Assembly: GCA_023511455.1 (NCBI GenBank) | Contig: JAIMBJ010000001.1 | Span: forward strand, 127,146-191,145 | Source: Bacillota bacterium | GTDB lineage: Bacteria; Armatimonadota; HRBIN16 | DNA: 64,000 nt | Direction of reading: 5' to 3' | Shown here: positions 1 through 64,000 of the stretch, piece after piece | Position numbering within the stretch: the stretch's first letter is position 1 | Layout of the letters: each line of letters starts with the position of its first letter | Made by a program: the position numbers and the translations under genes | Notes under the pieces: generated by a model | Seen by the model: the letters and a program-made list of their open reading frames with translations, nothing else | The model's database searches: none | Told to the model about the DNA's origin: nothing

Positions 1-1132
1 ACAGGACGAACATCGCAAGGGCAAAGGCAGCGGGATACTTCCCCAGTGCGTTGCCAATGAGCGCGTACCCCGCCAATGCGTATACACTGGTGTCGGCGAA
101 GACCAGCAGCAGCTCCTCGGCTTGCGTGCTGGCACGCTGTATCAGACTGCGAAAGCAAGCGCACCCGAGAAACAGCAGGAAATTCAGCGTCACGAACCCG
201 AAAACAGACCAGCGGAATCGCTCGTGATAGCTACCCTCCGCCCAGCCCAGCAACAGCAGGATGGTGGCAAAGAAGCTCAGCCATACCAGCGTACGCCACT
301 GCCTGTACAGTGACACAGCGAGGATACCCGTGTTCAGCACCGTCACGTAGGTCAGGAGCGGGTAGGGGCTGACAGGCGCACCGCCTTCCGAGCGCAGGAG
401 CACCGGTGTCAGGAAACCGCCGATGGTAGCCAGCACGCTCAGGCTCATCGCATCGTAGCGCAGGGCAAGCATGACTCCGAGAAACACCGTCGCCGCCATC
501 AGCGCGAAGGATGCTTCAAACGAGAGGAGATGGTACCGTTGCGCCCCCGCCCAGATGCTGAGATAAAGCACTGCGATGCCCGCGCCTGAAATGCCCTCGC
601 TGAACCATCGCTCCACCCGCCGGCGTGAGTACTCGCCGAAAGCCAGCAGAATCGCGCCTGCAGCGAAGCCTGAAGCCAGCTTCGCCGTGTTTCCGAGAAA
701 CTGCCAGGTGTAAGCGAGGAAGAAAGCCAGCGCAAAGAAGGTGGCGATGGAGCCAAGCCATAATGCCCCCTTTCCTCCCACCACCTGCTCCCAGTAGGCG
801 CTGATTCCCGTATCTGCCTGCACTGCTGCGGGGGCAACGGGGGGTACGGGCTCGGCTGGCGGAGGTGGTTCAGAGGGTTCGGGAGTAACACGGGCAGCGG
901 TCTGCTCGGGAAGTGGAGGAACAATCGGAGGTGGGGGAATGACGGGCTGTGCGGCAATCACATCGCGCAGCTCAGGAGCCGTTTCAGCAGCGGCAGGCGG
1001 CTGCGGTTCGGCAGGTTTGGACGCGCCTGCTTGCTGTTCTATCCGCTCCACCCGCTGTGCCAGTTCCGCCATCTGGCGTTCCAGATGTTCCAGCCTCTTC
1101 AAAACACGCTCCGAATCCTCTGGCTCGATCAT
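1..1132 (-). CDS. DUF2339 family polytopic membrane protein (3' part beyond the window)
   Basis: Translating the complement from ATG at 1132 gives an open frame to the left edge, 377 residues. Residues about 5-35 form a charged coiled coil rich in E, R and Q. Residues about 40-105 are a proline/alanine/glutamate-rich linker. From residue about 122 there are successive hydrophobic segments, at least seven before the cut. This architecture (coiled coil, Pro-rich linker, many membrane spans) is that of DUF2339 proteins, a family of unknown function. GGAGG lies about 9 bases upstream of the ATG (bases 1142-1146), which supports this start. The leader contains a promoter-terminator arrangement (1213-1331) that could attenuate expression. 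The family call rests on architecture and my memory of the family. Confidence 0.8.
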   Translation of the reverse strand, partial: MIEPEDSERVLKRLEHLERQMAELAQRVERIEQQAGASKPAEPQPPAAAETAPELRDVIAAQPVIPPPPIVPPLPEQTAARVTPEPSEPPPPAEPVPPVAPAAVQADTGISAYWEQVVGGKGALWLGSIATFFALAFFLAYTWQFLGNTAKLASGFAAGAILLAFGEYSRRRVERWFSEGISGAGIAVLYLSIWAGAQRYHLLSFEASFALMAATVFLGVMLALRYDAMSLSVLATIGGFLTPVLLRSEGGAPVSPYPLLTYVTVLNTGILAVSLYRQWRTLVWLSFFATILLLLGWAEGSYHERFRWSVFGFVTLNFLLFLGCACFRSLIQRASTQAEELLLVFADTSVYALAGYALIGNALGKYPAAFALAMFVL

Positions 1133-1212
1133 GGCTCGCGCCTCCGGCGAAATGCATCCGCTGACAATGACTCAATCGGGGCCAGAAAAGTTGCTGATTT
1201 CGAGACCAGAGC

Positions 1213-1251
1213 AAAAAAACCCACAGGTCAGTGCTGCCTCCGACCTGTGGG
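1213..1251 (-). terminator. intrinsic terminator in the leader of the DUF2339 gene
   Basis: Read on the minus strand, CCCACAGGTC (1251-1242) pairs perfectly with GACCTGTGGG (1229-1220) around a 12-base loop and is followed at once by seven T (1219-1213). This is a textbook Rho-independent terminator for leftward transcription. No minus-strand gene lies to its right before the divergent URO-D gene. It must therefore end a short leader or small RNA about 80 nt long, upstream of the DUF2339 start at 1132. Confidence 0.85.
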
Positions 1252-1302
1252 AAGTTGGGTGTGCTGCCTATAGGATTGTCCAGTAATGCTTAATCTATCT
1301 AA

Positions 1303-1331
1303 ATTATACAGCGTTTTGCGGAAAAAGTCGA
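1303..1331 (-). promoter_or_regulatory. putative sigma70-type promoter, leftward
   Basis: On the minus strand TATAAT (1308-1303) is preceded by 17 bases and TCGACT (1331-1326), four of six matches to TTGACA. Transcription would start near 1296 and run into the terminator at 1251-1213. The -10 match is perfect; the -35 is moderate. Confidence 0.5.
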
Positions 1332-1471
1332 GAGGTTTTGCTGGCGCCAGGAAAATTTTCCTGAAAAATCGTCCCCTTATGCCGCGCCGTGTTTATTCGC
1401 GGCGGGCAGGTTTTTGCTTGCAGGGACGGGAACATAAGTTCACAGTCACGCAACATGGCGGAGGAACACCC

Positions 1472-2557
1472 ATGCAGACGTTAACGAGTGTAGAGCGTAT
1501 TCAAAACATCCTGAAGCGACAGCCAGTGGACCGCATCGGCGTCTTCGAGCATTTCTGGGGCGATACCTACAGGAGCTGGCTGGAGGGGGGCTATATCCGT
1601 GAAGGCGAAAACCTCGCCGACCACTTCGGCTACGATTTGGAGCTTTGCTGGCCGTTCACCATGGTGGCCGACCTCGACTTCGTGCCGGAGGTGGTGGAGG
1701 AGACCGAAGAGACCATCCTCGTGCGCGACGGCAACGGTGCGTTGCTGCGACGACACAAGCTGCACGATTCCACCCCAGAACATGTGGATTTTCTGGTGAA
1801 AGACCGCCGCGCGTGGGAGGAGTATATCAAACCCAAACTCACCCCCGACCGCCGACGCATCAACTTCGAAGCCTACCGCAACACCCGCCGCCACGCGCAG
1901 GAGAAACAGCGATTCTTCTGCTGGTCGGGCGTGAACGTGTTCGAACTGATGCACCCCGTGTGCGGACACCAGTACATGCTGATGGGCATGATCGACGACC
2001 CCGACTGGGTGAAGGATATGGTGAACACCTACGCCGACCTGACCATCCAGCTGATGGAGATTCTGTTTGCGGAGGAGGGGTTGCCCGACGGCATCTGGTT
2101 TTACGAGGATATGGGTTTCAAAGGGCGCCCCTTCATGTCCCCAACGATGTATAAGGAGATTGTGCAACCGGGGCATATCAAGACCATTCAGTTTGTCAAG
2201 AGCCTGGGGCTGCCGGTCATCATGCACTCGTGCGGGTATGTGGAGCCGCTGGTGCCGGGCATGATCGAGGCGGGAATCGACTGCCTTCAGGTGATTGAGG
2301 TTAAGGCGGGGATGGACCTGGTGCGTCTGTACCGAAACTTTGGCGACCGGTTATCCTTCATGGGCGGCATCGATGTGCGCGTGCTGTACACGAACGACAA
2401 ACGCCAGATCGACGCCGAGCTGGAAGCCAAAATCCCCATCGTCAAGCAGAACTACGGCTACGTGCTGCACAGCGACCACTCCATCCCCAACACCGTGCAC
2501 TACGAGACCTACCGGTACTTTGTGCAGCGGGGGCTGGAGCTGGGCACGTACGGATAG
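1472..2557 (+). CDS. uroporphyrinogen decarboxylase-superfamily protein (methyltransferase-like, not HemE)
   Basis: The 361-residue protein has the URO-D/methylcobalamin methyltransferase TIM-barrel pattern. It lacks the HemE N-terminal signature (RQAGRY-type). It has HSCGY at residues 252-256, resembling the zinc-binding His-x-Cys-Gly of MtaA/MtbA-like corrinoid methyltransferases, so haem synthesis is unlikely. The true substrate is unknown; such genes often lie next to sugar-degradation genes, as here (dehydrogenase and GH140-like glycosidase). The ATG at 1472 is chosen because GGAGG sits 7 bases upstream. The frame is open back to 1286, but that stretch is basic and atypical. It ends in TAG, which shows TAG acts as a normal stop in this genome. 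Confidence 0.8.
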   Translation: MQTLTSVERIQNILKRQPVDRIGVFEHFWGDTYRSWLEGGYIREGENLADHFGYDLELCWPFTMVADLDFVPEVVEETEETILVRDGNGALLRRHKLHDSTPEHVDFLVKDRRAWEEYIKPKLTPDRRRINFEAYRNTRRHAQEKQRFFCWSGVNVFELMHPVCGHQYMLMGMIDDPDWVKDMVNTYADLTIQLMEILFAEEGLPDGIWFYEDMGFKGRPFMSPTMYKEIVQPGHIKTIQFVKSLGLPVIMHSCGYVEPLVPGMIEAGIDCLQVIEVKAGMDLVRLYRNFGDRLSFMGGIDVRVLYTNDKRQIDAELEAKIPIVKQNYGYVLHSDHSIPNTVHYETYRYFVQRGLELGTYG

Positions 2558-2612
2558 AGGGAAGAAGGGTGCGGTTCATCGCTACCACAACATGGAGAAC
2601 CAACGGGTGGGT

Positions 2613-3464
2613 TCACCCCCGTGGGTCTGGTCGGCGGTTCATCCTCCTCCAGTAGGTGACGATACCCGGCTGCGTCCAATCAGGCTCGCCGAGGTGCTTG
2701 ACTGCCTTGAACACTTCATGCACGACGCCCGTTAGCGGGACGGCGGCTTCGTACTCATGGGCGAGTTCCAGAATATAGCCCAGGTCCTTATAGTGCAGCA
2801 CCAGCTGTCCACTTCCTGTGAAATCCTCGCCCAGCACGCTGTCGGGGATGGGCAACTCGAGAACGTCGCGGATGAGCTCCGGTGACAAACCGATGGAGCG
2901 GGCGAATTCCGCCGCTTCGCACCACACCGCCAGCTGGCACGCACCGATGAGCTGGTTCACCGCCTTCAGCCGCTGTCCTGCGCCCACCTCTCCCACGTGC
3001 GCCACTTTGTAAGCGATAGCCTCCAGTATCGGCATCGCGCGGGCAACGTGCTCCTGTTCACCGCCTACCATCACGATCAGCCCCGGCGCGCGCCATGTCA
3101 CGGGGGCATCTATCCACGCGGCGTTGCGTTCAGCACACCGTTGAGCCATCTCCTCGTCCAGGCGAGGATGCGTCGTACTGGTGTTCACCAGCAGGTGCTC
3201 GGGGCGCAACGCCGCGAAAACGCCGTTTTCTGCCTCCATCGCTGCCCGTACCTCGCGGTTGCCCGGTACCGCCAGCAGAATGACGTCGCAGACTTCCGCG
3301 ATGTGCCTGGAGCTGGCGGCAAGGGTAGCCCCCTGTTGCAGCGCCCACTGGAGGCGTTCGGCGTTCACGTCCAATGCGTGTACGCCATACCCTGCCTGCC
3401 GCAGACGTTGCAGGTAGTGTCTGCCCATCATGCCAAGCCCAATGACGCCGATGTTCTGCGCCAT
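2613..3464 (-). CDS. NAD(P)-dependent beta-hydroxyacid dehydrogenase family protein (3-hydroxyisobutyrate dehydrogenase-like)
   Basis: The 283-residue protein starts with a dinucleotide-binding fold: GLGMMG at residues 9-14. It then follows the 6-phosphogluconate/3-hydroxyisobutyrate dehydrogenase pattern, including TSTTHP and a C-terminal helical domain with GQRLKAVNQL, which carries the family's catalytic lysine and following asparagine. Such enzymes oxidise beta-hydroxy acids or reduce tartronate semialdehyde-like compounds with NAD(P)H. The exact substrate cannot be read from the sequence. It is convergent with the URO-D gene (55 bp gap) and lies 81 bp downstream of the glycosidase gene on the same strand, so the two may be co-transcribed. 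Confidence 0.85.
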   Translation of the reverse strand: MAQNIGVIGLGMMGRHYLQRLRQAGYGVHALDVNAERLQWALQQGATLAASSRHIAEVCDVILLAVPGNREVRAAMEAENGVFAALRPEHLLVNTSTTHPRLDEEMAQRCAERNAAWIDAPVTWRAPGLIVMVGGEQEHVARAMPILEAIAYKVAHVGEVGAGQRLKAVNQLIGACQLAVWCEAAEFARSIGLSPELIRDVLELPIPDSVLGEDFTGSGQLVLHYKDLGYILELAHEYEAAVPLTGVVHEVFKAVKHLGEPDWTQPGIVTYWRRMNRRPDPRG

Positions 3465-3545
3465 AGCGTGTGCCCCTTTCGTTTCAGCGCGTCTTTATCA
3501 GCAGCGCGGCGTGTCCCTCCAGAGGTGCTTTCATAGACGCCTCCT

Positions 3546-4886
3546 TTAACTGCCTGGTTTTCGGTATCGCTTGCCCACTTCATCCAGCACCAGCACCCAG
3601 TCTTCCTCTCGAGATTCTCCGACGGGGGGAGTGAACTCCTGCTCGCCGCGGCGCACAAACTCGCCAATCGGCTGCGCCTGTCCGTTGCGCGGGTTGAACC
3701 ACCAGGCGCGGATGTTTTTTCCACTCAACGCATCCAGATGGACCCTCACCGTTTTGGCCACCGGCAGATAGATGAAGGCGTAGCTACCGTCTGCCCCGCG
3801 CGCTGCCCGCACATGCTCTAACCCTGTGCCAGGGTCGCCTGCAATCAGCGACTGGTCTGGGATGCGCAGCAGCATCGGTCGCGAGAGCATCAACTGCTTC
3901 GCATGGCGCATCTGCGAAGCGCCGGGCAGGTGCAGGGCTTCTTTCCAGGCGGTACGGGCGTGGGAGATGGGTTTCCTCTTTCCGGGCTCATACATCTGCC
4001 AGATGTCATGGCAGCCGTAAGTATGTCCATGCGCCCCTGCCAGCAACGCCCAGTAGGCGGCGCGGCGCACATCGTGGTCGTTGAACCAGCCGTTTTTTGG
4101 GTCCCAGTTGATGGGATGGTCCTCGTAATTCGGTTCCCCGTCCATGCAGGGTTTGACGGGCTGCAGGCGGTAGTCCTTCTGTATCATCTCGTAATTGGGT
4201 ATCGGTCTGGCATGATGCCCCGACTGAAGCATATTGAAGTCCAGCCACTCTTCCCGATGCAGCCACTGCGAGCTGTGGTTTCCGCCATTCGGGTGGTAAG
4301 TGATGAGATGTGTTCCGCCGTCCCCGTGGCGCAGACCTTCCGCCATCGCCCGCCAGATGGCGAGGTGCGTCTCGGTATCGACAGGACGGTCGCCGCCCAG
4401 TATCCAGATGATGGGCTTATCCCGATAACGCTTTCCCAGAAACTCACCGTAAACGCGGGCATTTTCCGGGGTGAATATCTCAGGACCGACGCCCCACTTT
4501 TTGTTCACCTTGTCGCCCCAGGTAGGCAACATAGCGATGTATAGTCCCAGCTCCTGCGCGAGGTTCACCCCGAAGTCCACGTGGCGGAAGTATTCCTCGT
4601 TGGGCTGGGTGGGGTCATTGCGGTGAAGGGGGGTATGTGCATAGGCGTTCGGTGTGCCCAGCCCGTCGAGTTCGGCTAAAGCAACCGCCTGTATCACCGT
4701 GAAGCCTTTCGCGGCGCGGTCTTTCAGATACAGCTCCGTTTCCTCGCGCGTCAGTCGGTGGAACAGCTCCCACGCGGTATCTGCCAGATAGAAGAACGGC
4801 TTGCCCGTTTCGGTGACCAGGTAGCGTCCATGACACGGATGGTTCTCCTGACGAAAGACGTGCAGACGTGGCAGCTTTTTAGGCAT
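3546..4886 (-). CDS. DUF4038 / GH140-like glycosidase with C-terminal collagen-binding-like domain
   Basis: The 446-residue protein opens with the DUF4038 pattern GRYLVTETGKPFFYLADTAW (about residues 20-39). It continues through a TIM barrel with WILGGDRP and a C-terminal segment typical of the 'putative collagen-binding domain of a collagenase' (about residues 350-440). This arrangement matches GH140 apiosidase-like proteins that act on plant pectin side chains; activity is inferred from family resemblance only. No signal peptide is evident, so it may be cytoplasmic, acting on imported oligosaccharides. The dehydrogenase gene follows on the same strand. Confidence 0.75.
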   Translation of the reverse strand: MPKKLPRLHVFRQENHPCHGRYLVTETGKPFFYLADTAWELFHRLTREETELYLKDRAAKGFTVIQAVALAELDGLGTPNAYAHTPLHRNDPTQPNEEYFRHVDFGVNLAQELGLYIAMLPTWGDKVNKKWGVGPEIFTPENARVYGEFLGKRYRDKPIIWILGGDRPVDTETHLAIWRAMAEGLRHGDGGTHLITYHPNGGNHSSQWLHREEWLDFNMLQSGHHARPIPNYEMIQKDYRLQPVKPCMDGEPNYEDHPINWDPKNGWFNDHDVRRAAYWALLAGAHGHTYGCHDIWQMYEPGKRKPISHARTAWKEALHLPGASQMRHAKQLMLSRPMLLRIPDQSLIAGDPGTGLEHVRAARGADGSYAFIYLPVAKTVRVHLDALSGKNIRAWWFNPRNGQAQPIGEFVRRGEQEFTPPVGESREEDWVLVLDEVGKRYRKPGS

Positions 4887-4930
4887 CTGGTTCCTCCGTT
4901 CAACAACCCTTGTTTTACCTGACCCTCCAG

Positions 4931-4992
4931 CCCCCTTCCCTGAGAGGGAAGGGGGAGCCGCATCCCTCTCCTGTCAGGGGACAGGGGTGAGG
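4931..4992. repeat. intergenic GC-rich hairpin repeat, copy 1
   Basis: CCCCCTTCCCT (4931-4941) pairs perfectly with its complement (4945-4955) across a 3-base loop. It is followed by CCCTCTCC, a CCTGTC/GACAGG hairpin (4970-4985) and GGGGTGAGGTC. Related copies lie at 32040-32085, 33628-33702 and 39127-39184. All are between genes. Confidence 0.7.
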
Positions 4993-5077
4993 TCAAATGG
5001 TCTCAGACGTCGCCCGAAAAAGACCCCTGAGAACATCGATAGAACGAATGGAACGGAGATTCCTTCACGTGGAAGGC

Positions 5078-5956
5078 TCAGTAAACGTATGCCCCAGCGG
5101 AAGCCACATAGGCGCGATAGGTCGGAACCATCACCGCAACAAGCACCGCTGCCGTGACGACGACGCACAACGCAGCAACTACCCAGACCGACCTGCGCCT
5201 GAGTGGAGGAGCCAGCGCAAGGAAAGGGCTGAGTGAAGCCACTGCCATCGCGACGATGCGCCAGATGGGGACTGGTACGAAGGCAATAGCTTCCACCCAG
5301 ATGAGTCCCAGCATTCCCGCAAGGAACGCAACCCCGCCTGCTCCCGCGATACCCTTCAGCCGCCAGAGGGTGAGGGGCACCATGACACCGGCTACCGCCG
5401 CCACCGCACCGCTCATCTGCGAAAGGGACGAGCTGTTGGACCACAGCAGGATGAACCCACCGCCACCGGCGACCATCGAAAGGATGAGCGGCGAGAGGAA
5501 GCCCGGTTGCTCATCCGCAAAGCGTGCCTGAACACTCCACCATAGCCACCAGCCAGCTGCCAGAGAGGCTATCCAGAGCAGGGCGGACACCCCCTGCCAC
5601 ACGTTACCCACCAGCGGGCGCAGCACCAGCCACGAGACAACCGCCACCAAAACCAGCCGCCCAAGATGACGCACCAAAGGCTTCTGGTTCAAAAAGTGTT
5701 CCACGCCTCCCCAGATGGCAAGCACGACACCCGTAACAAAAAGCCAGTCGTTGGAGTCAACGGGCGGAAAACTGCGCGGCAGCCCGATGATGCGCCAGTG
5801 GGCGAAAAGATAGCCCACTGCAAGGGCGAGAGGAGTGCCCCCGTGAGAAGGCACTCCCTCCCTGCGCCACGCACGCCAGAAAAAGAACAGGAGAGTCGCC
5901 GCGATTGCCGCAGGCAGTAGTGCTCCCCAGAAAATCTGTTGCATGAGAAAAGACAT
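5078..5956 (-). CDS. hypothetical polytopic membrane protein, third gene of the arsR-yceI operon
   Basis: I do not recognise this 292-residue protein. It has about eight or nine hydrophobic segments, beginning with an N-terminal span (LLPAAIAATLLFFFW), short loops and few charges; it ends in YRAYVASAGAYVY. No catalytic motif is visible. The start at 5956 is supported by GGGAG about 5 bases upstream. It lies 12 bp downstream of yceI and 620 bp downstream of arsR on the same strand, so it is very probably co-transcribed. A link to a redox or isoprenoid-binding process is only suggested by the YceI neighbour. Confidence 0.65.
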   Translation of the reverse strand: MSFLMQQIFWGALLPAAIAATLLFFFWRAWRREGVPSHGGTPLALAVGYLFAHWRIIGLPRSFPPVDSNDWLFVTGVVLAIWGGVEHFLNQKPLVRHLGRLVLVAVVSWLVLRPLVGNVWQGVSALLWIASLAAGWWLWWSVQARFADEQPGFLSPLILSMVAGGGGFILLWSNSSSLSQMSGAVAAVAGVMVPLTLWRLKGIAGAGGVAFLAGMLGLIWVEAIAFVPVPIWRIVAMAVASLSPFLALAPPLRRRSVWVVAALCVVVTAAVLVAVMVPTYRAYVASAGAYVY

Positions 5957-5968
5957 CCGTTGCTCCCG

Positions 5969-6544
5969 CTATCGCATTGCCTCGATGCTGAGGGTTACCC
6001 GCACATCATCTCCCAGACCGGGCAATCCGTACCGGATACCGAACTCACTGCGCCGGATGGTGAACGTCGTCTCGAAGCCAATGATGTCTCTACCCTGTGC
6101 GTTCTTCCCCTTGCCGGTCAGGGTCACGTTCGCCGTGATGGGTCGGGTGACTCCGCGCATGGTCAGGTCGCCCCGCACCTGCACGGTGTTCGCGTTCACA
6201 CGACGAATTTCGGTACTCCTGAAGGTTATCGTTGGGAACTGTCGGGTGTTGAAAAAGTCCGGGCTGCGCAGGTGATTGTCGCGCTGTTGGTTGTTGGTGT
6301 TGACGCTGTCAGCGTCTACCTCGATGTTGATGGAGCTGCGGGCAGGGTTCGCCTCGTCCACCACCACTGTGCCCTTCATGCTGGTAAACATCCCGTAGAC
6401 GTAAGCGGTGTTCATGTGCTTCACGCGGAACACCAGCGAGCTGTGCACCGGGTCGATCTGGTAGGTTTGCGCTGCTACCGGCACACCGGCGGAGATACTC
6501 CACAGGAGCATCGTCACGGCAAAAGCTTGCAACATGGTCTTCAT
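5969..6544 (-). CDS. YceI family periplasmic protein
   Basis: The 191-residue protein begins with a signal peptide (basic start, hydrophobic core at residues about 6-22, cleavage near VAAQ). The YceI lipocalin-like pattern follows: YQIDPVHSSLVFRVKH, then the paired strands with GDLTMRGVTRPI. YceI proteins form a beta barrel that binds polyisoprenoid chains in the periplasm or secreted space. Physiological roles vary and are often stress-related. The start is supported by GGAGGAGGA about 7 bases upstream. The gene follows arsR by 32 bp, so the ArsR regulator probably controls it. Confidence 0.92.
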   Translation of the reverse strand: MKTMLQAFAVTMLLWSISAGVPVAAQTYQIDPVHSSLVFRVKHMNTAYVYGMFTSMKGTVVVDEANPARSSINIEVDADSVNTNNQQRDNHLRSPDFFNTRQFPTITFRSTEIRRVNANTVQVRGDLTMRGVTRPITANVTLTGKGKNAQGRDIIGFETTFTIRRSEFGIRYGLPGLGDDVRVTLSIEAMR

Positions 6545-6576
6545 GCGTCATCCTCCTCCTCGATGTATTTCACGCG

Positions 6577-6876
6577 CTAGGGCGTTGTTACCGGTTCCTT
6601 GTTGCCGCCAAGCGATTCCATCAGGTTCTGCCCGAACTGCTCCACCGTTTCTCGGCGCAGGCGAAAGTAATGGTGCTGTCTGTGCTTGCGCATCTGCACC
6701 AGCCCTGCGTCCACCAGCTGGCTCAGGTGATGTGAGACGGTTGCCTGGGCGATGGGGAACAGCTCCGCCAGCTGCCCACAGGAAATCTCTTCCCGCTGCG
6801 CGATGGCTTTCAGAAGGGCATAGCGCGTCGGGTCTGCGATGGCTTTGGCGATTTTCAGCAGGCTCGCGTCGTCCAT
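6577..6876 (-). CDS. ArsR/SmtB family winged-helix repressor
   Basis: The 99-residue protein has the ArsR fold: IADPTRYALLKAIAQ (about residues 13-27), then helix-turn-helix with AQATVSHHLSQLVDAGLV and the wing MRKHRQHHYFRL. The alpha3 metal motif ELCVCDL is absent; only one cysteine (Cys33) is visible, so metal sensing through the classical site is unlikely. Redox, organic-ligand or simple autoregulation is possible. It heads the operon arsR-yceI-membrane protein. A CAAACGTTTG palindrome and flanking bases at 6891-6922, 15 bases upstream of its ATG, recur upstream of the flavodoxin gene and are the likely operator. Confidence 0.9.
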   Translation of the reverse strand: MDDASLLKIAKAIADPTRYALLKAIAQREEISCGQLAELFPIAQATVSHHLSQLVDAGLVQMRKHRQHHYFRLRRETVEQFGQNLMESLGGNKEPVTTP

Positions 6877-6890
6877 ACCGTCTCACATAC

Positions 6891-6922
6891 ATTCTCAAAC
6901 GTTTGTCTATGCTTCTATACGT
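6891..6922 (-). promoter_or_regulatory. putative ArsR operator upstream of arsR (copy A)
   Basis: The plus strand reads ATTCT, then CAAACGTTTG (6896-6905), GTTTGTCTAT (6901-6910) and CTATACGT (6915-6922). About 26 of 32 positions match the element at 8906-8938 upstream of the flavodoxin gene, in the same orientation and at the same distance from the start codon (14-15 bases). No convincing -35 is visible around it. Confidence 0.55.
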
Positions 6923-7049
6923 CGATGTAGCAATGAAAAGTTCCCCATGAGGAACGCCGCTTTTAGAGAATTCGTAATATGTAGTGTGTTTAAGTATATG
7001 CAATATGTCCGAGTGCGCCCGTTCTCCCGAATCCAGAAGGAGGTTTGAG

Positions 7050-8351
7050 ATGACCGAGAAGCAGGTGCATGTGGTGGTTCTGGGAGCGGGGTTCGGTGGA
7101 CTGAGCGCAGTACGACAGCTTGCCCGCAACCGCAACGTGCGGGTAACGTTGATAGATAGAAACAACCACCACCTTTTCCAACCACTGTTGTATCAGGTGG
7201 CAATCGCCGGTCTGGAAGCACCTCAGATTGCGTGGCCTGTTCGCGCCATGCTACGCCGCTATCCCAACGTGCGCTTCCTGATGGGAACGGTGCAGTCGGT
7301 GGACACTCTTGACAGGCGTGTTTGGGTGGATGGTAAGCCTGTCTCGTACGACTATCTGGTGGTGGCGATGGGCAGCACTTCGCACGACTACGGCATTCCG
7401 GGCGTTGGCCAGTATGCGCTTCCGCTCAAGTCTCTGGGGGATGCCATGCAGATTCGCGATAGAGTACTGTGCGCTGTAGAGGAGGCTGTGCGTACGGCAG
7501 ACCCTCTACGCCGACAGGCATTGCTCACCTTCGCCGTCGTGGGCGGCGGCCCGACAGGTGTGGAGCTGGCAGGTGCGCTGGCGGAGCTGAAGAAGCATGT
7601 GCTGGCACGCGACTATCCAGAGGTTGGCCTGCATGAGGTACGGGTTATGCTGATAGAAGCCAGTGACCGTCTGCTGTCGTACCTGTCGTCTTCCGCTTCG
7701 GATTACACGATGCAAGCCCTGCAGCAGATGGGGGTGCAGGTGTTGACCAGCAGCCCCGTACAGGAGGTGACTCCCTTCGGGATACATATCGGCGGCAGCG
7801 GCTTCCTGCCCACTTACACCGTCATCTGGACTGCAGGAGTGAGGGGCGTGGCGTTACCCGGCCTCCCGGCTGGGCAGAATGGACGCATTCCCACCACGCC
7901 GGAGCTGCGCGTTCCTGAGGCTCCCGAAGTGTATGTGGTGGGCGACCTGAACGGGCTGGTGGTAGATGGGAAGCTATTGCCGCAAGTGGCACCCAACGCG
8001 AAGCAGCAGGGCATCTGGGCAGCGCGAAACATCTTGCGACGGATACACCACGAGCCGGAGCTGCCGTTCCGCTACCGCGACAAAGGTCATCTGGTGACCA
8101 TCGGACGACATTGCGCCGTCGGCGAGGTGAAGGGGCTTCGGTTCACCGGACGAGTGGCGTGGCTCGCGTGGTTAGCGGTGCACATCTACTACCTGACCGG
8201 GCTACGCAACCGCTTCATGGTGCTGGCAAACTGGATATACAGCTACTTCACCTACGATTTCGCGGTGCGGGTAATCCATGACAAGCACAGATTCCCGCAC
8301 CCGGATGAGGTGGAGAGGGACACGGCGCCCGACCTGGCCGCCCGCGTTTAG
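7050..8351 (+). CDS. ndh: type II NADH:quinone oxidoreductase (NDH-2)
   Basis: The 433-residue flavoprotein has an N-terminal FAD-binding motif (LGAGFGGLSA, residues about 9-18), then NNHHLFQPLLYQVA, a signature of NDH-2 and related enzymes. A second Rossmann motif VVGGGPTGVELAG (about residues 162-174) binds NAD(P)H, and VVGDLNG is the FAD-pyrophosphate segment. A hydrophobic C-terminal region with VAWLAWLAVHIYYLTG suggests membrane attachment. The enzyme passes electrons from NADH to quinone without pumping protons and could supply the Alternative Complex III encoded at 45-53 kb. ATG at 7050 is chosen because AAGGAGG (7038-7044) precedes it. Its TAG stop overlaps the flavodoxin stop on the other strand. 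Confidence 0.9.
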   Translation: MTEKQVHVVVLGAGFGGLSAVRQLARNRNVRVTLIDRNNHHLFQPLLYQVAIAGLEAPQIAWPVRAMLRRYPNVRFLMGTVQSVDTLDRRVWVDGKPVSYDYLVVAMGSTSHDYGIPGVGQYALPLKSLGDAMQIRDRVLCAVEEAVRTADPLRRQALLTFAVVGGGPTGVELAGALAELKKHVLARDYPEVGLHEVRVMLIEASDRLLSYLSSSASDYTMQALQQMGVQVLTSSPVQEVTPFGIHIGGSGFLPTYTVIWTAGVRGVALPGLPAGQNGRIPTTPELRVPEAPEVYVVGDLNGLVVDGKLLPQVAPNAKQQGIWAARNILRRIHHEPELPFRYRDKGHLVTIGRHCAVGEVKGLRFTGRVAWLAWLAVHIYYLTGLRNRFMVLANWIYSYFTYDFAVRVIHDKHRFPHPDEVERDTAPDLAARV

Positions 8352-8890
8352 CCCGTTCTGGTCTGTAGCGGATGCGCCTCGCGGTTGCCGTCCATGTAGA
8401 CCGCCACCCACTGCGCCAATCGCTCTCCCAGACGCTGGCAGGAGGCAATCTCGTTCTCGGAGCGGGGTTCCCCTGCCAGCACGGCTCCATAGTGCAGGGT
8501 GAACTGCTTGCCCACGTAGTCGGTCACGCCGAAAACGAGGAATCCGAAGTTCATCAACACGGTCAGGACGGTCATACAGGCAAGTTCGGCACCGCCGCCC
8601 CATCCGCCGGACGAGGAGAAAGCGCAGCCGATTTTGCCGTCCACCTTGCCCCAGATACTGCCGCCGACCTCGTCCCACCACTGCTTCATGCGCCACGAAA
8701 TGGTACCCATATTGGTCGGGGTTCCTACGGCGATGCCGTCGCACCACAGCAGGTCGTCTGCGGTGGCCTCATCCACGCTTTTCAGCCGAACCTCCGTGTT
8801 CGGTACGGACTCGGCTCCCTTTGCCACCAGTTCCGCCATTTTGCGGGTGTTACCCGAAGCGGTATCGTAAAGCACCAGCACCTTGCCCAT
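8348..8890 (-). CDS. flavodoxin-like NAD(P)H:quinone oxidoreductase (WrbA-like)
   Basis: The 180-residue protein has the flavodoxin FMN-phosphate loop VLYDTASGNTRKMAELV (T/S-rich, residues about 6-22). GTPTNMGTISWRMKQWWD and SSSGGWGGGAE follow, which resemble WrbA-type FMN-binding loops. Such enzymes reduce quinones by two electrons, or carry electrons. Its stop codon shares bases with the NDH-2 stop (TTAG, 8348-8351), so the two genes converge with a 4-base overlap. A repeat of the ArsR-gene operator lies 15 bases upstream of the start, suggesting joint control with the arsR-yceI operon. Confidence 0.85.
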   Translation of the reverse strand: MGKVLVLYDTASGNTRKMAELVAKGAESVPNTEVRLKSVDEATADDLLWCDGIAVGTPTNMGTISWRMKQWWDEVGGSIWGKVDGKIGCAFSSSGGWGGGAELACMTVLTVLMNFGFLVFGVTDYVGKQFTLHYGAVLAGEPRSENEIASCQRLGERLAQWVAVYMDGNREAHPLQTRTG

Positions 8891-8905
8891 TTCGCGTAAC
8901 CTCTT

Positions 8906-8938
8906 ATTCTAAAGATGTTTGTCTATATATCCATACGT
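8906..8938 (-). promoter_or_regulatory. putative ArsR operator upstream of the flavodoxin gene (copy B)
   Basis: The plus strand reads ATTCTAAAGATGTTTGTCTAT, with a second similar block CCATACGT ending at 8938. Blocks ATTCT, GTTTGTCTAT and ATACGT are identical to those at 6891-6922, with one base of spacing difference. Both copies precede minus-strand genes by about 15 bases. No other gap I examined contains the GTTTGTCTAT core. Confidence 0.55.
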
Positions 8939-8948
8939 TTTCAGGGAA

Positions 8949-9044
8949 GCAGGTGTTCCCTTGAAGGGATGTGGAACAAACCTGCCGCACGCCATCTGGG
9001 GGACGAAGCCGTTAACCGGCGACACTTTCCCGGATGTTGCCGGG
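8949..9044 (+). other. possible structured leader of the CBS-DUF1385 gene
   Basis: Three hairpins occur in a row. GCAGGT-GTTCC (8949-8959) pairs with GGAAC-aa-ACCTGC (8973-8985). GCCG/CGGC closes a 5-base loop at 9008-9020. CCCGG/CCGGG closes a 6-base loop at 9029-9044. No T-tract follows, so this is not an intrinsic terminator for either strand. It could be a regulatory leader or part of the control region. No known riboswitch fits (see rejected items). Confidence 0.3.
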
Positions 9045-9102
9045 TGACCTGTTACAAAATGCACCGGTTTCGAGGTATGCTATTACGAGAGGTTTATGCA
9101 AC

Positions 9103-10251
9103 ATGATGCTTTGGAGCCTGCCTGTGGAACGCTATATGACGAGTGTGCCGGTGCTTTCGCCGGACGACCCGCTGGCGAAGGCGGTTGCGCTGGCGCGAGC
9201 GGCTCGCACGGGCACACTTCCGGTGGTGCAAAACGGGCGGCTGCTCGGTGTGGTTGCCGAATCCGATATCGCGCGGGTGATGCAGCAGGGCGACCCGCAC
9301 CAGCAGCAGTATCTGCCCGTCAGCGCGGCGATGACGCGAGAGGTCATCTCTGTCTTGCCGTACACTCCCACCACGCGTGCCCTGCAGATAATGCAGGAGT
9401 ACGGCTTCTCCTCCCTGCCGGTGATGACGAAAGACGGCGAATATCTGGGTACCTTACTGAGGTCAGATGTGCTCGCGTTAACGTGCGAGACCGTACGCCC
9501 GCCGGTAGTGGGTGGAATGGCCACCCCGCTCGGTGTTTATCTTACCGGCGGAGGTGTACGTGCAGGGGCAGGGGATTTGGGTCTCTTCCTCACGGGTGTG
9601 CTGCTGATGGTGCTGAACTTGCTGGCTATCACGCTGGTCTACTCCGGGTCGCTCTGGATCCAGCAGCGCACGGGCTTCCCACTCCATGCCCTGTTGGTTT
9701 CGCCCACGGCATCATTGCTGGACTGGCAGGATTGGGTGGGCATTGCGCTGCGCGCCATGCCGGTAGTGCTGTTTCTGCTGTTTGTGCGGTTCTCTCCAAT
9801 TGCGGGCGTTCACGCGGCAGAGCACATGACGGTACACGCCATTGAGCGGGGTGAGCCGCTGGATATCGAGTACGTGCGTCGTATGCCCCGTGTGCATCCA
9901 CGATGCGGCACCAACCTTGCGGCGGGGGCGGTCATCTTCCTGACGCTGGCTAATCTGGATACCGGTGTCTATCAGGACCTGACGTTGCTCTTTGCTCTGG
10001 TCGCCACCCTGCTTGCCTGGCGTCCTGCCGGCAACCTGTTACAGGCGATATTCACCACGCGCCCCCCGAACGAGAAGCAGCTGCGCAACGGCATTGAAGC
10101 GGGCAAACAGCTGCTGCACCGCTACCAGATGCAGGGATACCGTCCGCTGACCCTGCGCGAACGGATATGGAATATGGGCATCCTGCAGATTGCCGCCGGG
10201 ATGATGGTCGTTTGGCTGTCGCTGGATATCCTGGGCTTCAGTATCTGGTAA
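9103..10251 (+). CDS. tandem CBS domains fused to a DUF1385 membrane protein
   Basis: The 382-residue protein starts with two CBS modules (about residues 7-62 and 68-122: VERYMTSVPVLSPDDP and MTREVISVLPYTPTTRALQI), which usually bind adenine nucleotides. A DUF1385-like region follows: VGGMATPLGVYLTGG, membrane spans near residues 165-190 and 205-235, HAAEHMTVHA (about 237-246) and HPRCGT (about 265-270), with a last span at the C-terminus. DUF1385 is a membrane protein family of unknown function; the His/Glu/Cys motifs are its hallmark. Fusing it to CBS domains suggests regulation by cellular energy state. The ATG at 9103 follows GAGAGG by about 10 bases. Confidence 0.8.
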   Translation: MMLWSLPVERYMTSVPVLSPDDPLAKAVALARAARTGTLPVVQNGRLLGVVAESDIARVMQQGDPHQQQYLPVSAAMTREVISVLPYTPTTRALQIMQEYGFSSLPVMTKDGEYLGTLLRSDVLALTCETVRPPVVGGMATPLGVYLTGGGVRAGAGDLGLFLTGVLLMVLNLLAITLVYSGSLWIQQRTGFPLHALLVSPTASLLDWQDWVGIALRAMPVVLFLLFVRFSPIAGVHAAEHMTVHAIERGEPLDIEYVRRMPRVHPRCGTNLAAGAVIFLTLANLDTGVYQDLTLLFALVATLLAWRPAGNLLQAIFTTRPPNEKQLRNGIEAGKQLLHRYQMQGYRPLTLRERIWNMGILQIAAGMMVVWLSLDILGFSIW

Positions 10252-10284
10252 TCTGCATCGAAACGACCATCTTGCCTGTGCAAC

Positions 10285-10307
10285 CGGTGCACAACGCACC
10301 GTTTTTT
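10285..10307 (+). terminator. Rho-independent terminator of the CBS-DUF1385 gene
   Basis: CGGTGC (10285-10290) pairs with GCACCG (10296-10301) across a 5-base loop and is followed by six T (10302-10307). It lies 34 bp after the stop codon. Confidence 0.8.
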
Positions 10308-10443
10308 CGCTTTTTTCAACAGATTTTTCGTACAAAACCTCAGATTCCCCTTTAGATTTTTGAAGAGATGCCGATAATACGCAGTGGTTCGCTATTCATT
10401 TCACCTGCACCCAGCAGGACAGTTCGTATGGAGGAGAGTCACG

Positions 10444-11508
10444 ATGCAAGCGGTGATACTTGCGGGAGGACAGGGCACGCGCTTACGTCCATTGACTACG
10501 CGCACTCCCAAACCGATGGTACCACTTTTCGACCGCCCTGTGATGGAGCACACGCTGTTGTTGTTAAGAAAGCATGGTATCCAGCAGGTGTTTGTCACGT
10601 TGTCCTACAGGGCGCGAGAGATTATCGATTACTTTGGCGGTGGTAGCCGCTGGGGCATGCGCATCCACTACTCCATCGAGGACGAGCCGATGGGGACGGC
10701 GGGAGGTGTGCGGCGGTTCGCCAGTTCACTCCACGATACCTTTCTGGTCATCTCTGGCGACGCGGTAACCGACTTCGACCTGAGCGAAGCGGTCGCGTTT
10801 CACCGGCGCAACGGAGCCATTGCCACGATGCTCCTGTATTCCGTAGAAGACCCCACGCCCTTCGGCATTGTGGAGACCGACAAGGACGGCAGAATCCGCC
10901 GCTTTTTGGAGAAGCCGTCCGCCAATGAGGTCTTCACCAACACGGTGAACACGGGCATTTACGTGCTGGAGCCTTATGCGCTGCGCTTTGTACCGGACGA
11001 CCAGCCGTTTGACTTCAGTCGAAACCTGTTCCCGCGACTGCTGGCGAACAACGACCCCTTCTTCGGCTTTCGGGCGCAGGGCTACTGGTGCGACATTGGC
11101 AACCTGTTGCAGTACCGGCAAGCGCATTTCGACGCGCTCACCAATAAAGTGTCGCTGGACCTGCCTGCAGAGCCTGTGCGCCCCGGCGGCTGGATAGGCG
11201 AAAACGCAGTGGTGGACGGTAACGTCAAACTGGAGCCACCCTTCTATATCGGCGCAGGTACGCGGCTGCAGCGTGGGGCTGCCATCGGCAAGCACGCGGT
11301 GATAGGAGCGCGTTGTCTGGTGGAAACAGAGGCTTCTATCCATGCTTCTGTGGTGGGCCCCGGTGCACGGGTCGGGGCAGGCACACGTCTCACCCATTGC
11401 GTGGTGGACTCCGGCGCGCATGTAGAAGCACGCACCGCTTTGAACAATGCTGTGCTCTCAGTCGAGACTATGGCTCCCCTGGCTTCATCCCTGCCTCTGG
11501 CGGCGTAG
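10444..11508 (+). CDS. sugar-1-phosphate nucleotidyltransferase with left-handed beta-helix tail
   Basis: The 354-residue enzyme begins with AVILAGGQGTRLRPLT, the nucleotide-binding signature of NDP-sugar pyrophosphorylases. PMGTAGGVRRF, VISGDAVTDFDL and GFRAQGYWCDIGN, the last typical of mannose-1-phosphate guanylyltransferase-like proteins, follow. From residue about 245 to the end there are hexapeptide-type repeats that form a left-handed beta helix. It makes an activated sugar (GDP-mannose or dTDP/UDP-glucose class) for glycan synthesis; the base and sugar cannot be decided here. The ATG at 10444 follows GGAGGAG (10430-10436). No glycan cluster surrounds it. Confidence 0.88.
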   Translation: MQAVILAGGQGTRLRPLTTRTPKPMVPLFDRPVMEHTLLLLRKHGIQQVFVTLSYRAREIIDYFGGGSRWGMRIHYSIEDEPMGTAGGVRRFASSLHDTFLVISGDAVTDFDLSEAVAFHRRNGAIATMLLYSVEDPTPFGIVETDKDGRIRRFLEKPSANEVFTNTVNTGIYVLEPYALRFVPDDQPFDFSRNLFPRLLANNDPFFGFRAQGYWCDIGNLLQYRQAHFDALTNKVSLDLPAEPVRPGGWIGENAVVDGNVKLEPPFYIGAGTRLQRGAAIGKHAVIGARCLVETEASIHASVVGPGARVGAGTRLTHCVVDSGAHVEARTALNNAVLSVETMAPLASSLPLAA

Positions 11509-11512
11509 CAAC

Positions 11513-11541
11513 AGGGCAGGCAGGACATCTCTGCCTGCCCT
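11513..11541. terminator. stem-loop between convergent genes
   Basis: AGGGCAGGCAG (11513-11523) and CTGCCTGCCCT (11531-11541) form a perfect 11-bp stem with a 7-base loop. It starts 5 bases after the nucleotidyltransferase stop and ends 27 bases before the end of the converging E1 gene. There is no strong T-tract, so it may act as a bidirectional or RNA-stabilising terminator. Confidence 0.55.
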
Positions 11542-11567
11542 CCGGTATCGCTACTGCAACCCTGTTT

Positions 11568-13811
11568 CTACTGGCACAGGAAATGCACTGCCGCGATGAC
11601 GTCTTCGCGGGTGGGAATGGAGGCGTCCTCTAACGTCTCGCTCATCGGCACGGGCACATCCTTCGCCGCCAGTATCACCGGCTGCATGTCCAGATAGTCC
11701 CAGCCGCTGTAGCCGTTCTCGAAGCGATACTCCAGTATCTGTCGCAGGAACTCGTTGGCGACCCCGCCCTTGGTCCAGCCTTCGGACATCAGGATGACGC
11801 GCCCGGTCTTGCGTACCGAGTTGGCGATGGTGGTGATGTCCAGCGGGTGTAGCGTGCGCGGGTCAATCACTTCACAACGAATGCCTTCCTGCTCCTCCAA
11901 ATCCCACGCGGCGTCCAGCGCCACATGTACCATGCGCGAGTACGCCACGATGGTCACGTCCTCGCCGGGCTTTTTGATGTCCGCTACGCCCAGAGGGATG
12001 ATGTAGTCCTCATCGGGTACTGGTCCCATCACGCCGGAGTAGAGCAGCTTGTGTTCCAGGAACATGATGGGGTTGTCGTCGCGCACCGCCGCTTTCAGCA
12101 AGCCCTTGGCATCATATGGCGTGGCGGGCATGACAAGGTAGATACCCGGTACATACAGCCACCACGCCTCCATGCTCTCGCTATGGTGCGCCGCGATACA
12201 ACGCCCGACGCCACCCTGTGAGCGGTATACCACCGGCACTTTGGTCTTCCCACCGAACATGTAGCGGTTATACGCGGCATTATGCAGAATCTGGTCGGAG
12301 CCAAGCGTGGTGAAGTCCACATACTGGAACTCCACGATCGGTCGCATACCGCGCATTGCCGCACCTGCACCTGCACCGGCGATAGCGAGCTCGGAGATGG
12401 GCGTGTCGATGACACGTCGACCGCCGAACTCATCCCACAGCCCACGCGTGGCGGCGTATGCCCCGCCGTACAGCCCCACGTCCTCGCCCATAACGAACAC
12501 ACGCCAGTCGCGGCGCATCTCTTCCGCGTGTGCCTGCGCCAGCGCCTCGTTGTAGTACTTGATGGGGACGCCATACTTCTCTTCCAGCCGCTGTGCGTCC
12601 TCTTTTTTCAGTTTGGGCATAGTTGCGCCGCCCGGAGTACCTGCCTGCTCACGAGCGATGCGGCGGATTTCGTCTTCAATCGGGCGGATGCGGGCACGCA
12701 ACGCCTCTTCTTGCTCGCGCTCGCGGGCGAACTCGATGGGGTCTTTCGGCACGTAGAGGTCGTCGAAAAGCTCCACCGCAGGAGGGAAAGGACTGGCTTT
12801 GGCAAACCGCTCTGCCTCGTCGATGGTTTGACGCGCCTTTTCCATCACGGCGTCCATCTCCGCTTCGGTGGCGATGCCAGCCTCCAGCATTCGATGACGC
12901 AGCAGCAGGATGGGGTCACGCTGCCGATACTCCTCCAGCTCCTCTTTGGTGCGGTAGCGCTGCTGGTCGGACAGCGAGTGCCCGAAGTAACGGTAGGTGC
13001 GCGCCTCCACCAGCACCGGTCCCTTGCCTTCGCGACACATCTGTACCGCCTGTGAGACCTTTTCTTTCACGTCCAGCACGTCCATGCCGTTGCACTGGAA
13101 GCCCGGAATGCCATAGGCTTCCGCTCGTTTCACCACATCGCGCACTCGCGAGGCGTAGGGGGCTTCAGGCACGCTACGGTCATGCCAGGGCATGGACATG
13201 GCATACAGGTTGTTCTCACAGATGAACACGACCGGCAAGCCGTCATGCGTTACCGCAGCCAGATTGAGCGATTCGTGAAACGAGCCCGTGTTCACCGCAC
13301 CATCTCCGAAGAAGCACAGCACCACCGCGCCCGACTGCTTGAAGCTCTCCGCCAGCGCCGCGCCGACAGCGATGGGAATATTGCCACCCACGATACCGGT
13401 CGCGCCGAGATTGCCTTTTTCGACATCCGCGATATGCATCGAGCCTCCACGTCCGCGACAGTAGCCGGTCTCACGACCCATCAGCTCCGCCAGCATCTTG
13501 TTCCAGTGCGTCTGGCGGTCTTCTTCGCTGTCGCACCACAGGTTGCCAATTGCGCCGCAGTGCCCGTGCCCGCGGTGCGTACTGGTAATCATATCGTTGC
13601 GGGTAATCGAAGCCACCGCACCCACCGCCACTGCCTCCTGTCCGGCATACAGGTGGGATGCGCCTTTTATTTGTCGACTGCGCACCAGCTCATACACTTT
13701 TTCTTCGAAGAAGCGTATCTCATACATGGTGCGCAAATAGTCCAGCAGTTTCTCTTTCGGTTCCTGAGTGATGGGGTCACTGCTCTTTTTCGCTTTCGTG
13801 CTGATAGCCAT
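11568..13811 (-). CDS. thiamine-diphosphate-dependent 2-oxoacid dehydrogenase E1, alpha and beta subunits fused
   Basis: This 747-residue chain carries both halves of the pyruvate/branched-chain 2-oxoacid dehydrogenase E1. Residues about 20-360 match E1 alpha: the thiamine-diphosphate motif starts GDGAVNTGSFHESLN and ends near ICENN (about 165-200), and DRSVPEAPYASRVRD follows. After a linker (about 360-415), residues about 418-747 match E1 beta: VFVMGEDVGLYGGAYAATRG, then RRVIDTPISELAIAGAGAGA. The reaction decarboxylates a 2-oxoacid and reductively acylates a lipoyl-E2; no E2 or E3 gene is nearby. The ATG at 13811 has GGAGG only 3 bases upstream. The frame is open back to 13883, so the start is uncertain. 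Confidence 0.85.
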   Translation of the reverse strand: MAISTKAKKSSDPITQEPKEKLLDYLRTMYEIRFFEEKVYELVRSRQIKGASHLYAGQEAVAVGAVASITRNDMITSTHRGHGHCGAIGNLWCDSEEDRQTHWNKMLAELMGRETGYCRGRGGSMHIADVEKGNLGATGIVGGNIPIAVGAALAESFKQSGAVVLCFFGDGAVNTGSFHESLNLAAVTHDGLPVVFICENNLYAMSMPWHDRSVPEAPYASRVRDVVKRAEAYGIPGFQCNGMDVLDVKEKVSQAVQMCREGKGPVLVEARTYRYFGHSLSDQQRYRTKEELEEYRQRDPILLLRHRMLEAGIATEAEMDAVMEKARQTIDEAERFAKASPFPPAVELFDDLYVPKDPIEFAREREQEEALRARIRPIEDEIRRIAREQAGTPGGATMPKLKKEDAQRLEEKYGVPIKYYNEALAQAHAEEMRRDWRVFVMGEDVGLYGGAYAATRGLWDEFGGRRVIDTPISELAIAGAGAGAAMRGMRPIVEFQYVDFTTLGSDQILHNAAYNRYMFGGKTKVPVVYRSQGGVGRCIAAHHSESMEAWWLYVPGIYLVMPATPYDAKGLLKAAVRDDNPIMFLEHKLLYSGVMGPVPDEDYIIPLGVADIKKPGEDVTIVAYSRMVHVALDAAWDLEEQEGIRCEVIDPRTLHPLDITTIANSVRKTGRVILMSEGWTKGGVANEFLRQILEYRFENGYSGWDYLDMQPVILAAKDVPVPMSETLEDASIPTREDVIAAVHFLCQ

Positions 13812-13834
13812 TTCCCTCCGAGCCTCCTGCGATA

Positions 13835-13863
13835 TTGCGTTGCAAGCCGTCTGCTGATATAAT
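13835..13863 (+). promoter_or_regulatory. putative promoter of the deoR-family gene
   Basis: TTGCGT (13835-13840), 17 bases, then a perfect TATAAT (13858-13863). Transcription would begin near 13870, giving a leader of about 40 nt before ATG 13912. That leader has AAAGGA followed by a tiny ATG-CTT-CAA-GCG-TAA frame at 13887-13901. Confidence 0.55.
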
Positions 13864-13911
13864 ACAGCAACAAAGGAAAACATTCAATGCTTCAAGCGTA
13901 AACAAACGAAA

Positions 13912-14682
13912 ATGTTTGCGGAAGAGCGGCGACAACAGATTTTGCAGCACCTGCGCCAGACGGGCAAGGTGACGGTAGAAGAGTTAAGCGCGCGTTTTGG
14001 TGTGTCTGCACCAACTATCCGTGCCGACCTGAGCCTGTTGGAGAAACAGGGGTTACTGCGGCGCACGCATGGCGGCGCATTGCCTGTGGAAAGCACCCTG
14101 TATGAGCCTCCATACGCTATTCGCGAGATGAAGAACCTGCCCGAGAAGCGAGCCATCGCGCGGGTGGCGGCTACGCTGGTGCAGGATGAGGAGACGGTGT
14201 TGCTGGACGCCGGCACCACCACTTTCGAGGTGGCTCTGCAACTGAAGCAGCGACGGGGGCTGAAGGTCGTCACCAACTCGCTGGCGATTGCGCTGGAGCT
14301 GATGGAGCGTAAAGACATGGAGGTGGTGTTGCTGGGCGGAAGCATTCACCCCGCACGCCGCGCTACGCTGGGCGAACTGGCGCTGCACGCTCTGGACGTG
14401 GTTTACGTGGACCATGCCTTTCTCTCGTTCAACGGCGTGGACGTACGCGCCGGTTACACCAGTGTGGATTTTGAAGCCGCCGCAGTGAAACGCAAAATGA
14501 TGCAGCACGCGAGACAGGTCATCGTGGTGGCAGACCATGCGAAGGTCGGGCAAATCGCCTTCGCGCAGGTTGCACCTGTTCACACCGCGCACTTACTGAT
14601 TGTGGACGACGGTGTTCCCCCCGATGCACTCAGCGCGTTCGAAGATGCGGGCGTGCGAGTGCTGATTGCAGCCGTTACTTAA
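13912..14682 (+). CDS. DeoR/GlpR family transcriptional regulator
   Basis: The 256-residue protein has an N-terminal DeoR helix-turn-helix (ERRQQILQHL, then VTVEELSARFGVSAPTIRAD and LLRRTHGGA, residues about 5-60). A sugar-phosphate-isomerase-like effector domain follows: LLDAGTTTFEVA, VVTNSLAIA, VVLLGGS and VVADHAKVG. Members repress sugar or nucleoside catabolism and are released by phosphorylated sugars. The gene is divergent from the E1 alpha-beta gene with about 100 bp between starts, so it may regulate that gene as well as itself. Its last 8 bases overlap the convergent Rrf2 gene. Confidence 0.9.
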   Translation: MFAEERRQQILQHLRQTGKVTVEELSARFGVSAPTIRADLSLLEKQGLLRRTHGGALPVESTLYEPPYAIREMKNLPEKRAIARVAATLVQDEETVLLDAGTTTFEVALQLKQRRGLKVVTNSLAIALELMERKDMEVVLLGGSIHPARRATLGELALHALDVVYVDHAFLSFNGVDVRAGYTSVDFEAAAVKRKMMQHARQVIVVADHAKVGQIAFAQVAPVHTAHLLIVDDGVPPDALSAFEDAGVRVLIAAVT

Positions 14683-15121
14683 GCTGGATTTGCTCCCACG
14701 GTGGATTGTGCGTGGCCATCTTATCCAGCGTGACTTTCGCCAGCTGCTGCTCCGCCATCTCGCGCAGAAGATTCCATGCCTGATGGGCGGCACAGGGATG
14801 GATGCAATCACACATCACACGGTGGTCCAGAAGACACTGCTTCTTCTCGATTTGCCCCTCACAGGCATTCAGGATGTCCAGGTAGCTAATCTGGCTGGGC
14901 GGGCGGGTCAGCGAAAAGCCACGCTCGCGTCCACGATGAGCGTGCACCAGACCGTGCTGCTCGAGGTCCTTGAAAATAGCGTACAGGAAGTTCACCGAAA
15001 CATCTGCCTCCTGAGCAAGCTCTTTGACGGTGACAATCGCACCTTCGCCCCGCTTTGCCAGATAGGCAAGTGCACGCACCGCATACTCCGTTTGTACCCC
15101 GCTATCCAGAAGCCGAATCAT
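14675..15121 (-). CDS. Rrf2 family transcriptional regulator with a cysteine cluster
   Basis: The 148-residue protein shows the Rrf2 winged helix: YAVRALAYLAKRGEG, VTVKELAQEADVSVNFLYAI and a wing with GRERGFSLTRPP. Five cysteines follow at residues 87, 96, 104, 106 and 110 (the last three as CDCIHPC). Rrf2 members such as IscR, NsrR and RirA hold an iron-sulfur cluster through three conserved cysteines in this region. An Fe-S-based sensor of iron, NO or redox state is therefore plausible, though the spacing is not that of IscR. No direct target is evident nearby. Its 3' end overlaps the convergent deoR-family gene by 8 bases. Confidence 0.88.
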   Translation of the reverse strand: MIRLLDSGVQTEYAVRALAYLAKRGEGAIVTVKELAQEADVSVNFLYAIFKDLEQHGLVHAHRGRERGFSLTRPPSQISYLDILNACEGQIEKKQCLLDHRVMCDCIHPCAAHQAWNLLREMAEQQLAKVTLDKMATHNPPWEQIQLK

Positions 15122-15425
15122 GTTACATCTCTGCCTAGTATAGTGTAGCCAATCGCTATAATGATATACCTCTTAGCTACGTGTTGTCAAGGGTTGACGA
15201 GGGTGTTCGATTTGAATCCTCCAGACGCCTTATAGAGAGCGATGCTTCCCGTGTGCCGTGACACGCCTCCCCGCGCCGGGGACGTCAGGTGGGAGTTGGT
15301 TCACGAGAGGCACGCGAAACGCAGGCTGAGCTCTGTGTATTCTCAAACAGACTCTCACCATATCTTGACGCGCTGATATCCCCTGATGTACCATAGAGAC
15401 GCCTTGTTGAAAGGAGGGATAGGCG
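15122..15425. other. intergenic region between Rrf2 and the beta-propeller gene
   Basis: This 304 bp gap lies between divergent genes. It contains a promoter-like pair for the plus-strand gene (15365-15394) and a small TCCCCG/CGGGGA hairpin with a 3-base loop (15268-15282). Next to the Rrf2 start is an AT-rich stretch (about 15135-15175) where that gene's promoter and operator probably lie. I see no protein or RNA gene. Confidence 0.4.
15365..15394 (+). promoter_or_regulatory. putative promoter of the beta-propeller gene
   Basis: TTGACG (15365-15370), an 18-base spacer, then TACCAT (15389-15394). The -35 is good and the -10 moderate. Transcription would start near 15401, about 25 nt before ATG 15426; AAGGAGGG precedes the ATG. 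Confidence 0.45.
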
Positions 15426-17728
15426 ATGCGTTGCGCAGACCCACGAGGGATAAAGTGTCTGTTGCCTCTGCTGGGCGCCGCGGTCGTCGTGCTGGCAAGC
15501 AGTAGTCCCGCACCTGCCAAGTCGGACATCCAGTGGCTTTTGCGGTCGACGGTCTACACCGCAGACGTTACTTTTTCGTCTGATGGGAGATGGATGTTAA
15601 CCTCTGCCTACCCCAGCACCGTGCTGTGGGATGTAGGACAGCAAAAGCCTGTTGCCAGCTTTGCGGGGTGGCGGTCGACCTTCCTCGGGAACCGCCTGTT
15701 CGCCGTGCAAAACGACAGGGTGGTTGACCTGTATGAGTTTCCCAGCCTTCGGCGCATCTACCAGCTGCAGGCGAACACTCGCCCGTATCGCCTGTGTGCT
15801 TCCCGCGACGGCAGGTGGCTGCTGGTGCACTATCCAGTGCAGGTGCGGCTGTGGAGCACGATGCCGCCCAAATTGCTGAAGACCATCAGCCAAGAAGAGG
15901 GAGCCATCGCAGCTGCCGCATTGTCGGCGGATGGTCGCTTCTTCGCCTACCGGCCCATTCTTGCTTACATGCAGTTGCTCGACATCGTCATCTGCCGCAC
16001 TGCCGATGGCAGGGTGGTGAAGCGCTTGCCCGTCGAAGAGCCGGGCGAAATCGCGCTATCCCCGGACGGCTCGCTGTTAATCGTTGCGGTGAGAACATCA
16101 CCGTGTATCGGGTCGCGGATGGGACGGTACTGTGGCGTGCGCCGTTCGGGGCTGGTAGTAACATTTCGATAGCCGTCAGCAACGACGGCAAATACCTCGC
16201 GGTGAGTGGGTATGCGTTGGCAGAGGGAATGTGGCATCTGCGACGGCTGTCCGATGGCGCGCTGGTGGCAAGCGGGGATATAGTCGGTGATTTTAGCGGC
16301 ACGTGGGGTGTGCCGGTAAGTTTCTCCCCTGACAGTCGCATCCTGTATCTCGTGATTGGAGAGGTCATCTGCATGATAGACACCGCCACCGGCGCGGATT
16401 TGGGTAATTGGTCTGTGACTCCCTCGTTTCGCGTGTTGCGCTTCTGCAGGGGCGGTGAACAGATAGTTACTTCCGACAGGTATGGCTTGAACTTCTACGC
16501 CACCGCCGACGGCAGGCTGCAGGCGCGTGTTGCCCTGCCGCATGACCCGGTATATGACACCGAAGCGATTTCAGAGGACGGAACACGGTATGCCGTTTTT
16601 AACACGGAGGACGGCTTGCGGCTGTTCTCCATCACCGATGGTGGTGAGGCACTGCCCGTACTGAGCATTTCCCCCACCGAACTGCCGGACCAGCTCTTCA
16701 GCCTGCAATGGACGGCGGATGGCGCGTGGGTATACGCCAGCGCCGGTTCGACAATTCTACGGGTCCGGGCATCGGATGGGGCGGTGCAGACGCTGGTGGA
16801 GGATGCTGGCGATTTCGCGGTCAGCGCCGATGGACGTTATCTGGTGTTCTCCGCCTACATCACGCAAACCATCAACGTGCTGGATATCGAGCAGAACAGG
16901 GTGCTGTATTCCTGGCAGGGTAGCGAGTTCCAGCTGCTGGACGCGGTGAATCAGGTCGCCGTCATCGAGAGGACAGCGGACAGTACGCGGCTGTATCTGT
17001 ATGACGTGCTGACCGGTGAGGGGCGATGGGTGGCAGGCTGGGCACGCCCTAGCGGCTGGGCGCAAGACGTAGTGACGGTCGCGCCGGATGGTCAGTTCAT
17101 TGCCAGGATAAATGAAGAGGAGCGACGCACAGACCTGTATAACCGCTGGGGTTATCCCGTCGCCCGGTGGGACGCGCCTTACGGTGGACAGCCCATTCTT
17201 TTCTCGCCGGACAGCAGATATATCGCCATCGGTTCATCGCAGCTGGCGATAGCGCGAGGTTTACCAGGTGGCCAGCGGTTATCGGGTACGCTGACCCTGC
17301 TCGGCTGGACAGGTCTCCTGCCTGACGACCTGCGTTACACCCTTCGCGATATCGGCACGGGACAGGTGATCGCGGAGGCACCACTCAGTTTGACTTCCAT
17401 GCTTGGTATCGGCAGGGCGCGGTTTGTCGTGGGGGTGCCGTACACCGACGTGTTGCTGACCGTTTCCGGCACGCCGTTTCTCTCCAGAACGGTGTATGTA
17501 CCGCGTCAGGACTGGTTCCTTCCCATCTCCATTTACTTGCGCCCAGGCGACGTCGACGGAGATAACGAGGTGACGCTGTTTGACTTCGGGCAGCTGGTGG
17601 TGGCGTTTGGTAGCGTGGCAGGGGAGGAACGCTACAATCACCGCGCCGACCTGGATGGCGACGGAGAGGTGACTCTGTGGGACTTCGGTCTGCTGGTGGA
17701 GAACTTCGGCATGGTGGGGGACGAGTAA
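15426..17728 (+). pseudogene. secreted beta-propeller (WD40-like) protein with dockerin-like C-terminus, interrupted by a frameshift
   Basis: The first frame (15426 to stop at 16172) begins with a signal peptide and propeller blades (FSSDGRWMLTSA, LSADGRFFAY, LSPDGSLLIVA). At about 16087 the propeller continues in the next frame (GENITVYRVADGTVLW) to 17728. Adding one G at GCGG (16086-16089) restores V-A-G-E-N, so a single base is missing from what was probably a GGG run. The intact product would be about 768 residues: a propeller of repeated S/A-x-DG-R-Y motifs, a short beta domain, then two Asp-rich dockerin-like motifs (DVDGDNEVTLFDFG and DLDGDGEVTLWDFG) ending NFGMVGDE. Either a real frameshift or a base-call error; coding quality on both sides is good. 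Confidence 0.75.
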
Positions 17729-17731
17729 CGC

Positions 17732-20700
17732 TCAGCTCACGGCGGCAACCGCCTCTTTAGGCGCGCGGTAGGAGATGACTCGCGAGACGCCCTGCTCCTG
17801 CATGGTGACGCCGTACCATACATCGGCGCACTCCATCGTCACCGGGTTGTGCGTGATGATGATGACCTGTGAGTGACGGGCGTACTCGCGCAGCATATCC
17901 GCGAACTTTTCTACATTGCTACCGTCCAGCGCGGCGTCCACCTCGTCCAGCACGCAGAAGGGGCTGGGCTTCACCTGCAAAAAGGCGAACATCAGCGCAA
18001 TCGCCACCAGCGCACGCTCTCCGCCCGAGAGCAGAGACAGGTTCTGCCTGCGCTTGCCCGGCGGCTGCACGAGGATTTCCACTCCCGTTTCCGGCAGGTT
18101 GTGTGGCTGGGTGAGCTCCAGCTCCGCTTTGCCTCCTCCAAACAGGCGCGTAAATACCTCCTGAAACGCTTGCTGCACCGCGCCAAAGGTTTGCAGGAAC
18201 AGGTCGCGGGTGCTGGCGTCAATCTCCTGCATCGCCTGCAGGATGTCTTCTCGTGCCGCTTCAAGGTCGATGCGTTGCTTTTGCAGAAACTCGTAGCGTT
18301 CCGTGAGCCGCTGGTATTCCTCCGCCGCGCCGGTGTTCACGTTGCCCATCTGCCGTATCTGGCGTCGCAGGCGGTTGATTTCCGAAGCGGTTTCAGGTGT
18401 GAACTGCGAAAGGTCTGGAGGCGTCTGTCGGAAGACGTCTATCTCATACTCCTCCCACAGGCGGGCGACTGCTTGAGTCCGCTGCATCTCGATTCGCGCC
18501 AGAGCGAGCTCCAGCTCATGTGCCTGCTGAGCCAGCGCGCTTTGTTGCGCGGACAGCTCCTTTAATCGCTCACTGTTTTCCAGGTTCTGTTGCAACAGGT
18601 TCTGGCGCACCTCGCGCTGGGCAAGGAAGTCCTTTTCAATCTGCTCGCGCTGCTGAGCGATGCGCTGCAGCTCCTCCAGGGTCTGTTCCAGAGTCTTTTC
18701 ATCCTGCGCGATTTGCGTCTCCAGTTCCGCGATGCGCGCCTGTCGGTTCTGCGTCTGCTGGTGCAGGTCGCGCTGTATCTGAGCCAGCGACTCGCGTTCG
18801 TGCTCCAGTGCGTGCTGTTGTTCTGCCAGCCGTCCCAGCGTTACCTCCACCTCTTGCAGCTGCGCCGCCGCCTCATCGCGCTGCTGGCGGTAGCGGCTGA
18901 CCTCTTCAGGCGAAAATGCCTGCCTGGTATCGGGGGATAACTGCGCTTCCACATCCAGTATCTCGTTGTCCAGCTCGTAGAGCCGTTTGGTCTGTTCGGT
19001 CTGTTCTTGCTCCAGCGCGTGCATTTGCTGCTGAATCACCGTTTGCTCCTGCACGACGGCTTGCAGGGTAGATTCGGCTTTCATCGCCCGCTGTTGCGCC
19101 TGTTCCTGCTCTTTTCGCGCCTCATGCCAGCGGTTCCGGGCGATTTCGACAAATTGCTCCGCTTCCTGCAACTGCTTGCGCAGGTGTTGCTCTGCTTCTT
19201 CGCCAGCTCGCAGTTCGCGCTCCAACCGTGACCGCTCTGCCTTGCGGGAGACAATCCCCGTTGCTCTGCCCGGCATTCTACCGCCTGTGATTGCACCACC
19301 CGGCAGAAACAACTCTCCGTCCAGAGTAACCACCTTGCTCCAGCCGCTGTAACGGCGCACTATCTGCACCGCGCTGTCAAAGTCTGGGGCAACCAGCACG
19401 CGCCCCAACAGATACTCAGCCACAACCCTCAGCTTTGGCGCGCACTCCACTAGCTCGCTGGCGAAGCCGGTTGCCAGTCCTTCGTGGATACACTGTCGCA
19501 GGATAGGAGAACGTTCTGAAGGGTGCAGCAAGTTCAGCGGCAGGAAAGTCGCGCGTCCTCGCGCGTGCTGTTTCAGCCACTCGATAGCAAGGCGGGCTTC
19601 TTCTTCAGTAGCGGTAATGATATCCTGTGCGCTGGCGCCCAGCGCCACCTCGACAGCGATAACATAAGGCTCCAGCGGTTGCAAGGCGTCTGCCACCAGA
19701 AGGTACGTGCCGGTCAGTTGTCCCCGAGAGACGGCGTCCAGCACCGCCCGCACTCCGCCGAACAGTCCTTCCTGTGCTGCCTCACTTTCCAGCAACGCCT
19801 GCAGGCGTGCGCTCAAGCGGGTGTTCTCGCGGGCACGTGTCTCCAGCTCCTGTCGTCTGCGCTGCACCTCCGCTTGTGCCTGCTGGAGTTTGGTTTCACA
19901 ACTCTGCACCTCTCTTAGAGCCAGCTCCGCAGCGGCAACCGTTTTGTCTCGATGCGCCTGCGCTGCTTTGACGCGCTCTTGCGCTTCGTGCAGGTTTTGC
20001 CCGACTTCAGCTATTCGGTTTTGCAATGCCTGAATAGTCTGTTCGGCCTCCGTGCGGCGCAGGCGTAACCCGTCCAGATATGCTCGTGCCCGCACCACCT
20101 CCTGCGTGCGCTCCACATAGTGTTGCTGTGCCTGCTGCAGGGCGTGCTCCGCCAGCCGCAATCGCTCGCGTGCGACCTCTCGCTGGTGTTCCATGTCCTG
20201 GACCCGCTGCTCGAGCTCCAGACGACGTTCCTGCCACTGCTGTGCTTGCCGTTGAATCTCCGCGTATCTGTGCTCGTTTTCTAACAGCTCTTCCTGCAGT
20301 CGCCTCAGGTTGTCCCTGCTGTTCTGCAGGCGTTGCTCGATGAGGGCGCGACGGCTCTCGGCGCGCTCGTAGGCGGTCAACGATGCCTGTTGCAGGGCGC
20401 GCAGGGTGTCCAGCTCCGCTTCCGCATCGGCTATTTGTTGACCCAGTTTTTGCGACAGCGCTTCGCACTCTGCCAGCTGGGCGTTGACTTCCAGCAGCTG
20501 CCGGTGCAGCCTCTGCTGCTCGTGCTGAGCCTGCTCGCGCGCGCGTTCGCTTTCCAGAACCTGCGCCCAAAGCGCAGCCACCTCAATCTCGCGCAGACGG
20601 CTGACCAGCTCGTGATAGCGAATGGCAACCTCTGCCTGCTGGCGCAGGGGTTCGCGTTGTGCCCCCAGCTCCGCCAGAATATCCACCACCCGGGTCAGGT

Positions 20701-21259
20701 TGGCTTCGGTGTTCTCCAGCTTGCGCAGTGCCTCGCGCTTGCGGTGACGATACTTCTGGATGCCTGCTGCCTCCTCGAACAGTGCGCGGCGGTCTTCGGG
20801 CCTGGCAGAGAGGACTACATCGACCTCGTTCTGCGTCAGGATAGCGTATGTGGCGCGCCCCAGACCCGTGTCCATGAACAGCTCCACGATGTCCTTCAGG
20901 CGACAGAGGGTTTTGTTGATGAGGTATTCGCTCTCACCGGAGCGGTACAGGCGGCGGGTGACCGTAACTTCGGCAAAGTCGATGGGCAGCTGCCCATCGC
21001 TGTTGTCCACGGTGAGGCTCACTTCCGCCATGCCCAGAGGCTTGCGCCGTGCACTGCCCGCGAAGATGACCTCGGTGCTGTTTTCCGCCCGCAGGGTGCG
21101 CACGTTTTGCTCTCCCAGCACCCACTGGATGGCGTCCGCAATGTTGGACTTGCCGCTGCCGTTGGGACCGACAATAGCCGTAATGCCCTCGCCGAAATCG
21201 AGACGCACCCTGTCGGCGAAGCTCTTGAAGCCGAGTATGCTGAGGCTCTTGAGAAACAT
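17732..21259 (-). CDS. smc: chromosome segregation protein SMC
   Basis: The 1175-residue protein has the full SMC layout. Walker A GPNGSGKS is at residues 31-38. A long Gln/Glu-rich coiled coil leads to the hinge (about residues 490-665, with LFGGVRAVLDAVSRG and GGAITGGRMPG), then a second coiled coil. The C-terminal head has signature LSGGERALVAIALM (about 1070) and Walker B FCVLDEVDAALDGSN (about 1100). SMC dimers with ScpA/ScpB condense and segregate the chromosome. The length is normal for bacterial SMC. No clear ribosome-binding site precedes ATG 21259. ScpA and ScpB are not in the window. The dockerin-tailed gene converges on it with only 3 bp between stops. Confidence 0.97.
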   Translation of the reverse strand: MFLKSLSILGFKSFADRVRLDFGEGITAIVGPNGSGKSNIADAIQWVLGEQNVRTLRAENSTEVIFAGSARRKPLGMAEVSLTVDNSDGQLPIDFAEVTVTRRLYRSGESEYLINKTLCRLKDIVELFMDTGLGRATYAILTQNEVDVVLSARPEDRRALFEEAAGIQKYRHRKREALRKLENTEANLTRVVDILAELGAQREPLRQQAEVAIRYHELVSRLREIEVAALWAQVLESERAREQAQHEQQRLHRQLLEVNAQLAECEALSQKLGQQIADAEAELDTLRALQQASLTAYERAESRRALIEQRLQNSRDNLRRLQEELLENEHRYAEIQRQAQQWQERRLELEQRVQDMEHQREVARERLRLAEHALQQAQQHYVERTQEVVRARAYLDGLRLRRTEAEQTIQALQNRIAEVGQNLHEAQERVKAAQAHRDKTVAAAELALREVQSCETKLQQAQAEVQRRRQELETRARENTRLSARLQALLESEAAQEGLFGGVRAVLDAVSRGQLTGTYLLVADALQPLEPYVIAVEVALGASAQDIITATEEEARLAIEWLKQHARGRATFLPLNLLHPSERSPILRQCIHEGLATGFASELVECAPKLRVVAEYLLGRVLVAPDFDSAVQIVRRYSGWSKVVTLDGELFLPGGAITGGRMPGRATGIVSRKAERSRLERELRAGEEAEQHLRKQLQEAEQFVEIARNRWHEARKEQEQAQQRAMKAESTLQAVVQEQTVIQQQMHALEQEQTEQTKRLYELDNEILDVEAQLSPDTRQAFSPEEVSRYRQQRDEAAAQLQEVEVTLGRLAEQQHALEHERESLAQIQRDLHQQTQNRQARIAELETQIAQDEKTLEQTLEELQRIAQQREQIEKDFLAQREVRQNLLQQNLENSERLKELSAQQSALAQQAHELELALARIEMQRTQAVARLWEEYEIDVFRQTPPDLSQFTPETASEINRLRRQIRQMGNVNTGAAEEYQRLTERYEFLQKQRIDLEAAREDILQAMQEIDASTRDLFLQTFGAVQQAFQEVFTRLFGGGKAELELTQPHNLPETGVEILVQPPGKRRQNLSLLSGGERALVAIALMFAFLQVKPSPFCVLDEVDAALDGSNVEKFADMLREYARHSQVIIITHNPVTMECADVWYGVTMQEQGVSRVISYRAPKEAVAAVS

Positions 21260-21393
21260 GGTTTATGCTGCTAGCATCGGTAATAGGTTACGTTTCGCGC
21301 AAGGATTTCTCCTTCAAACGTCTGTAGGTGGGGGTGCGACGGTCCCTAAGGCGAAGGGCGTGGTATAATAAAGCAAGGAGGTTTTGGGCAGAA

Positions 21394-22389
21394 GTGGTTA
21401 TCGACACGCTGTCACTCTACGAAAAGTTGAAGGAAAACATGGACCCTGCTGCCGCAGAAAAGTTGGCACAGGCGTTGGCTACATCGCTGGTACAAATCGA
21501 GCAATCGGTGCGACAAGCCACAGAGGGTCGTCTTTCTCGAGTTGAGCAGGCGCTCGAGACGCTGGTTCGCGTTACTCAAGAACACTCCCATGAGATAGCC
21601 GAATTGCGGCAGGCATCGAGGGAGAACGCTTTGGCGATCGCGGAATTGAGCAAGACGGTTCAGGAGAACACGTCGGCGATAGCGGAGTTGCGCCAGACGG
21701 TATCGGGATTGGTGGAGGTGACGCAGCGTCACTCGCAGGAGATTGTCGAGTTGCGTCAGATGGTTCAGGAGAACACGTCAGCGATTGCTGAACTACGGCA
21801 GATGGTTCAGGAGAACACATCGGCGATAGCGGAGTTGCGTCAGACGGTATCGGGTTTGATGGAGGTGACGCAGCGTCACTCGCAGGAGATTGCCGAGTTG
21901 CGGCAAGCGGTTCGCGAATTGGTAGAGACGACGAAGAAGCATGGACAGGTGCTGCGGCGGCTCGAATTAGATCAACAGGATATTCGGAAGCAGCTGGGTG
22001 GGCTAGCGATGGCATTTGGATACCGCTTAGAGGATGATGCTTATCTGGCACTACCCCGGTTGCTAAAGCAAGACTATGGCATTGAGGTGCAGGGCAGGCT
22101 AAAACGGGATTATTTGGTGGACAGGCAGGGCAACTATCTAGAGGTGAACATTCTTGGCGAAGGTGTGCGCGAAGGAGAGACCATCACCATTGTCGGAGAG
22201 AGCAAAGCGCAACTTTCTGCTAATGAGATAGACCGGTTTTTGCGTCGCAAGGTACGTCGGCTGCAGGGTGTGTACCCCAACCTGTTCCCGATAATCGTGA
22301 CGTATATGACTACCAGCCCGGATGTTCTCGAACACGCTCGACAGCGGGGGGTGGCTGTCTACTTCTCGTACGACTTTCGGCAGCCATGA
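21394..22389 (+). CDS. heptad-repeat coiled-coil protein with a PD-(D/E)XK-like C-terminal domain
   Basis: The 331-residue protein starts with a helical region. Residues 89-172 are three near-identical blocks of 35, 14 and 35 residues (units of VQENTSAIAELRQ and EVTQRHSQEIVELRQ). All are multiples of seven, as in a long parallel coiled coil. The C-terminal domain (about 205-331) has E250, then GESK with E269 and K271, resembling the D/E-x-K core of PD-(D/E)XK nucleases. Similar proteins are common in thermophiles and cyanobacteria and are often mis-named 'chordopoxvirus fusion protein'. GTG at 21394 is chosen because AAGGAGG (21375-21381) precedes it. Its stop overlaps the next gene's ATG by 4 bases, implying coupled translation. 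Confidence 0.7.
   Translation: MVIDTLSLYEKLKENMDPAAAEKLAQALATSLVQIEQSVRQATEGRLSRVEQALETLVRVTQEHSHEIAELRQASRENALAIAELSKTVQENTSAIAELRQTVSGLVEVTQRHSQEIVELRQMVQENTSAIAELRQMVQENTSAIAELRQTVSGLMEVTQRHSQEIAELRQAVRELVETTKKHGQVLRRLELDQQDIRKQLGGLAMAFGYRLEDDAYLALPRLLKQDYGIEVQGRLKRDYLVDRQGNYLEVNILGEGVREGETITIVGESKAQLSANEIDRFLRRKVRRLQGVYPNLFPIIVTYMTTSPDVLEHARQRGVAVYFSYDFRQP
21658..21909 (+). repeat. in-frame 105/42/105 bp direct repeats inside the coiled-coil gene
   Basis: Blocks 21658-21762 and 21805-21909 (105 bp each) are nearly identical, and the 42 bp block 21763-21804 between them copies the first 14 codons of the unit. Lengths are 5, 2 and 5 heptads, so copy-number change would keep both frame and coiled-coil register. 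Confidence 0.85.
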
Positions 22390-23021
22390 CGTTACGGTTG
22401 CTTTTGGTCAGGCACGGCGAGACCGAGTGGAACCAGCAGATGCGCTTTCAGGGGCAGACGGACATTCCACTCAACGCGAAAGGGTTGGAACAAGCGGAGT
22501 CCATCGCCACACGGTTGCAACACGAACCCCTACAGGCAATCTATTCCAGCGACCTGCGGCGTGCATGGCAAACAGCGGAGGTCATCGCCCGATACCATGA
22601 GCTGTCACCCATTCCACATCCGGATCTGCGTGAGATGTCGTATGGTGTGTGGGAAGGCATGACCCGCGCGGAGATAGAGGCAGGGGAGTGGGCGGAGTTG
22701 TTCGAAAAGTACCGCAAGGACTCGCTGCGTTATCGTCCGCCCGGCGCGGAGTATCCCCATGAAATTGTAGAGCGCGCCGGAAGGGTACTTCAGCACGTCC
22801 GTGAGCGACACGAACAGGGCACGGTGTGTATCGTGGGGCATGGGGGAAGCCTGCGGGCAATGCTTTGCGTGGCGCTGCACGCCCCGCTGGAGACCTTTCG
22901 CCATATCCGACTGGACAACGCTTCGCTCAGCGTTATCGAGTGCGGTGGGGACTGGATATGGGTCTCTCTCATTAACGACACCTGCCATTTGCGTCAGGAG
23001 AAGGTACAGCCAGTGATTTGA
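22386..23021 (+). CDS. histidine phosphatase family protein (phosphoglycerate mutase-like)
   Basis: The 211-residue protein has the catalytic RHGE at residues 9-12, with TEWN just after. IYSSDLRRAWQTAEVI supplies the phosphate-pocket arginine, and a second catalytic histidine lies in IVGHGGSLRAML (about residue 155). EMSYGVWEGMTRAEI is typical of the cofactor-dependent CobC/GpmB-like branch. It hydrolyses a small phosphate ester; candidates include alpha-ribazole phosphate or a general metabolite, and the sequence does not decide. The ATGA overlap with the previous gene and the FAH gene 14 bp later suggest one transcript. Confidence 0.88.
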   Translation: MTLRLLLVRHGETEWNQQMRFQGQTDIPLNAKGLEQAESIATRLQHEPLQAIYSSDLRRAWQTAEVIARYHELSPIPHPDLREMSYGVWEGMTRAEIEAGEWAELFEKYRKDSLRYRPPGAEYPHEIVERAGRVLQHVRERHEQGTVCIVGHGGSLRAMLCVALHAPLETFRHIRLDNASLSVIECGGDWIWVSLINDTCHLRQEKVQPVI

Positions 23022-23035
23022 GGAGGGAAGAAAGA

Positions 23036-23953
23036 ATGAAGCTGATCAGCTATCGTTGGGAAGGATTGGAGAGAATCGGGGCGGTAGTTGGCGACGTGGT
23101 AGTCGACCTGAACGCCGGGCTGGCTTTGCTGGACGGGCAAACAGGCTTGCTGGCAAAAGACATGACGCATCTGCTGGAGCAAGGGGACGACGGGATGCAA
23201 CGCGCGGGAGAAGTTGTACGCGCCTACATGAATGCTTTGCAGCAAGACCCCGCGCGGGCGCAGGCAGTAGCGTGTCCGCTGGATGAAATCCAGTATCTGC
23301 CTCCCGTGCCCCGTCCGCAGAAGATTCTGGCTATCGGCGCGAACTACCGTGCCCACTGTGAGGAGGCAGGTGTGCCTGTCCCCTCTAAGCCCATTGTTTT
23401 TGTGAAGGTGCCAACGGCACTCATTGCGCATGGGGTGAATATCGTCTATCCACGCATCACGAAAGAGCTGGACTACGAAGGCGAGCTGGCAGTGGTCATC
23501 GGTAAGCGGGCGCGAAACGTACGCGAGGATGAGGCGATGGATTACGTGGCGGGCTACACTATCATGAACGATGTCAGCGCGCGCGACCTGCAACGCACGG
23601 AGGGGCAGTGGTCTCGAGCCAAGGGGTGCGATACCTTCGCGCCTTGTGGGCCCTGGCTGGTGACGGCAGATGAAATCCATGACCCTCACGCCCTGCAGAT
23701 AGAGACCCGAGTGAACGGCGAGGTGCGCCAGCAGGCAAGCACTGGCGACATGGTGTTCTCGATACCCCGTCTCATTGCCCACATTACGGAGGGAATCACT
23801 CTGCTGCCTGGCGACATCATCAGCACTGGCACACCTGCTGGGGTGGGGGTGTACCGCCAACCGCCAGGTTTGCTGCAGCCGGGCGACGAGGTAGCGATAC
23901 GCATCGAGGGAATTGGCGAACTTATCAACGGCGTCGTCGCAGAGAGGCTATAA
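23036..23953 (+). CDS. fumarylacetoacetate hydrolase family protein
   Basis: The 305-residue protein matches the FAH/2-hydroxyhepta-2,4-diene-1,7-dioate isomerase family: ILAIGANYRAHCEE, the metal-binding YEGELAVVIGKRARNV, GYTIMNDVSARDLQ, FAPCGPWLVTADEI and the end LLPGDIISTGTPAGVG. These enzymes use Mg2+ or Mn2+ to cleave or tautomerise beta-dicarbonyl-type acids, for instance in aromatic catabolism or as oxaloacetate decarboxylases; the substrate here is unknown. An ATG at 23036 after GGAGGGAAG is preferred over the weaker upstream GTG-type start. The 3' end overlaps the convergent Uma2 remnant by 6 bases. Confidence 0.9.
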   Translation: MKLISYRWEGLERIGAVVGDVVVDLNAGLALLDGQTGLLAKDMTHLLEQGDDGMQRAGEVVRAYMNALQQDPARAQAVACPLDEIQYLPPVPRPQKILAIGANYRAHCEEAGVPVPSKPIVFVKVPTALIAHGVNIVYPRITKELDYEGELAVVIGKRARNVREDEAMDYVAGYTIMNDVSARDLQRTEGQWSRAKGCDTFAPCGPWLVTADEIHDPHALQIETRVNGEVRQQASTGDMVFSIPRLIAHITEGITLLPGDIISTGTPAGVGVYRQPPGLLQPGDEVAIRIEGIGELINGVVAERL

Positions 23954-24259
23954 CCACTGTTTGGTGACCTGACTGATTGGGGGACGTTGCCACAGCCAGT
24001 CCACACGCATCCAAAAGCCGGGTAGCACCGTGCTGCGGTAGACACCTTCGTTGTCTAAGGAAACGAGTTGAAAGGCGCCATCCCGAAGCACGTAGAACTC
24101 CGCCTGTCTGCGGGCAGGGTCAATCAACCAGTATTCTCTGACGCCGCCGCGTTCATACTCGCGGAACTTCTCGCCTTTATCACGGGCGCGGCTCTCTTCA
24201 ATTCTCATTTTGCCAGTTGGCAGGCGCCGCGAGGCTGCCGAGGTTTCGATTGCTTCCAT
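23948..24259 (-). pseudogene. N-terminally truncated Uma2 family (DUF820) nuclease-like remnant
   Basis: The frame encodes about 103 residues from ATG 24259. RDKGEKFREYERGGVREYWL and IDPARRQAEFYVL are the C-terminal half of Uma2 proteins, a PD-(D/E)XK-fold family of unknown role that often occurs in many copies. Full-length members are about 180-200 residues, with the catalytic E and D-x-E/K part upstream of this point. That part is missing; the preceding residues (MEAIETSAASRRLPTGK) do not resemble it. A 5'-truncated remnant is the simplest reading. Expression as a short protein is possible, since GGTGGTGAG precedes the ATG. Confidence 0.65.
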
Positions 24260-24278
24260 TCTCACCACCTCAGGTGGA

Positions 24279-26402
24279 TTATAGCTTGTTGACCGTCCCT
24301 TTGCAAAGCGCGTAGCTGAGCTGCCCTGCCAGCAGGGCAAAACCGATGCAGGTCAGGAACAAACCCACTCGAAACGTGTCGGGCAGATAGCGCCATTCCA
24401 CGCGCCGTGCGCCGCCAGGTACATCCACCGCGCGAAACGCTCGCTCATGTACGTGCCATTTTGCAGGTCTTTCATCCACGAACACCCGCCAGCCCGGATA
24501 CGCACTGTCGGTCAGCACCAATCGACCACCGTGTGGGGGCGATAACGCGACGTATTGCGGGGTTGGCATCTGCAAGTGGGCAGGTTCCGCCGACTCCAGC
24601 ATCCATGCGCGGCTGCCGGGCTTCGATGCGGGGGTTATTCTCCAGTCGTCTGCACTGCTACCGAAAGCCACCGCTGCGACTCCAATGCGCTGCAAAGCGG
24701 CTGCATCGTCGCGCCAGCGTGCCTGCAGTTCGGTGAATACGCGCCAGCTCTCGCGTAGAGGGGCAGGTTCATAGCCTGAGGCTTCACCAACGCCGTGCGC
24801 CATGCCGATATTCGAACACATACTTGCCCGAAACGTGCGCAACGTGTGAAGGTCGTTCGGTCCGTAGTCGTGGGCATCCACATAGCGCAGCCAGATGGGG
24901 GCGGTGTTGGGTACAAGCAGGCGTTGTCCGTTTTGCTGCAGGATAGTTGCGACAGAAGGCGGAGAGAACACCCCTGGAGAGCAGGTGGGGTTGGCGGGGA
25001 TAGCAATCCACAGCAGCTCGGCCAGCGTAACGCCCGCGCTCAGCCACCACCGCCAGCGGTTTTGCAGGGAGAGTATCGCCATCGCTACGGCACACATGGC
25101 GGCGGCGCGCCAGAGTGCAACTTGGACTGTCGTTGCAAGCGCTAACGCTTTCGCGGTGTCTTCTGGCGAAGGTGCCAGCTGCATTGCAACGCCCTTTGAA
25201 GCAATCTGCCAGATGCCCGCAATTATCGCCATGCCCACCGGAAGCCACCACCAGCGCTTGCCCATCCGTACCCTCTCAAAAGCAGCTGCTGCCCACAGGC
25301 AAAGTGCGAAGTCGGCAATGGTCATCCAACGCAGAGGAGTGCGGAAGCTTGGTATACCTGGCACTATGTAGTATGCTAACGTGTACAAACCCGCGTAAGG
25401 ACCTGCCGCCATCCATATAGATAGCAGGAGGGTTCTTTTCCAGAATCGCTCCGTGCTCTCAGTGGTGTGTCGCCAGCGGTGTAACAGCACGATAGCCGGT
25501 ATTGTGCCCGCGAAGAAAGCCACCTCCCAGTAGAACAGGGTAATGGCATAATTGCCGTGCCAGGGGAACCCGAACAGGTTGGGCGTGAGAAAAAGCAGTA
25601 GATGGTCTAGATGAAAAGTATAACCTGCCGAGTCCCGCAGTAGAAGGCGAACCCGGTCGGTGTGACGCAAAAGCTCCGCCAGCGGCAGCCAGTGCGCGCA
25701 CCCGATAAGGAGGGCAATGCCAGCTGCGGTCACCCCCCAGCACAACGCGCCCTTTTTGTCCGACACGTTGCGCCAGCGGTACAGTAGCCACCCCAGCAAG
25801 ACCAGTATCAGCGTGTGAAACATCTGCGGGCTTCCTGCCAGAGACACCAGCGCCAGCACTATCGTCAACCAAATCGCCCGACGAACGTCTGCGCGCTGCA
25901 ACAGCCCTTCGACTGCCCAGAAGCTCCAGCCATACCACGCAAGGGTCTGAAGAATACCCACATGTTGCGAACGCAGCACCACTGCCCCGCACAGCATCCA
26001 CAAGGTGCCTGCCGCCACCGCCTGGCGACGGGTGTAGCCGAGCCGCAATGCGAATAGCCACACCCCAACCCCTGCCTGCCACAGGTGTATTACTGCGCCC
26101 CACGAAATGCCCCGTTCCGCCCCCAGCCAGGCGACCAGCAGGGTGGAGGGATACAACAGCCATTCCTGAGGGTTGCCCACGAACGGTTGCCCGAACAGGA
26201 TATGCGGGTTCCACAGCGGCAGGACGCCCTGCTTTAACCAGTGATGTTCAAAGGCAAGGGCAGGATGGAAATAGAGCATAATATCGCCGTAGTAAAGCAC
26301 TTCACCGAGCAACACGACGCGCCAGAAGACGGTGCAAGATATGACACCGAACCAGAGCACCGGCGACAGATGCTGCCACAACAGGTAGCCCGAGCGCGAC
26401 AT
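24279..26402 (-). CDS. YfhO-like large polytopic membrane protein
   Basis: The 707-residue protein has about twelve membrane spans followed by a soluble extracytoplasmic C-terminal domain and a last span. Early motifs YGDIMLYFHPALAF and PLWNPHILFGQPFVGNPQ (a D near the first loop, then P-x-WNP), with the late PGWRVFVDERPA, match the YfhO/GT-C-like family. In Bacillus the family glycosylates teichoic acids with lipid-linked sugars; here it presumably transfers a sugar to an extracellular acceptor. ATG 26402 is chosen as the natural start before the first membrane span. A longer frame reaches 26576, but it would overlap the divergent amidohydrolase promoter and start. Confidence 0.8.
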   Translation of the reverse strand: MSRSGYLLWQHLSPVLWFGVISCTVFWRVVLLGEVLYYGDIMLYFHPALAFEHHWLKQGVLPLWNPHILFGQPFVGNPQEWLLYPSTLLVAWLGAERGISWGAVIHLWQAGVGVWLFALRLGYTRRQAVAAGTLWMLCGAVVLRSQHVGILQTLAWYGWSFWAVEGLLQRADVRRAIWLTIVLALVSLAGSPQMFHTLILVLLGWLLYRWRNVSDKKGALCWGVTAAGIALLIGCAHWLPLAELLRHTDRVRLLLRDSAGYTFHLDHLLLFLTPNLFGFPWHGNYAITLFYWEVAFFAGTIPAIVLLHRWRHTTESTERFWKRTLLLSIWMAAGPYAGLYTLAYYIVPGIPSFRTPLRWMTIADFALCLWAAAAFERVRMGKRWWWLPVGMAIIAGIWQIASKGVAMQLAPSPEDTAKALALATTVQVALWRAAAMCAVAMAILSLQNRWRWWLSAGVTLAELLWIAIPANPTCSPGVFSPPSVATILQQNGQRLLVPNTAPIWLRYVDAHDYGPNDLHTLRTFRASMCSNIGMAHGVGEASGYEPAPLRESWRVFTELQARWRDDAAALQRIGVAAVAFGSSADDWRITPASKPGSRAWMLESAEPAHLQMPTPQYVALSPPHGGRLVLTDSAYPGWRVFVDERPAKWHVHERAFRAVDVPGGARRVEWRYLPDTFRVGLFLTCIGFALLAGQLSYALCKGTVNKL

Positions 26403-26492
26403 ATTACACTTTTTCGCATTCCCGCCATGGATTGCCTGCAAGGTTTGTTGCCGGCGAGGTCGAATTGAACATCTGAACGAGGAGGTGCAGCG

Positions 26493-27791
26493 ATGTCCGA
26501 TTTGAAAGAGCATATCTGGCAGACGCCGCTGGTGGACACCCATGAGCATCAGTGGAAAGAGAACGAGTATCTGCAAACACTACCTGACGTGCTGGTAGAA
26601 CTGTTTGACAACTACGTGACCGCCGACCTGGTGGTGGCGGGAGCATCGCATGAGGCGGTGAAAAAACTGCTGGATGCTTCGAACCCTGATGTGCGCGAGC
26701 GTTTTGGGGGAGTGCGTACGGCGTGGGAAGCCTGTCGGTACACCGGCTACGGCGAGGCGGTACGCTTGATTGCCAGACTTGCTTACGGTATCGAAGAGAT
26801 AACCGCTGAAACGCTAGAGCGAGCACAGCGGGAATGTATCCGGGTGCGTCAGCCGGGCGAGCGGCTGCGTATCCTGCGAGAGGAAGGCAATCTGGACCAC
26901 GTGCAGGTGGATGATTTTTGCTGGGCGTGCCTGCCGGATGATTCCGCGCCGGAGTTCTTTCTGTACGATATCTCGTGGGCGGCGTTTTGCTCCGGAGACA
27001 TCGACGTAGAGGCTCTCTATCGGGAGACGGGCGTTGAGGTGAGAGACCTCTCGTCCCTGCGCCACGCGATGGAGGCAATCTTCGACAGATTCGGCAAGTT
27101 CGCCATCGCGGTCAAAGCACAGCATGCTTACGACCGCACCCTGCGCTGGCTTCCACGCGAGGATGGGGATGCAGTGACGGTATTGCAGAAGCTCTTACGC
27201 GGCGAACAGGTCACACCGGAGGAAAAACTCTGTCTGGGTGACTGGTGCTGGGCGCGCGGCGCAGAGCTGGCGGCAGAACACAATCTGCCTTTTAAGATAC
27301 ACACCGGCTACCTCGCTGGCTGGGGGCGAATGCCGGTACACTATATACCTGCGGGAAATCTGTGGGAGCTGCTGGCAACCTATCCCCAGACCCGTTTCGT
27401 GCTGATGCACATCGCGTACCCGTACAACGACGAGCTGGTTGCGCTGGCAAAGCGTTACCCGAACGTCTATATCGATATGTGCTGGGCGTGGAGTATAGAC
27501 CCTTACAGCGCGGGCGACTTCTTGCGCCGCTTTCTGCACGCGGCGCCCATCAACAAGATATTCGTGTTCGGGGGGGATACCCGTCTGCCCTGGGCGGCGG
27601 TGGCGTACGCGACGCAGGCTCGGCAGGGACTGCTGCGTGCCCTTCAAGCCGAGGTGCGGGAGAAGAGCATCAACGAACGCGAGGCGATGGCAGTCGCCAC
27701 GCGCGTGATGCGCCAGAATCAGTACGAGTGTTTCGATATCGAGGGACGGCGGGCAAACATCCTGCATGTCATGCGGCATGGCATCCTATGA
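26493..27791 (+). CDS. amidohydrolase-superfamily protein
   Basis: The 432-residue protein has the metal-binding start DTHEH (residues 15-19). Conserved histidines follow in IHTGYLAGW and LMHIAYPYNDE, then IDMCWAWSIDP and a late FGGDTRLPW aspartate. This is the metal-dependent TIM-barrel hydrolase pattern, closest in feel to the amidohydrolase_2 and uronate-isomerase-like branch. The substrate cannot be assigned. GAGGAGG precedes the ATG by 7 bases. Its TGA overlaps the ATG of the TrmH-like gene (ATGA), so the two are probably co-transcribed. Confidence 0.8.
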   Translation: MSDLKEHIWQTPLVDTHEHQWKENEYLQTLPDVLVELFDNYVTADLVVAGASHEAVKKLLDASNPDVRERFGGVRTAWEACRYTGYGEAVRLIARLAYGIEEITAETLERAQRECIRVRQPGERLRILREEGNLDHVQVDDFCWACLPDDSAPEFFLYDISWAAFCSGDIDVEALYRETGVEVRDLSSLRHAMEAIFDRFGKFAIAVKAQHAYDRTLRWLPREDGDAVTVLQKLLRGEQVTPEEKLCLGDWCWARGAELAAEHNLPFKIHTGYLAGWGRMPVHYIPAGNLWELLATYPQTRFVLMHIAYPYNDELVALAKRYPNVYIDMCWAWSIDPYSAGDFLRRFLHAAPINKIFVFGGDTRLPWAAVAYATQARQGLLRALQAEVREKSINEREAMAVATRVMRQNQYECFDIEGRRANILHVMRHGIL

Positions 27792-28531
27792 GCGAAATAG
27801 CGTTTGAGGGAAGGGTTTCGGCGGAGGCGATATTGTCCTGCGGAAGACGCGCGGTATACCGCCTGCTGCTCAGCCCGCATTCCGACCTGAAGCGGCTGGA
27901 AAGGCTCATTGACCTCGCGCTCGACAGGGACGTGCTGGTGCAGGTGGTGCGCACAGATTTACTGGCTCAGCTGGCAGGCGACACGGCGCATGGGGGGGTG
28001 ATTGCTTTGTGTTCGGAACGAGAGTATCAGCCCATCGAAGAGATGCTGGCATGGGTAGACCGCCAGCGAGAACCTGTGCTAATCTTCATACTGGCGGGCT
28101 TCGAGGACGCCTACAACATGGGCTACGCCCTGCGTGTGGCAGAGGCATTCGGGGCAGGATGGGTACTTTGCGACCGCAAAGAGTGGCTGAAGGACGAGCC
28201 GACCGTGCTGCGCTCGTCAGCGGGGGCGTTCGAGCGGTTGCCCATCTCAGTGCCGGAGAGCCTGCGTCCCGCCCTGCAGGAGCTGAAGCGGCGGGGTGTG
28301 CGCCTGCTGGCTGCGCTGGAAGAGGGTACAATAACGCTGTATGAGACCGATTTACGCGGCTCGGTGGCGTGGATGGTGGGCGGAGAGAAGCGCGGTTTGA
28401 GCCAGCACCTGCGCGAAATGGCGGATGCCTGGGTGCGCATTCCTGTACAACCGAACGCCCCGCCATTGCCTGCCAGTCATGTCGTTGCCGTGCTGGCTGC
28501 CGAGACCTTCCGACAGCGACAGGAGAAGTAG
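27788..28531 (+). CDS. TrmH/SpoU family RNA 2'-O-methyltransferase
   Basis: The 247-residue protein has the three SPOUT motifs. Motif 1 is AYNMGYALRVAEAFGAG (about residue 110), and motif 2 is VGGEKRGLS (about 197-205). Motif 3 lies in VRIPVQPNAPPLPASHVVAV, where the usual SLNVSVA-like segment is divergent. An N-terminal substrate-binding domain (about residues 1-90) precedes the knot. Enzymes of this family methylate ribose in tRNA or 23S rRNA; the site is unknown. The unusual motif 3 (NAPPLPASH) means altered specificity is possible. The gene overlaps the amidohydrolase by 4 bases. Confidence 0.82.
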   Translation: MSEIAFEGRVSAEAILSCGRRAVYRLLLSPHSDLKRLERLIDLALDRDVLVQVVRTDLLAQLAGDTAHGGVIALCSEREYQPIEEMLAWVDRQREPVLIFILAGFEDAYNMGYALRVAEAFGAGWVLCDRKEWLKDEPTVLRSSAGAFERLPISVPESLRPALQELKRRGVRLLAALEEGTITLYETDLRGSVAWMVGGEKRGLSQHLREMADAWVRIPVQPNAPPLPASHVVAVLAAETFRQRQEK

Positions 28532-28549
28532 ACGAGAGGCTGGAGTGCC

Positions 28550-28633
28550 ATGCCACACGAGATACAGCAGATTAAAAGCGTCGTTACAGAGGAAGTCAAC
28601 CGAACAGGTCATCGGTCTGTTTGTGCGCGATAA
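28550..28633 (+). CDS. possible 27-residue small ORF
   Basis: ATG 28550 to TAA 28633 encodes MPHEIQQIKSVVTEEVNRTG and seven more residues. A GGAG sits 6 bases upstream (28542-28545). It occupies most of the gap between the TrmH-like and secreted-protein genes. I recognise no family. It could be a real small protein, a degraded gene end, or chance. Confidence 0.25.
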   Translation: MPHEIQQIKSVVTEEVNRTGHRSVCAR

Positions 28634-28672
28634 ACTACGGGAGGAAGGAGTGGGATTTTAATTCAAGGTCAA

Positions 28673-29599
28673 ATGCTCTTGAAAATATTGCAACTGTCGG
28701 TGCTTGTCTGCTTGAGCCTCTCGCCAGTGCTGGCGCAGGAAGGGGCTTCCCTTTCGGTGCGCGGATGGCAGAAGATTTGGGAGTTCGTGCTGCCTTCGCC
28801 CACACTATCCGCTGACATGGTAGATTTCGGTGGCGAAGACGGCGTGCGTCTTGTGACCCTGCACCCGCTTCCTGCAAAAGAGGACACCCTGAGCTTGCGT
28901 CTCTGGAAGAGAGTGGAGGATAGCTGGCGCGAGGAGTGGCAGGCAGCTCTGGACACAAGCGAGTTGCGCGGCTTAGTCGCAGGCTATTTTTCGAAGGGCG
29001 GCAAGGCAGGACAGGTGCTGACTCCGCGCCACCTTATCCTGCGCGAAGGCGAAAAATACCTCACACGCACCCGCAAGGAAGAGGTCAGCCGGTTCGGCTA
29101 TGCCGCGCTCCCAAACGGCGAGGATATTCCGCTGGCTGCCTACCCTGGCGGCTTATGGCGGGGGACAGTGGATGTCTCGGCGCGGGAGGGATGGCTGCGC
29201 TTCGAACGGGTGACTATCAGTAGCCTGCTTTCTCTGCCCCAGCAGTTCGGCGATGCGCAGTGGGTGAGCCTTGTCGCCCCGCTGGCTTTTCGCGATATGG
29301 ACATGCCCGACTGGGTGCAACAGGGCTACGAGCGTCTGTTTGGACAGCTCGGGAAGGCGATGCATCCTGAGCAACCGTTGCTGGTCTCGCGGAGAGTTGA
29401 GGGGGGCAAGCAGAGTGTGGCGATGGTAGTGCCGCCAGGTCTCACTGCGCCGGTACAGGTGCTTTGGCAAAGTGACCCGCTGGATGGCGAGGTGCGTGAA
29501 GTACGGCTGATTTCCGTTTCTCGCTGGCGGGGCGGTCTACTGGTTCTGCTTGGAAAAGCCGATACATACAGGGTACAATTGTGGACAATGCAACGTTGA
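28673..29599 (+). CDS. secreted hypothetical protein
   Basis: I do not recognise this 308-residue protein. It starts with a signal peptide (MLLKILQLSVLVCLSLSPVLA, cleavage expected after LAQ) and has no membrane span after it. The mature part is beta-rich, with alternating aromatic and charged strands such as WQKIWEFVLPSP, LVTLHPLP and WLRFERVTI. That pattern could be a propeller-like or FG-GAP-like fold, but no repeat is clear. ATG 28673 lacks a close ribosome-binding site; the best match (GGAGGAAGGAG) ends about 23 bases upstream. The methyltransferase gene starts 13 bp downstream. Confidence 0.6.
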   Translation: MLLKILQLSVLVCLSLSPVLAQEGASLSVRGWQKIWEFVLPSPTLSADMVDFGGEDGVRLVTLHPLPAKEDTLSLRLWKRVEDSWREEWQAALDTSELRGLVAGYFSKGGKAGQVLTPRHLILREGEKYLTRTRKEEVSRFGYAALPNGEDIPLAAYPGGLWRGTVDVSAREGWLRFERVTISSLLSLPQQFGDAQWVSLVAPLAFRDMDMPDWVQQGYERLFGQLGKAMHPEQPLLVSRRVEGGKQSVAMVVPPGLTAPVQVLWQSDPLDGEVREVRLISVSRWRGGLLVLLGKADTYRVQLWTMQR

Positions 29600-29611
29600 G
29601 ACGGCGACACC

Positions 29612-31438
29612 ATGAAGCGTGAGAGGTTTCTAGAGATTCTTCGCGGCGGCGTGCTGATTGCCGACGGGGCGATGGGCACGATGCTACAACGCCTTGGTCT
29701 GCAACCACCCTACGAACTGACGAACCTTGTGCAACCCGATGCGGTGAGGCAGGTTCACCGTTCGTATATCGAGGCGGGTGCGCGGCTGATCGAGACCAAC
29801 ACCTTTGGTGCGAACCGCGTGAAACTGGCGACGCACGGAGCGGGGCACCTGGTGCGCGAGATGAATCTGGCGGCGGTGCGTCTGGCGCGCGAAGCGGCGG
29901 GCGATGTGCCCGTCATCGTGGCTGGAGCGGTGGGTCCCGTCGGCAAGCCGCTGGCTCCAATTGGGCAGATAGCCCCTCAAGAGGCTGGGGAAGCCTTCCG
30001 CGAACAGATAGAGGTGCTGCTGGAGGCGGGCGTAGACCTCGTCATGCTGGAGACCTTCACACACCTCGACGAGCTGCGCATCGCGCTGGAGCAGCTACGT
30101 GCGCTGGACTCGGAGATACCTGTCATTGCGCAGAAGGCATTTATCGAGGACGGCGAGACGCTGGCGGCGGGCTTGCCTGCGCAGGTGGCGCGCACGCTGG
30201 AGGAGTGGGGTGTAGACGTCATCGGCGCGAACTGCGTGGTCGGTCCGCAGCGCATGGTGGGCATTCTGCAAGGGATGGCCTCCGCTACCAGTCTGCCCCT
30301 TTCGGTGATGCCCACGCCGGGCCTGCCACAGTACCAGCGGGGCGAGGTCACCTTTGAGGCGCAGTCGGATTACTTCGCCCAGTATGGCGAGCAGTTCGCG
30401 CGAATTGGGGTGAACATCATTGGCGGCTGTTGTGGAACCACGCCCACGCACATCCGCGCGGTAGCGGAACGCCTGCAAGGGGTGAAACCGCGCCCGCGGC
30501 GCGCGCCCGCAAAAGTCAAAGAGGTGGTCAAGCCCGAGGATCTGCCCCAGGCGGAACCGTCGCAACTGGCGGGCAAGCTGGGTAGAAAGTACGTGATTGC
30601 CGTGGAGCTCGACCTGCCGCGTGGGCTGGATGTCACAAAGGTGTTGGATGGCGCACGCTCATTAAAGGAGCATGGGGTGGATGTTATCGACATCTCCGAC
30701 GGCGCGCGGGCGCGTTTGCGGATGAACCCCATCGCCATCTCACACCTGATTCAAGAGCAGGTGGGCATCGAGGTGATGATGCACTTCGCCTGCCGCGACC
30801 GCAACCTGCTGGCGATCCAAGCAGACCTGTTGGGGGCGCACGCACTGGGCATCCGCAACATTCTGGCAATCACGGGCGATCCTGCGCTAATTGGCGATTA
30901 CCCGACGGCGACCTCCGTATTCGACATTGACGCCATTGGACTGGTGCGCATCCTGCGCCGCTTCAATGAGGGCGTAGACCTCGCGGGTAACAGTATCGGC
31001 ATGCGCACCGCGTTCACCATTGCGGTTGCCTACAACCCGCTCGCCTACGACCAGAAGGCGGAAGACGAACGGCTACAACGGAAGGCGTCAGAAGGGGCGC
31101 ATCTGGTGTACACTCAGCCGATTTTCGATATCGCGGTGCTCGAGAGGGCGTCGGAGACGGTGAACAGGTTGGGGTTGCCTCTGCTGGTTGGCGTTCTGCC
31201 CCTGCGCAGCGCACGGCACGCTGAGTTCATGCACCACGAGGTGCCGGGTGTACTGATACCCGACCCCATCCGCAAGCGATTGGAGGGACTCGACGATGCA
31301 GACGCCCGCAAATACGGTCTGGACGTGGCGAAGGAGTTTGCTCTGCAGGCAAGAAAGCTGAGTCAGGGCATCTATCTGATGCCACCTTTTGGTAACCATA
31401 AGGTGGCGGAAGCCGTCATCGATATATTGGCAGAATAA
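29612..31438 (+). CDS. bifunctional homocysteine S-methyltransferase / 5,10-methylenetetrahydrofolate reductase
   Basis: The 608-residue protein joins two enzymes. Residues about 1-290 are a homocysteine S-methyltransferase: LIADGAMGTMLQRLGL, ETNTFGANR and zinc cysteines in GANCVVGP (near residue 207) and GGCCGTTPTHI (near 272-273). Residues about 320-608 are a MetF-type flavoprotein: AVELDLPRGLDVTK, HFACRDRNLLAIQADLLGAH, ILAITGDPA and VYTQPIFDIAVL. Together they could reduce methylene-THF to methyl-THF and make methionine. This fusion resembles YitJ of Bacillus. The start is just after the secreted-protein gene. Confidence 0.93.
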   Translation: MKRERFLEILRGGVLIADGAMGTMLQRLGLQPPYELTNLVQPDAVRQVHRSYIEAGARLIETNTFGANRVKLATHGAGHLVREMNLAAVRLAREAAGDVPVIVAGAVGPVGKPLAPIGQIAPQEAGEAFREQIEVLLEAGVDLVMLETFTHLDELRIALEQLRALDSEIPVIAQKAFIEDGETLAAGLPAQVARTLEEWGVDVIGANCVVGPQRMVGILQGMASATSLPLSVMPTPGLPQYQRGEVTFEAQSDYFAQYGEQFARIGVNIIGGCCGTTPTHIRAVAERLQGVKPRPRRAPAKVKEVVKPEDLPQAEPSQLAGKLGRKYVIAVELDLPRGLDVTKVLDGARSLKEHGVDVIDISDGARARLRMNPIAISHLIQEQVGIEVMMHFACRDRNLLAIQADLLGAHALGIRNILAITGDPALIGDYPTATSVFDIDAIGLVRILRRFNEGVDLAGNSIGMRTAFTIAVAYNPLAYDQKAEDERLQRKASEGAHLVYTQPIFDIAVLERASETVNRLGLPLLVGVLPLRSARHAEFMHHEVPGVLIPDPIRKRLEGLDDADARKYGLDVAKEFALQARKLSQGIYLMPPFGNHKVAEAVIDILAE

Positions 31439-31463
31439 ACATCTACGAACAAGGAGGTAGCCT

Positions 31464-32027
31464 ATGAAACGCGCGAAGCTGTTTGCGCTGGTGGCAGGCG
31501 GCGTGTTGCTGGGCACGGTGTGGACGACGCTGGCTCAGCAACAGCCTGCTCCTGCTGTCGACGCCAGCAACCCGGCGGCGCTAGCTTCCAGCTTGCCTGT
31601 CGGCGCGGTTGCACCGGCGTTCGATGTGACTAACGTAGTTACTGGCGAGACCCTGTGTTACCTTTGAAGGAATCGGGGTAAGCCGGTGGTGCTGAGCTTC
31701 GGCAACATCGGCAACCCGTTCTGGACCCGGGCGGTCCTATTCCTCGAGAAACTCCATCAACAGTACGCTCCCAGAGGCGTGATCATTGTAGCCGTTGCGC
31801 TCGACACCGACAAACAGGCGGTGAAAGCGTTTGTGGATAAGCACAAACTCACCCTGCCTGTAGCGGTAGACAGCGAAAAGCTCACGGGCGCAGAACTCTA
31901 CAAAGTAACCGCGCTACCCACGACGGTCTTTACCGACCGTTCCCACCGGGTGACCATGCGTCAACTGGGCTTCAGCAAACAGCACGAGAAGCTGTTTGAA
32001 GACGAGATACGCAAGCTGGCGCAATAG
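31464..32027 (+). pseudogene. secreted thioredoxin-fold (redoxin/TlpA-like) protein with an in-frame TGA
   Basis: ATG 31464 (AAGGAGG upstream) opens a signal peptide and the redoxin lead-in ending TGETLCYL. An in-frame TGA stands at 31665-31667, and the same frame continues RNRGKPVVLSFGNIGNPFW to the stop at 32027. The total is 187 codons, the length of a normal TlpA-like protein. CGA to TGA (Arg to stop) is the simplest change. The domain also lacks the usual WCxxC: the equivalent stretch is GNIGNPFW with no cysteine, so it could not be a standard disulfide reductase. Selenocysteine is unlikely (see rejected items). A pseudogene, a polymorphism or a base-call error are all possible. Confidence 0.7.
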
Positions 32028-32039
32028 TGCATTGGAGAG

Positions 32040-32085
32040 ACCCTCACCCCTGTCCCCTCTCCCAAAACTTCGGGAGAGGGGATTT
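32040..32085. repeat. intergenic GC-rich hairpin repeat, copy 2
   Basis: CCCTCACCCCTGTCCCCT leads into CCCCTCTCCC (32054-32063) pairing with GGGAGAGGGG (32072-32081) across an 8-base loop. The lead-in is the reverse complement of the end of copy 1. It lies between two convergent genes and could double as a terminator. Confidence 0.7.
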
Positions 32086-32096
32086 CGGTTTTCTGA

Positions 32097-33575
32097 CTAA
32101 TGCGGGCTATTCTGTTCCTCGCGCCGAACCATCTCCTGCGCCGCGCGAAGCCGATGCAGCACACGCTGTTTGCCCATCACCTCGATCATCTCGAACAAGC
32201 CGGGTCCGACGGTGCGTCCGCTGACTGCCACCCGGGTCGGATGGATGACCTGCGCCGCACTCACGCCCAGCTCCTCCGCAATAGCGCGCGTCGCTGCCTC
32301 GATGTGCGGCACGTCGAACGGTTCCAGTGTGCTGTATCGCTCGATAAGCATCTCCAGCATCTGCGGCACATACGGCTGCGTGAACCACTTGCGCACGCCC
32401 TTCTCTTCGTACTCCAGTGTATCGCGGAAGAAGTACTCGGTAAGCGGCACCACCTCAGAAAGCAGTTTCATCCGCTCTGCTTCCAGCGCGATGACCCGCT
32501 GGGCGTAAGTCACCTCTTCTGGGGAAGGGTTTTGCGGCATAAGCCCCGCTTCTTGCAAGTAGGGCAAACACAGCCGGGTTAGCTCCTCCATGGGCTTGCG
32601 GCGGATATACACGCCGTTCATCCACAACAGCTTCTGCCCGTCGAAGATGGCGGGGTTTTCCTGCACGCCCGACAGGTCAAATCGCTCGATCAGCTCCTCC
32701 CGCGAGTAGAGCTCGCGGTCTTCGTCTGCGCTCCAGCCCAGCAGTGCGAGAAAGTTCAACATCGCCTCTGGCAGGTAACCCTGCTGGATGTACTCCACAA
32801 ACTGCACCGAACCATGTCGTTTGGAGAGCTTTTTGCGGTCCGTACCCAGAATCATGGGCAGATGAGCGAACTTCGGCAGCTCCCAGCCAAGCGCGCGGTA
32901 TATCTGCACGTGGCGCGGGGTGCTGGAAATCCACTCCTCGCCGCGAATGACGTGCGTGATGCCCATGTCGTGGTCATCGGTGACGCTGGCAAGGTGATAG
33001 GTAGGATAGCCGTCGGATTTCAGCATCACAAAGTCGTCTATCAGCGCGTTCTCGAAGCGGATTTCGCCGCGGATTTCGTCGTGGAAGACTGTCTCGCCCT
33101 CCAGCGGCATCGCGAAGCGGATAACGTGAGGAAGACCCTGCGCTTCCAGCTCTTTCCGCTCCTCATCGGACAGGTAGCGGCATTTGCGGTCGTAACCGGT
33201 GGGCTGTTTGGCGGCTTCCTGCTGGCGACGCAGCTCCTCCAGCCGCTCGGGGGTGCAGTAACAGCGGTAGGCGTGTCCTGTCTCCACCAGCTTTTCCGCG
33301 ACCTCGCGGTATAGCGGCAACCGATGCGACTGGAAGTAGGGACCTTCGTCCCAATCCAGCCCCAGCCAGCGCAGGCTATCCATAATCTCCTGCACCGAAC
33401 CTTCTACGTAGCGGGCGCGGTCGGTATCCTCGATACGCAGGATAAACACGCCCCCGTGCTTTCGTGCGAAAAGCCATGTGAACAGCGCGGTGCGGATGTT
33501 GCCGATGTGCGGCGACCCCGTGGGACTGGGTGCAAACCGCACGCGCACGGTCTTCGTCTCCATACCTTTTGACAT
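32097..33575 (-). CDS. gltX: glutamyl-tRNA synthetase
   Basis: The 492-residue class I synthetase has FAPSPTGSPHIGNIRTALF with the HIGH-type motif (HIGN, about residue 23), then FILRIEDTDR. The KMSKS-type loop is KLSKRHGSVQF (about residue 252), and a C-terminal anticodon-binding region follows. It charges tRNA-Glu, and also tRNA-Gln if the organism uses the amidotransferase route; the sequence does not settle discrimination. AGGGAG lies 8 bases upstream of ATG 33575. Length is normal. Confidence 0.96.
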   Translation of the reverse strand: MSKGMETKTVRVRFAPSPTGSPHIGNIRTALFTWLFARKHGGVFILRIEDTDRARYVEGSVQEIMDSLRWLGLDWDEGPYFQSHRLPLYREVAEKLVETGHAYRCYCTPERLEELRRQQEAAKQPTGYDRKCRYLSDEERKELEAQGLPHVIRFAMPLEGETVFHDEIRGEIRFENALIDDFVMLKSDGYPTYHLASVTDDHDMGITHVIRGEEWISSTPRHVQIYRALGWELPKFAHLPMILGTDRKKLSKRHGSVQFVEYIQQGYLPEAMLNFLALLGWSADEDRELYSREELIERFDLSGVQENPAIFDGQKLLWMNGVYIRRKPMEELTRLCLPYLQEAGLMPQNPSPEEVTYAQRVIALEAERMKLLSEVVPLTEYFFRDTLEYEEKGVRKWFTQPYVPQMLEMLIERYSTLEPFDVPHIEAATRAIAEELGVSAAQVIHPTRVAVSGRTVGPGLFEMIEVMGKQRVLHRLRAAQEMVRREEQNSPH

Positions 33576-33627
33576 CAGAAATCTCCCTCAAATGACGTGC
33601 TATCTTTGATGCTCCGTCAAACCCCTT

Positions 33628-33702
33628 GCCCGCCTTCCCTGCGAGCGAAGGGGAACGATGCGTGCCCCTCTCCTCAAAGGAGAGGGAAAGGGGGTGAGGT
33701 CC
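33628..33702. repeat. intergenic GC-rich hairpin repeat, copy 3
   Basis: The segment parallels copy 1 (4931-4992): a C-rich block with CCTTCCCTG, ATGCGTG, then CCCTCTCCT (33666-33674) pairing with AGGAGAGGG (33678-33686) across CAA, ending GGGGTGAGGTCC. It lies in the gap between gltX and the UPF0182 gene. Confidence 0.7.
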
Positions 33703-33759
33703 ATCTGCAAAAACGCTGTGTTCGTCCCAACGACCATTATACCAGATGTGTGCAAAGAC

Positions 33760-36585
33760 CTATCGTGTCCGTTGCTGCAGCTGCTGAACGAGCGTCTTTA
33801 CCCGCTCCAGCTGTCTGCCGTATTCTGCCCAGTTGCCTTCGCGTTGTGCGCTCTCGGCAGCTCGAATGGCATCGGCAAGGCGGTCTACCAGCGCGCGCAC
33901 GTCCTCTGTGGATGCCGAGGGTGGAGGCGCGGTTGGTGTGGTCGTTGTCGGCGTGGTCGGGACGGTTCGTGTGACCCCCGATGCACCGAAGATTCTCTGC
34001 AAGCCCTGTTCTAGGGTGTCCGCCATCACCCGCTGGTCGCCGTACGCGACGATGACCTTCTTCAGCTCAGGGATGCGTCGTTCTCCGCCGCCGGTGGTCT
34101 GAAGATAAACCGGCTTCACATAAAGTAGCGATTGCTCGATGGGTATCACCAGCAGGTGTCCCCACACCACCTGCGAGCCGGGCTGGTCCCACAGGCGCAG
34201 TTGCGTGCGGATTTCAGAGACCTGACCCAGCAGGCGTTCTATCTGTGCGGGTCCGTAAATGGTGCGCTCCTTCGGGAAGCGGTAAAGCACGATTTTACCG
34301 TAGTCCTCGCCGTCGCACTTGGCGCACATCCACGCTATCATCTTCTCCTGATTCATCGGCGTGTACACGATGAGCAGCAGGAACTCTTCCCGCGTCTCGC
34401 CTGGCAGGCGCATGATAAGATAGTAGGGTTCCATCTGCTGGAACTCGCCGCCCGGCACGGTGCTTTCCGGTGACTGCTGTTTGGCAATCTCCCACTGGTC
34501 TTCACGCATGTAGAACACGCGCGGGTCACGCATGTGATACAGCGCCCAGATGTTGCTCTGGATGCGGAACAGGTCTTCGGGATAGCGCAGGTGCTGGCGC
34601 AGGCTGGCGGGCATCTCCGAGAGCGGTTTGAACAAGCCGGGCAGGGCGCGGCGATAGGTTTGAATCATCGGGTCGCTCTCATCGGCGATGTAGTAATCCA
34701 CCGAGCCGTTATAAGCATCAATCACCACCTTGACCGCGTTGCGGATGTAGTTCAGGCGATAGTAGCGGAAGGCATCCAGCGCAATGTCTAATGTTTTGGC
34801 ATAGGGATAGCGGTCGCTGACGGTGTAGGCGTCACATATCCACCACAGCTTGCCGTCGGCTACCACGATGTAGGGGTCGCGGTCGTGCATCAGGAAGGGA
34901 GTAATCGCCTGCATGCGCTCACGGATGTTGCGCCGGAATAGCAGGCGGCTGTTCGGTGTGAGGTCACCGGAAAGTAGCAGATAGCTATCTCCCATCCGAA
35001 AGGCGTAAGCCAGTTTCGCCAGCAGATTTCTGCCGATGGGAATACCCCCGGTTCCCTGATAGCGTGTGTACTGGTTCTCGCCCTCCACGCCGCTCTGAAG
35101 AGTGGGGTAGTCAAACTCCTCCAACTTCGAGTCCACAATCACTGGGTTATCTGTCACTTCGCCGTAATAGATTTCGGGTCGCTCCAGCCGCAGGGGCACC
35201 TTGCTTTGGGGCGGAATATCGCGCACCAGATATTCCGGCTGTCCCTGCGCCGTGGCGGTGTTCACGGCGGTCATGACCACACCGTAACCGTGTGTGTACT
35301 GCAGGCGCAGGTTCTGCCACGTTTTGGAGGAGGCTGGCAAATCGGGTTGCGACAGCTCGCGCGCTGCCACCATCACCTGACGGTATTCGTTGCCCAAGGT
35401 GTAGCGGTCGACGTCCACATCGTTGAACTTGTAGTACTGCTTGAACGACTGCAGGGAGTTGAAAATCATCTGGAGGGGCTGATAGTCCCAGATGCGTACA
35501 TTGGACAGCGTCTGGTTATTGCGCTGCAGGTCGGCGACGGTCAGATTCGTGTTCGCCTCGAAGGTGCGCTCTTCCACGTTGTCCAGCCCGAACGCCTGTC
35601 GGGTAGCGGTGAGGTGCCGTTCAATGTAAGGTTTTTGCAAGCCCCACTCGTTGGGGTTGACGATGGCGTTTTGCACTGCAGCGGGTATCACCGCGTGCAC
35701 CAGCACCGATGCGCCCACCAGCGTTGCCAGCATCATCAGCGGGAGGCGAAGTAAACGACCTCCCCGAATGTTCCACACCAGCGAGCCAGCGGTGAGCAAA
35801 CTAATCGCCAGCAGCAGATACAACCCCGGCAGGCGAACAGTGGTTTCCACATAACCCGCGCCGGTGAAGATGCGGTTCGGAATGAACAACACATCGTAGC
35901 GGTCTAACCAGTAGCCCACACCCCACAGTACCAGACACGCCGCTGCCAGCAGAAACAGGTGCGGTTTGACACCTGGCGAGAAGGCAGTCAGCGTGCCGAA
36001 AACCTCGAAGCCGCGATTGATGTAGTAGTAGGCAGTCGTTATCAGCAGCGTGGCAATAAGCACAAAGGTAAACCACGTATGCAAATACCGCCAGAAGGGC
36101 AAGCGGAACATGTAAAAGGCGACGTCGTGTCCGAACAGCGGGTCGCGCACGCCAAAAGGCTGGGCGTATCGGAACAACAGCCACTGCTCCCAGTGCGACG
36201 CGCTCTGACTGCCCACCAGCAACGCGAGCAACAGTACTGCCCAGAAGATAAAGGGTTGAGAGGTGCGAGGAACTGCGATGCCCAGCCGAATGCGTAACCT
36301 CTCCTCCCACTCTTCATCCATGCCCATGCTGAGGCGATACGCCAGCCGCAGATTCAGGTAGAGTATCGCAAAAAACAGCAGGCTGAAGACGCCGAACAGC
36401 GCCAACCGCGTGCTCCAGATGCGGGCGAACAGAGCCGTGTAACCCAGCTCGGCAAACCACAGCCAGTCGGTGTAGAAACGCACGGCTACTACCAGTATCT
36501 GCAGCAGCACCAGCGCACCCACCAGCAGCCAGAGCCACAGCCTGCGACGTTCGCCTTCGACGGTTAAGGGATAACGTGTCTTCAC
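33760..36585 (-). CDS. UPF0182 family membrane protein
   Basis: The 941-residue protein has seven membrane spans in its first ~310 residues (from LWLWLLVGALVLLQILVVAV). A large extracytoplasmic domain with the UPF0182 pattern follows: WGLQKPYIERHLTATRQAFG, VRIWDYQPL, YTHGYGVVMTAVN, and later SYLLLSGDL. The C-terminus is a Thr/Pro-rich linker (about 850-880) and a short helical tail. The family is widespread in cyanobacteria and actinobacteria; its role is unknown. The start is a GTG at 36585 preceded by AGGAGAGGAG. The AmrS gene ends 19 bp upstream on the same strand, so the two may be co-transcribed. Confidence 0.9.
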   Translation of the reverse strand: MKTRYPLTVEGERRRLWLWLLVGALVLLQILVVAVRFYTDWLWFAELGYTALFARIWSTRLALFGVFSLLFFAILYLNLRLAYRLSMGMDEEWEERLRIRLGIAVPRTSQPFIFWAVLLLALLVGSQSASHWEQWLLFRYAQPFGVRDPLFGHDVAFYMFRLPFWRYLHTWFTFVLIATLLITTAYYYINRGFEVFGTLTAFSPGVKPHLFLLAAACLVLWGVGYWLDRYDVLFIPNRIFTGAGYVETTVRLPGLYLLLAISLLTAGSLVWNIRGGRLLRLPLMMLATLVGASVLVHAVIPAAVQNAIVNPNEWGLQKPYIERHLTATRQAFGLDNVEERTFEANTNLTVADLQRNNQTLSNVRIWDYQPLQMIFNSLQSFKQYYKFNDVDVDRYTLGNEYRQVMVAARELSQPDLPASSKTWQNLRLQYTHGYGVVMTAVNTATAQGQPEYLVRDIPPQSKVPLRLERPEIYYGEVTDNPVIVDSKLEEFDYPTLQSGVEGENQYTRYQGTGGIPIGRNLLAKLAYAFRMGDSYLLLSGDLTPNSRLLFRRNIRERMQAITPFLMHDRDPYIVVADGKLWWICDAYTVSDRYPYAKTLDIALDAFRYYRLNYIRNAVKVVIDAYNGSVDYYIADESDPMIQTYRRALPGLFKPLSEMPASLRQHLRYPEDLFRIQSNIWALYHMRDPRVFYMREDQWEIAKQQSPESTVPGGEFQQMEPYYLIMRLPGETREEFLLLIVYTPMNQEKMIAWMCAKCDGEDYGKIVLYRFPKERTIYGPAQIERLLGQVSEIRTQLRLWDQPGSQVVWGHLLVIPIEQSLLYVKPVYLQTTGGGERRIPELKKVIVAYGDQRVMADTLEQGLQRIFGASGVTRTVPTTPTTTTPTAPPPSASTEDVRALVDRLADAIRAAESAQREGNWAEYGRQLERVKTLVQQLQQRTR

Positions 36586-36604
36586 GACGGGTTGCGCTCC
36601 TCTC

Positions 36605-37681
36605 CTATGACCATACTCCGGGTATGGCTGTCTCGCATTTGGGACACCTGCCCGAACCGGTCAAATGGTTCTCCAGTACTCGGAAGCCCCACCGCTTCAC
36701 CAGCAGGGCGTCACACTGCGGGCAATAGGTGTTCTCCCATTTGCCGACCGCACCCGGGATATTGCCCGCGTACACGTAGCGAAGCCCCTCACTGCGCCCG
36801 ATTTCCGCCGCCCGTAGCAGGGTGCGTACGTCGGTATCATCATGATCCAGCATTTTGTAGTCGCGGTGGAACGCCGTTACGTGCCATGGGATGTCGGGCG
36901 AAAGGGAGACGAGAAACTTTGCCGCATCACGCAGCTCCTCATCGCTGTCGTTGAAGCCGGGTACCACCAGCGTTACCACCTCGAGCCAGAGACCCGACTG
37001 GTGCACCAGACGAATGCCATCCAGCACTTTCTGGAGAGTGGTTCCCAGCTGGCGATAACTGCGGTCGTTCATGCTTTTGAGATCGATTTTGTAGCCCGCC
37101 AGATAAGGGCGCAGATAGTCCAGCACTTCTGGCGTGAGATTGCCGTTGGAGACGAACAGCCCGCGAATACCATGCGGTTGCGCTGCCTTGAAGACGCTCA
37201 CCGCCCACTCGGCGGTAATGAGTGGCTCATTGTACGAGCTGGTGATGAACGGCGAGTTGTAGCGCAGGGCGAGTTCCACCATCTCTTCGGGCAGGATGCG
37301 GTCGACGGGCGCACCGGCGGCGGGGTCTCGCAATGCCTGCGAGCTAATCCAGTTCTGACAGTACGCGCAGTGCAGGTCGCATCCCAGCATCCCGAAGGTC
37401 AATGTTCGTGAGCCCGGCATCACGTGGAAGAACGGCTTTTTCTCGATGGGGTCGACGTTCAGCCCGCAGACGTATCCCCACGGGGCGTAAAGCTTGCCTC
37501 CCTGATTAAAGCGCACCTGACAAACGCCCCGTCGTCCCTCGCGGATGATGCACCGGTGAGCGCAGGCAAAACACTGTACCGACCCATTCTCCAGAGGACG
37601 GTACACCTCCGCCTCGCGCGTCAGGCTATCCAGCACTTCTGCCAGCGAACGGGTTGTGGTCGGAGTTGCTAACGGAGACAT
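36605..37681 (-). CDS. AmmeMemoRadiSam-system radical SAM enzyme (AmrS-like)
   Basis: The 358-residue protein has C-x3-C-x2-C at Cys101, Cys105 and Cys108 (GCDLHCAYCQNW) for the 4Fe-4S cluster and SAM. An N-terminal CFACAHRC and GVCQVRFN cysteine region, SSYNEPLI and a C-terminal CPQC/CPKC zinc-like pair complete the AmrS layout, previously annotated as pyruvate-formate-lyase-activating-like. AmrS genes normally travel with AMMECR1 (AmrA) and Memo (AmrB) genes, but neither is adjacent here. The substrate of the system is unknown. AAAGGGGG precedes ATG 37681 by 7 bases. Confidence 0.88.
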   Translation of the reverse strand: MSPLATPTTTRSLAEVLDSLTREAEVYRPLENGSVQCFACAHRCIIREGRRGVCQVRFNQGGKLYAPWGYVCGLNVDPIEKKPFFHVMPGSRTLTFGMLGCDLHCAYCQNWISSQALRDPAAGAPVDRILPEEMVELALRYNSPFITSSYNEPLITAEWAVSVFKAAQPHGIRGLFVSNGNLTPEVLDYLRPYLAGYKIDLKSMNDRSYRQLGTTLQKVLDGIRLVHQSGLWLEVVTLVVPGFNDSDEELRDAAKFLVSLSPDIPWHVTAFHRDYKMLDHDDTDVRTLLRAAEIGRSEGLRYVYAGNIPGAVGKWENTYCPQCDALLVKRWGFRVLENHLTGSGRCPKCETAIPGVWS

Positions 37682-37784
37682 CGAACATGCCCCCTTTCTG
37701 ATACTGTCTTGATTCTACCACCAATGGCGTGCTGCAGGGAAGTGAGGGGTGGAGCGGGAATAGGCTTTACGGAAGGTGCCTGGT

Positions 37785-39098
37785 ATGCTTCGAGTTCCTG
37801 AAATCATCCAGAAGAAACGAGACGGCGGAGAATTGAGCCGGGAAGAGCTGGAAAAGCTCGTGCTGGGTGGTCTGCGAGGTGAAGTGCCCGACTATCAGGT
37901 GGCAGCGTGGCTGATGGCTGTGTACTTTCGCGGGATGACCCCACCCGAGACGACCACGCTGACATCTATCCTGCAGCACTCCGGCCAGCAGCTGCATCTG
38001 CCTCCTCTGGGAAAGCCGGTGCTGGATAAACACTCGACCGGCGGGGTAGGGGACAAGACGACCCTGGTAGTTGTTCCTTTGCTGGCGGCGTGCGGAGTGG
38101 TAGTGCCGAAGATGTCCGGGCGGGGGTTAGGTTTCACGGGTGGCACGGTCGACAAGCTGGAATCCATCCCCGGCTTCCGCACCGACTTCTGTGCAGACGA
38201 GATTCGCCGTCTGGTGGAAGAGGTTGGAGCCTGCCTGGTCGGTCAGTCGCCCGACCTCGTGCCGGCGGATAAGTATCTTTATGCATTGCGCGACGTGACC
38301 GCCACAGTGGATTGCATCCCGCTGATAGCAGCCAGTGTGATGAGCAAGAAGCTGGCAGGGGGCGCGGAGTACATCTTGCTGGATGTGAAGACAGGCTCAG
38401 GCGCATTTATGCCTCGCCTGCCGGATGCGCTGGAACTGGCGCGTACGCTGGTGGAGATTGGCAGGATGGCTGGGAGGCGGACGCTGGCTCTGGTGACAGA
38501 TATGAGCCAGCCGCTGGGAGAAGCGATAGGCAATGCGCTGGAGGTCGCGGAGGCAATACAGGTCTTGCAGCGCAGGGCTGGTGCTGCCTCGGCGCGTTTC
38601 GAAATCCTGTGCATCGAGCTGGCTGCGCACGCCCTGTTGCTGGTTGGGGCGGAAACGCACCTGAGCGAGGCGCGACGGCGCGCACTGGAGTGTCTCGACA
38701 GCGGCAGCGCACTGCAGATGTTCCGCCGAATCGTCCAGGTGCAGGGCGGTGACATCAGCGTGCTGGACGACCCTTCCCTGTTGCCACAAGCACCTGTCAG
38801 GTTACCGGTGTACGTGACCGAGGCGGGATACATCCACGCAATCCACGCGCGTCGGGTGGGACTGCTGGCGGTGCGCCTGGGGGCAGGGCGCAGCCGTAAA
38901 GAGGACACCGTAGACCACGCGGTCGGCATCCGCGTACTGCGCCATGTGGGCGACCACGTGGAGCCTTCTCTGCCCGTCGCCGAGGTGCACGCACGAAGCG
39001 AAGAACAGGCTGAGGAGATTGCCGGGGAATTACGGAGCTGCTTCACGGTAGGGCAAGGCGCACCACGCTTTCAACCGCTGGTGTACGCCGTGGTGTGA
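37785..39098 (+). CDS. pyrimidine-nucleoside / thymidine phosphorylase
   Basis: The 437-residue protein has the family signature KHSTGGVGDKTTLVVVP (about residues 80-96). SGRGLGFTGGTVDKLESI, the Asp/Lys pair in LLDVKTGSGAFM, and LVTDMSQPLGEAIGNALEV follow. It splits thymidine, or uridine as well in the PyNP form, with phosphate to give the base and (deoxy)ribose-1-phosphate. ATG 37785 follows GGAAGG by 8 bases; a GTG three codons earlier is possible. The neighbours give no salvage operon. Confidence 0.93.
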   Translation: MLRVPEIIQKKRDGGELSREELEKLVLGGLRGEVPDYQVAAWLMAVYFRGMTPPETTTLTSILQHSGQQLHLPPLGKPVLDKHSTGGVGDKTTLVVVPLLAACGVVVPKMSGRGLGFTGGTVDKLESIPGFRTDFCADEIRRLVEEVGACLVGQSPDLVPADKYLYALRDVTATVDCIPLIAASVMSKKLAGGAEYILLDVKTGSGAFMPRLPDALELARTLVEIGRMAGRRTLALVTDMSQPLGEAIGNALEVAEAIQVLQRRAGAASARFEILCIELAAHALLLVGAETHLSEARRRALECLDSGSALQMFRRIVQVQGGDISVLDDPSLLPQAPVRLPVYVTEAGYIHAIHARRVGLLAVRLGAGRSRKEDTVDHAVGIRVLRHVGDHVEPSLPVAEVHARSEEQAEEIAGELRSCFTVGQGAPRFQPLVYAVV

Positions 39099-39126
39099 GA
39101 CCCTTATCCTCTTTTCCTGTTGCCAT

Positions 39127-39184
39127 GGGAACAGGAGAGGGCGTGACCCCCCTCTCCCGAAACTTCGGGAGAGGGGAGGGGGTG
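39127..39184. repeat. intergenic GC-rich hairpin repeat, copy 4
   Basis: CCCCTCTCCCG (39150-39160) pairs with CGGGAGAGGGG (39167-39177) across AAACTT, a perfect 11-bp stem. The loop and flanks resemble copy 2 (CCCAAAACTTCGGG). It lies between convergent genes. Confidence 0.7.
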
Positions 39185-39188
39185 ATGG

Positions 39189-40421
39189 TTACTCGTCGCC
39201 AATCAGCCCGAAGTTGCGCACTAGGATGCCGAAATCGAACAGCGTCACTTCCAGGTCACCGTCCAGGTCAGCGTTAAAACTCCAGTACGGGTCACCAGAA
39301 ACGCTGCCGAAGGAAGCGACCAGCGCACCGAAGTCAAGGAGCGTTACTTCGTTGTCTCCGTCGATATCGGCGTTCAGCAGTTCGACATCCACCATCGCCA
39401 CACTGGTCAACGTGACGTTAGGCACGACTTTACGCAGCCAGTGGTTGGCGCGGAAAGCGAGGTCGTAGGTGCCCTCCGGCACTACTGGCAACAGGTAGGA
39501 GTAGGCATGACTGCCGTCGGGTTGCTCGGTAGCGTATGGCGTGGTGTAGAAGGTTTGCACCACGTTGAACGTGCCGGGCTGGCGTAGTTCCACCTCTAAG
39601 GTGGGCAGGAAGGCGTCGTTTTCGTCCTCCCAAACCTCCTTAGGAGGCTGGACAGCAAATCCAAAGTCTTGCAGATTCACGTTGCCGAACAGGGTGGCGT
39701 TGGTTCTGGAGGGTATGCCCATCAAGCGGATGGTAAAGTTCGCCACCGGGTGTCCGTAGAACTCGGTGAGTTCCCAGCTGCTGCCGCCGTCCACCGACAG
39801 GTAGGCATCCCGCCGACCGATGGGTGCATTGAAATCCCATGTGACCAGATACAGCCCCATGCTGGTACCCGGCTTGACCACGCTCCAGCCGATATCCCCG
39901 CTGACGTCGAAGTACAGCGTGCTGGGTAAGGTGACGGTGAACGTGTAGTAGCCTGCGTACTGTGCCGTTACCTCGAACGCTGCCGACCCCGTGCTGTTCT
40001 TGAGCGGTATGAGCTTGCTCAGGCTGGGCGGCTGTGTGGGCGTGATGTTGCGGAAGAAGTAGATGCGTATCGGCACGTTGCTCTGGGTTACCTCTGCGGT
40101 GAACTCAAAGCTGCGCACTTCACCGCCTGCGCCCACGTTGTCGTAGTCTACCCACCAGTTCTGTCCCGCCTTCTCGCCGTTGCCGGTTGGGTCGTAGTAG
40201 AACAGGTGCGGGGCGGGGTCGTCGTTGGGATAGTTGTCGTAGATAAGCGCAGTTTGCTGCGGAGCCAGCCCCTGTGTACTCAGGGACAGCGATACACCCT
40301 GCTGCTTTGCCGGGCGGACGGTCACGTACTCTTGGGGAATGCGAATTGCCTTCACGCGCCACTGGGCATGTGCAGATGCCGCCAGCGCGACGAGCAACAA
40401 GGCGAGCAAAACCTTTCTCAT
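39189..40421 (-). CDS. secreted protein with dockerin-like C-terminus
   Basis: The 410-residue protein starts with a signal peptide (MRKVLLALLLVALAASAHAQ; ATG 40421, AAAGG about 7 bases upstream). The middle (about 25-330) is beta-rich and resembles proteins that wrap a jelly-roll or Ig-like fold; I do not recognise a named domain. The end carries two Asp-rich motifs, DIDGDNEVTLLDFGALVASFG and DLDGDLEVTLFDFG, then ILVRNFGLIGDE. This matches the tail of the broken beta-propeller protein at 15.4 kb. In cellulosome bacteria such calcium-binding repeats dock to cohesins. No cohesin gene is in this window, so the partner is unknown. Confidence 0.75.
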   Translation of the reverse strand: MRKVLLALLLVALAASAHAQWRVKAIRIPQEYVTVRPAKQQGVSLSLSTQGLAPQQTALIYDNYPNDDPAPHLFYYDPTGNGEKAGQNWWVDYDNVGAGGEVRSFEFTAEVTQSNVPIRIYFFRNITPTQPPSLSKLIPLKNSTGSAAFEVTAQYAGYYTFTVTLPSTLYFDVSGDIGWSVVKPGTSMGLYLVTWDFNAPIGRRDAYLSVDGGSSWELTEFYGHPVANFTIRLMGIPSRTNATLFGNVNLQDFGFAVQPPKEVWEDENDAFLPTLEVELRQPGTFNVVQTFYTTPYATEQPDGSHAYSYLLPVVPEGTYDLAFRANHWLRKVVPNVTLTSVAMVDVELLNADIDGDNEVTLLDFGALVASFGSVSGDPYWSFNADLDGDLEVTLFDFGILVRNFGLIGDE

Positions 40422-40500
40422 CGATCTCATCCTTTCTTCAATGCATAATATTTCAACCACGTGCAGGATAGCACAAGCTGGGTGTAACTGTCAAGCGGCG

Positions 40501-40827
40501 CTACTCCCAGCCTCGCATGGGAATCCAGTGGCGTGTGAAGTAATCGCCCAGCGTGAGGATGAACAGTATCACCAGCCAGAAGAACCCGGCGGAAGCCCAT
40601 ACCCAGGTCAGGCGCGTGCCGTACCGCACGTGCATGAAGTAGAGCACCACCAGCACCGCCTTGACTATGGCGATGGTGAGTGCGATGATGTTGTTCAGCA
40701 CGGTATGGTGCCCTGGCAGGTAGGCTGCGCCCACCGTCGCTACCAACAGAACCAGCAGCGCGACGTACACTATCAGATACACCCTGATTGGTACGATGTG
40801 GATATGGGAATCGTGTTCGTTTGCCAT
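40501..40827 (-). CDS. ctaF: cytochrome c oxidase subunit IV (prokaryotic CoxD/CtaF type)
   Basis: The 108-residue protein has three membrane spans and the family core LNNIIALTIAIVKAVLVVLYFMHVRY, a COX4-pro pattern. It follows coxC by 4 bp at the end of the oxidase operon. The subunit stabilises the caa3 core and has no cofactor. The short charged N-terminus (MANEHDSHIHI) is normal. Confidence 0.88.
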   Translation of the reverse strand: MANEHDSHIHIVPIRVYLIVYVALLVLLVATVGAAYLPGHHTVLNNIIALTIAIVKAVLVVLYFMHVRYGTRLTWVWASAGFFWLVILFILTLGDYFTRHWIPMRGWE

Positions 40828-40831
40828 GTCC

Positions 40832-41479
40832 TCACCTCGGAATCAGATACAGTAGCGGGAACAGGAATATCCAGACGATGTCCACGAAGTGCCAGTATAG
40901 CCCCACCATCTCCACCGGCACAAAGTCCTGTACGCTGGGATGGCGGATGGCGATAAGCACCGCCATGATTGCCATGACCAGTACGCCAATGGCTACGTGC
41001 AGCGCGTGCAAACCCGTCATGGCAAAGTAAAGGCTGAAGAAGAGCTGCGCCACCCGCAAGTGTTCCACCGGTTCAAAGCGGAAGTTCGGTCCTGGGATGA
41101 GCCCCTCCACGTATTTGTGGTGATACTCGAAGCCTTTCACCACCAAAAAGGTACACGCCAGCGCCATGGTTACCAGCAGAAACAGTAGTTGCTTGCGGGC
41201 ATCTCCTCGCTGAGCGAAGTGAACCGTGAGCGCCATCGTCAGGCTGCTGGTCAGCAGAACCAGCGTGTTGAAAAAGCCCAGCGGGATGTCCAGCTTCAGG
41301 TGGGCGAGGTAAAACACGTCGTGATTCGCCACACGGTACACCAGATAGATGGCAAACACCGCACCGAAGAACATAATTTCGGTGACCAGGAAAGTCCACA
41401 TCCCGACGATGTAGGACTCGGTCTGCTGTTCCGGTGTATCGAACTGGATGCTAAGCGTCTGTCTGCCTTGTTCCTGCAC
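40832..41479 (-). CDS. ctaE: cytochrome c oxidase subunit III
   Basis: The protein of about 215 residues has five spans and the subunit III pattern: [54 protein letters not shown] and [21 protein letters not shown]. The frame is open back to 41515, but a GGAGGAG (41496-41490) sits before TTG 41482 and GTG 41479, so translation most likely begins there. Either way the start overlaps the end of coxA by about 29 bases, implying coupled translation. Subunit III carries no redox cofactor. Confidence 0.92.
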
Positions 41480-43121
41480 CAATGGCTGTCTCCTCCTGAA
41501 CATGATGATTATCATAGGCGTATGGCTCTTCGGTCACAACAGGCGTCTGCTCGAAGTTGTGCGTAATGGGAGGCGAAGCGGTTTGCCACTCCAGACCGGT
41601 AGCGCCCCACGGATTGGGCCCGGCGATAGCGCCGTTGCGCAGCGACCACAGCAGGTAAAAGAGCGGTATGGCGTAACCTAGCGCCAGCAGGACGACGCCC
41701 GACGTGGACATCACATGAAGGAACTGCCACTCTTCGGGATACCAGTGGTAGCGCCGCGGCATACCGAGGTAGCCAAGCACGAACTGCGGGAAGAAGGTCA
41801 GGTTGAACCCCGCGAAGATAATCAGCGCAGCCAGCTTGGCGATGCCTTCAGGATACATCCTTCCCGTCATCTTGGGCCACCAGAAGTGCAGTCCTCCCAG
41901 GTAGCCGAATATCGCACCGCCGACCATGATGTAGTGGAAGTGCGCCACCACAAAGTAGGTATCTTGCAGGTGCACATCGGTAGCGAGGGAAGCGAGGAAA
42001 ACCCCCGTCAGTCCACCAATCACGAACAGACCGATGAACCCCATGGCGTACAGCATGGGCGCGCGCAGCTCGATGTGACCCTTATACATGGTGGCCGTCC
42101 AGTTGAAAACCTTCACCGCAGACGGTACAGCGACAAGGAAGCTGAGCAGCGAGAAGACCATGCCCGCGTATACCGACTGGATGGTGGTAAACATATGGTG
42201 TCCCCACACGAGGAACCCCACCACAGCGATGGCCACGCTGGAGAAGGCAACGAAGTGATAGCCGAACACCCGCTTGCGCGAGAAGCACGAGATCAGCTCG
42301 CTAATGACGCCCATCGCGGGCAGTATCATGATGTACACCGCCGGGTGCGAGTAGAACCAGAACAGGTGCTGGAACAGGATGGGGTCGCCGCCCAGCGCAG
42401 GGTCGAAGATGCCCAGTTTGAACACCCGCTCTACGGCTACCAGCAGCAGCGTGATCGCCACGACGGGCGTTCCCAGCACGATAATCACACTGGTAGCGTA
42501 GTGCGCCCAGATGAACAGCGGCAAGCGGAACCACGTCAGTCCAGGCGCACGCATCTTGTGGATGGTGACGATGAAGTTAATCCCCGTGGCGATCGACGAG
42601 AAGCCCGTAATGAACAGCGCGACCAGCGTCAGTGTCACATGCGAGGTGCTGAAGGTGCTGCTGTACGGTGGATAGAACGTCCAGCCGGTATCCACTCCAC
42701 CCGTCACCATCGCCCACAGACCGATAAATCCGCCTATCATGTAGATGTACCAGCTGGCGAGGTTCAGACGGGGGAAGGCAAGGTCGCGCGCCCCAATCAT
42801 CAGCGGTACCAGGAAGTTGCCCAGCACCGCAGGGATGGACGGGATGAGGAAGAAGAATATCATCACCACACCGTGCATGGTGAAGACACGGTTGTAGTTT
42901 TCGGAGGTCATCAGGTCGCCCTGTGGAGTGAGCAGCTCCAGCCGGATAAGCGCCGCTAGCAGACCACCGATAAAGAAGAAGAAGGTGATCGACACCAGAT
43001 ACAGTATGGCAATGCGCTTGTGGTCGGTGGTCAACAACCACGAAAGCACAGTGTTGTCTGCGTTGAGATAGTTTCTTCCGCCAACTTCCATCTCGCGCGG
43101 TTGGGTAATCGTCATACTCAT
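41451..43121 (-). CDS. ctaD: caa3-type cytochrome c oxidase subunit I (A2-type)
   Basis: The 556-residue protein has twelve core spans with heme and copper ligands: [12 protein letters not shown] (heme a His), [18 protein letters not shown] (CuB His and the cross-linked Tyr), WGHHMFTT (two CuB His) and [12 protein letters not shown] (heme a3/a His). The helix VI motif reads YSHPAV in place of the glutamate-bearing GHPEV, so it belongs to the A2 branch. That branch uses a Tyr-Ser pair in its proton path, as in Thermus and Rhodothermus caa3. It reduces O2 and pumps protons. ATGA overlap with coxB. Confidence 0.97.
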
Positions 43122-44128
43122 GGCTTCACCTCCGCTACCTGCTTCTCGGGCTTCTCCAGTGATTTAATATATGCCACCAGCTGGAGTACCCGTTCCTCAC
43201 TGAGCAGTCCCTCATAACTGGGCATAATCGGCTCGTATCCGTCCACCACTTTTGCCGTTGGCCGGACTATCGACTCCCGGATGTACGCCTCGTCGGCAAC
43301 AACGGTGGTGCCGTCGCGCAATTTTACTTTCTTGCCGAACAGCCCGTAGTGGGTGGGACCGCGCGGGTCGTCTTTCAGCCCATGACAGGCGTTACAGCGC
43401 AGCTGGTTGTACAGTTTTTCACCCGCCTGCACCAGTGAAGCGGTGGCTACACCAGCCGTGGTACCCGCCCCACTGGCGGCTTCGCCGACGCGCATCTCTC
43501 CGCCACTCGCCAGCCAGCGTTCGTACTCCGCTGGTTCCAGCACATACACCGTGCCGACCATGCGCGAATGCTGGGTACCGCAGTACTCTGCACAGAACAG
43601 ATGATACTTGCCCGGCTTGGTAGGAGTGAACCACACCGTGCTATACGTGCCCGGCAACACGTCACGCTTGATACGGAACGCCGGCACATAGAAGCTGTGA
43701 ATCACGTCCTGAGAAATCATCGTGAGTTTCACCGGGCGCCCTGCCGGGATGTGCAGCTGATTGTTCTCCCGGATACCGTTCGGATGCTGCATGTGCCACA
43801 TCCACTGTTTGCCGATAACGAATATCTCCAGTGCGTTCTCGGGCGGTGGACCGTATACCTCGCCGTAAAGCTTCGATGCCCAGACGAAGGTGAACAATCC
43901 GAGGCTCAGCGGTATCAACGACCAGACAATCTCGAGACGCAGGTCGGTGTCCTTCGCTCCGGCGCGGCTCGCGTTGGAGCCTTTGCGGTACTTCAGGGCA
44001 AAGAAGACCACCAGAGCCGCAATCAAAAGAGTGAAGAACACCGTCACCGTTGTTAGAAACAGGAACAGCAGGTCCACGCGCTGGGCGAACTCGCTGGCGC
44101 GTTCCGGCAGCAACTGGATGCCACTCAT
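43118..44128 (-). CDS. ctaC: caa3-type cytochrome c oxidase subunit II with fused cytochrome c
   Basis: The 336-residue protein has two N-terminal spans (about 20-42, 65-85) and a CuA domain with His144, Cys179, Glu181, Cys183, His187 and Met190 ([12 protein letters not shown]). A linker and a C-terminal cytochrome c domain follow, with heme motif CNACH (245-249) and an axial Met in PIMPSYEG. The fused cytochrome c makes this a caa3 enzyme, able to take electrons directly from the Alternative Complex III encoded upstream. No lipobox is visible. It overlaps coxA and sco by 4 bases each. Confidence 0.96.
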
Positions 44129-44967
44129 GCCTGCGACACCCCCTTTCTGGTGCGAGCCGTCCGCTCGCGGTAGAACATCGTGCCGATGAAGCCGCCCAGT
44201 ATAAGCAGGGTAAGCAGACCTCCCAGCTGAATCAGGCGCACCACCAGAAGACTATACTTACCCGTCGTGGGGTCGTACTGGTAACAGAACAGGATGACCT
44301 TCTCTACCAGCGATCCCACTTTCCCCTGCGACGCATCTATGATGCCCAATCGCAAGTCGCGAGGCGAGTACTCGATGCCGTAGAAGTAACGCGAAATCTT
44401 GCCCGAAGGAGTTAACAGCATGATGCCCGCCGCGTGCGCATACTGCTTCGTCTTCGGGTCGTAGACATATCGGAAGCCGACGGCATCCGCCAGCGCACGG
44501 ATGTTTTTCTCGTCGCCCGTCAGCCAGTGCCAGCCCGCCGCCGCGTCCTGACGTCCATACTCCTTCAGGAAGTTTGCCTTCTTGGCTGCTGCCAGCTCCG
44601 GGGTTTCGGTGGGACTGATGCTCACGGTGACAATCTCGAACTGCTCGCCCGGTGTGTAGTTAATCACACGCAGGCTCTTCAGTAACCCCTGCAGCACCAG
44701 TCCACACAGCGACGGGCATTCGTAATACACCAGCGTCAGCAGTACCGGCTTCTTGCCGAAGTACTGCCGGAGGGTGACCGTCTGCCCGCTTTCATCCCGA
44801 AACGTCAGATCGAGTGGAACCTGCTCGTTCAGCTTCTGCTCGATGCTGACGTCGCGCGTCAGGCTCACGTTCGTATCCTTTTCGGGTTCGCGTGGCTGCC
44901 AGAACTGCGCACTGGCAACGCTACCCAAAACCAGCCATATCGCTACCACACAGGCTATTGTTCTCAT
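44125..44967 (-). CDS. SCO1/SenC family copper chaperone with C-terminal membrane anchor
   Basis: The 280-residue protein starts with a signal peptide (MRTIACVVAIWLVLGSVASAQ), has Cys84 and Cys88 in YYECPSLCGL, and a copper-ligand His178 in KQYAHAAGI. A membrane span follows near residues 245-268 (LIQLGGLLTLLILGGFIGTM). SCO proteins deliver copper to the CuA site of subunit II. A C-terminal span is usual for the form tied to Alternative Complex III loci. ATG 44967 follows AGGAG by about 8 bases. It sits between the small membrane gene and coxB, overlapping both. Confidence 0.93.
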   Translation of the reverse strand: MRTIACVVAIWLVLGSVASAQFWQPREPEKDTNVSLTRDVSIEQKLNEQVPLDLTFRDESGQTVTLRQYFGKKPVLLTLVYYECPSLCGLVLQGLLKSLRVINYTPGEQFEIVTVSISPTETPELAAAKKANFLKEYGRQDAAAGWHWLTGDEKNIRALADAVGFRYVYDPKTKQYAHAAGIMLLTPSGKISRYFYGIEYSPRDLRLGIIDASQGKVGSLVEKVILFCYQYDPTTGKYSLLVVRLIQLGGLLTLLILGGFIGTMFYRERTARTRKGVSQA

Positions 44968-45386
44968 CGTTGCTTCTCCTGAGTTGCCGGCGCAGGCGGC
45001 CATTGGGGCAAGCCGCGTTGCGCCACCATCTCCATCGCCCGCTCTACCGGAACGCGCACGATACCCCGCCGCTCATCCACCCAGCCGTACGTGGAGACTT
45101 TCCGCTGCTCCTCCGCGCGGAACCTCTGCATATCCACCGCAGGGTTCGCCTGAAGCACCGGGGCAGGGGGTAGTCTTCGCTGAACCTCCTCCGCCGTCTC
45201 GCGGCGCGCGCGTGCGCCTTCCGGAGTTAACAGCGGATAGACGAAGAACAGCACCACCATGGTCAGCACGGTAAAAGCGATGATGCCCACGATGAACAGC
45301 ATCGCAAAGCGAAAGCCCACATCCTGTTTCTCGTAACCACCGCCGTGTCCGTTCTTCTTAGGCAACGGTTGATGCGCTGCGCTCAT
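44964..45386 (-). CDS. small membrane protein of the ACIII/caa3 operon, unknown function
   Basis: This 140-residue protein has a His/Gly-rich N-terminus (MSAAHQPLPKKNGHGGGYEK), one membrane span (about 30-53, LFIVGIIAFTVLTMVVLFFVY) and a periplasmic C-terminus with YGWVDERRGIVRVPVERAME, a sequence seen in small proteins beside cytochrome oxidases. ATG 45386 follows GGAGG by 8 bases. It overlaps actF and sco. I do not recognise a named family. Its placement suggests an assembly or accessory subunit. Confidence 0.7.
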   Translation of the reverse strand: MSAAHQPLPKKNGHGGGYEKQDVGFRFAMLFIVGIIAFTVLTMVVLFFVYPLLTPEGARARRETAEEVQRRLPPAPVLQANPAVDMQRFRAEEQRKVSTYGWVDERRGIVRVPVERAMEMVAQRGLPQWPPAPATQEKQR

Positions 45387-46554
45387 ACAGCCATGCCTCC
45401 TGTAAACGCGAGTCGTGGCGAGGTAGCAGTGGTGCAGCACAGACCTGCTGTGCGAACCACGCCAGCCACACTCCACCAATGCCTACCAGTAACGTCACAT
45501 CCAGCCAGTGCACACTGAGGGTTTCTCTTCCAAACGCCGGAACGATAATCCAGAACAGGTCCACCACACGCATCACCAGGATGAAGAGCATCACCCGCAA
45601 CAACAGGTTCGCGTATCGCTTCACGCGGCTGGAAAGCAAGATGAGAAACGGCAGGAAAAACTGCAGCACCACCAGCGCACCGCTCAGGTACTGCCAGCCG
45701 CCCTGATTGCGCTTGATGTAGTACGCAATCTCGTCTGGCAGGTTTGCCGACCAGATGATGAGGTATTGCGAGATAGACGTGTACGCCCACAGGATAACGA
45801 ACGCGAAGGTCAGGTTGCCCAGGTCGCGTGTCAGTTTGGGGTTGACGACGTCCGCGAAGGGTTTGTGCCGCGCCGCCAGCAGAAGCACCGTCGTACTAAA
45901 CGCCAGCGCGCTCAGCCCCTGCCCCACGATGAACCATGCCCCATAGATGCTGGAGTACCACTTCGGCTCCAGCGACATCACCCAGTCTATCATGGCGAAG
46001 CTGACGGTTAGCACGAAAAGCACCAGACCGGGCGCGCTGAGATTCATGCGCTTCTGCGCAAGCGCTGGGTCTTCTGTCTCGTCCTGCTTGAGGGACAGTT
46101 GCCTGAGTATCCGCGCCAGCAGGATCCATACCGCGAAGTAGACCGCCGTCCGCGCCAGAAAGAACGGTACATTGAGGTAGCCCGATTTGTGCTGGATATA
46201 TTTATCCGATTGCACCACTTCCGGGTTCGCCCAGGGATAGAGGTCAGGGATGCCCGCCACTATCGGTATGAACAGCAGTAGCATCAGCGGGAGAGCCGCC
46301 GTACCTGCCTCGAAGAAGCGCAGCACCGGTAGCCCCCACGAACCTCGCACCGTGTGGTGTAGCAAAGTCAAACCGAAAAGCCCCAGCGTCAGGCACATCC
46401 ATACCATATACGCGAAGAAATAGGACTGGAAGAACTGCGTTCTACCAGCCAGGGCAAAGCCAGCTGCGCTTGCGAGCAAGGCGATGATGCCCACCATCAG
46501 TGCCCTTTGGCGCAATGCAGTGAACCGTGCGATGGTCTCCTGAACAGGGTTCAT
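45358..46554 (-). CDS. actF: Alternative Complex III subunit ActF (NrfD-like membrane subunit)
   Basis: The 398-residue protein has about ten spans, including FALAGRTQFFQSYFFAYMVW, ALPLMLLLFIPIVAG and MIDWVMSLEPKWYSSIYGAW, the core of the second quinone-associated NrfD-like subunit of ACIII. It is smaller than ActC and sits last of the act genes. ACIII oxidises menaquinol and passes electrons to cytochrome c or caa3. The start ATG 46554 overlaps actE by 4 bases. Confidence 0.92.
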   Translation of the reverse strand: MNPVQETIARFTALRQRALMVGIIALLASAAGFALAGRTQFFQSYFFAYMVWMCLTLGLFGLTLLHHTVRGSWGLPVLRFFEAGTAALPLMLLLFIPIVAGIPDLYPWANPEVVQSDKYIQHKSGYLNVPFFLARTAVYFAVWILLARILRQLSLKQDETEDPALAQKRMNLSAPGLVLFVLTVSFAMIDWVMSLEPKWYSSIYGAWFIVGQGLSALAFSTTVLLLAARHKPFADVVNPKLTRDLGNLTFAFVILWAYTSISQYLIIWSANLPDEIAYYIKRNQGGWQYLSGALVVLQFFLPFLILLSSRVKRYANLLLRVMLFILVMRVVDLFWIIVPAFGRETLSVHWLDVTLLVGIGGVWLAWFAQQVCAAPLLPRHDSRLQEAWLYERSASTVA

Positions 46555-47186
46555 GGTGACTTCTCCATCCCGTGAGTGCTTTGTTCTTCTTCCTGAAGCC
46601 GACGCAGGTCTTCCGGAGTCAGTTCGTTTAGCCGCGTATACTGGCTCTGCTGCAGAACGCGGATGTATGCCGCAATAGCCCAACGGTCTTCCGGGGCGAT
46701 GCGCGAAGCATAACTGTACATCACCCCATAACCGTTAGTGATCACGTCGTAGAAGTAACCCACCGGCATCCCCCGCAGGCGGTCGGTGTGGTATGAGGCG
46801 GGTTGTCGGCGTAGGGCAAGTCCCCGTTGTGCGATCATGCCCTGTCCATCGCCCGACTTGCCGTGGCACGGTGCGCAGAAGACGTTGTACTGCTGCTGCC
46901 CACGCTTGAGAAGTTCGGGTGTGACGGGCATCGGCATTTGCGAGACGGGCCGATTGTTCTGCTTGCCGGTGTAGAATACCTCATCCTGCCGCAGGTTGCC
47001 CACCGCGACCGTGTTCGCCACCGGTGTACGGTCGGTCTTGCCATCCGGGAAAAAGCGGTTTTCCGATTGTGCCTTCAGCTTGGGCTGGTGCCACATGTCG
47101 GTGTGACAGCCTGCCAGCGTCATCAACAGGAAAGCACCAGCGGTTACCGCCGCCATTTGCCGCAGTCTGCAGATAGCCCTGCTCAT
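46551..47186 (-). CDS. actE: Alternative Complex III subunit ActE, monoheme cytochrome c lipoprotein
   Basis: The 211-residue protein has a lipoprotein signal (AGAFLLMTLAGC, lipid-modified Cys27) and one c-type heme motif CAPCH (103-107). Later helices carry the axial methionine, with GYGVMYSYASRI the likely region. ActE is one of the electron-exit cytochromes of ACIII. It overlaps actF by 4 bases and follows actD by 3 bp. Confidence 0.93.
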   Translation of the reverse strand: MSRAICRLRQMAAVTAGAFLLMTLAGCHTDMWHQPKLKAQSENRFFPDGKTDRTPVANTVAVGNLRQDEVFYTGKQNNRPVSQMPMPVTPELLKRGQQQYNVFCAPCHGKSGDGQGMIAQRGLALRRQPASYHTDRLRGMPVGYFYDVITNGYGVMYSYASRIAPEDRWAIAAYIRVLQQSQYTRLNELTPEDLRRLQEEEQSTHGMEKSP

Positions 47187-47189
47187 TGC

Positions 47190-47723
47190 TTACTCTTCCA
47201 CCTCCGAAACCATGCGCGCTCCAGTGGCTTCCAGAAAATGGCGCGTGTTTGCGCGGTCAAACAGCGGGTCCGAAGCCTCGATACACAGGAAGAATCTGTC
47301 CTGAGAGGCTCGCTCGAAGCGCGGCGCATTGAACACTGGGTGATACGGTTGCGGCAGGCCGTTAAACGCCAGCATCCCAATAAAGGCTCCAAACGCCGCA
47401 AACAGCACGGTCGTTTCGAAGGTCACCGGGATAAAGGCGGGCCAGCTCAGGAAGGGTCTTCCCCCCACGTTCAGCGGATAGTCTACTACCGAAATATAGT
47501 ATTGTAGCGCAAAACCCGCTATCGCGCCGATGAGGCCTGCGAAGAAGGTCGTCCAGGGCACTTTGTGGTCCTCAAAGCCGATGGCTTCGGATAGACCGTG
47601 TACCGGGAAGGGCGAGTAGGCGTCCATGCGGGTGTAGCCCGCTTCTCTTGCCCGCTTCGCCGCACGTAGCAGTTCTTCGGGTGTCTCATATTCCGCGATA
47701 ATGCCGTGCAGGGGAACGCTCAT
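47190..47723 (-). CDS. actD: Alternative Complex III subunit ActD (DUF3341)
   Basis: The 177-residue protein has an N-terminal soluble region (IIAEYETPEELLRAAKRARE) and two membrane spans near residues 60-80 and 100-125. Between them lies GGRPFLSWPAFIPVTFE, the DUF3341 signature of ActD. It ends in a cytoplasmic-like FFLCIEASDPLFDRAN. ActD has no cofactor and helps hold ActB, ActC and ActF together. It overlaps actC by 4 bases. Confidence 0.93.
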   Translation of the reverse strand: MSVPLHGIIAEYETPEELLRAAKRAREAGYTRMDAYSPFPVHGLSEAIGFEDHKVPWTTFFAGLIGAIAGFALQYYISVVDYPLNVGGRPFLSWPAFIPVTFETTVLFAAFGAFIGMLAFNGLPQPYHPVFNAPRFERASQDRFFLCIEASDPLFDRANTRHFLEATGARMVSEVEE

Positions 47724-49135
47724 GACCTCACCTCCGTGGTGGCAACGGGTGTCGCCGGAGCACCTGCGGGTGCTTGCCGATGCCTGTCGGTCTGATGCAA
47801 CAGGTCGCGCATCTCAAAGATAGAAATCATCGGCACGAAACGCACGAACAGGAACATCATGAAGGTAAAGAAGCCGATGGTTCCTGCGAACAGCGCCACA
47901 TCCCAGATGGTGGGATAGTACATGCCCCACGAGGATGGCAGGAAGTCGCGGTGCAGGCTGGTGACCACGATGACGAACCGCTCCAGCCACATGCCCACGT
48001 TGACTATCAGCGAGATGACGAACAGCAAGGCTACGTTCTGTCGCACCTTCGGTGACCATAGCGCCTGCGGTATCAGACCGTTGCACACCAGCAGCGCCCA
48101 GAAGTACGGAGCATAGGGACCGAAGAAACGGTTCGCGACGAGGAACGTCTCTGCGCTGTGACCACTGTACAGCGCGGTGAATATCTCCATGATGTAGCCG
48201 TAGAAAACAATCAGTCCCGTAGCGAGCATAATCTTCGCCATCCAGTCCAGGTGCTTCATGGTCAGAACGTCCTGCATCTTGTACCAGGCGCGGATGGGTA
48301 TGACCAGCGTCAGCACCATTGCGAAGCCCGAGTAGATGGCTCCCGCCACGAAGTATGGTGGGAAAATGGTGGTGTGCCAGCCGGGTAGCAGCGACACCGC
48401 GAAGTCAAGGCTCACGATGCTGTGCACCGATACCACCAGAGGCGTGGAAAGCCCCGCCAGCAGCAGATACGCCGATTCATACCGATGCCAGTGCTTGGCG
48501 GAGTTGCGCCAACCCATCGCCAGCACGCCGTAAATAATCTGGGCGATTCGCTTCTTGGCGCGGTCGCGCAGGGTGGCGAAGTCAGGGATGAGCCCCGTGA
48601 ACCAGAACAGCAACGAGACCGTGAAGTAGGTGGTCACCGCGAAGACGTCCCAGATGAGCGGGCTGCGGAACTGCGGCCATGCTCCCGTCCAGTTGGGGAT
48701 GGGCAGCAGCCAGTAAGCCACCCACGGACGTCCGACGTGCAACAGCGGGAACATGCCGGCGCACATGACCGCGAAGATGGTCATCGCTTCCGCAAAGCGG
48801 TTGATGGACGTTCGCCACTGCTGGCGCAGGAGCAAGAGAATGGCTGAAATCAGCGTGCCCGCGTGACCGATACCAATCCACCAGACAAAGTTGATGATAG
48901 CAAAACCCCACCCGACGGGCTGGTTGATACCCCAGATGCCCACACCGCGCAGCAGCAGCCACGCGATGGAGGTGATGAGCATGAACACGCCTGCCGCCGC
49001 GATGGCAGTGACGACGTACCACGCGAGGGGATGCCGATAACCCATCGCCACAGAGGCAATCTTGTGGGTGATGCTCTCGTAAGTATGCTTCCCCTCAATC
49101 AGCGCACCGGTCTCTCGCTGTGCCACCTCTTGCAT
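47720..49135 (-). CDS. actC: Alternative Complex III subunit ActC (NrfD-like quinol-site subunit)
   Basis: The 471-residue integral membrane protein has ten spans with INQPVGWGFAIINFVWWIGIG, RTSINRFAEAMTIFAVMCAG and SVHSIVSLDFAVSLLPGWHT, all conserved in ActC/NrfD. It is the main menaquinol-oxidising subunit and may take part in proton movement. The start follows actB closely, 4 bp after its stop. Confidence 0.95.
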   Translation of the reverse strand: MQEVAQRETGALIEGKHTYESITHKIASVAMGYRHPLAWYVVTAIAAAGVFMLITSIAWLLLRGVGIWGINQPVGWGFAIINFVWWIGIGHAGTLISAILLLLRQQWRTSINRFAEAMTIFAVMCAGMFPLLHVGRPWVAYWLLPIPNWTGAWPQFRSPLIWDVFAVTTYFTVSLLFWFTGLIPDFATLRDRAKKRIAQIIYGVLAMGWRNSAKHWHRYESAYLLLAGLSTPLVVSVHSIVSLDFAVSLLPGWHTTIFPPYFVAGAIYSGFAMVLTLVIPIRAWYKMQDVLTMKHLDWMAKIMLATGLIVFYGYIMEIFTALYSGHSAETFLVANRFFGPYAPYFWALLVCNGLIPQALWSPKVRQNVALLFVISLIVNVGMWLERFVIVVTSLHRDFLPSSWGMYYPTIWDVALFAGTIGFFTFMMFLFVRFVPMISIFEMRDLLHQTDRHRQAPAGAPATPVATTEVRS

Positions 49136-49138
49136 CCT

Positions 49139-52100
49139 TTAATCTCCTTCCAGCTCTGGATTGGGATTGCGTACGGTCGCCAAATAGGTGGTGCGCGGCC
49201 GTACGTTCAGCTCTTCGAGCAGTCCGTAGTGGTGTGGTTGCGCCTTTGCCTGAGCCACCAGACTGCGTTCATCACTCATATCGCCAAAGATGATGGCATG
49301 CGTCGGGCAGGCTGCCTGGCAGGCGGTAACCACCTCGCCGTCCTGCACTTCACGCCCGAGCTTCTTCGCTTCGATTCGCGCCGCGTTGATGCGTTGCACG
49401 CAATAGGTGCATTTCTCCATCACGCCTCGCCCGCGAACGGTCACGTCGGGATTGTTCAGCAGTTGCAGCACCGGCTCTTTCGGGTCGTTGTACTTCAGGA
49501 AGTTGAATCGTCGCACCTTATAAGGACAGTTATTGGAACAGTAGCGCGTGCCGACGCACCGATTGTACACCATCTGGTTCAAACCTTCATGGCTATGCAC
49601 TGTCGCTCCTACCGGACAGACGGGCTCGCAGGGTGCTTTCTCGCAGTGCATACAGGGCACGGGCTGGTGGTAGGTGCGCGGGTTATCCAGTCCACCCTCG
49701 TAATATCGGTCGACGCGCAACCAGTGCATTTCCCGTCCGATAGCCACCTGCTGTTTGCCCACGATGGGGATGTTGTTCTCCGCCTGACAGGCGACCACGC
49801 AGGCGTTGCAGCCGATGCACAGGCTGGTGTCGATGACCATTGCCCATTTGTGCCCATCCCACTGGTGCTCGGGGTAGAGAGAGGGCAGCTCGCCTGCGCC
49901 GTGCTTGGGAACGAAGTGGTCGGGGTCGCGCAGGAACTGCTGGAGTGTGCCCGCGTGGATCAGGTCGCGCCCCTCCATGCTGTGGTGCTGCTGGGTACTG
50001 GCGAGCGAGTAGCGTTCGCCCGTCTTTGCCAGCGTCACCCCTCCGACCGTCCACAGGGAATCCGAGTATCGCAGGGCATAAGCGTTGTATCCTAAGTCTG
50101 TGCCCACCTTGCCCGCTCGCTGTCGCCCGTAGCCCAGAAACACCGTGATGCAATCGTCGGGTTGGCCGGGCATAATCCAGATGGGCGCACGCACCTTCGC
50201 GCCGCGATAACGTATCTCTACCATGTCCACCATGTTGGCGAGTCCGCCAGTGTCCATGCTGAGACCCAGTCGCTGTGCGGTGGCCGGGCTGATGTATACC
50301 GCGTTATCCCACGTGAGCAAGCTCAGCGGTTTCGGCAGCTCCTGCAGCCAGCCGTTATTGGCGAAACGACCGTCCCAGATGTTTGGGTCGGGCAGGATGG
50401 TCATCTCCAACCCTTCTGGCACTGGGGATATCTTCTGCACCGCCTCCAGCACCGACGTCAGGCGTGGTTTTACCATCTTGACGGGCAGGGTAGAGCCAGC
50501 CACCACGCCGTCATGCAGCCATTTCCGCCATGACTTATCAAAGGTGGTATGGCCCGAACGCCCCTGCCAGTAAGAGCGCACAATGTCGTAGCCAGAGCGC
50601 TGTCGCCCCAGCATCGCATCGACGATTTCGTAGCTCGAGCGGGACGGGTAGAGCGGTTCAATCAGCGGCTGGATGATGGACACGGTTCCATCGTACGCCC
50701 GGGCATCGCCCCACGTCTCCAGATAATGCGATTCGGGCAGGTGCCATTCGCAAAGGGCGGAAGTCTCGTCCTCGTACATGCTGAGGTGAACCGTGAACGC
50801 GCCTCGCTGCGTGGTCTCTTTCAGCAGGCGTGCGAACTCGAGGTCGGCAGGTGCGTTGTAGGCGGGATTGCCACCGAGAATCACCAGCGCTTCCACCGTT
50901 CCCGATGCCATCTCCTGCGCCAATCGGCGGATTTCTTCGGTTTGCGACACCGGTTTGACCTCAACAGGCGCGGTGTATACGACCGTCTGCCCAATGTTAC
51001 CCAGCGCATCGTTCATGGCGTGGACCAGAGCGTGTACTGCGGGAGGTTGGCTCTCCCCAACCAGCACCAGACATCGCCCCCGATGAGCCTGCAGGTCTCG
51101 CGCCACCACATCCACCCACCGCTGCACCTCGGCAGGCAGTGAAGGGGCAGAGACAGGCAACCCCACCGCCTTTGCCAGAGCCTGTGCGAACGCCGATACC
51201 TGCGACGGACGCAGAGGCAACCGATGGTCGGCAACGGAACCCGTCACGGTTGGGGTGCTTTCCACCACGTAGAGGCGGTTCATACTGCGGGTATCGCGAC
51301 TTACCCTGCGGCGTGTGGAGTAATCATGCGCATAGCGCACGCTGGCGCCATCGCCGTGCAGGAAGTTCGCATCCAGCGACAGTATCACATCGGCGCGGTC
51401 TATGCGGTAGATTGCCTGCATCGGTTCACCGAAGGCAATGCGCGTCCCCTCCAGCGAGTGGTCGCGATTGACGGGTTCGTACTGATACCACCTCGCTTGT
51501 GGGTACTTGCGCAGCAGTTCCTCCAGCAGAGCCGCCAGGGTTGGCGAGGTCACCGTTTCCGTGAGGATACGCAAGCCTGCGCCACGCGCCGCCGCCTGCT
51601 TCGCCATCGCTGCCGCAAGTGCCGTGTTAAAGTCCTGCCACGACGCGACGCGGTTCTGCTGGACGGGACTTTGCGAGCGGTCAGGGTCATACAGGGTCAG
51701 GATGGATGCCTGCGTGAAGGCGTCGGTCGCACCGAGATGCTCTGGCGTTCCGTCGGGGTGAATGCGGGCAGGTTGATTCAGCGGCCGCACGCCCTGTCTG
51801 CCTGGGCTGGCGGGGTGTCGGGCATTGCCCTCGATTTTGGTGGGGCGTCCCTCGTGGCTTTCCACCAGTATCCCTCGCGCAAAGCCTCCCAGCGTGAACG
51901 CGGAAGCGTAATATAGAGGCTTGCCCAGAATAACCTCTTCGGGCTGCTGAACCTGGGGAACGATTTTTCGCTGTGGCAACGGGCGACAGGAGGTTAACCC
52001 TGCCAGTGCCAGCGATGCGCCCATCAGTTTCAGGAACTGACGGCGGTGCAGGAACGCCCCCAGCGGCGAGGACTGCAGAGGAAACTCCTTCTCCAGTATC

Positions 52101-52219
52101 TGACGGAACTCCTCGCTGTCGGCTACCTCTTCGAGGCTTCGCCAGTAGTTGCGCCCGCGTGCCCCTGCCAGACGCTCCCGTATCTCGTCCAGATTCAGCG
52201 ATTGATGCTTTCTCTTCAT
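49139..52219 (-). CDS. actB: Alternative Complex III subunit ActB, molybdopterin-like plus Fe-S protein
   Basis: The 1026-residue protein has a twin-arginine signal (RR at 59-60, RRQFLKLMGASLALAGLTSC) with a lipobox Cys78. A long domain like molybdopterin oxidoreductases (about 80-780) lacks obvious cofactor cysteines, as expected for ActB. A C-terminal ferredoxin domain (about 795-1000) has CIGCNACVVAC, CMHCEKAPCEPVCP, CVGTRYCSNNCPYK and CTYC/CQAACP, giving up to four clusters. It carries electrons from quinol toward the ActA and ActE cytochromes. It lies 19 bp after actA. The length is normal. Confidence 0.95.
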   Translation of the reverse strand: MKRKHQSLNLDEIRERLAGARGRNYWRSLEEVADSEEFRQILEKEFPLQSSPLGAFLHRRQFLKLMGASLALAGLTSCRPLPQRKIVPQVQQPEEVILGKPLYYASAFTLGGFARGILVESHEGRPTKIEGNARHPASPGRQGVRPLNQPARIHPDGTPEHLGATDAFTQASILTLYDPDRSQSPVQQNRVASWQDFNTALAAAMAKQAAARGAGLRILTETVTSPTLAALLEELLRKYPQARWYQYEPVNRDHSLEGTRIAFGEPMQAIYRIDRADVILSLDANFLHGDGASVRYAHDYSTRRRVSRDTRSMNRLYVVESTPTVTGSVADHRLPLRPSQVSAFAQALAKAVGLPVSAPSLPAEVQRWVDVVARDLQAHRGRCLVLVGESQPPAVHALVHAMNDALGNIGQTVVYTAPVEVKPVSQTEEIRRLAQEMASGTVEALVILGGNPAYNAPADLEFARLLKETTQRGAFTVHLSMYEDETSALCEWHLPESHYLETWGDARAYDGTVSIIQPLIEPLYPSRSSYEIVDAMLGRQRSGYDIVRSYWQGRSGHTTFDKSWRKWLHDGVVAGSTLPVKMVKPRLTSVLEAVQKISPVPEGLEMTILPDPNIWDGRFANNGWLQELPKPLSLLTWDNAVYISPATAQRLGLSMDTGGLANMVDMVEIRYRGAKVRAPIWIMPGQPDDCITVFLGYGRQRAGKVGTDLGYNAYALRYSDSLWTVGGVTLAKTGERYSLASTQQHHSMEGRDLIHAGTLQQFLRDPDHFVPKHGAGELPSLYPEHQWDGHKWAMVIDTSLCIGCNACVVACQAENNIPIVGKQQVAIGREMHWLRVDRYYEGGLDNPRTYHQPVPCMHCEKAPCEPVCPVGATVHSHEGLNQMVYNRCVGTRYCSNNCPYKVRRFNFLKYNDPKEPVLQLLNNPDVTVRGRGVMEKCTYCVQRINAARIEAKKLGREVQDGEVVTACQAACPTHAIIFGDMSDERSLVAQAKAQPHHYGLLEELNVRPRTTYLATVRNPNPELEGD

Positions 52220-52238
52220 CCTTGCTGTGACCCCATGT

Positions 52239-52895
52239 TTAGCGGTGGCAGATCGCGCAGTCGGTGAGCTGCTCTTTGCGAATACCGTATTCCTTGACCA
52301 GCTTTTCGCCTAACTCCAGCTGGTTCTTGGGCTGTTTGTACTCGTAATTGTAGACCTCTTCCTTCGGGCGGATGTACTTTTCGGGTTGACGATGACAGTC
52401 CAGACACCATGCCATGCTTAACGGTTGCGCCTTGTAGGTGATGTTCATCTCATGGACGGGTCCATGGCACGTGTCGCAGCCGATGCCTTTCTGCACGTGG
52501 ATACTGTGGTTAAAGTACACAAAGTCGGGCAGGTCGTACACCTTGTTCCACTTCACCGGCGTGCCGTTCAGGTAGCTCTGCCGTATCGGTTCCAGCAGGG
52601 GACTGTTTGTCCACACCTGGGAATGGCAACTCATGCAGGTGTGCGTGGGAGGCACGCTGGCTACCGCCGACTTTTCCACCGTGCTGTGGCAGTAGCGACA
52701 GTCGATGCCTAACTCCTTCACGTGGTGTTTGTGACTGAACGGGACAGGCTGGTCTACCGGCGCACCGACCTGTGTAACGTATGGTGACCTGCTGAGATTA
52801 GACCCAATGAGCACCGAAGATACCAGTAACGCTGCGCCGGTCACGATGCTCAATCTTGCCAGTGTGTTACTGCTACGATGAAAGACCTGTGGCAT
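52239..52895 (-). CDS. actA: Alternative Complex III subunit ActA, pentaheme cytochrome c
   Basis: The 218-residue protein has an N-terminal membrane anchor (about 14-31) and five CxxCH heme motifs: 66-70, 87-91, 140-144, 164-168 and 213-217 (CRYCH, CMSCH, CDTCH, CLDCH, CAICH). It is the pentaheme subunit that opens every act operon and exchanges electrons with ActB and ActE. GGAGG lies about 5 bases upstream of ATG 52895. The promoter at 53017-53046 gives a leader of about 115 nt. Confidence 0.96.
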   Translation of the reverse strand: MPQVFHRSSNTLARLSIVTGAALLVSSVLIGSNLSRSPYVTQVGAPVDQPVPFSHKHHVKELGIDCRYCHSTVEKSAVASVPPTHTCMSCHSQVWTNSPLLEPIRQSYLNGTPVKWNKVYDLPDFVYFNHSIHVQKGIGCDTCHGPVHEMNITYKAQPLSMAWCLDCHRQPEKYIRPKEEVYNYEYKQPKNQLELGEKLVKEYGIRKEQLTDCAICHR

Positions 52896-52976
52896 CCTAG
52901 CCTCCGTCCTGGTTTGTGCTTTTTATCACAACCTGAAATGCATGTACTACCGCCGAATTGCTTAAAAAGGCTATCT

Positions 52977-52993
52977 ACATAGCAATACTATGT
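52977..52993. promoter_or_regulatory. inverted repeat in the actA leader
   Basis: ACATAG (52977-52982) and CTATGT (52988-52993) are perfect inverted repeats around CAATA. They lie about 20-35 bases downstream of the predicted actA start site, where a repressor operator or small RNA hairpin would fit. Confidence 0.4.
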
Positions 52994-53016
52994 CCACATA
53001 TCAGTTATCGTCCCTA

Positions 53017-53046
53017 ATTATACATGACGAACATCGGCTTTTTCAA
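53017..53046 (-). promoter_or_regulatory. promoter of the actABCDEF-sco-cox operon
   Basis: On the minus strand TTGAAA (53046-53041), an 18-base spacer, then TATAAT (53022-53017), embedded in GTATAATTAGG. The promoter lies between DUF420 and actA. The same string occurs in the ctaB promoter. Confidence 0.7.
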
Positions 53047-53102
53047 TAGAAACAGGCTCGAAATTCGCAAAAAAATCGCGCCCAATTTCAAGATAATCCG
53101 CC

Positions 53103-53537
53103 TCATGCCCGTTGCGCATACTCCGGGAATAACACATAAAGAATGAAATAGATGATGACCCCCGTTGCTGAAACATACATCCACAGGGGCAGAGTCCACC
53201 GCGCGATGCGTCTGTGCCTTTCAAATTGTGCCTTCAAGGCGCGCCAGAAGGTCACCAGCACCAGCGGCACAATCACCGCTGCCAGAACGGTGTGAGTGGT
53301 CAATATCACCAGGTAGAATGTTCGCAGGGCTGGTGGCGCCGCGAAGCGTGTGGTGCCCGCATATGCATGGTAAACCAGGTAGCTTACCAGAAACAGCACG
53401 GATGCCATCAGCGCGGCTATCATACTCGCGCGGTGTTTGGCGACTTCACCCCGTCCGATGTATACCCTGCCTGCGACCAGGCACACGAAGCTGGTGAAAT
53501 TGAGCACGGCGTTCACGGTGGGAAGCCATTCGATCAC
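53103..53537 (-). CDS. DUF420 family membrane protein (CtaM-like)
   Basis: The 144-residue protein has four spans with conserved histidines: LPTVNAVLNFTSFVCLVAG, KHRASMIAALMASVLFLVSY, VYHAYAGTTRFA, VILTTHTVLAAVIVPLVLVT and HRRIARWTLPLWMYVSATG. In Firmicutes the DUF420 protein CtaM is needed for assembly or activity of heme A/caa3 oxidases. It overlaps the sco gene by 4 bases (ATGA) and closes the ctaB-sco operon ahead of actA. Confidence 0.92.
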   Translation of the reverse strand: MIEWLPTVNAVLNFTSFVCLVAGRVYIGRGEVAKHRASMIAALMASVLFLVSYLVYHAYAGTTRFAAPPALRTFYLVILTTHTVLAAVIVPLVLVTFWRALKAQFERHRRIARWTLPLWMYVSATGVIIYFILYVLFPEYAQRA

Positions 53538-54175
53538 TGCAGACCCTCTTCGCGCAGCAAACGGTGTATATCCTCTATCAACCGTTGCACCTGCTCCATA
53601 TCCAGACCACTGTAATAGCCTCGAATGCGCCCCGCGCTGTCTACCAGCACCAGCTTCTCGCTATGCACGAAGTCGTGTCGTGTGCCCTGAATCTCTTCAG
53701 GCACGTCCTCCGCCGCCAGCTTGAAGCCCTGACGTGCCAGCCGATAGATGGCTTTCTTTTCACCTGTCACGAACATCCACTGACCGGGCACGGCTCCCTT
53801 CCGTTGCGCGTAAGCGCGAAGCACCTCCGGGGTGTCATGCTCGGGATCCACGGTGAACGACACCAGACGAACATGGGGACTGCCTGCGAAAGCTTTCTGA
53901 ACTTCGACCATGTTCTCCTGCATGACGGGGCAGATACTTCGGCAGGTGGTGAAGAAGAAGTTGGTTACCCACACTTTGCCATACAGGTCTTCCAGTCGGA
54001 TGGGCTGACCTGTATGTGCAGTGAGCGAGAAGGCGGGTACCTGTCCGAACCCAGGCAGGGCGCTGGATGCCGTGTTCTGGCGTTTCGAGTGCACGTAAGC
54101 CACCGCCAGCAGCAGGATAGATGTGACCAGTAATCCCCAACTGGCAACACGGATAGCCCAGCGAGTAGCGATCAC
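53534..54175 (-). CDS. SCO1/SenC family copper chaperone
   Basis: The 213-residue protein has an N-terminal anchor (about 10-28). A thioredoxin fold follows with Cys78 and Cys82 in TTCRSICPVM, and a C-terminal copper-ligand histidine in HDFVHSEKLVLVD. It differs from the second SCO at 44.1 kb in sequence and topology (anchored at the N-terminus, with no C-terminal span). It probably assembles CuA or protects it. It lies 13 bp after ctaB. Confidence 0.94.
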   Translation of the reverse strand: MIATRWAIRVASWGLLVTSILLLAVAYVHSKRQNTASSALPGFGQVPAFSLTAHTGQPIRLEDLYGKVWVTNFFFTTCRSICPVMQENMVEVQKAFAGSPHVRLVSFTVDPEHDTPEVLRAYAQRKGAVPGQWMFVTGEKKAIYRLARQGFKLAAEDVPEEIQGTRHDFVHSEKLVLVDSAGRIRGYYSGLDMEQVQRLIEDIHRLLREEGLQ

Positions 54176-54188
54176 CTCTCGTCCCTCC

Positions 54189-55097
54189 TCAGTAAGCCAG
54201 TATCAACAGCAGTAACCACAGGGGCAGATACCCCAGTGAAGTGAACATCACTTTCATCGCCCGTTTGCCATCAGGTTGGCGCATGAAAGATTGCGCGGAA
54301 CGAGTGAGCCACGTCCCCAGAAGCAGCGCGCCTGCGGTGTAGAACCCCGAACGCCACCCCGTCAGGAACGGGATCAGACTGACAGCCAGCAACGCGAGCG
54401 AGAGAAGCCACATCATCCTGCCCACCACAAAACCCTCGTCGTCGTTGAATGGTACTAAGTGGAAGCCTGCCTCGTGGTATTCGTGCCGGTACTTCCACGC
54501 GATCGCCCAGAAGTGCGGAAACTGCCACAGGAACTGTACAGTGAACAGCAGAACCGCCTGCCAGCTAAGGGACCCTGAGGCGGCAGCCCATCCCGCCGCT
54601 GGTGGTATAGCGCCCGCTACCGCACCCACGACCGTACACCACGCGCTGACGCGTTTCAGGGGAGTGTAGGCAAGTACGTACACCAGCAAAGCAAAAGCAC
54701 CCAACAAGGCGGTCAGTGGATTCACTGTCAACCACAACACGACGATGCCCACTGCGCCCCACACCGTACTGACAATGGCCGCCTCTTTGGGGGATATCTT
54801 CCCGCTCGGAATAGGGCGGGTAGCCGTGCGGCGCATTCGGGCGTCGTGGCGCCACTCCAGCACCTGATTCCATCCGTTCGCCGACGCTATCACCAGCCAC
54901 ACACCTGCCGCGAAAGCCACAAGCACCGAAAACGGGAACACCGCTTGAGGAAGCCACATCGACGCCAGCGCGGACAGCCACACCAGCAGAGCCAGTCGGG
55001 GTTTGCTCAACTGCCAGTAAGCACATAGACGGGCGATGAGCACCGATGAAACGGACGTCGTCCATGAGTTGGGTGTTGCTACAAGTATGGACTTCAC
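54189..55097 (-). CDS. ctaB: protoheme IX farnesyltransferase (heme O synthase)
   Basis: The 302-residue membrane protein has the UbiA/CtaB motif ANGWNQVLEWRHDARMRR, with D85, then TRPIPSGKISPKEA. Later, HFWAIAWKYRHEYHEAG and VPFNDDEGFV carry the second Asp-rich site. The first site is more divergent than usual (ND is replaced by NQ). It adds a farnesyl group to heme B to give heme O for the oxidase. Heme A synthase (CtaA) is not in the window. GTG 55097 follows AAGGAG by 8 bases; the frame is open to 55145 but has no such site. Confidence 0.92.
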   Translation of the reverse strand: MKSILVATPNSWTTSVSSVLIARLCAYWQLSKPRLALLVWLSALASMWLPQAVFPFSVLVAFAAGVWLVIASANGWNQVLEWRHDARMRRTATRPIPSGKISPKEAAIVSTVWGAVGIVVLWLTVNPLTALLGAFALLVYVLAYTPLKRVSAWCTVVGAVAGAIPPAAGWAAASGSLSWQAVLLFTVQFLWQFPHFWAIAWKYRHEYHEAGFHLVPFNDDEGFVVGRMMWLLSLALLAVSLIPFLTGWRSGFYTAGALLLGTWLTRSAQSFMRQPDGKRAMKVMFTSLGYLPLWLLLLILAY

Positions 55098-55150
55098 CAA
55101 AACCGCTCCTTGATGCGAGTTTCTAGTTTGAGAAATATTTATCAATCCTA

Positions 55151-55179
55151 ATTATACTGATGTCATGGAGGCGAGTCAA
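55151..55179 (-). promoter_or_regulatory. promoter of the ctaB-sco-DUF420 operon
   Basis: On the minus strand TTGACT (55179-55174), a 17-base spacer, then TATAAT (55156-55151), within GTATAATTAGG. This is the best sigma70-like promoter in the window. The start site would be near 55145, about 45 bases before GTG 55097. Confidence 0.8.
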
Positions 55180-55299
55180 GACTCACGGGGCTGTTCGAAA
55201 AAGATACCAACAGGAAAGTACTGTCCTGCACGCACAGGGTGAAACTTTTGCCCCGACTTTTCCGTCAAACTAAATGGATGAGCAATTATCGTTGATACC

Positions 55300-55317
55300 G
55301 CTCACTATGCTGTGAGC
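55300..55317 (+). promoter_or_regulatory. inverted repeat upstream of the BON gene
   Basis: GCTCAC (55300-55305) and GTGAGC (55312-55317) form a perfect inverted repeat with a 6-base spacer, 38 bases upstream of ATG 55355. It could be an operator or an RNA hairpin. The surrounding gap (55098-55354) otherwise holds the ctaB promoter and no visible gene. Confidence 0.4.
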
Positions 55318-55354
55318 ACGTCTTCCCACCCTCAGGGGAAAGGAGGTGAAGGAA

Positions 55355-55594
55355 ATGCCTCTGGAAGACGTCGCCATGCGTCGAGAGCTGATGCACGAGG
55401 TCGCCAAGCGCCCGATTGACTACTCGTTGCTGGATATTCACGTGGTGCATGGCGTGGTGTATCTGCGCGGCATCGTACGCAAACTGCGCGGCTATGATGC
55501 AGACCCAGCGCAGGAGATAGAGACCCTTTGCCGCATCTTCCGCCAGAAGCCCGGCATCCGCCAGGTGGTCAACGAGGTCACCATCCGGCATTAG
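55355..55594 (+). CDS. small BON-domain protein
   Basis: The 79-residue protein consists of a single BON-like unit: LMHEVAKRPIDYSLLDIHVV, then VVYLRGIVRKLRG and the closing GIRQVVNEVTIRH. BON domains bind phospholipid or other proteins and often sit in osmotic or stress proteins. There is no signal peptide, so it is probably cytoplasmic. ATG 55355 is 8 bases after AAAGGAGG; a GTG three codons earlier overlaps that site and is unlikely. Confidence 0.75.
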   Translation: MPLEDVAMRRELMHEVAKRPIDYSLLDIHVVHGVVYLRGIVRKLRGYDADPAQEIETLCRIFRQKPGIRQVVNEVTIRH

Positions 55595-55636
55595 ATACGC
55601 CCTGCGCAGGTCGCCGCTACCGCCCGAGAGTGGAAC

Positions 55637-56347
55637 CTACTCGCGGGAAGGGAGGGGGACTGGTTTGTCTCTGAACACCAGATACCCGAACCGATGCGGG
55701 CGATGAAACGATACGTTTTCCCCCAGCACCGGTGACCAGCAGGTGTATTCTGTCTCCTTCCCGCTCATCTCGATGCGGTAGTGATTCACGCGCCATGTGT
55801 CTCCATCGGCAGGCGGTAATCTGGGGGCATCGCGGAAGACAGAGAAGGGGATCGATACCTCGCACTGCCAGCCGGGCACCTCGATGCCGTCGATGACCGT
55901 TTTGCCTGTTTTCACCGCCCACTTCATGCCTTTGGCATCCCACTCGATGAACATGTGGAACTTGCCCTCATCCAGCCACACCGCCACGAGGTCCACACAC
56001 GCCCCCAGCGCGTTCCACTCAAACTCACAATAGTCCCGCAGGTCCTGACCGCCATCCGCAAAAAACTCCACCACCTCTTCCAGCCACAGTGGGTCATCCC
56101 GCTTACGCATCCTGCTGCGGAAGCTGTCATCCTCTACCCAGTAAGCGAGGTACAGGTTCTTCGTATCCCATGCCATCTTCACGCGCGTTTCGCGTTCTGG
56201 TGCCGAGCCGTCTTTCCACACCGTCAACCGCATGGCAGGCGCGTGTTTCCACGTGCGCTCGTCCAGAGCACCGTCCACGCGAATGCGGTCCGTCGTGCGA
56301 AAACATTCGTAAGTCGGTAAGGGCATCTGTTCCGATGTATGTTGCAT
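55637..56347 (-). CDS. CBM9-like domain protein
   Basis: The 236-residue protein matches the carbohydrate-binding family 9-like domain: a start RIRVDGALDERTWKHAPAM, VKMAWDTKNLYLAYWVEDDS, WLEEVVEFFADGG and YCEFEWNALGA, then CEVSIPFSVF and FGYLVF. Such single-domain proteins occur alone or attached to xylanases and other sugar enzymes. The protein has no obvious signal peptide from ATG 56347. That start is chosen because GGGAG lies about 6 bases upstream; a longer frame reaches 56437. Confidence 0.82.
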   Translation of the reverse strand: MQHTSEQMPLPTYECFRTTDRIRVDGALDERTWKHAPAMRLTVWKDGSAPERETRVKMAWDTKNLYLAYWVEDDSFRSRMRKRDDPLWLEEVVEFFADGGQDLRDYCEFEWNALGACVDLVAVWLDEGKFHMFIEWDAKGMKWAVKTGKTVIDGIEVPGWQCEVSIPFSVFRDAPRLPPADGDTWRVNHYRIEMSGKETEYTCWSPVLGENVSFHRPHRFGYLVFRDKPVPLPSRE

Positions 56348-56502
56348 GGCCGTCTCCCAGTCAACCAGTTTAAGCAGGTTCATCTTACATGAGGAGACCG
56401 GGGGAGTCAAGAGACAGGGGGCGAATTTCTCTGCCACGTCACGGTATAATGGGGTAACGTGAGACGCTTTCGGTCAAACCTTTTCTGGCAGGAGAAAGGA
56501 AC

Positions 56503-56724
56503 ATGCACGTACGCCTGAATGCGCCCGACATCGCTTGCAAAAGCTGCGTCAACGCCATCACGAACGCCCTGATGAAGGTGGACGGAGTACAACAGGTGAG
56601 TGTGGACATCGCCACCAAAACGGTGGAAGTGCAGTTTGAGGAGAACCGGGTTACGATGGATGCCATCCTGCACCGGCTGGATGCGGCGGGCTTTCCGGCG
56701 CAGGTCATCGGCTCCGCAAATTAG
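56503..56724 (+). CDS. heavy-metal-associated (HMA) domain protein, CopZ-like
   Basis: The 73-residue protein is one HMA ferredoxin-like fold. The metal motif is DIACKSCVNAI (Cys12, Cys15), then VDGVQQVSVDIATKTVEVQF and a final LDAAGFPAQV, as in Atx1/CopZ copper chaperones. It probably carries Cu(I), and could feed the SCO/CuA route, although no copper ATPase is near. AGGAGAAAGGA sits about 5 bases upstream of the ATG. TATAAT at 56445-56450 may be its -10 box, with no clear -35. Confidence 0.88.
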   Translation: MHVRLNAPDIACKSCVNAITNALMKVDGVQQVSVDIATKTVEVQFEENRVTMDAILHRLDAAGFPAQVIGSAN

Positions 56725-56815
56725 GGCAGCACCGTTTTCGCATTTGAACGGGAAGTCAAGCAAGCACCACCGCCGTATGGCGGTGGTGAGTATCATCTAT
56801 TCATACGGGACGATG

Positions 56816-59527
56816 CTAATCGTGAGCGGGAAGTATCTCGATATCGTCCAGAGAGAACACGGCGCTTTCGGTAGCATCGCTCACAAAGCCGACCCAGGTG
56901 AGTACCCCGAAGCCATCATCGGAGGGCAGGTCATCCCACTGGTGTTGCGTGCCGTCGGGGAGACGCACCTTCATTCCCCAGCGTGCGCCAGTGGGTTTGC
57001 CCATTTGCGCCCATACCTCGAACTGCACCCACTGACCAAGGGGCAGGCTCACGCGCTCGCCGCCACGAACCTGTAGCGAGCCGTCTGCCACGCGGAAGGT
57101 GGGTCCCACGCGGTAGGGGGTCTGCCTCCAGTCGCGCCATTCGTGATACATCACCGTCTCCGCCTCTATCCGCAGGGCGAAGCGAGCGCGGCTGACACCC
57201 TGCCGATGATTCGGCTGGTAGGCGAAGTGCGGATTGAACGCATGTTGCAATCCGGGGGCGTCTACCACCTTCAGGCAGCGACCCCTACTGAAAGCCGTCT
57301 CGTCTGTCACCGAGATGCTGTCGCCCTTGCCTTCGGTAATGACCTGTGCCATCATCGGCGGAGAACCGACGGGTGTCTTTTCGAAACCGTCTTCCACGCG
57401 CATCGGCGGCGGTTCAGGAGCGAACTGCACCGGCGGATACCGTCGGGAGCGGGCGAGCGACACCCATCGCGAGTCGCCGTAGACACCTGCTCTGGTGTAG
57501 TCAAAGGGTTTGAAGCCGATTCGCAAGGCTGGCGAGCCCGGACGGAGGCGAAAATCGTGACGCTCTGGGTTGACAAACAGCGGGTCGGCGATGAGGCTTC
57601 CCTCGTCTTTCCCCAGTGCGCGCCATTGCTCCCACGAAAGGTCTTCGAAGGTAACCGGTTGTCCACCCGCTTTGAAGTACAGGTTTTGCCGCAGCACCAC
57701 GTTGGCATCTTTCCACGAGCCGGTGAACAGGGGACCCTCCTTCCAGTACACGATGTTGCGCTCGAAGGTGAAGGAGAGGTGCGGCTCCACACGCGACCGC
57801 TGCAGCTGCCCGTCCATGCTGAAGGCGAGGATGTTGTTCCGGATGATGTTCTCCCTGCCGTAGTGCTGGTGGTAGGTGCCCGTTTTCACGTTATACACGA
57901 GGTTGTTTTCCATCACGATGTGCGTGCTGCCCTCATCGTTGTACAGCCCCCAGCCGCCGCGTCCGTAGCGGTCATACGAATAGACGTCGTGTATCACGTT
58001 GTTGCTGACGGTGGTGCCATCGGAGATACCCAGCGTGTACACGCCGCCCATATCGCTCAGCACGCCCCAGCCGAGATGGTGGATGCGGTTGAACTCGGTC
58101 CTGTTGCGCTGGGCACGGCTTTCCCCATAGCCCCACGTCCAGCCAACGGAGACGCCCGTATAGAAAAAGTCGCCGATGTCGTTGTGCGTGATTTCATTGT
58201 CTCCGCTCTGTCCTATCCAGATGCCTACCGCACCCATGTGGATGCGTCCGCCTCCCTGAATGATGCAGTTATGCACGGTAATGCGTGCGGTCTCCTGACC
58301 GGCAGAGGGGATGCTTCCCTCTCCGATGCGCACGCCGCCTGCTCCCATGTCATGCAGGTGGCAACGCTCCACGCGACAATCGGTGCACGCGCGGCGGAAC
58401 CACACCGCGTAGGTGCCGATGTGCCCAATTTCACAGTCCTGCAGGGTTACATGCCGCGCCCCGTCCGCCATCACAACGGCAGGAATGTTGAACGCCGCCT
58501 ACCAGTCGCCGTGCCCTTGCGGAGGCAGCACATACTGCGCATGGCGGAAAGTCAGTCCTTTGAAGGCGATATGCTCCACCCACTTGCCTTCCTCCGGCTT
58601 ACCTTCGATGCGAATGAAGGAGTCAGTCACCGGAGCGTACACCTGCGCACGCCCCATGTCCTCTCCGGGCAGCGGCTTGTAGTACAGGGTACCATCGCGG
58701 CTCAAGAACCACTCGCCCGGCTCGTCTAGCGCGGCGAGGAGGCTCTCCAGATGGTAGCGCTGGTTCGGCGCCCATTCCAGAAACCGCCAGGTGTGTCCAC
58801 CGGTGGTAATTACTGCGCCCGTTTCGGCGTCGACAGAGGCAACACGGTGGCGCGAAATCTCCCACGAGTGGTACACCACCACCGTCACATCGCGCAGCTG
58901 CTCCGGTGAGAGCGAAAGCAGAGGCGCAATGTCCTCCTTTCGGGCGATGAACGCGCGGTTGCTGAGATACGCTTTTTGTCCCGTCAACGGATCGATACCT
59001 TCGTCGATGCGGGAAAGCATGTAATAGTAAAAGCGATTGGGCGAGCGGGCGCGGATGGCACGCCTGCCGTTTACCCACAGCTGCTCGAAGTACCACTTGC
59101 CTGCCCGCACTTCGGGGATGACAGTTGTCCAGATGCCGTTTGCGCCTTTGCGGAAGCCGGTCATGCGTTTGCCGCCATCAAACACGGGTCTGGCGTTGGG
59201 CATCGCTTCGTAAATAATGGGCGCGTCTGCGGTGCCGCTGTCCTCTGGGGTAAAGACGACCGGCTCGGTTATCCGGTAGGTTCCACCGGCAAACAGTACA
59301 TGAACGGGCACACGCAATCTCTGCGTTACCTTCAGCCGGCGCACTGCATTTCGTGCTCCCTGCAGCGTGGCGAGCGGTCCGTCCGTACGCGAGGCGTTGG
59401 GACGCGGAAGCCTGCCCGACCAGCGGTCGTTGCCATTGGGCGCGACGTAAAGACGTATTGGCGGCTGTGCGGAAACGGCAACCGCCAGCATCAAAACGGC
59501 CAGCAATATTCCGACGCCTTCTCTCAT
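56816..59527 (-). pseudogene. secreted right-handed beta-helix carbohydrate-active protein interrupted by an in-frame TAG
   Basis: ATG 59527 opens a signal peptide (GILLAVLMLAVAVSAQ), then PIRLYVAPNGNDRWSG and a parallel beta-helix region (LATLQGARNAVR, KGLTFRHAQYV). At 58499-58501 an in-frame TAG follows GHGDW. The frame continues [17 protein letters not shown] and further beta-helix coils ([24 protein letters not shown]) plus a C-terminal jelly-roll to 56816, for 903 codons in all. In relatives the residue here is usually Gln (QAA), so CAG to TAG explains it. The pattern recalls GH141-like proteins. A nonsense mutation, a polymorphism or an error are all possible. The downstream part has a possible start at 58474 but no signal peptide. 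Confidence 0.75.
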
Positions 59528-59551
59528 GTGTGTCTACACCTCTCCCGGTAT

Positions 59552-62098
59552 TCAGCGGTATACCTCCAGCTCCGCGATGCTCATCTGCACGCCCAGCTGG
59601 TTGGGTCCGTCTGGTTTGACGGCTTGCACGCGCACATAGCGGGCAGGAGTGGCTGGGAAACGATGCTCCCGCGCTCCACCCACGCCGTCGGTGACATGGG
59701 CAACTTCGCACCAGTTGATGCCGTCCTCCGAAATCCACAGGCGGTACTCGGTGGCGTATCCCGGTCCAAAGCGGATGACCACCCGACCTACCGGGTAAGT
59801 TTTCTGCAGGTCCACCTGATAGCTCCACGCCCACTCATTGCCTGCCTGCGCAAAGGTAACAGGGTCGCCATCCACTCCACGCGACGCAAACGGCTCCCAG
59901 CCGCTGGGAGGGAGGGGACGCTTGCCATCTGCGCTGAGCAACCACGCGGGTTTGTTGAGAGCCAGATTCGCACTGCGTTTCACCGGAGGTCTGGGGGGTA
60001 CGAACGGGGGGTACGGCGGCTTCAGCGGCTTTGCCAGCTCCACTTTCAGGATGGTATCCACCGGGTCGCTCGCTATCGTGCGGGCGTCGATGTGTACGGT
60101 GTCGTTCTGCTGGCGGAAGGGCACCACTCTGTTCTGGTTCATCCACACCACCCGCTGTACCGGCTGGCGCACGGGGGAGAGCACAATGTTGCCATCGGGC
60201 GGCATGCCCGTTTTTCCGCGTGGGGTCTGCAGGATATGCAGGTACAGCGCGCTGCCGTCCGCTTTCACCAGACTGTAGCCCCAGGAAGCGGGCGGCAGGG
60301 GGGCGGGGTATACCTGTGTGAAGCTCTCCACCAACGAGGGTATCCCCGTGGGGTTGAACCAGTCTGCCATCTCGCGGTGGCATTGCAGCACCGGCGAGTC
60401 GGACAGCGTACGGATTTGCGTGGCGATGGTGGGACTGTGGTCGATGTTCGCCACGTAGCCTTCGCCGATGAGCGAAATCATCGCCTTCACGTAGTCCTGC
60501 CAGCGCGGATGAACCCCTTTCGAGTAGACGAAGTTGGGGTCGGTAACCAGACGCCAGCTTTCCACCACCGGTCGCTTAAACCAGCTGATGGGCACGGGCC
60601 ATGTTCGCCAGTGCTTTTCTCCCCATGCGCCCCAGCCTTCCATGCAAACCGCATCCCAGTCGCCGTTGAACAGGGTCGGAATGCCGTTCAGGATGATGAG
60701 CGTATCGGGGTTGTGAGCGCGGATGACGCTGTACATCGCGTCCAGCGCAAAGCCTCGCCAGCCGGCCCAGTCGAACCAGATAGCAGACGGGTTATAGCGC
60801 CGCATCACCTCGTCGATAACGAGGATGGCTCCGTTCTCGCCGCCGTGGTTATCACCGTCGAAGTTACCAATGTACACGCCGAAGCGGATGCCTTCCACCT
60901 CCAGAGCCTGTTTGTAGGGCATCAGCACATCGCCCAGCGGGTTGTCTGGATGATAGCGAGACTGCCAGCGGTAGCGGTGGTCGCCGTTGTTATAGCCGAT
61001 GCACATACCCAGCGCGTAGCCCTGTCGCTTCATCAGGCGGGCGAAGGTACGGTGCTCGCCGGCAGGCATGCTCTCCGGTGCGTGAATCAGCGCATCGAGT
61101 CTCGCCTCCTCCAGCCATTTGTTGGGTCGTTCCCGCACGGTCAGGCTGAAGGTCTGCACAGCCACTGCGCCTGCACTATCCCTCACCTGTATGGTGAGCG
61201 GGTATTCGCCGGGCTTTGCGCCAGCATCCACTGTTCCCACGATGTGTCCGTCTTCCAGCAGACGCAGTCCCGCCGGCAATCTACCCCGCAACACACGCCA
61301 CCGGTAGGGTGGGGAACCGCCCTGCGCCATCAGGCGGAACGGGGAGGCTTTTACCGTCAGATGGGGAGCCAGCGCCAGGAAGCCCAGTACGTCGGTGGAG
61401 GTGGTGGAGGCAAAGGCGTCCGCCTGCACGTAGGGCCACTCCCGATAGGCTATCGGCAGCGCACCCGCGCCAATGTCGGTCATCCCCTGCGTGCAGATAG
61501 CCAGCTTGCCTGCGCCCCCGTTCACCGAGGGGATAACATCGGGCATTGGCTCGCCCTGAGCGTCGGTCAGGCTGGCGTAGAAGCCGAAGCGTCCTTCCTC
61601 CGTGTTGGCGATTTTGAGCAGCAGGCGGTTCCAGCCCTGCTGGAGCGTTACCGCCGCACTCACAGCGTCGCGCTGCCAGTTCCCTTCACGCACTTCCAGC
61701 ACCAGCTCGCCGTTCAGCCACACCTTCGCCAGGTGGTCTGCGCCCAGCTTCAGCTGCGCACTTCGCGCTGTCGGGCAGAAGAGATGGACATGGGCATAGG
61801 CAACCTTTGCGGCGATGCTCTCGCCCCGTTTCACGGCGAAATAGCTGAACAGGTCGTTGTAGTCGTCGTAGTTGCGGCTGAAGGTGCGGTCGTCGAAATA
61901 GCGCCACTCTTTGCCCGCGCTGACCGTGCCGACGGATGGCTGCACCTCCCTTTCGCCAATCCAGTCCCGCTCGAAGCCGCTGTTGCCTGTGTTATCGAAC
62001 GTTCCCAGAACCAGCCACGTGTTCAACCCTGAAGGTGCAGCCATCGTCAACACCTCGCCGCAAAGCAGTAGCAGGATGCTCAAACCGACCGAACGCAT
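59552..62098 (-). CDS. secreted GH29-like (alpha-L-fucosidase-type) protein with F5/8 type C domain
   Basis: The 848-residue protein starts with a signal peptide (MRSVGLSILLLLCGEVLTMAA). It has an N-terminal beta domain (about 20-200) and an Ig-like putative binding domain (about 235-315, GSPPYRWRVLRGRLPAGL). A TIM barrel of GH29 style follows (about 330-600, GIRFGVYIGNFDGDNHGG, SAIWFDWAGWRG; the Asp of WFDW aligns with the usual nucleophile). The C-terminus is an F5/8 type C (discoidin/CBM32) domain (about 690-848). It may remove fucose or a related sugar from polysaccharide outside the cell. The start is 2 bases after the previous stop, with no strong ribosome-binding site, implying coupling. 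Confidence 0.78.
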   Translation of the reverse strand: MRSVGLSILLLLCGEVLTMAAPSGLNTWLVLGTFDNTGNSGFERDWIGEREVQPSVGTVSAGKEWRYFDDRTFSRNYDDYNDLFSYFAVKRGESIAAKVAYAHVHLFCPTARSAQLKLGADHLAKVWLNGELVLEVREGNWQRDAVSAAVTLQQGWNRLLLKIANTEEGRFGFYASLTDAQGEPMPDVIPSVNGGAGKLAICTQGMTDIGAGALPIAYREWPYVQADAFASTTSTDVLGFLALAPHLTVKASPFRLMAQGGSPPYRWRVLRGRLPAGLRLLEDGHIVGTVDAGAKPGEYPLTIQVRDSAGAVAVQTFSLTVRERPNKWLEEARLDALIHAPESMPAGEHRTFARLMKRQGYALGMCIGYNNGDHRYRWQSRYHPDNPLGDVLMPYKQALEVEGIRFGVYIGNFDGDNHGGENGAILVIDEVMRRYNPSAIWFDWAGWRGFALDAMYSVIRAHNPDTLIILNGIPTLFNGDWDAVCMEGWGAWGEKHWRTWPVPISWFKRPVVESWRLVTDPNFVYSKGVHPRWQDYVKAMISLIGEGYVANIDHSPTIATQIRTLSDSPVLQCHREMADWFNPTGIPSLVESFTQVYPAPLPPASWGYSLVKADGSALYLHILQTPRGKTGMPPDGNIVLSPVRQPVQRVVWMNQNRVVPFRQQNDTVHIDARTIASDPVDTILKVELAKPLKPPYPPFVPPRPPVKRSANLALNKPAWLLSADGKRPLPPSGWEPFASRGVDGDPVTFAQAGNEWAWSYQVDLQKTYPVGRVVIRFGPGYATEYRLWISEDGINWCEVAHVTDGVGGAREHRFPATPARYVRVQAVKPDGPNQLGVQMSIAELEVYR

Positions 62099-62100
62099 CG

Positions 62101-64000
62101 TCAATCTGCGGGCACCAGGTAGACCCGGTCCACCCACACCGCTTTGACGTTCGCCTGTTCTTCGTTCACATGCCTTTGCCCGTCAATGCCAGCGGCGGGA
62201 GGCGCCACCCAGATGTACATGTCCGGGTTCATCTCCACGGTGCCGATGAGGAAGGGGCGGTACGCCTTCTCATCGGTGTCGGCGATTTTGCCGCGGATTT
62301 CGCCAGCAGATGTCCACTTTGCGCTATCCCACACGCCTGCCCAGAAGGCATCTTTTTGCGGGTCCACACCAGCTTTCTTGTCCACCCGCAGCACCACGTA
62401 CACCTTCCATCGCCCCGTGTGAGCACGCTTCGGCAGGTCAACCGCACGTATTTGATATGCCCACTCGCGGTGATTACCCAGCAGCTTGACTGCGAGCCCG
62501 TCGGACGCCAAGGGGTCGCCGGCATACATGCCCCACGTGCCTTCGTTGATGATGTTCACTACCTCCTCCTGGGCGTCCACACAATGACGGGCGTTTGCCC
62601 CCGCGATGCCGGTTGGTGGTGCGACCGCACGGGTTTTGCGAACGCGCTCCGGAACAACTGGGTCTGGCTCGTCCACCGCGAACTGCTCCACGAACTTTTG
62701 CGGGGTCAAGCCGCCCTCGTTGACGTGCGTCATGGGCGACCAGCCTTTGGGCCCCGGTCCGGTGACCACTGCCAGCCACTCATCTGCCACTGCTTTGCGC
62801 GAAAGAGGCAGCGGCCACTCGGCTCCCAGTACCAGGCACTCACGGCGCAAGCGCACCCAATTGTTCAAGAAGGCGTAACGCACGGGCTGATGCCCCTGCT
62901 TCACCCGCCAGAGGATTTCCGGATTGTCCTTCACTGCCTGCTCTGCTCTCTGCCACAGCTTTTCCGCCTCGCTCAGGGTTTTGAAGTTGAAGAACGGGGC
63001 GTTGGAGCGGGTGAAGCAGCTCAGGTAGAAGTCTTTCGCCGCGTTGCTCATCAACTGCATGTAGCGCAGGATATAGGGCGCCGCCTTCCCGTAGTAACCC
63101 TTGAGGAACTCCTCGATCATCTTGCGGTCATCCTGATAGGGGTCCCACATCAGTTGCGCCAGCACCCACGCGCGTAGTTCCGCGAACTCGGCACCATGCG
63201 ACTGATAAGCGCCCTGCTCGAACAGCCCGCGCACGCCATGCTGGTGGAAGAAGCGCACGTTCGGTCCCAACGAGAAGTAGTTAGGATGGGGCTGCACGTA
63301 GTGGGCGAAGTCGGTGGTATAGTCCCAAACATACAGCCGCTGGCTCATTTTGGACCATCCGCGGATGTCGTCGGCAAACGCCTGATTGCTGGGGTGTTCC
63401 AGCGGCCGCGCGAAGTTGCACTCGATAGAACACAGGCGGACAATGACGCTGTCGCGAGGCTTAAGCGTTTTGGTGGGCTTTCGCGTGTAGGTGTAGGCCA
63501 GCGTGTCGAAGGCGACGTGCGGGAACTCTTTCTCCAGCCGCTCGGCGATGTAGTTCACCATGTCCAGCACCGAACCGGCTTGCGTTCCCTCGCGCTCATC
63601 GATTGCCTTGCAGGTATCGCACTGGCACGCGCCGTACCAGTCGTTTTGAGAGATGGAGACGATGCTTGCTTCGGGAGACTCTTTCAGCCACTGGCGCACG
63701 CGCTCCACCAGAAACTCGCGCAGTTCGGGGTTCGTACAGCAAAGCTGGGCGTTCTGGTAGGTGCGTTTACCGTTAATCAGGCTGTACCATTCAGGATGCT
63801 TTTCGAAGTAGTGCTCCGGCGGTACCAGCGGGTAGAAGGTATGCACGAAGCCTTTATAGATGATTTTGCCGCCGTGCTTCTCGGTGAGGCGGGCAGCGTG
63901 TCCGTTGTAATAGTTTCGCGCAGCCCAGTCGCCGTCAAAGGCGGGGTACCAGAACGGCTCGCGGTATTCAAAAGCGGGTTTCTCCTCGATGGAGAGGGCA
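62101..64000 (-). CDS. DUF4838 domain protein (5' end beyond the window)
   Basis: The frame is open from the right edge to TGA 62101, 632 residues. Motifs EYREPFWYPAFDGDWAARN, FVHTFYPLVPPEHYFEKHPE and SISQNDWYGACQCDTCKAID are characteristic of DUF4838 proteins, which have an alpha-glucuronidase-like TIM barrel. A C-terminal beta domain (about 460-632) may bind carbohydrate. Family members are mostly secreted and lie among plant-polysaccharide degradation genes, as here. The substrate is unknown. It is 2 bp from the GH29-like gene and probably heads or continues this operon. Confidence 0.85.
   Translation of the reverse strand, partial: ALSIEEKPAFEYREPFWYPAFDGDWAARNYYNGHAARLTEKHGGKIIYKGFVHTFYPLVPPEHYFEKHPEWYSLINGKRTYQNAQLCCTNPELREFLVERVRQWLKESPEASIVSISQNDWYGACQCDTCKAIDEREGTQAGSVLDMVNYIAERLEKEFPHVAFDTLAYTYTRKPTKTLKPRDSVIVRLCSIECNFARPLEHPSNQAFADDIRGWSKMSQRLYVWDYTTDFAHYVQPHPNYFSLGPNVRFFHQHGVRGLFEQGAYQSHGAEFAELRAWVLAQLMWDPYQDDRKMIEEFLKGYYGKAAPYILRYMQLMSNAAKDFYLSCFTRSNAPFFNFKTLSEAEKLWQRAEQAVKDNPEILWRVKQGHQPVRYAFLNNWVRLRRECLVLGAEWPLPLSRKAVADEWLAVVTGPGPKGWSPMTHVNEGGLTPQKFVEQFAVDEPDPVVPERVRKTRAVAPPTGIAGANARHCVDAQEEVVNIINEGTWGMYAGDPLASDGLAVKLLGNHREWAYQIRAVDLPKRAHTGRWKVYVVLRVDKKAGVDPQKDAFWAGVWDSAKWTSAGEIRGKIADTDEKAYRPFLIGTVEMNPDMYIWVAPPAAGIDGQRHVNEEQANVKAVWVDRVYLVPAD

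Follow-up and report, generated by a model that had tools for sequence, protein, structure and literature searches.

The locus lies in a 64,000-nucleotide stretch of DNA, here called the window, and is occupied by a three-gene operon, a gene divergent from it and a flavodoxin gene. The first gene of the operon, arsR (6577–6876, minus strand), encodes a 99-residue ArsR/SmtB-type winged-helix repressor with one invariant cysteine, Cys33. Its domain matches place it in the ArsR/SmtB winged-helix family: HTH_20 (E=1.3e-16; 60.7 bits, cut-off 27), HTH_5 (47.2 bits, cut-off 22) and HTH_metalloreg (74.4 bits, cut-off 55). The second gene, yceI (5969–6544, minus strand), encodes a secreted polyisoprenoid-binding lipocalin-like protein with a full-length YceI domain (PF04264, E=2.3e-51, profile positions 1–150 of 150) and matches to the structures of PA0423 and E. 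coli YceI. The third (5078–5956, minus strand) encodes a membrane protein. Divergent from arsR is ndh (7050–8351, plus strand), for an NDH-2-like NADH:quinone oxidoreductase (Pyr_redox_2, 9e-45; NDH2_C, 6.8e-7). The flavodoxin gene (8348–8890, minus strand) encodes a flavodoxin or WrbA-like NAD(P)H:quinone oxidoreductase-like protein that is closest to the solved structure PDB 2ark (E=1.7e-87 over 171 residues) and more distant from the WrbA quinone reductases, which gave weaker matches; it scored 70.1 and 80.5 bits against WrbA NCBIfam equivalog cut-offs of 132.5 and 141. An Rfam search for an RNA element at the locus gave no match.

The original prediction was that a duplicated element ties the arsR operon to the flavodoxin gene. 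The letters ATTCT, GTTTGTCTAT and ATACGT are indeed common to 6891–6922 and 8906–8938 in identical order, and, as claimed, each copy precedes a minus-strand ORF, by 14 bases for the one starting at 6876 and by 15 for the one starting at 8890. The whole 3.85-Mb genome contains just two instances of GTTTGTCTAT-N0-12-ATACGT. The best ungapped 33-base match between the two upstream regions was 21/33, a level that 18 of 2000 Markov shuffles of these regions also attained. Judged from the window alone, the duplication is suggestive only; because the likeness there is modest, the case was decided by cross-species comparison.

Ten genomes of the genus were compared, nine of which hold both arsR and the flavodoxin gene; a Chthonomonadia bacterium MAG and Bacterium HR16 are among the close named records. 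ArsR orthologues are 68–78% identical in eight sister genomes, with an almost invariant recognition region (FPxAQATVSHHL), and the flavodoxin is 88–93% identical in eight sisters; yceI follows arsR in 9/9 genomes. The search of related genomes for the element, proposed as a check on the prediction, found a composite site upstream of both arsR and the flavodoxin gene in every one of the nine genomes that have both. The interval between the two genes was inspected by eye in two places (L066, 5500–7290; L068, 8540–10050): one sister carries an additional methyltransferase-like gene there, and in G006 a prepilin-like gene takes the place of NDH-2.

Alignment of the 18 upstream regions from nine genomes revealed a common layout: GGAAC(TT), 17–18 variable bases, YGTATWGA, ATAGAYRAACATCTTA and then the gene start. 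At arsR, on the minus strand, these parts are a −35 box of the ECF type, GGAACTT (6938–6944), invariant in the nine genomes; a −10 box, CGTATAGA (6914–6921), which reads YGTATAGA in 9/9; and an operator core, ATAGACAAACGTTTGA (6895–6910), the local form of the genus consensus ATAGAYRAACATCTTA. At the flavodoxin gene, also on the minus strand, the genus alignment gives a −35 box GGAAC (8955–8959) and a −10 box CGTATGGA (8930–8937), and motif and matrix searches give the operator core ATAGACAAACATCTTT (8911–8926). The spacer drifts (mean 0.26 bits per column at the flavodoxin gene), while the −10 box is held at 1.6–1.7 bits and the operator at 1.3–1.5. The operator forms an imperfect dyad, which begins within the −10 box and spans the expected transcription start. 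Its centre lies at about 6906.5 at arsR, a position common to the flavodoxin sites and to those of a second family described below: in all three sets the best dyad centre falls 14.5 bases from the first −10 base.

This architecture changes how the shared letters are to be read. ATTCT is peculiar to this genome. The palindrome CAAACGTTTG, put forward as the operator, is likewise private to this genome, the sisters reading AACATCTTA at that place. ATACGT is the promoter −10 box (ACGTAT on the minus strand), not simply a portion of an operator half-site, and GTTTGTCTAT, which reads ATAGACAAAC on the minus strand, forms the left portion of the operator, immediately downstream of that box. By the look of its sequence, what had been overlooked inside the shared element is an ECF-type promoter. 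Known ECF promoters include those of RpoE (GGAACTT-N16-TCTAA) and SigW (TGAAAC-N16-CGTA), and the GGAAC(TT) −35 box, the spacing (17–18 bases here, about 16 expected of the type) and the conserved CGTAT −10 box all agree with that type. A sigma-70 promoter was considered and rejected, the sole match in 4800–9200 being no better than those in shuffles.

We then asked how many promoters carry the operator. With one mismatch allowed, the operator motif matched 19 times across the ten genomes, and 17 of these matches precede arsR or the flavodoxin gene; the reversed pattern, used as a control, had six. As a guard against circularity, matrices were trained on the sister sites of one gene only. In the window, the arsR-trained matrix ranked arsR first (31.4 bits) and the flavodoxin gene second (25.7), and no other site exceeded 1.8; the flavodoxin-trained matrix placed the flavodoxin gene (40.9) and arsR (21.4) on top, with an unrelated site at 52963 close at 19.3. 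Overall, arsR and flavodoxin sites scored 23.6–35.2 against a best background of 9.3, ndh sites excepted, and the site is restricted to two or three promoters. The window sites at 15157, 52963 and 55131 were rejected as further members (6.7–9.3 against at least 23.6), as were weak operator matches in a sister genome (L209–L212), which we interpret as opposite-strand sigma-70 promoters. At 55000–55200, on the minus strand of the window, a textbook sigma-70 promoter (TTGACT-N17-TATAAT) is followed by TAGGATTGATAAATATTTC, which resembles the NDH-2 operator of sister species and scored as background.

Could the shared sequence nevertheless have arisen by chance, be a coincidence between promoter-like sequences, or stem from non-functional DNA that was recently duplicated? 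About 1% of shuffles reach the within-window similarity, as such an origin would allow, but nine species keep the element while the spacer varies freely, and the element recurs in other families. These comparative data overturn the weak in-window statistics and refute a chance duplication, to which we give hardly any credence. Judged by its conservation, the duplication is genuine and the element functional.

An ArsR profile detected clear orthologues in 12 genomes of a second family, f31, and in one genome (G108) of a third, f30. In all 13, yceI follows arsR, and the membrane protein is also present in f31; the arsR promoter and operator are kept in both families. In f31 the arsR promoter takes the form GGAACTT-N14/15-CGTATAGATATATGYACAACGGTCTATG, in which GGAAC is invariant, GGAACTT nearly so and CGTAT present in every site. 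With a site model built for f31, each of the 12 arsR-bearing genomes gave a single strong site (E ≤ 2e-9), whereas the six f31 genomes that lack an arsR orthologue gave none. The f31 operator differs from that of the genus in its middle; the f31 model had no match to the genus sites, and the genus model had one borderline match in f31. The likeness between the two was judged by eye and from the dyad position, each family's model barely or not detecting the other's sites. In the f31 loci L222–L229 the arsR start codon comes directly after the operator (GGTCTATG), leaving almost no leader, and a ribosome-binding site is not visible.

No flavodoxin orthologue was found in f31, and in other genomes neither the gene block nor the site accompanied the 74 homologues of the flavodoxin. 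The simplest history suggested by these distributions is that an old, autoregulated operon of arsR, yceI and the membrane-protein gene was joined in this genus by the flavodoxin gene.

The position of ndh is more complex. On the plus strand, promoter-like boxes GGAAC (6951–6955) and CGTAA (6973–6977), 17 bases apart, precede the gene, and GGAAC/GAAAC/GAGAC-N17/18-box is found at ndh in 8/8 genomes with a divergent ndh. The −35 boxes of ndh and arsR stand back to back as an inverted repeat, GTTCC-N6-GGAAC (window 6940–6955), which sister genomes keep with 6–8 bases between the halves. An operator-like site is present at ndh in five of the eight genomes (scores 5.8–16.6) and absent in the window's genome (score −11.4), G008 and G004. 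The original prediction had counted NDH-2 in the regulon; in this genome the gene has the promoter boxes and no operator, and its membership there is not supported. Because five genomes have an operator-like site and these three do not, we consider NDH-2 a probable member in some species, as judged from the sites.

The occurrence of the promoter at ndh without the operator (in G000, G008 and G004) bears on an alternative in which arsR, the flavodoxin gene and ndh too simply belong to one ECF sigma regulon, with recognition extending past the −10 box and no ArsR acting at the flavodoxin gene. The −35 and −10 boxes being the most conserved parts would accord with this, as would promoter-like partial matches elsewhere in f31. 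Such matches (GAAACTT/GGAACTT...CGTATAGAT, with no operator) were seen at L252, L253, L254, L257 and L258, among them one that precedes a small ORF of secreted-protein-like type (L258) and one before a large acidic ORF (L254), and it is possible that they are further members of an ECF-type promoter set. However, the −10 box is followed by some 16 bases that hardly vary, more than sigma recognition needs, and this downstream part is common to the two genes yet changes between families while the −35 and −10 boxes stay. In addition, searches with the promoter pattern by itself gave hardly more than chance matches elsewhere, and none of the genome's 18 sigma genes is preceded by this promoter, which also disposes of an autoregulated sigma gene as a candidate. 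We therefore hold a promoter-only explanation to be unlikely.

A related alternative is that some DNA-binding protein other than ArsR recognizes the element and governs the two genes jointly. The tie between ArsR and the DNA is indirect, which leaves some room for such a protein, but every arsR orthologue detected in the genus or in f31 has the site upstream, genomes lacking the orthologue have no strong site, and the conserved block contains no other regulator gene. We regard another binder as quite improbable.

Our preferred reading, which we consider likely, is a local circuit in which an autorepressing ArsR blocks the promoter type shared by its own operon and the flavodoxin gene. The operon and the nearby flavodoxin gene would be transcribed from ECF-type promoters, GGAAC(TT), 17–18 bases, YGTAT, presumably read by an ECF sigma factor. 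The 99-residue ArsR-type protein would bind as a dimer to the imperfect dyad with the core ATAGAYRAACATCTTA and keep RNA polymerase off both promoters, until it is released by a signal that Cys33, its only cysteine, may sense. ArsR/SmtB repressors usually control small, locally autoregulated regulons from sites overlapping the start site, and the predicted dyad over the repressor's own promoter and the tiny local regulon are alike here. The original idea of an autoregulated operator with a second regulon site thus stands in its outline, a narrow regulon conserved in nine species for which autoregulation is the natural reading, and falls in the choice of CAAACGTTTG as the operator and in the membership of NDH-2 in this genome. 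Membership of the arsR–yceI–membrane protein operon and the flavodoxin gene is well supported by the conserved sites.

What ArsR senses is constrained by its residues. By sequence it belongs with the winged-helix proteins SmtB (E=1e-12 by profile), CadC, CzrA and BigR/SqrR. Unlike these it has a single cysteine, which lies within E(I/V)SCGQL and is displaced by one alignment column from SmtB Cys61, and the classical metalloregulator residues (the α3 CxC and the α5 D/H site) are missing in nine orthologues, in keeping with the earlier remark that the classical metal-binding motif is absent. A metal site is not essential to the superfamily; its absence excludes the classical metalloregulators. 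The two conserved cysteines of BigR/SqrR are likewise not present, and the BigR model gave 37 bits against a cut-off of 155. Because there is only one cysteine and the α5 metal residues are missing, the sequence makes a metal or two-cysteine persulfide sensor unlikely; candidate signals would be oxidation of the single cysteine, adduct formation or a small ligand. The targets differ as well: ArsR/SmtB systems control efflux or sulfide genes, whereas here they are yceI, the membrane-protein gene and the flavodoxin gene.

The third gene of the operon had no match to any Pfam or NCBIfam family, nor any sequence match to MraY, WecA or DPAGT1. Its AF2 model (pLDDT 85.6, pTM 0.86) had MraY (TM up to 0.70, rmsd 4.3) and DPAGT1 as its top Foldseek matches, the other listed matches having TM <0.25, and MraY again came first when a homologue with 27% identity was modelled (pLDDT 75). 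Against MraY both models reach TM of about 0.5–0.7 and Foldseek probabilities of 0.99–1.00, but with E of 0.04–0.3. The MraY catalytic Asp pair, further Asp and His have no conserved counterpart, one Asp and no His being invariant in 11 homologues. As modelled, then, the protein has an MraY/WecA/DPAGT1-like fold without the conserved MraY catalytic residues.

YceI proteins bind isoprenoids, including ubiquinone-8, and isoprenoid or ubiquinone ligands are present in their structures; in the BcnA–LcoA system of Burkholderia a YceI lipocalin is coupled to a cytochrome b561 and answers oxidative stress (PMC9113575). A secreted YceI lipocalin beside a membrane partner is common to that system and this one. 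The partner differs: a cytochrome b561 was rejected for the membrane protein, which lacks conserved histidines and has the MraY-like predicted fold, and yceI here is under putative ArsR-type control, unlike in BcnA–LcoA. Because a polyprenyl-handling fold adjoins a polyisoprenoid-binding protein, we infer that an isoprenoid-lipid theme, including quinones, fits the locus better than the general redox stress response first envisaged.

Mechanistically this is an ordinary ArsR-type local regulon; its target set is unusual. A literature search found ArsR joined with YceI in one incidental match, and no combination with flavodoxin and NADH dehydrogenase. We tentatively suggest, as an idea that may well prove wrong, that a single-cysteine, non-metal ArsR controls a previously undescribed module for isoprenoid-lipid or quinone maintenance, made up of a secreted polyisoprenoid carrier of the YceI type and a catalytically altered MraY-fold membrane protein, to which the quinone-reductase-like flavodoxin was added in one genus. 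The analysis takes a visual hint in one uncultured genome to a regulon footprinted by conservation in the poorly studied phylum Armatimonadota, and this regulon offers testable single-base predictions. It places a putative ArsR-type repressor without a metal site over yceI, a kind of yceI regulator for which the literature search found no precedent, and the pairing of a polyisoprenoid-binding protein with a predicted MraY-fold protein that lacks the conserved catalytic residues provides a lead on the function of YceI.
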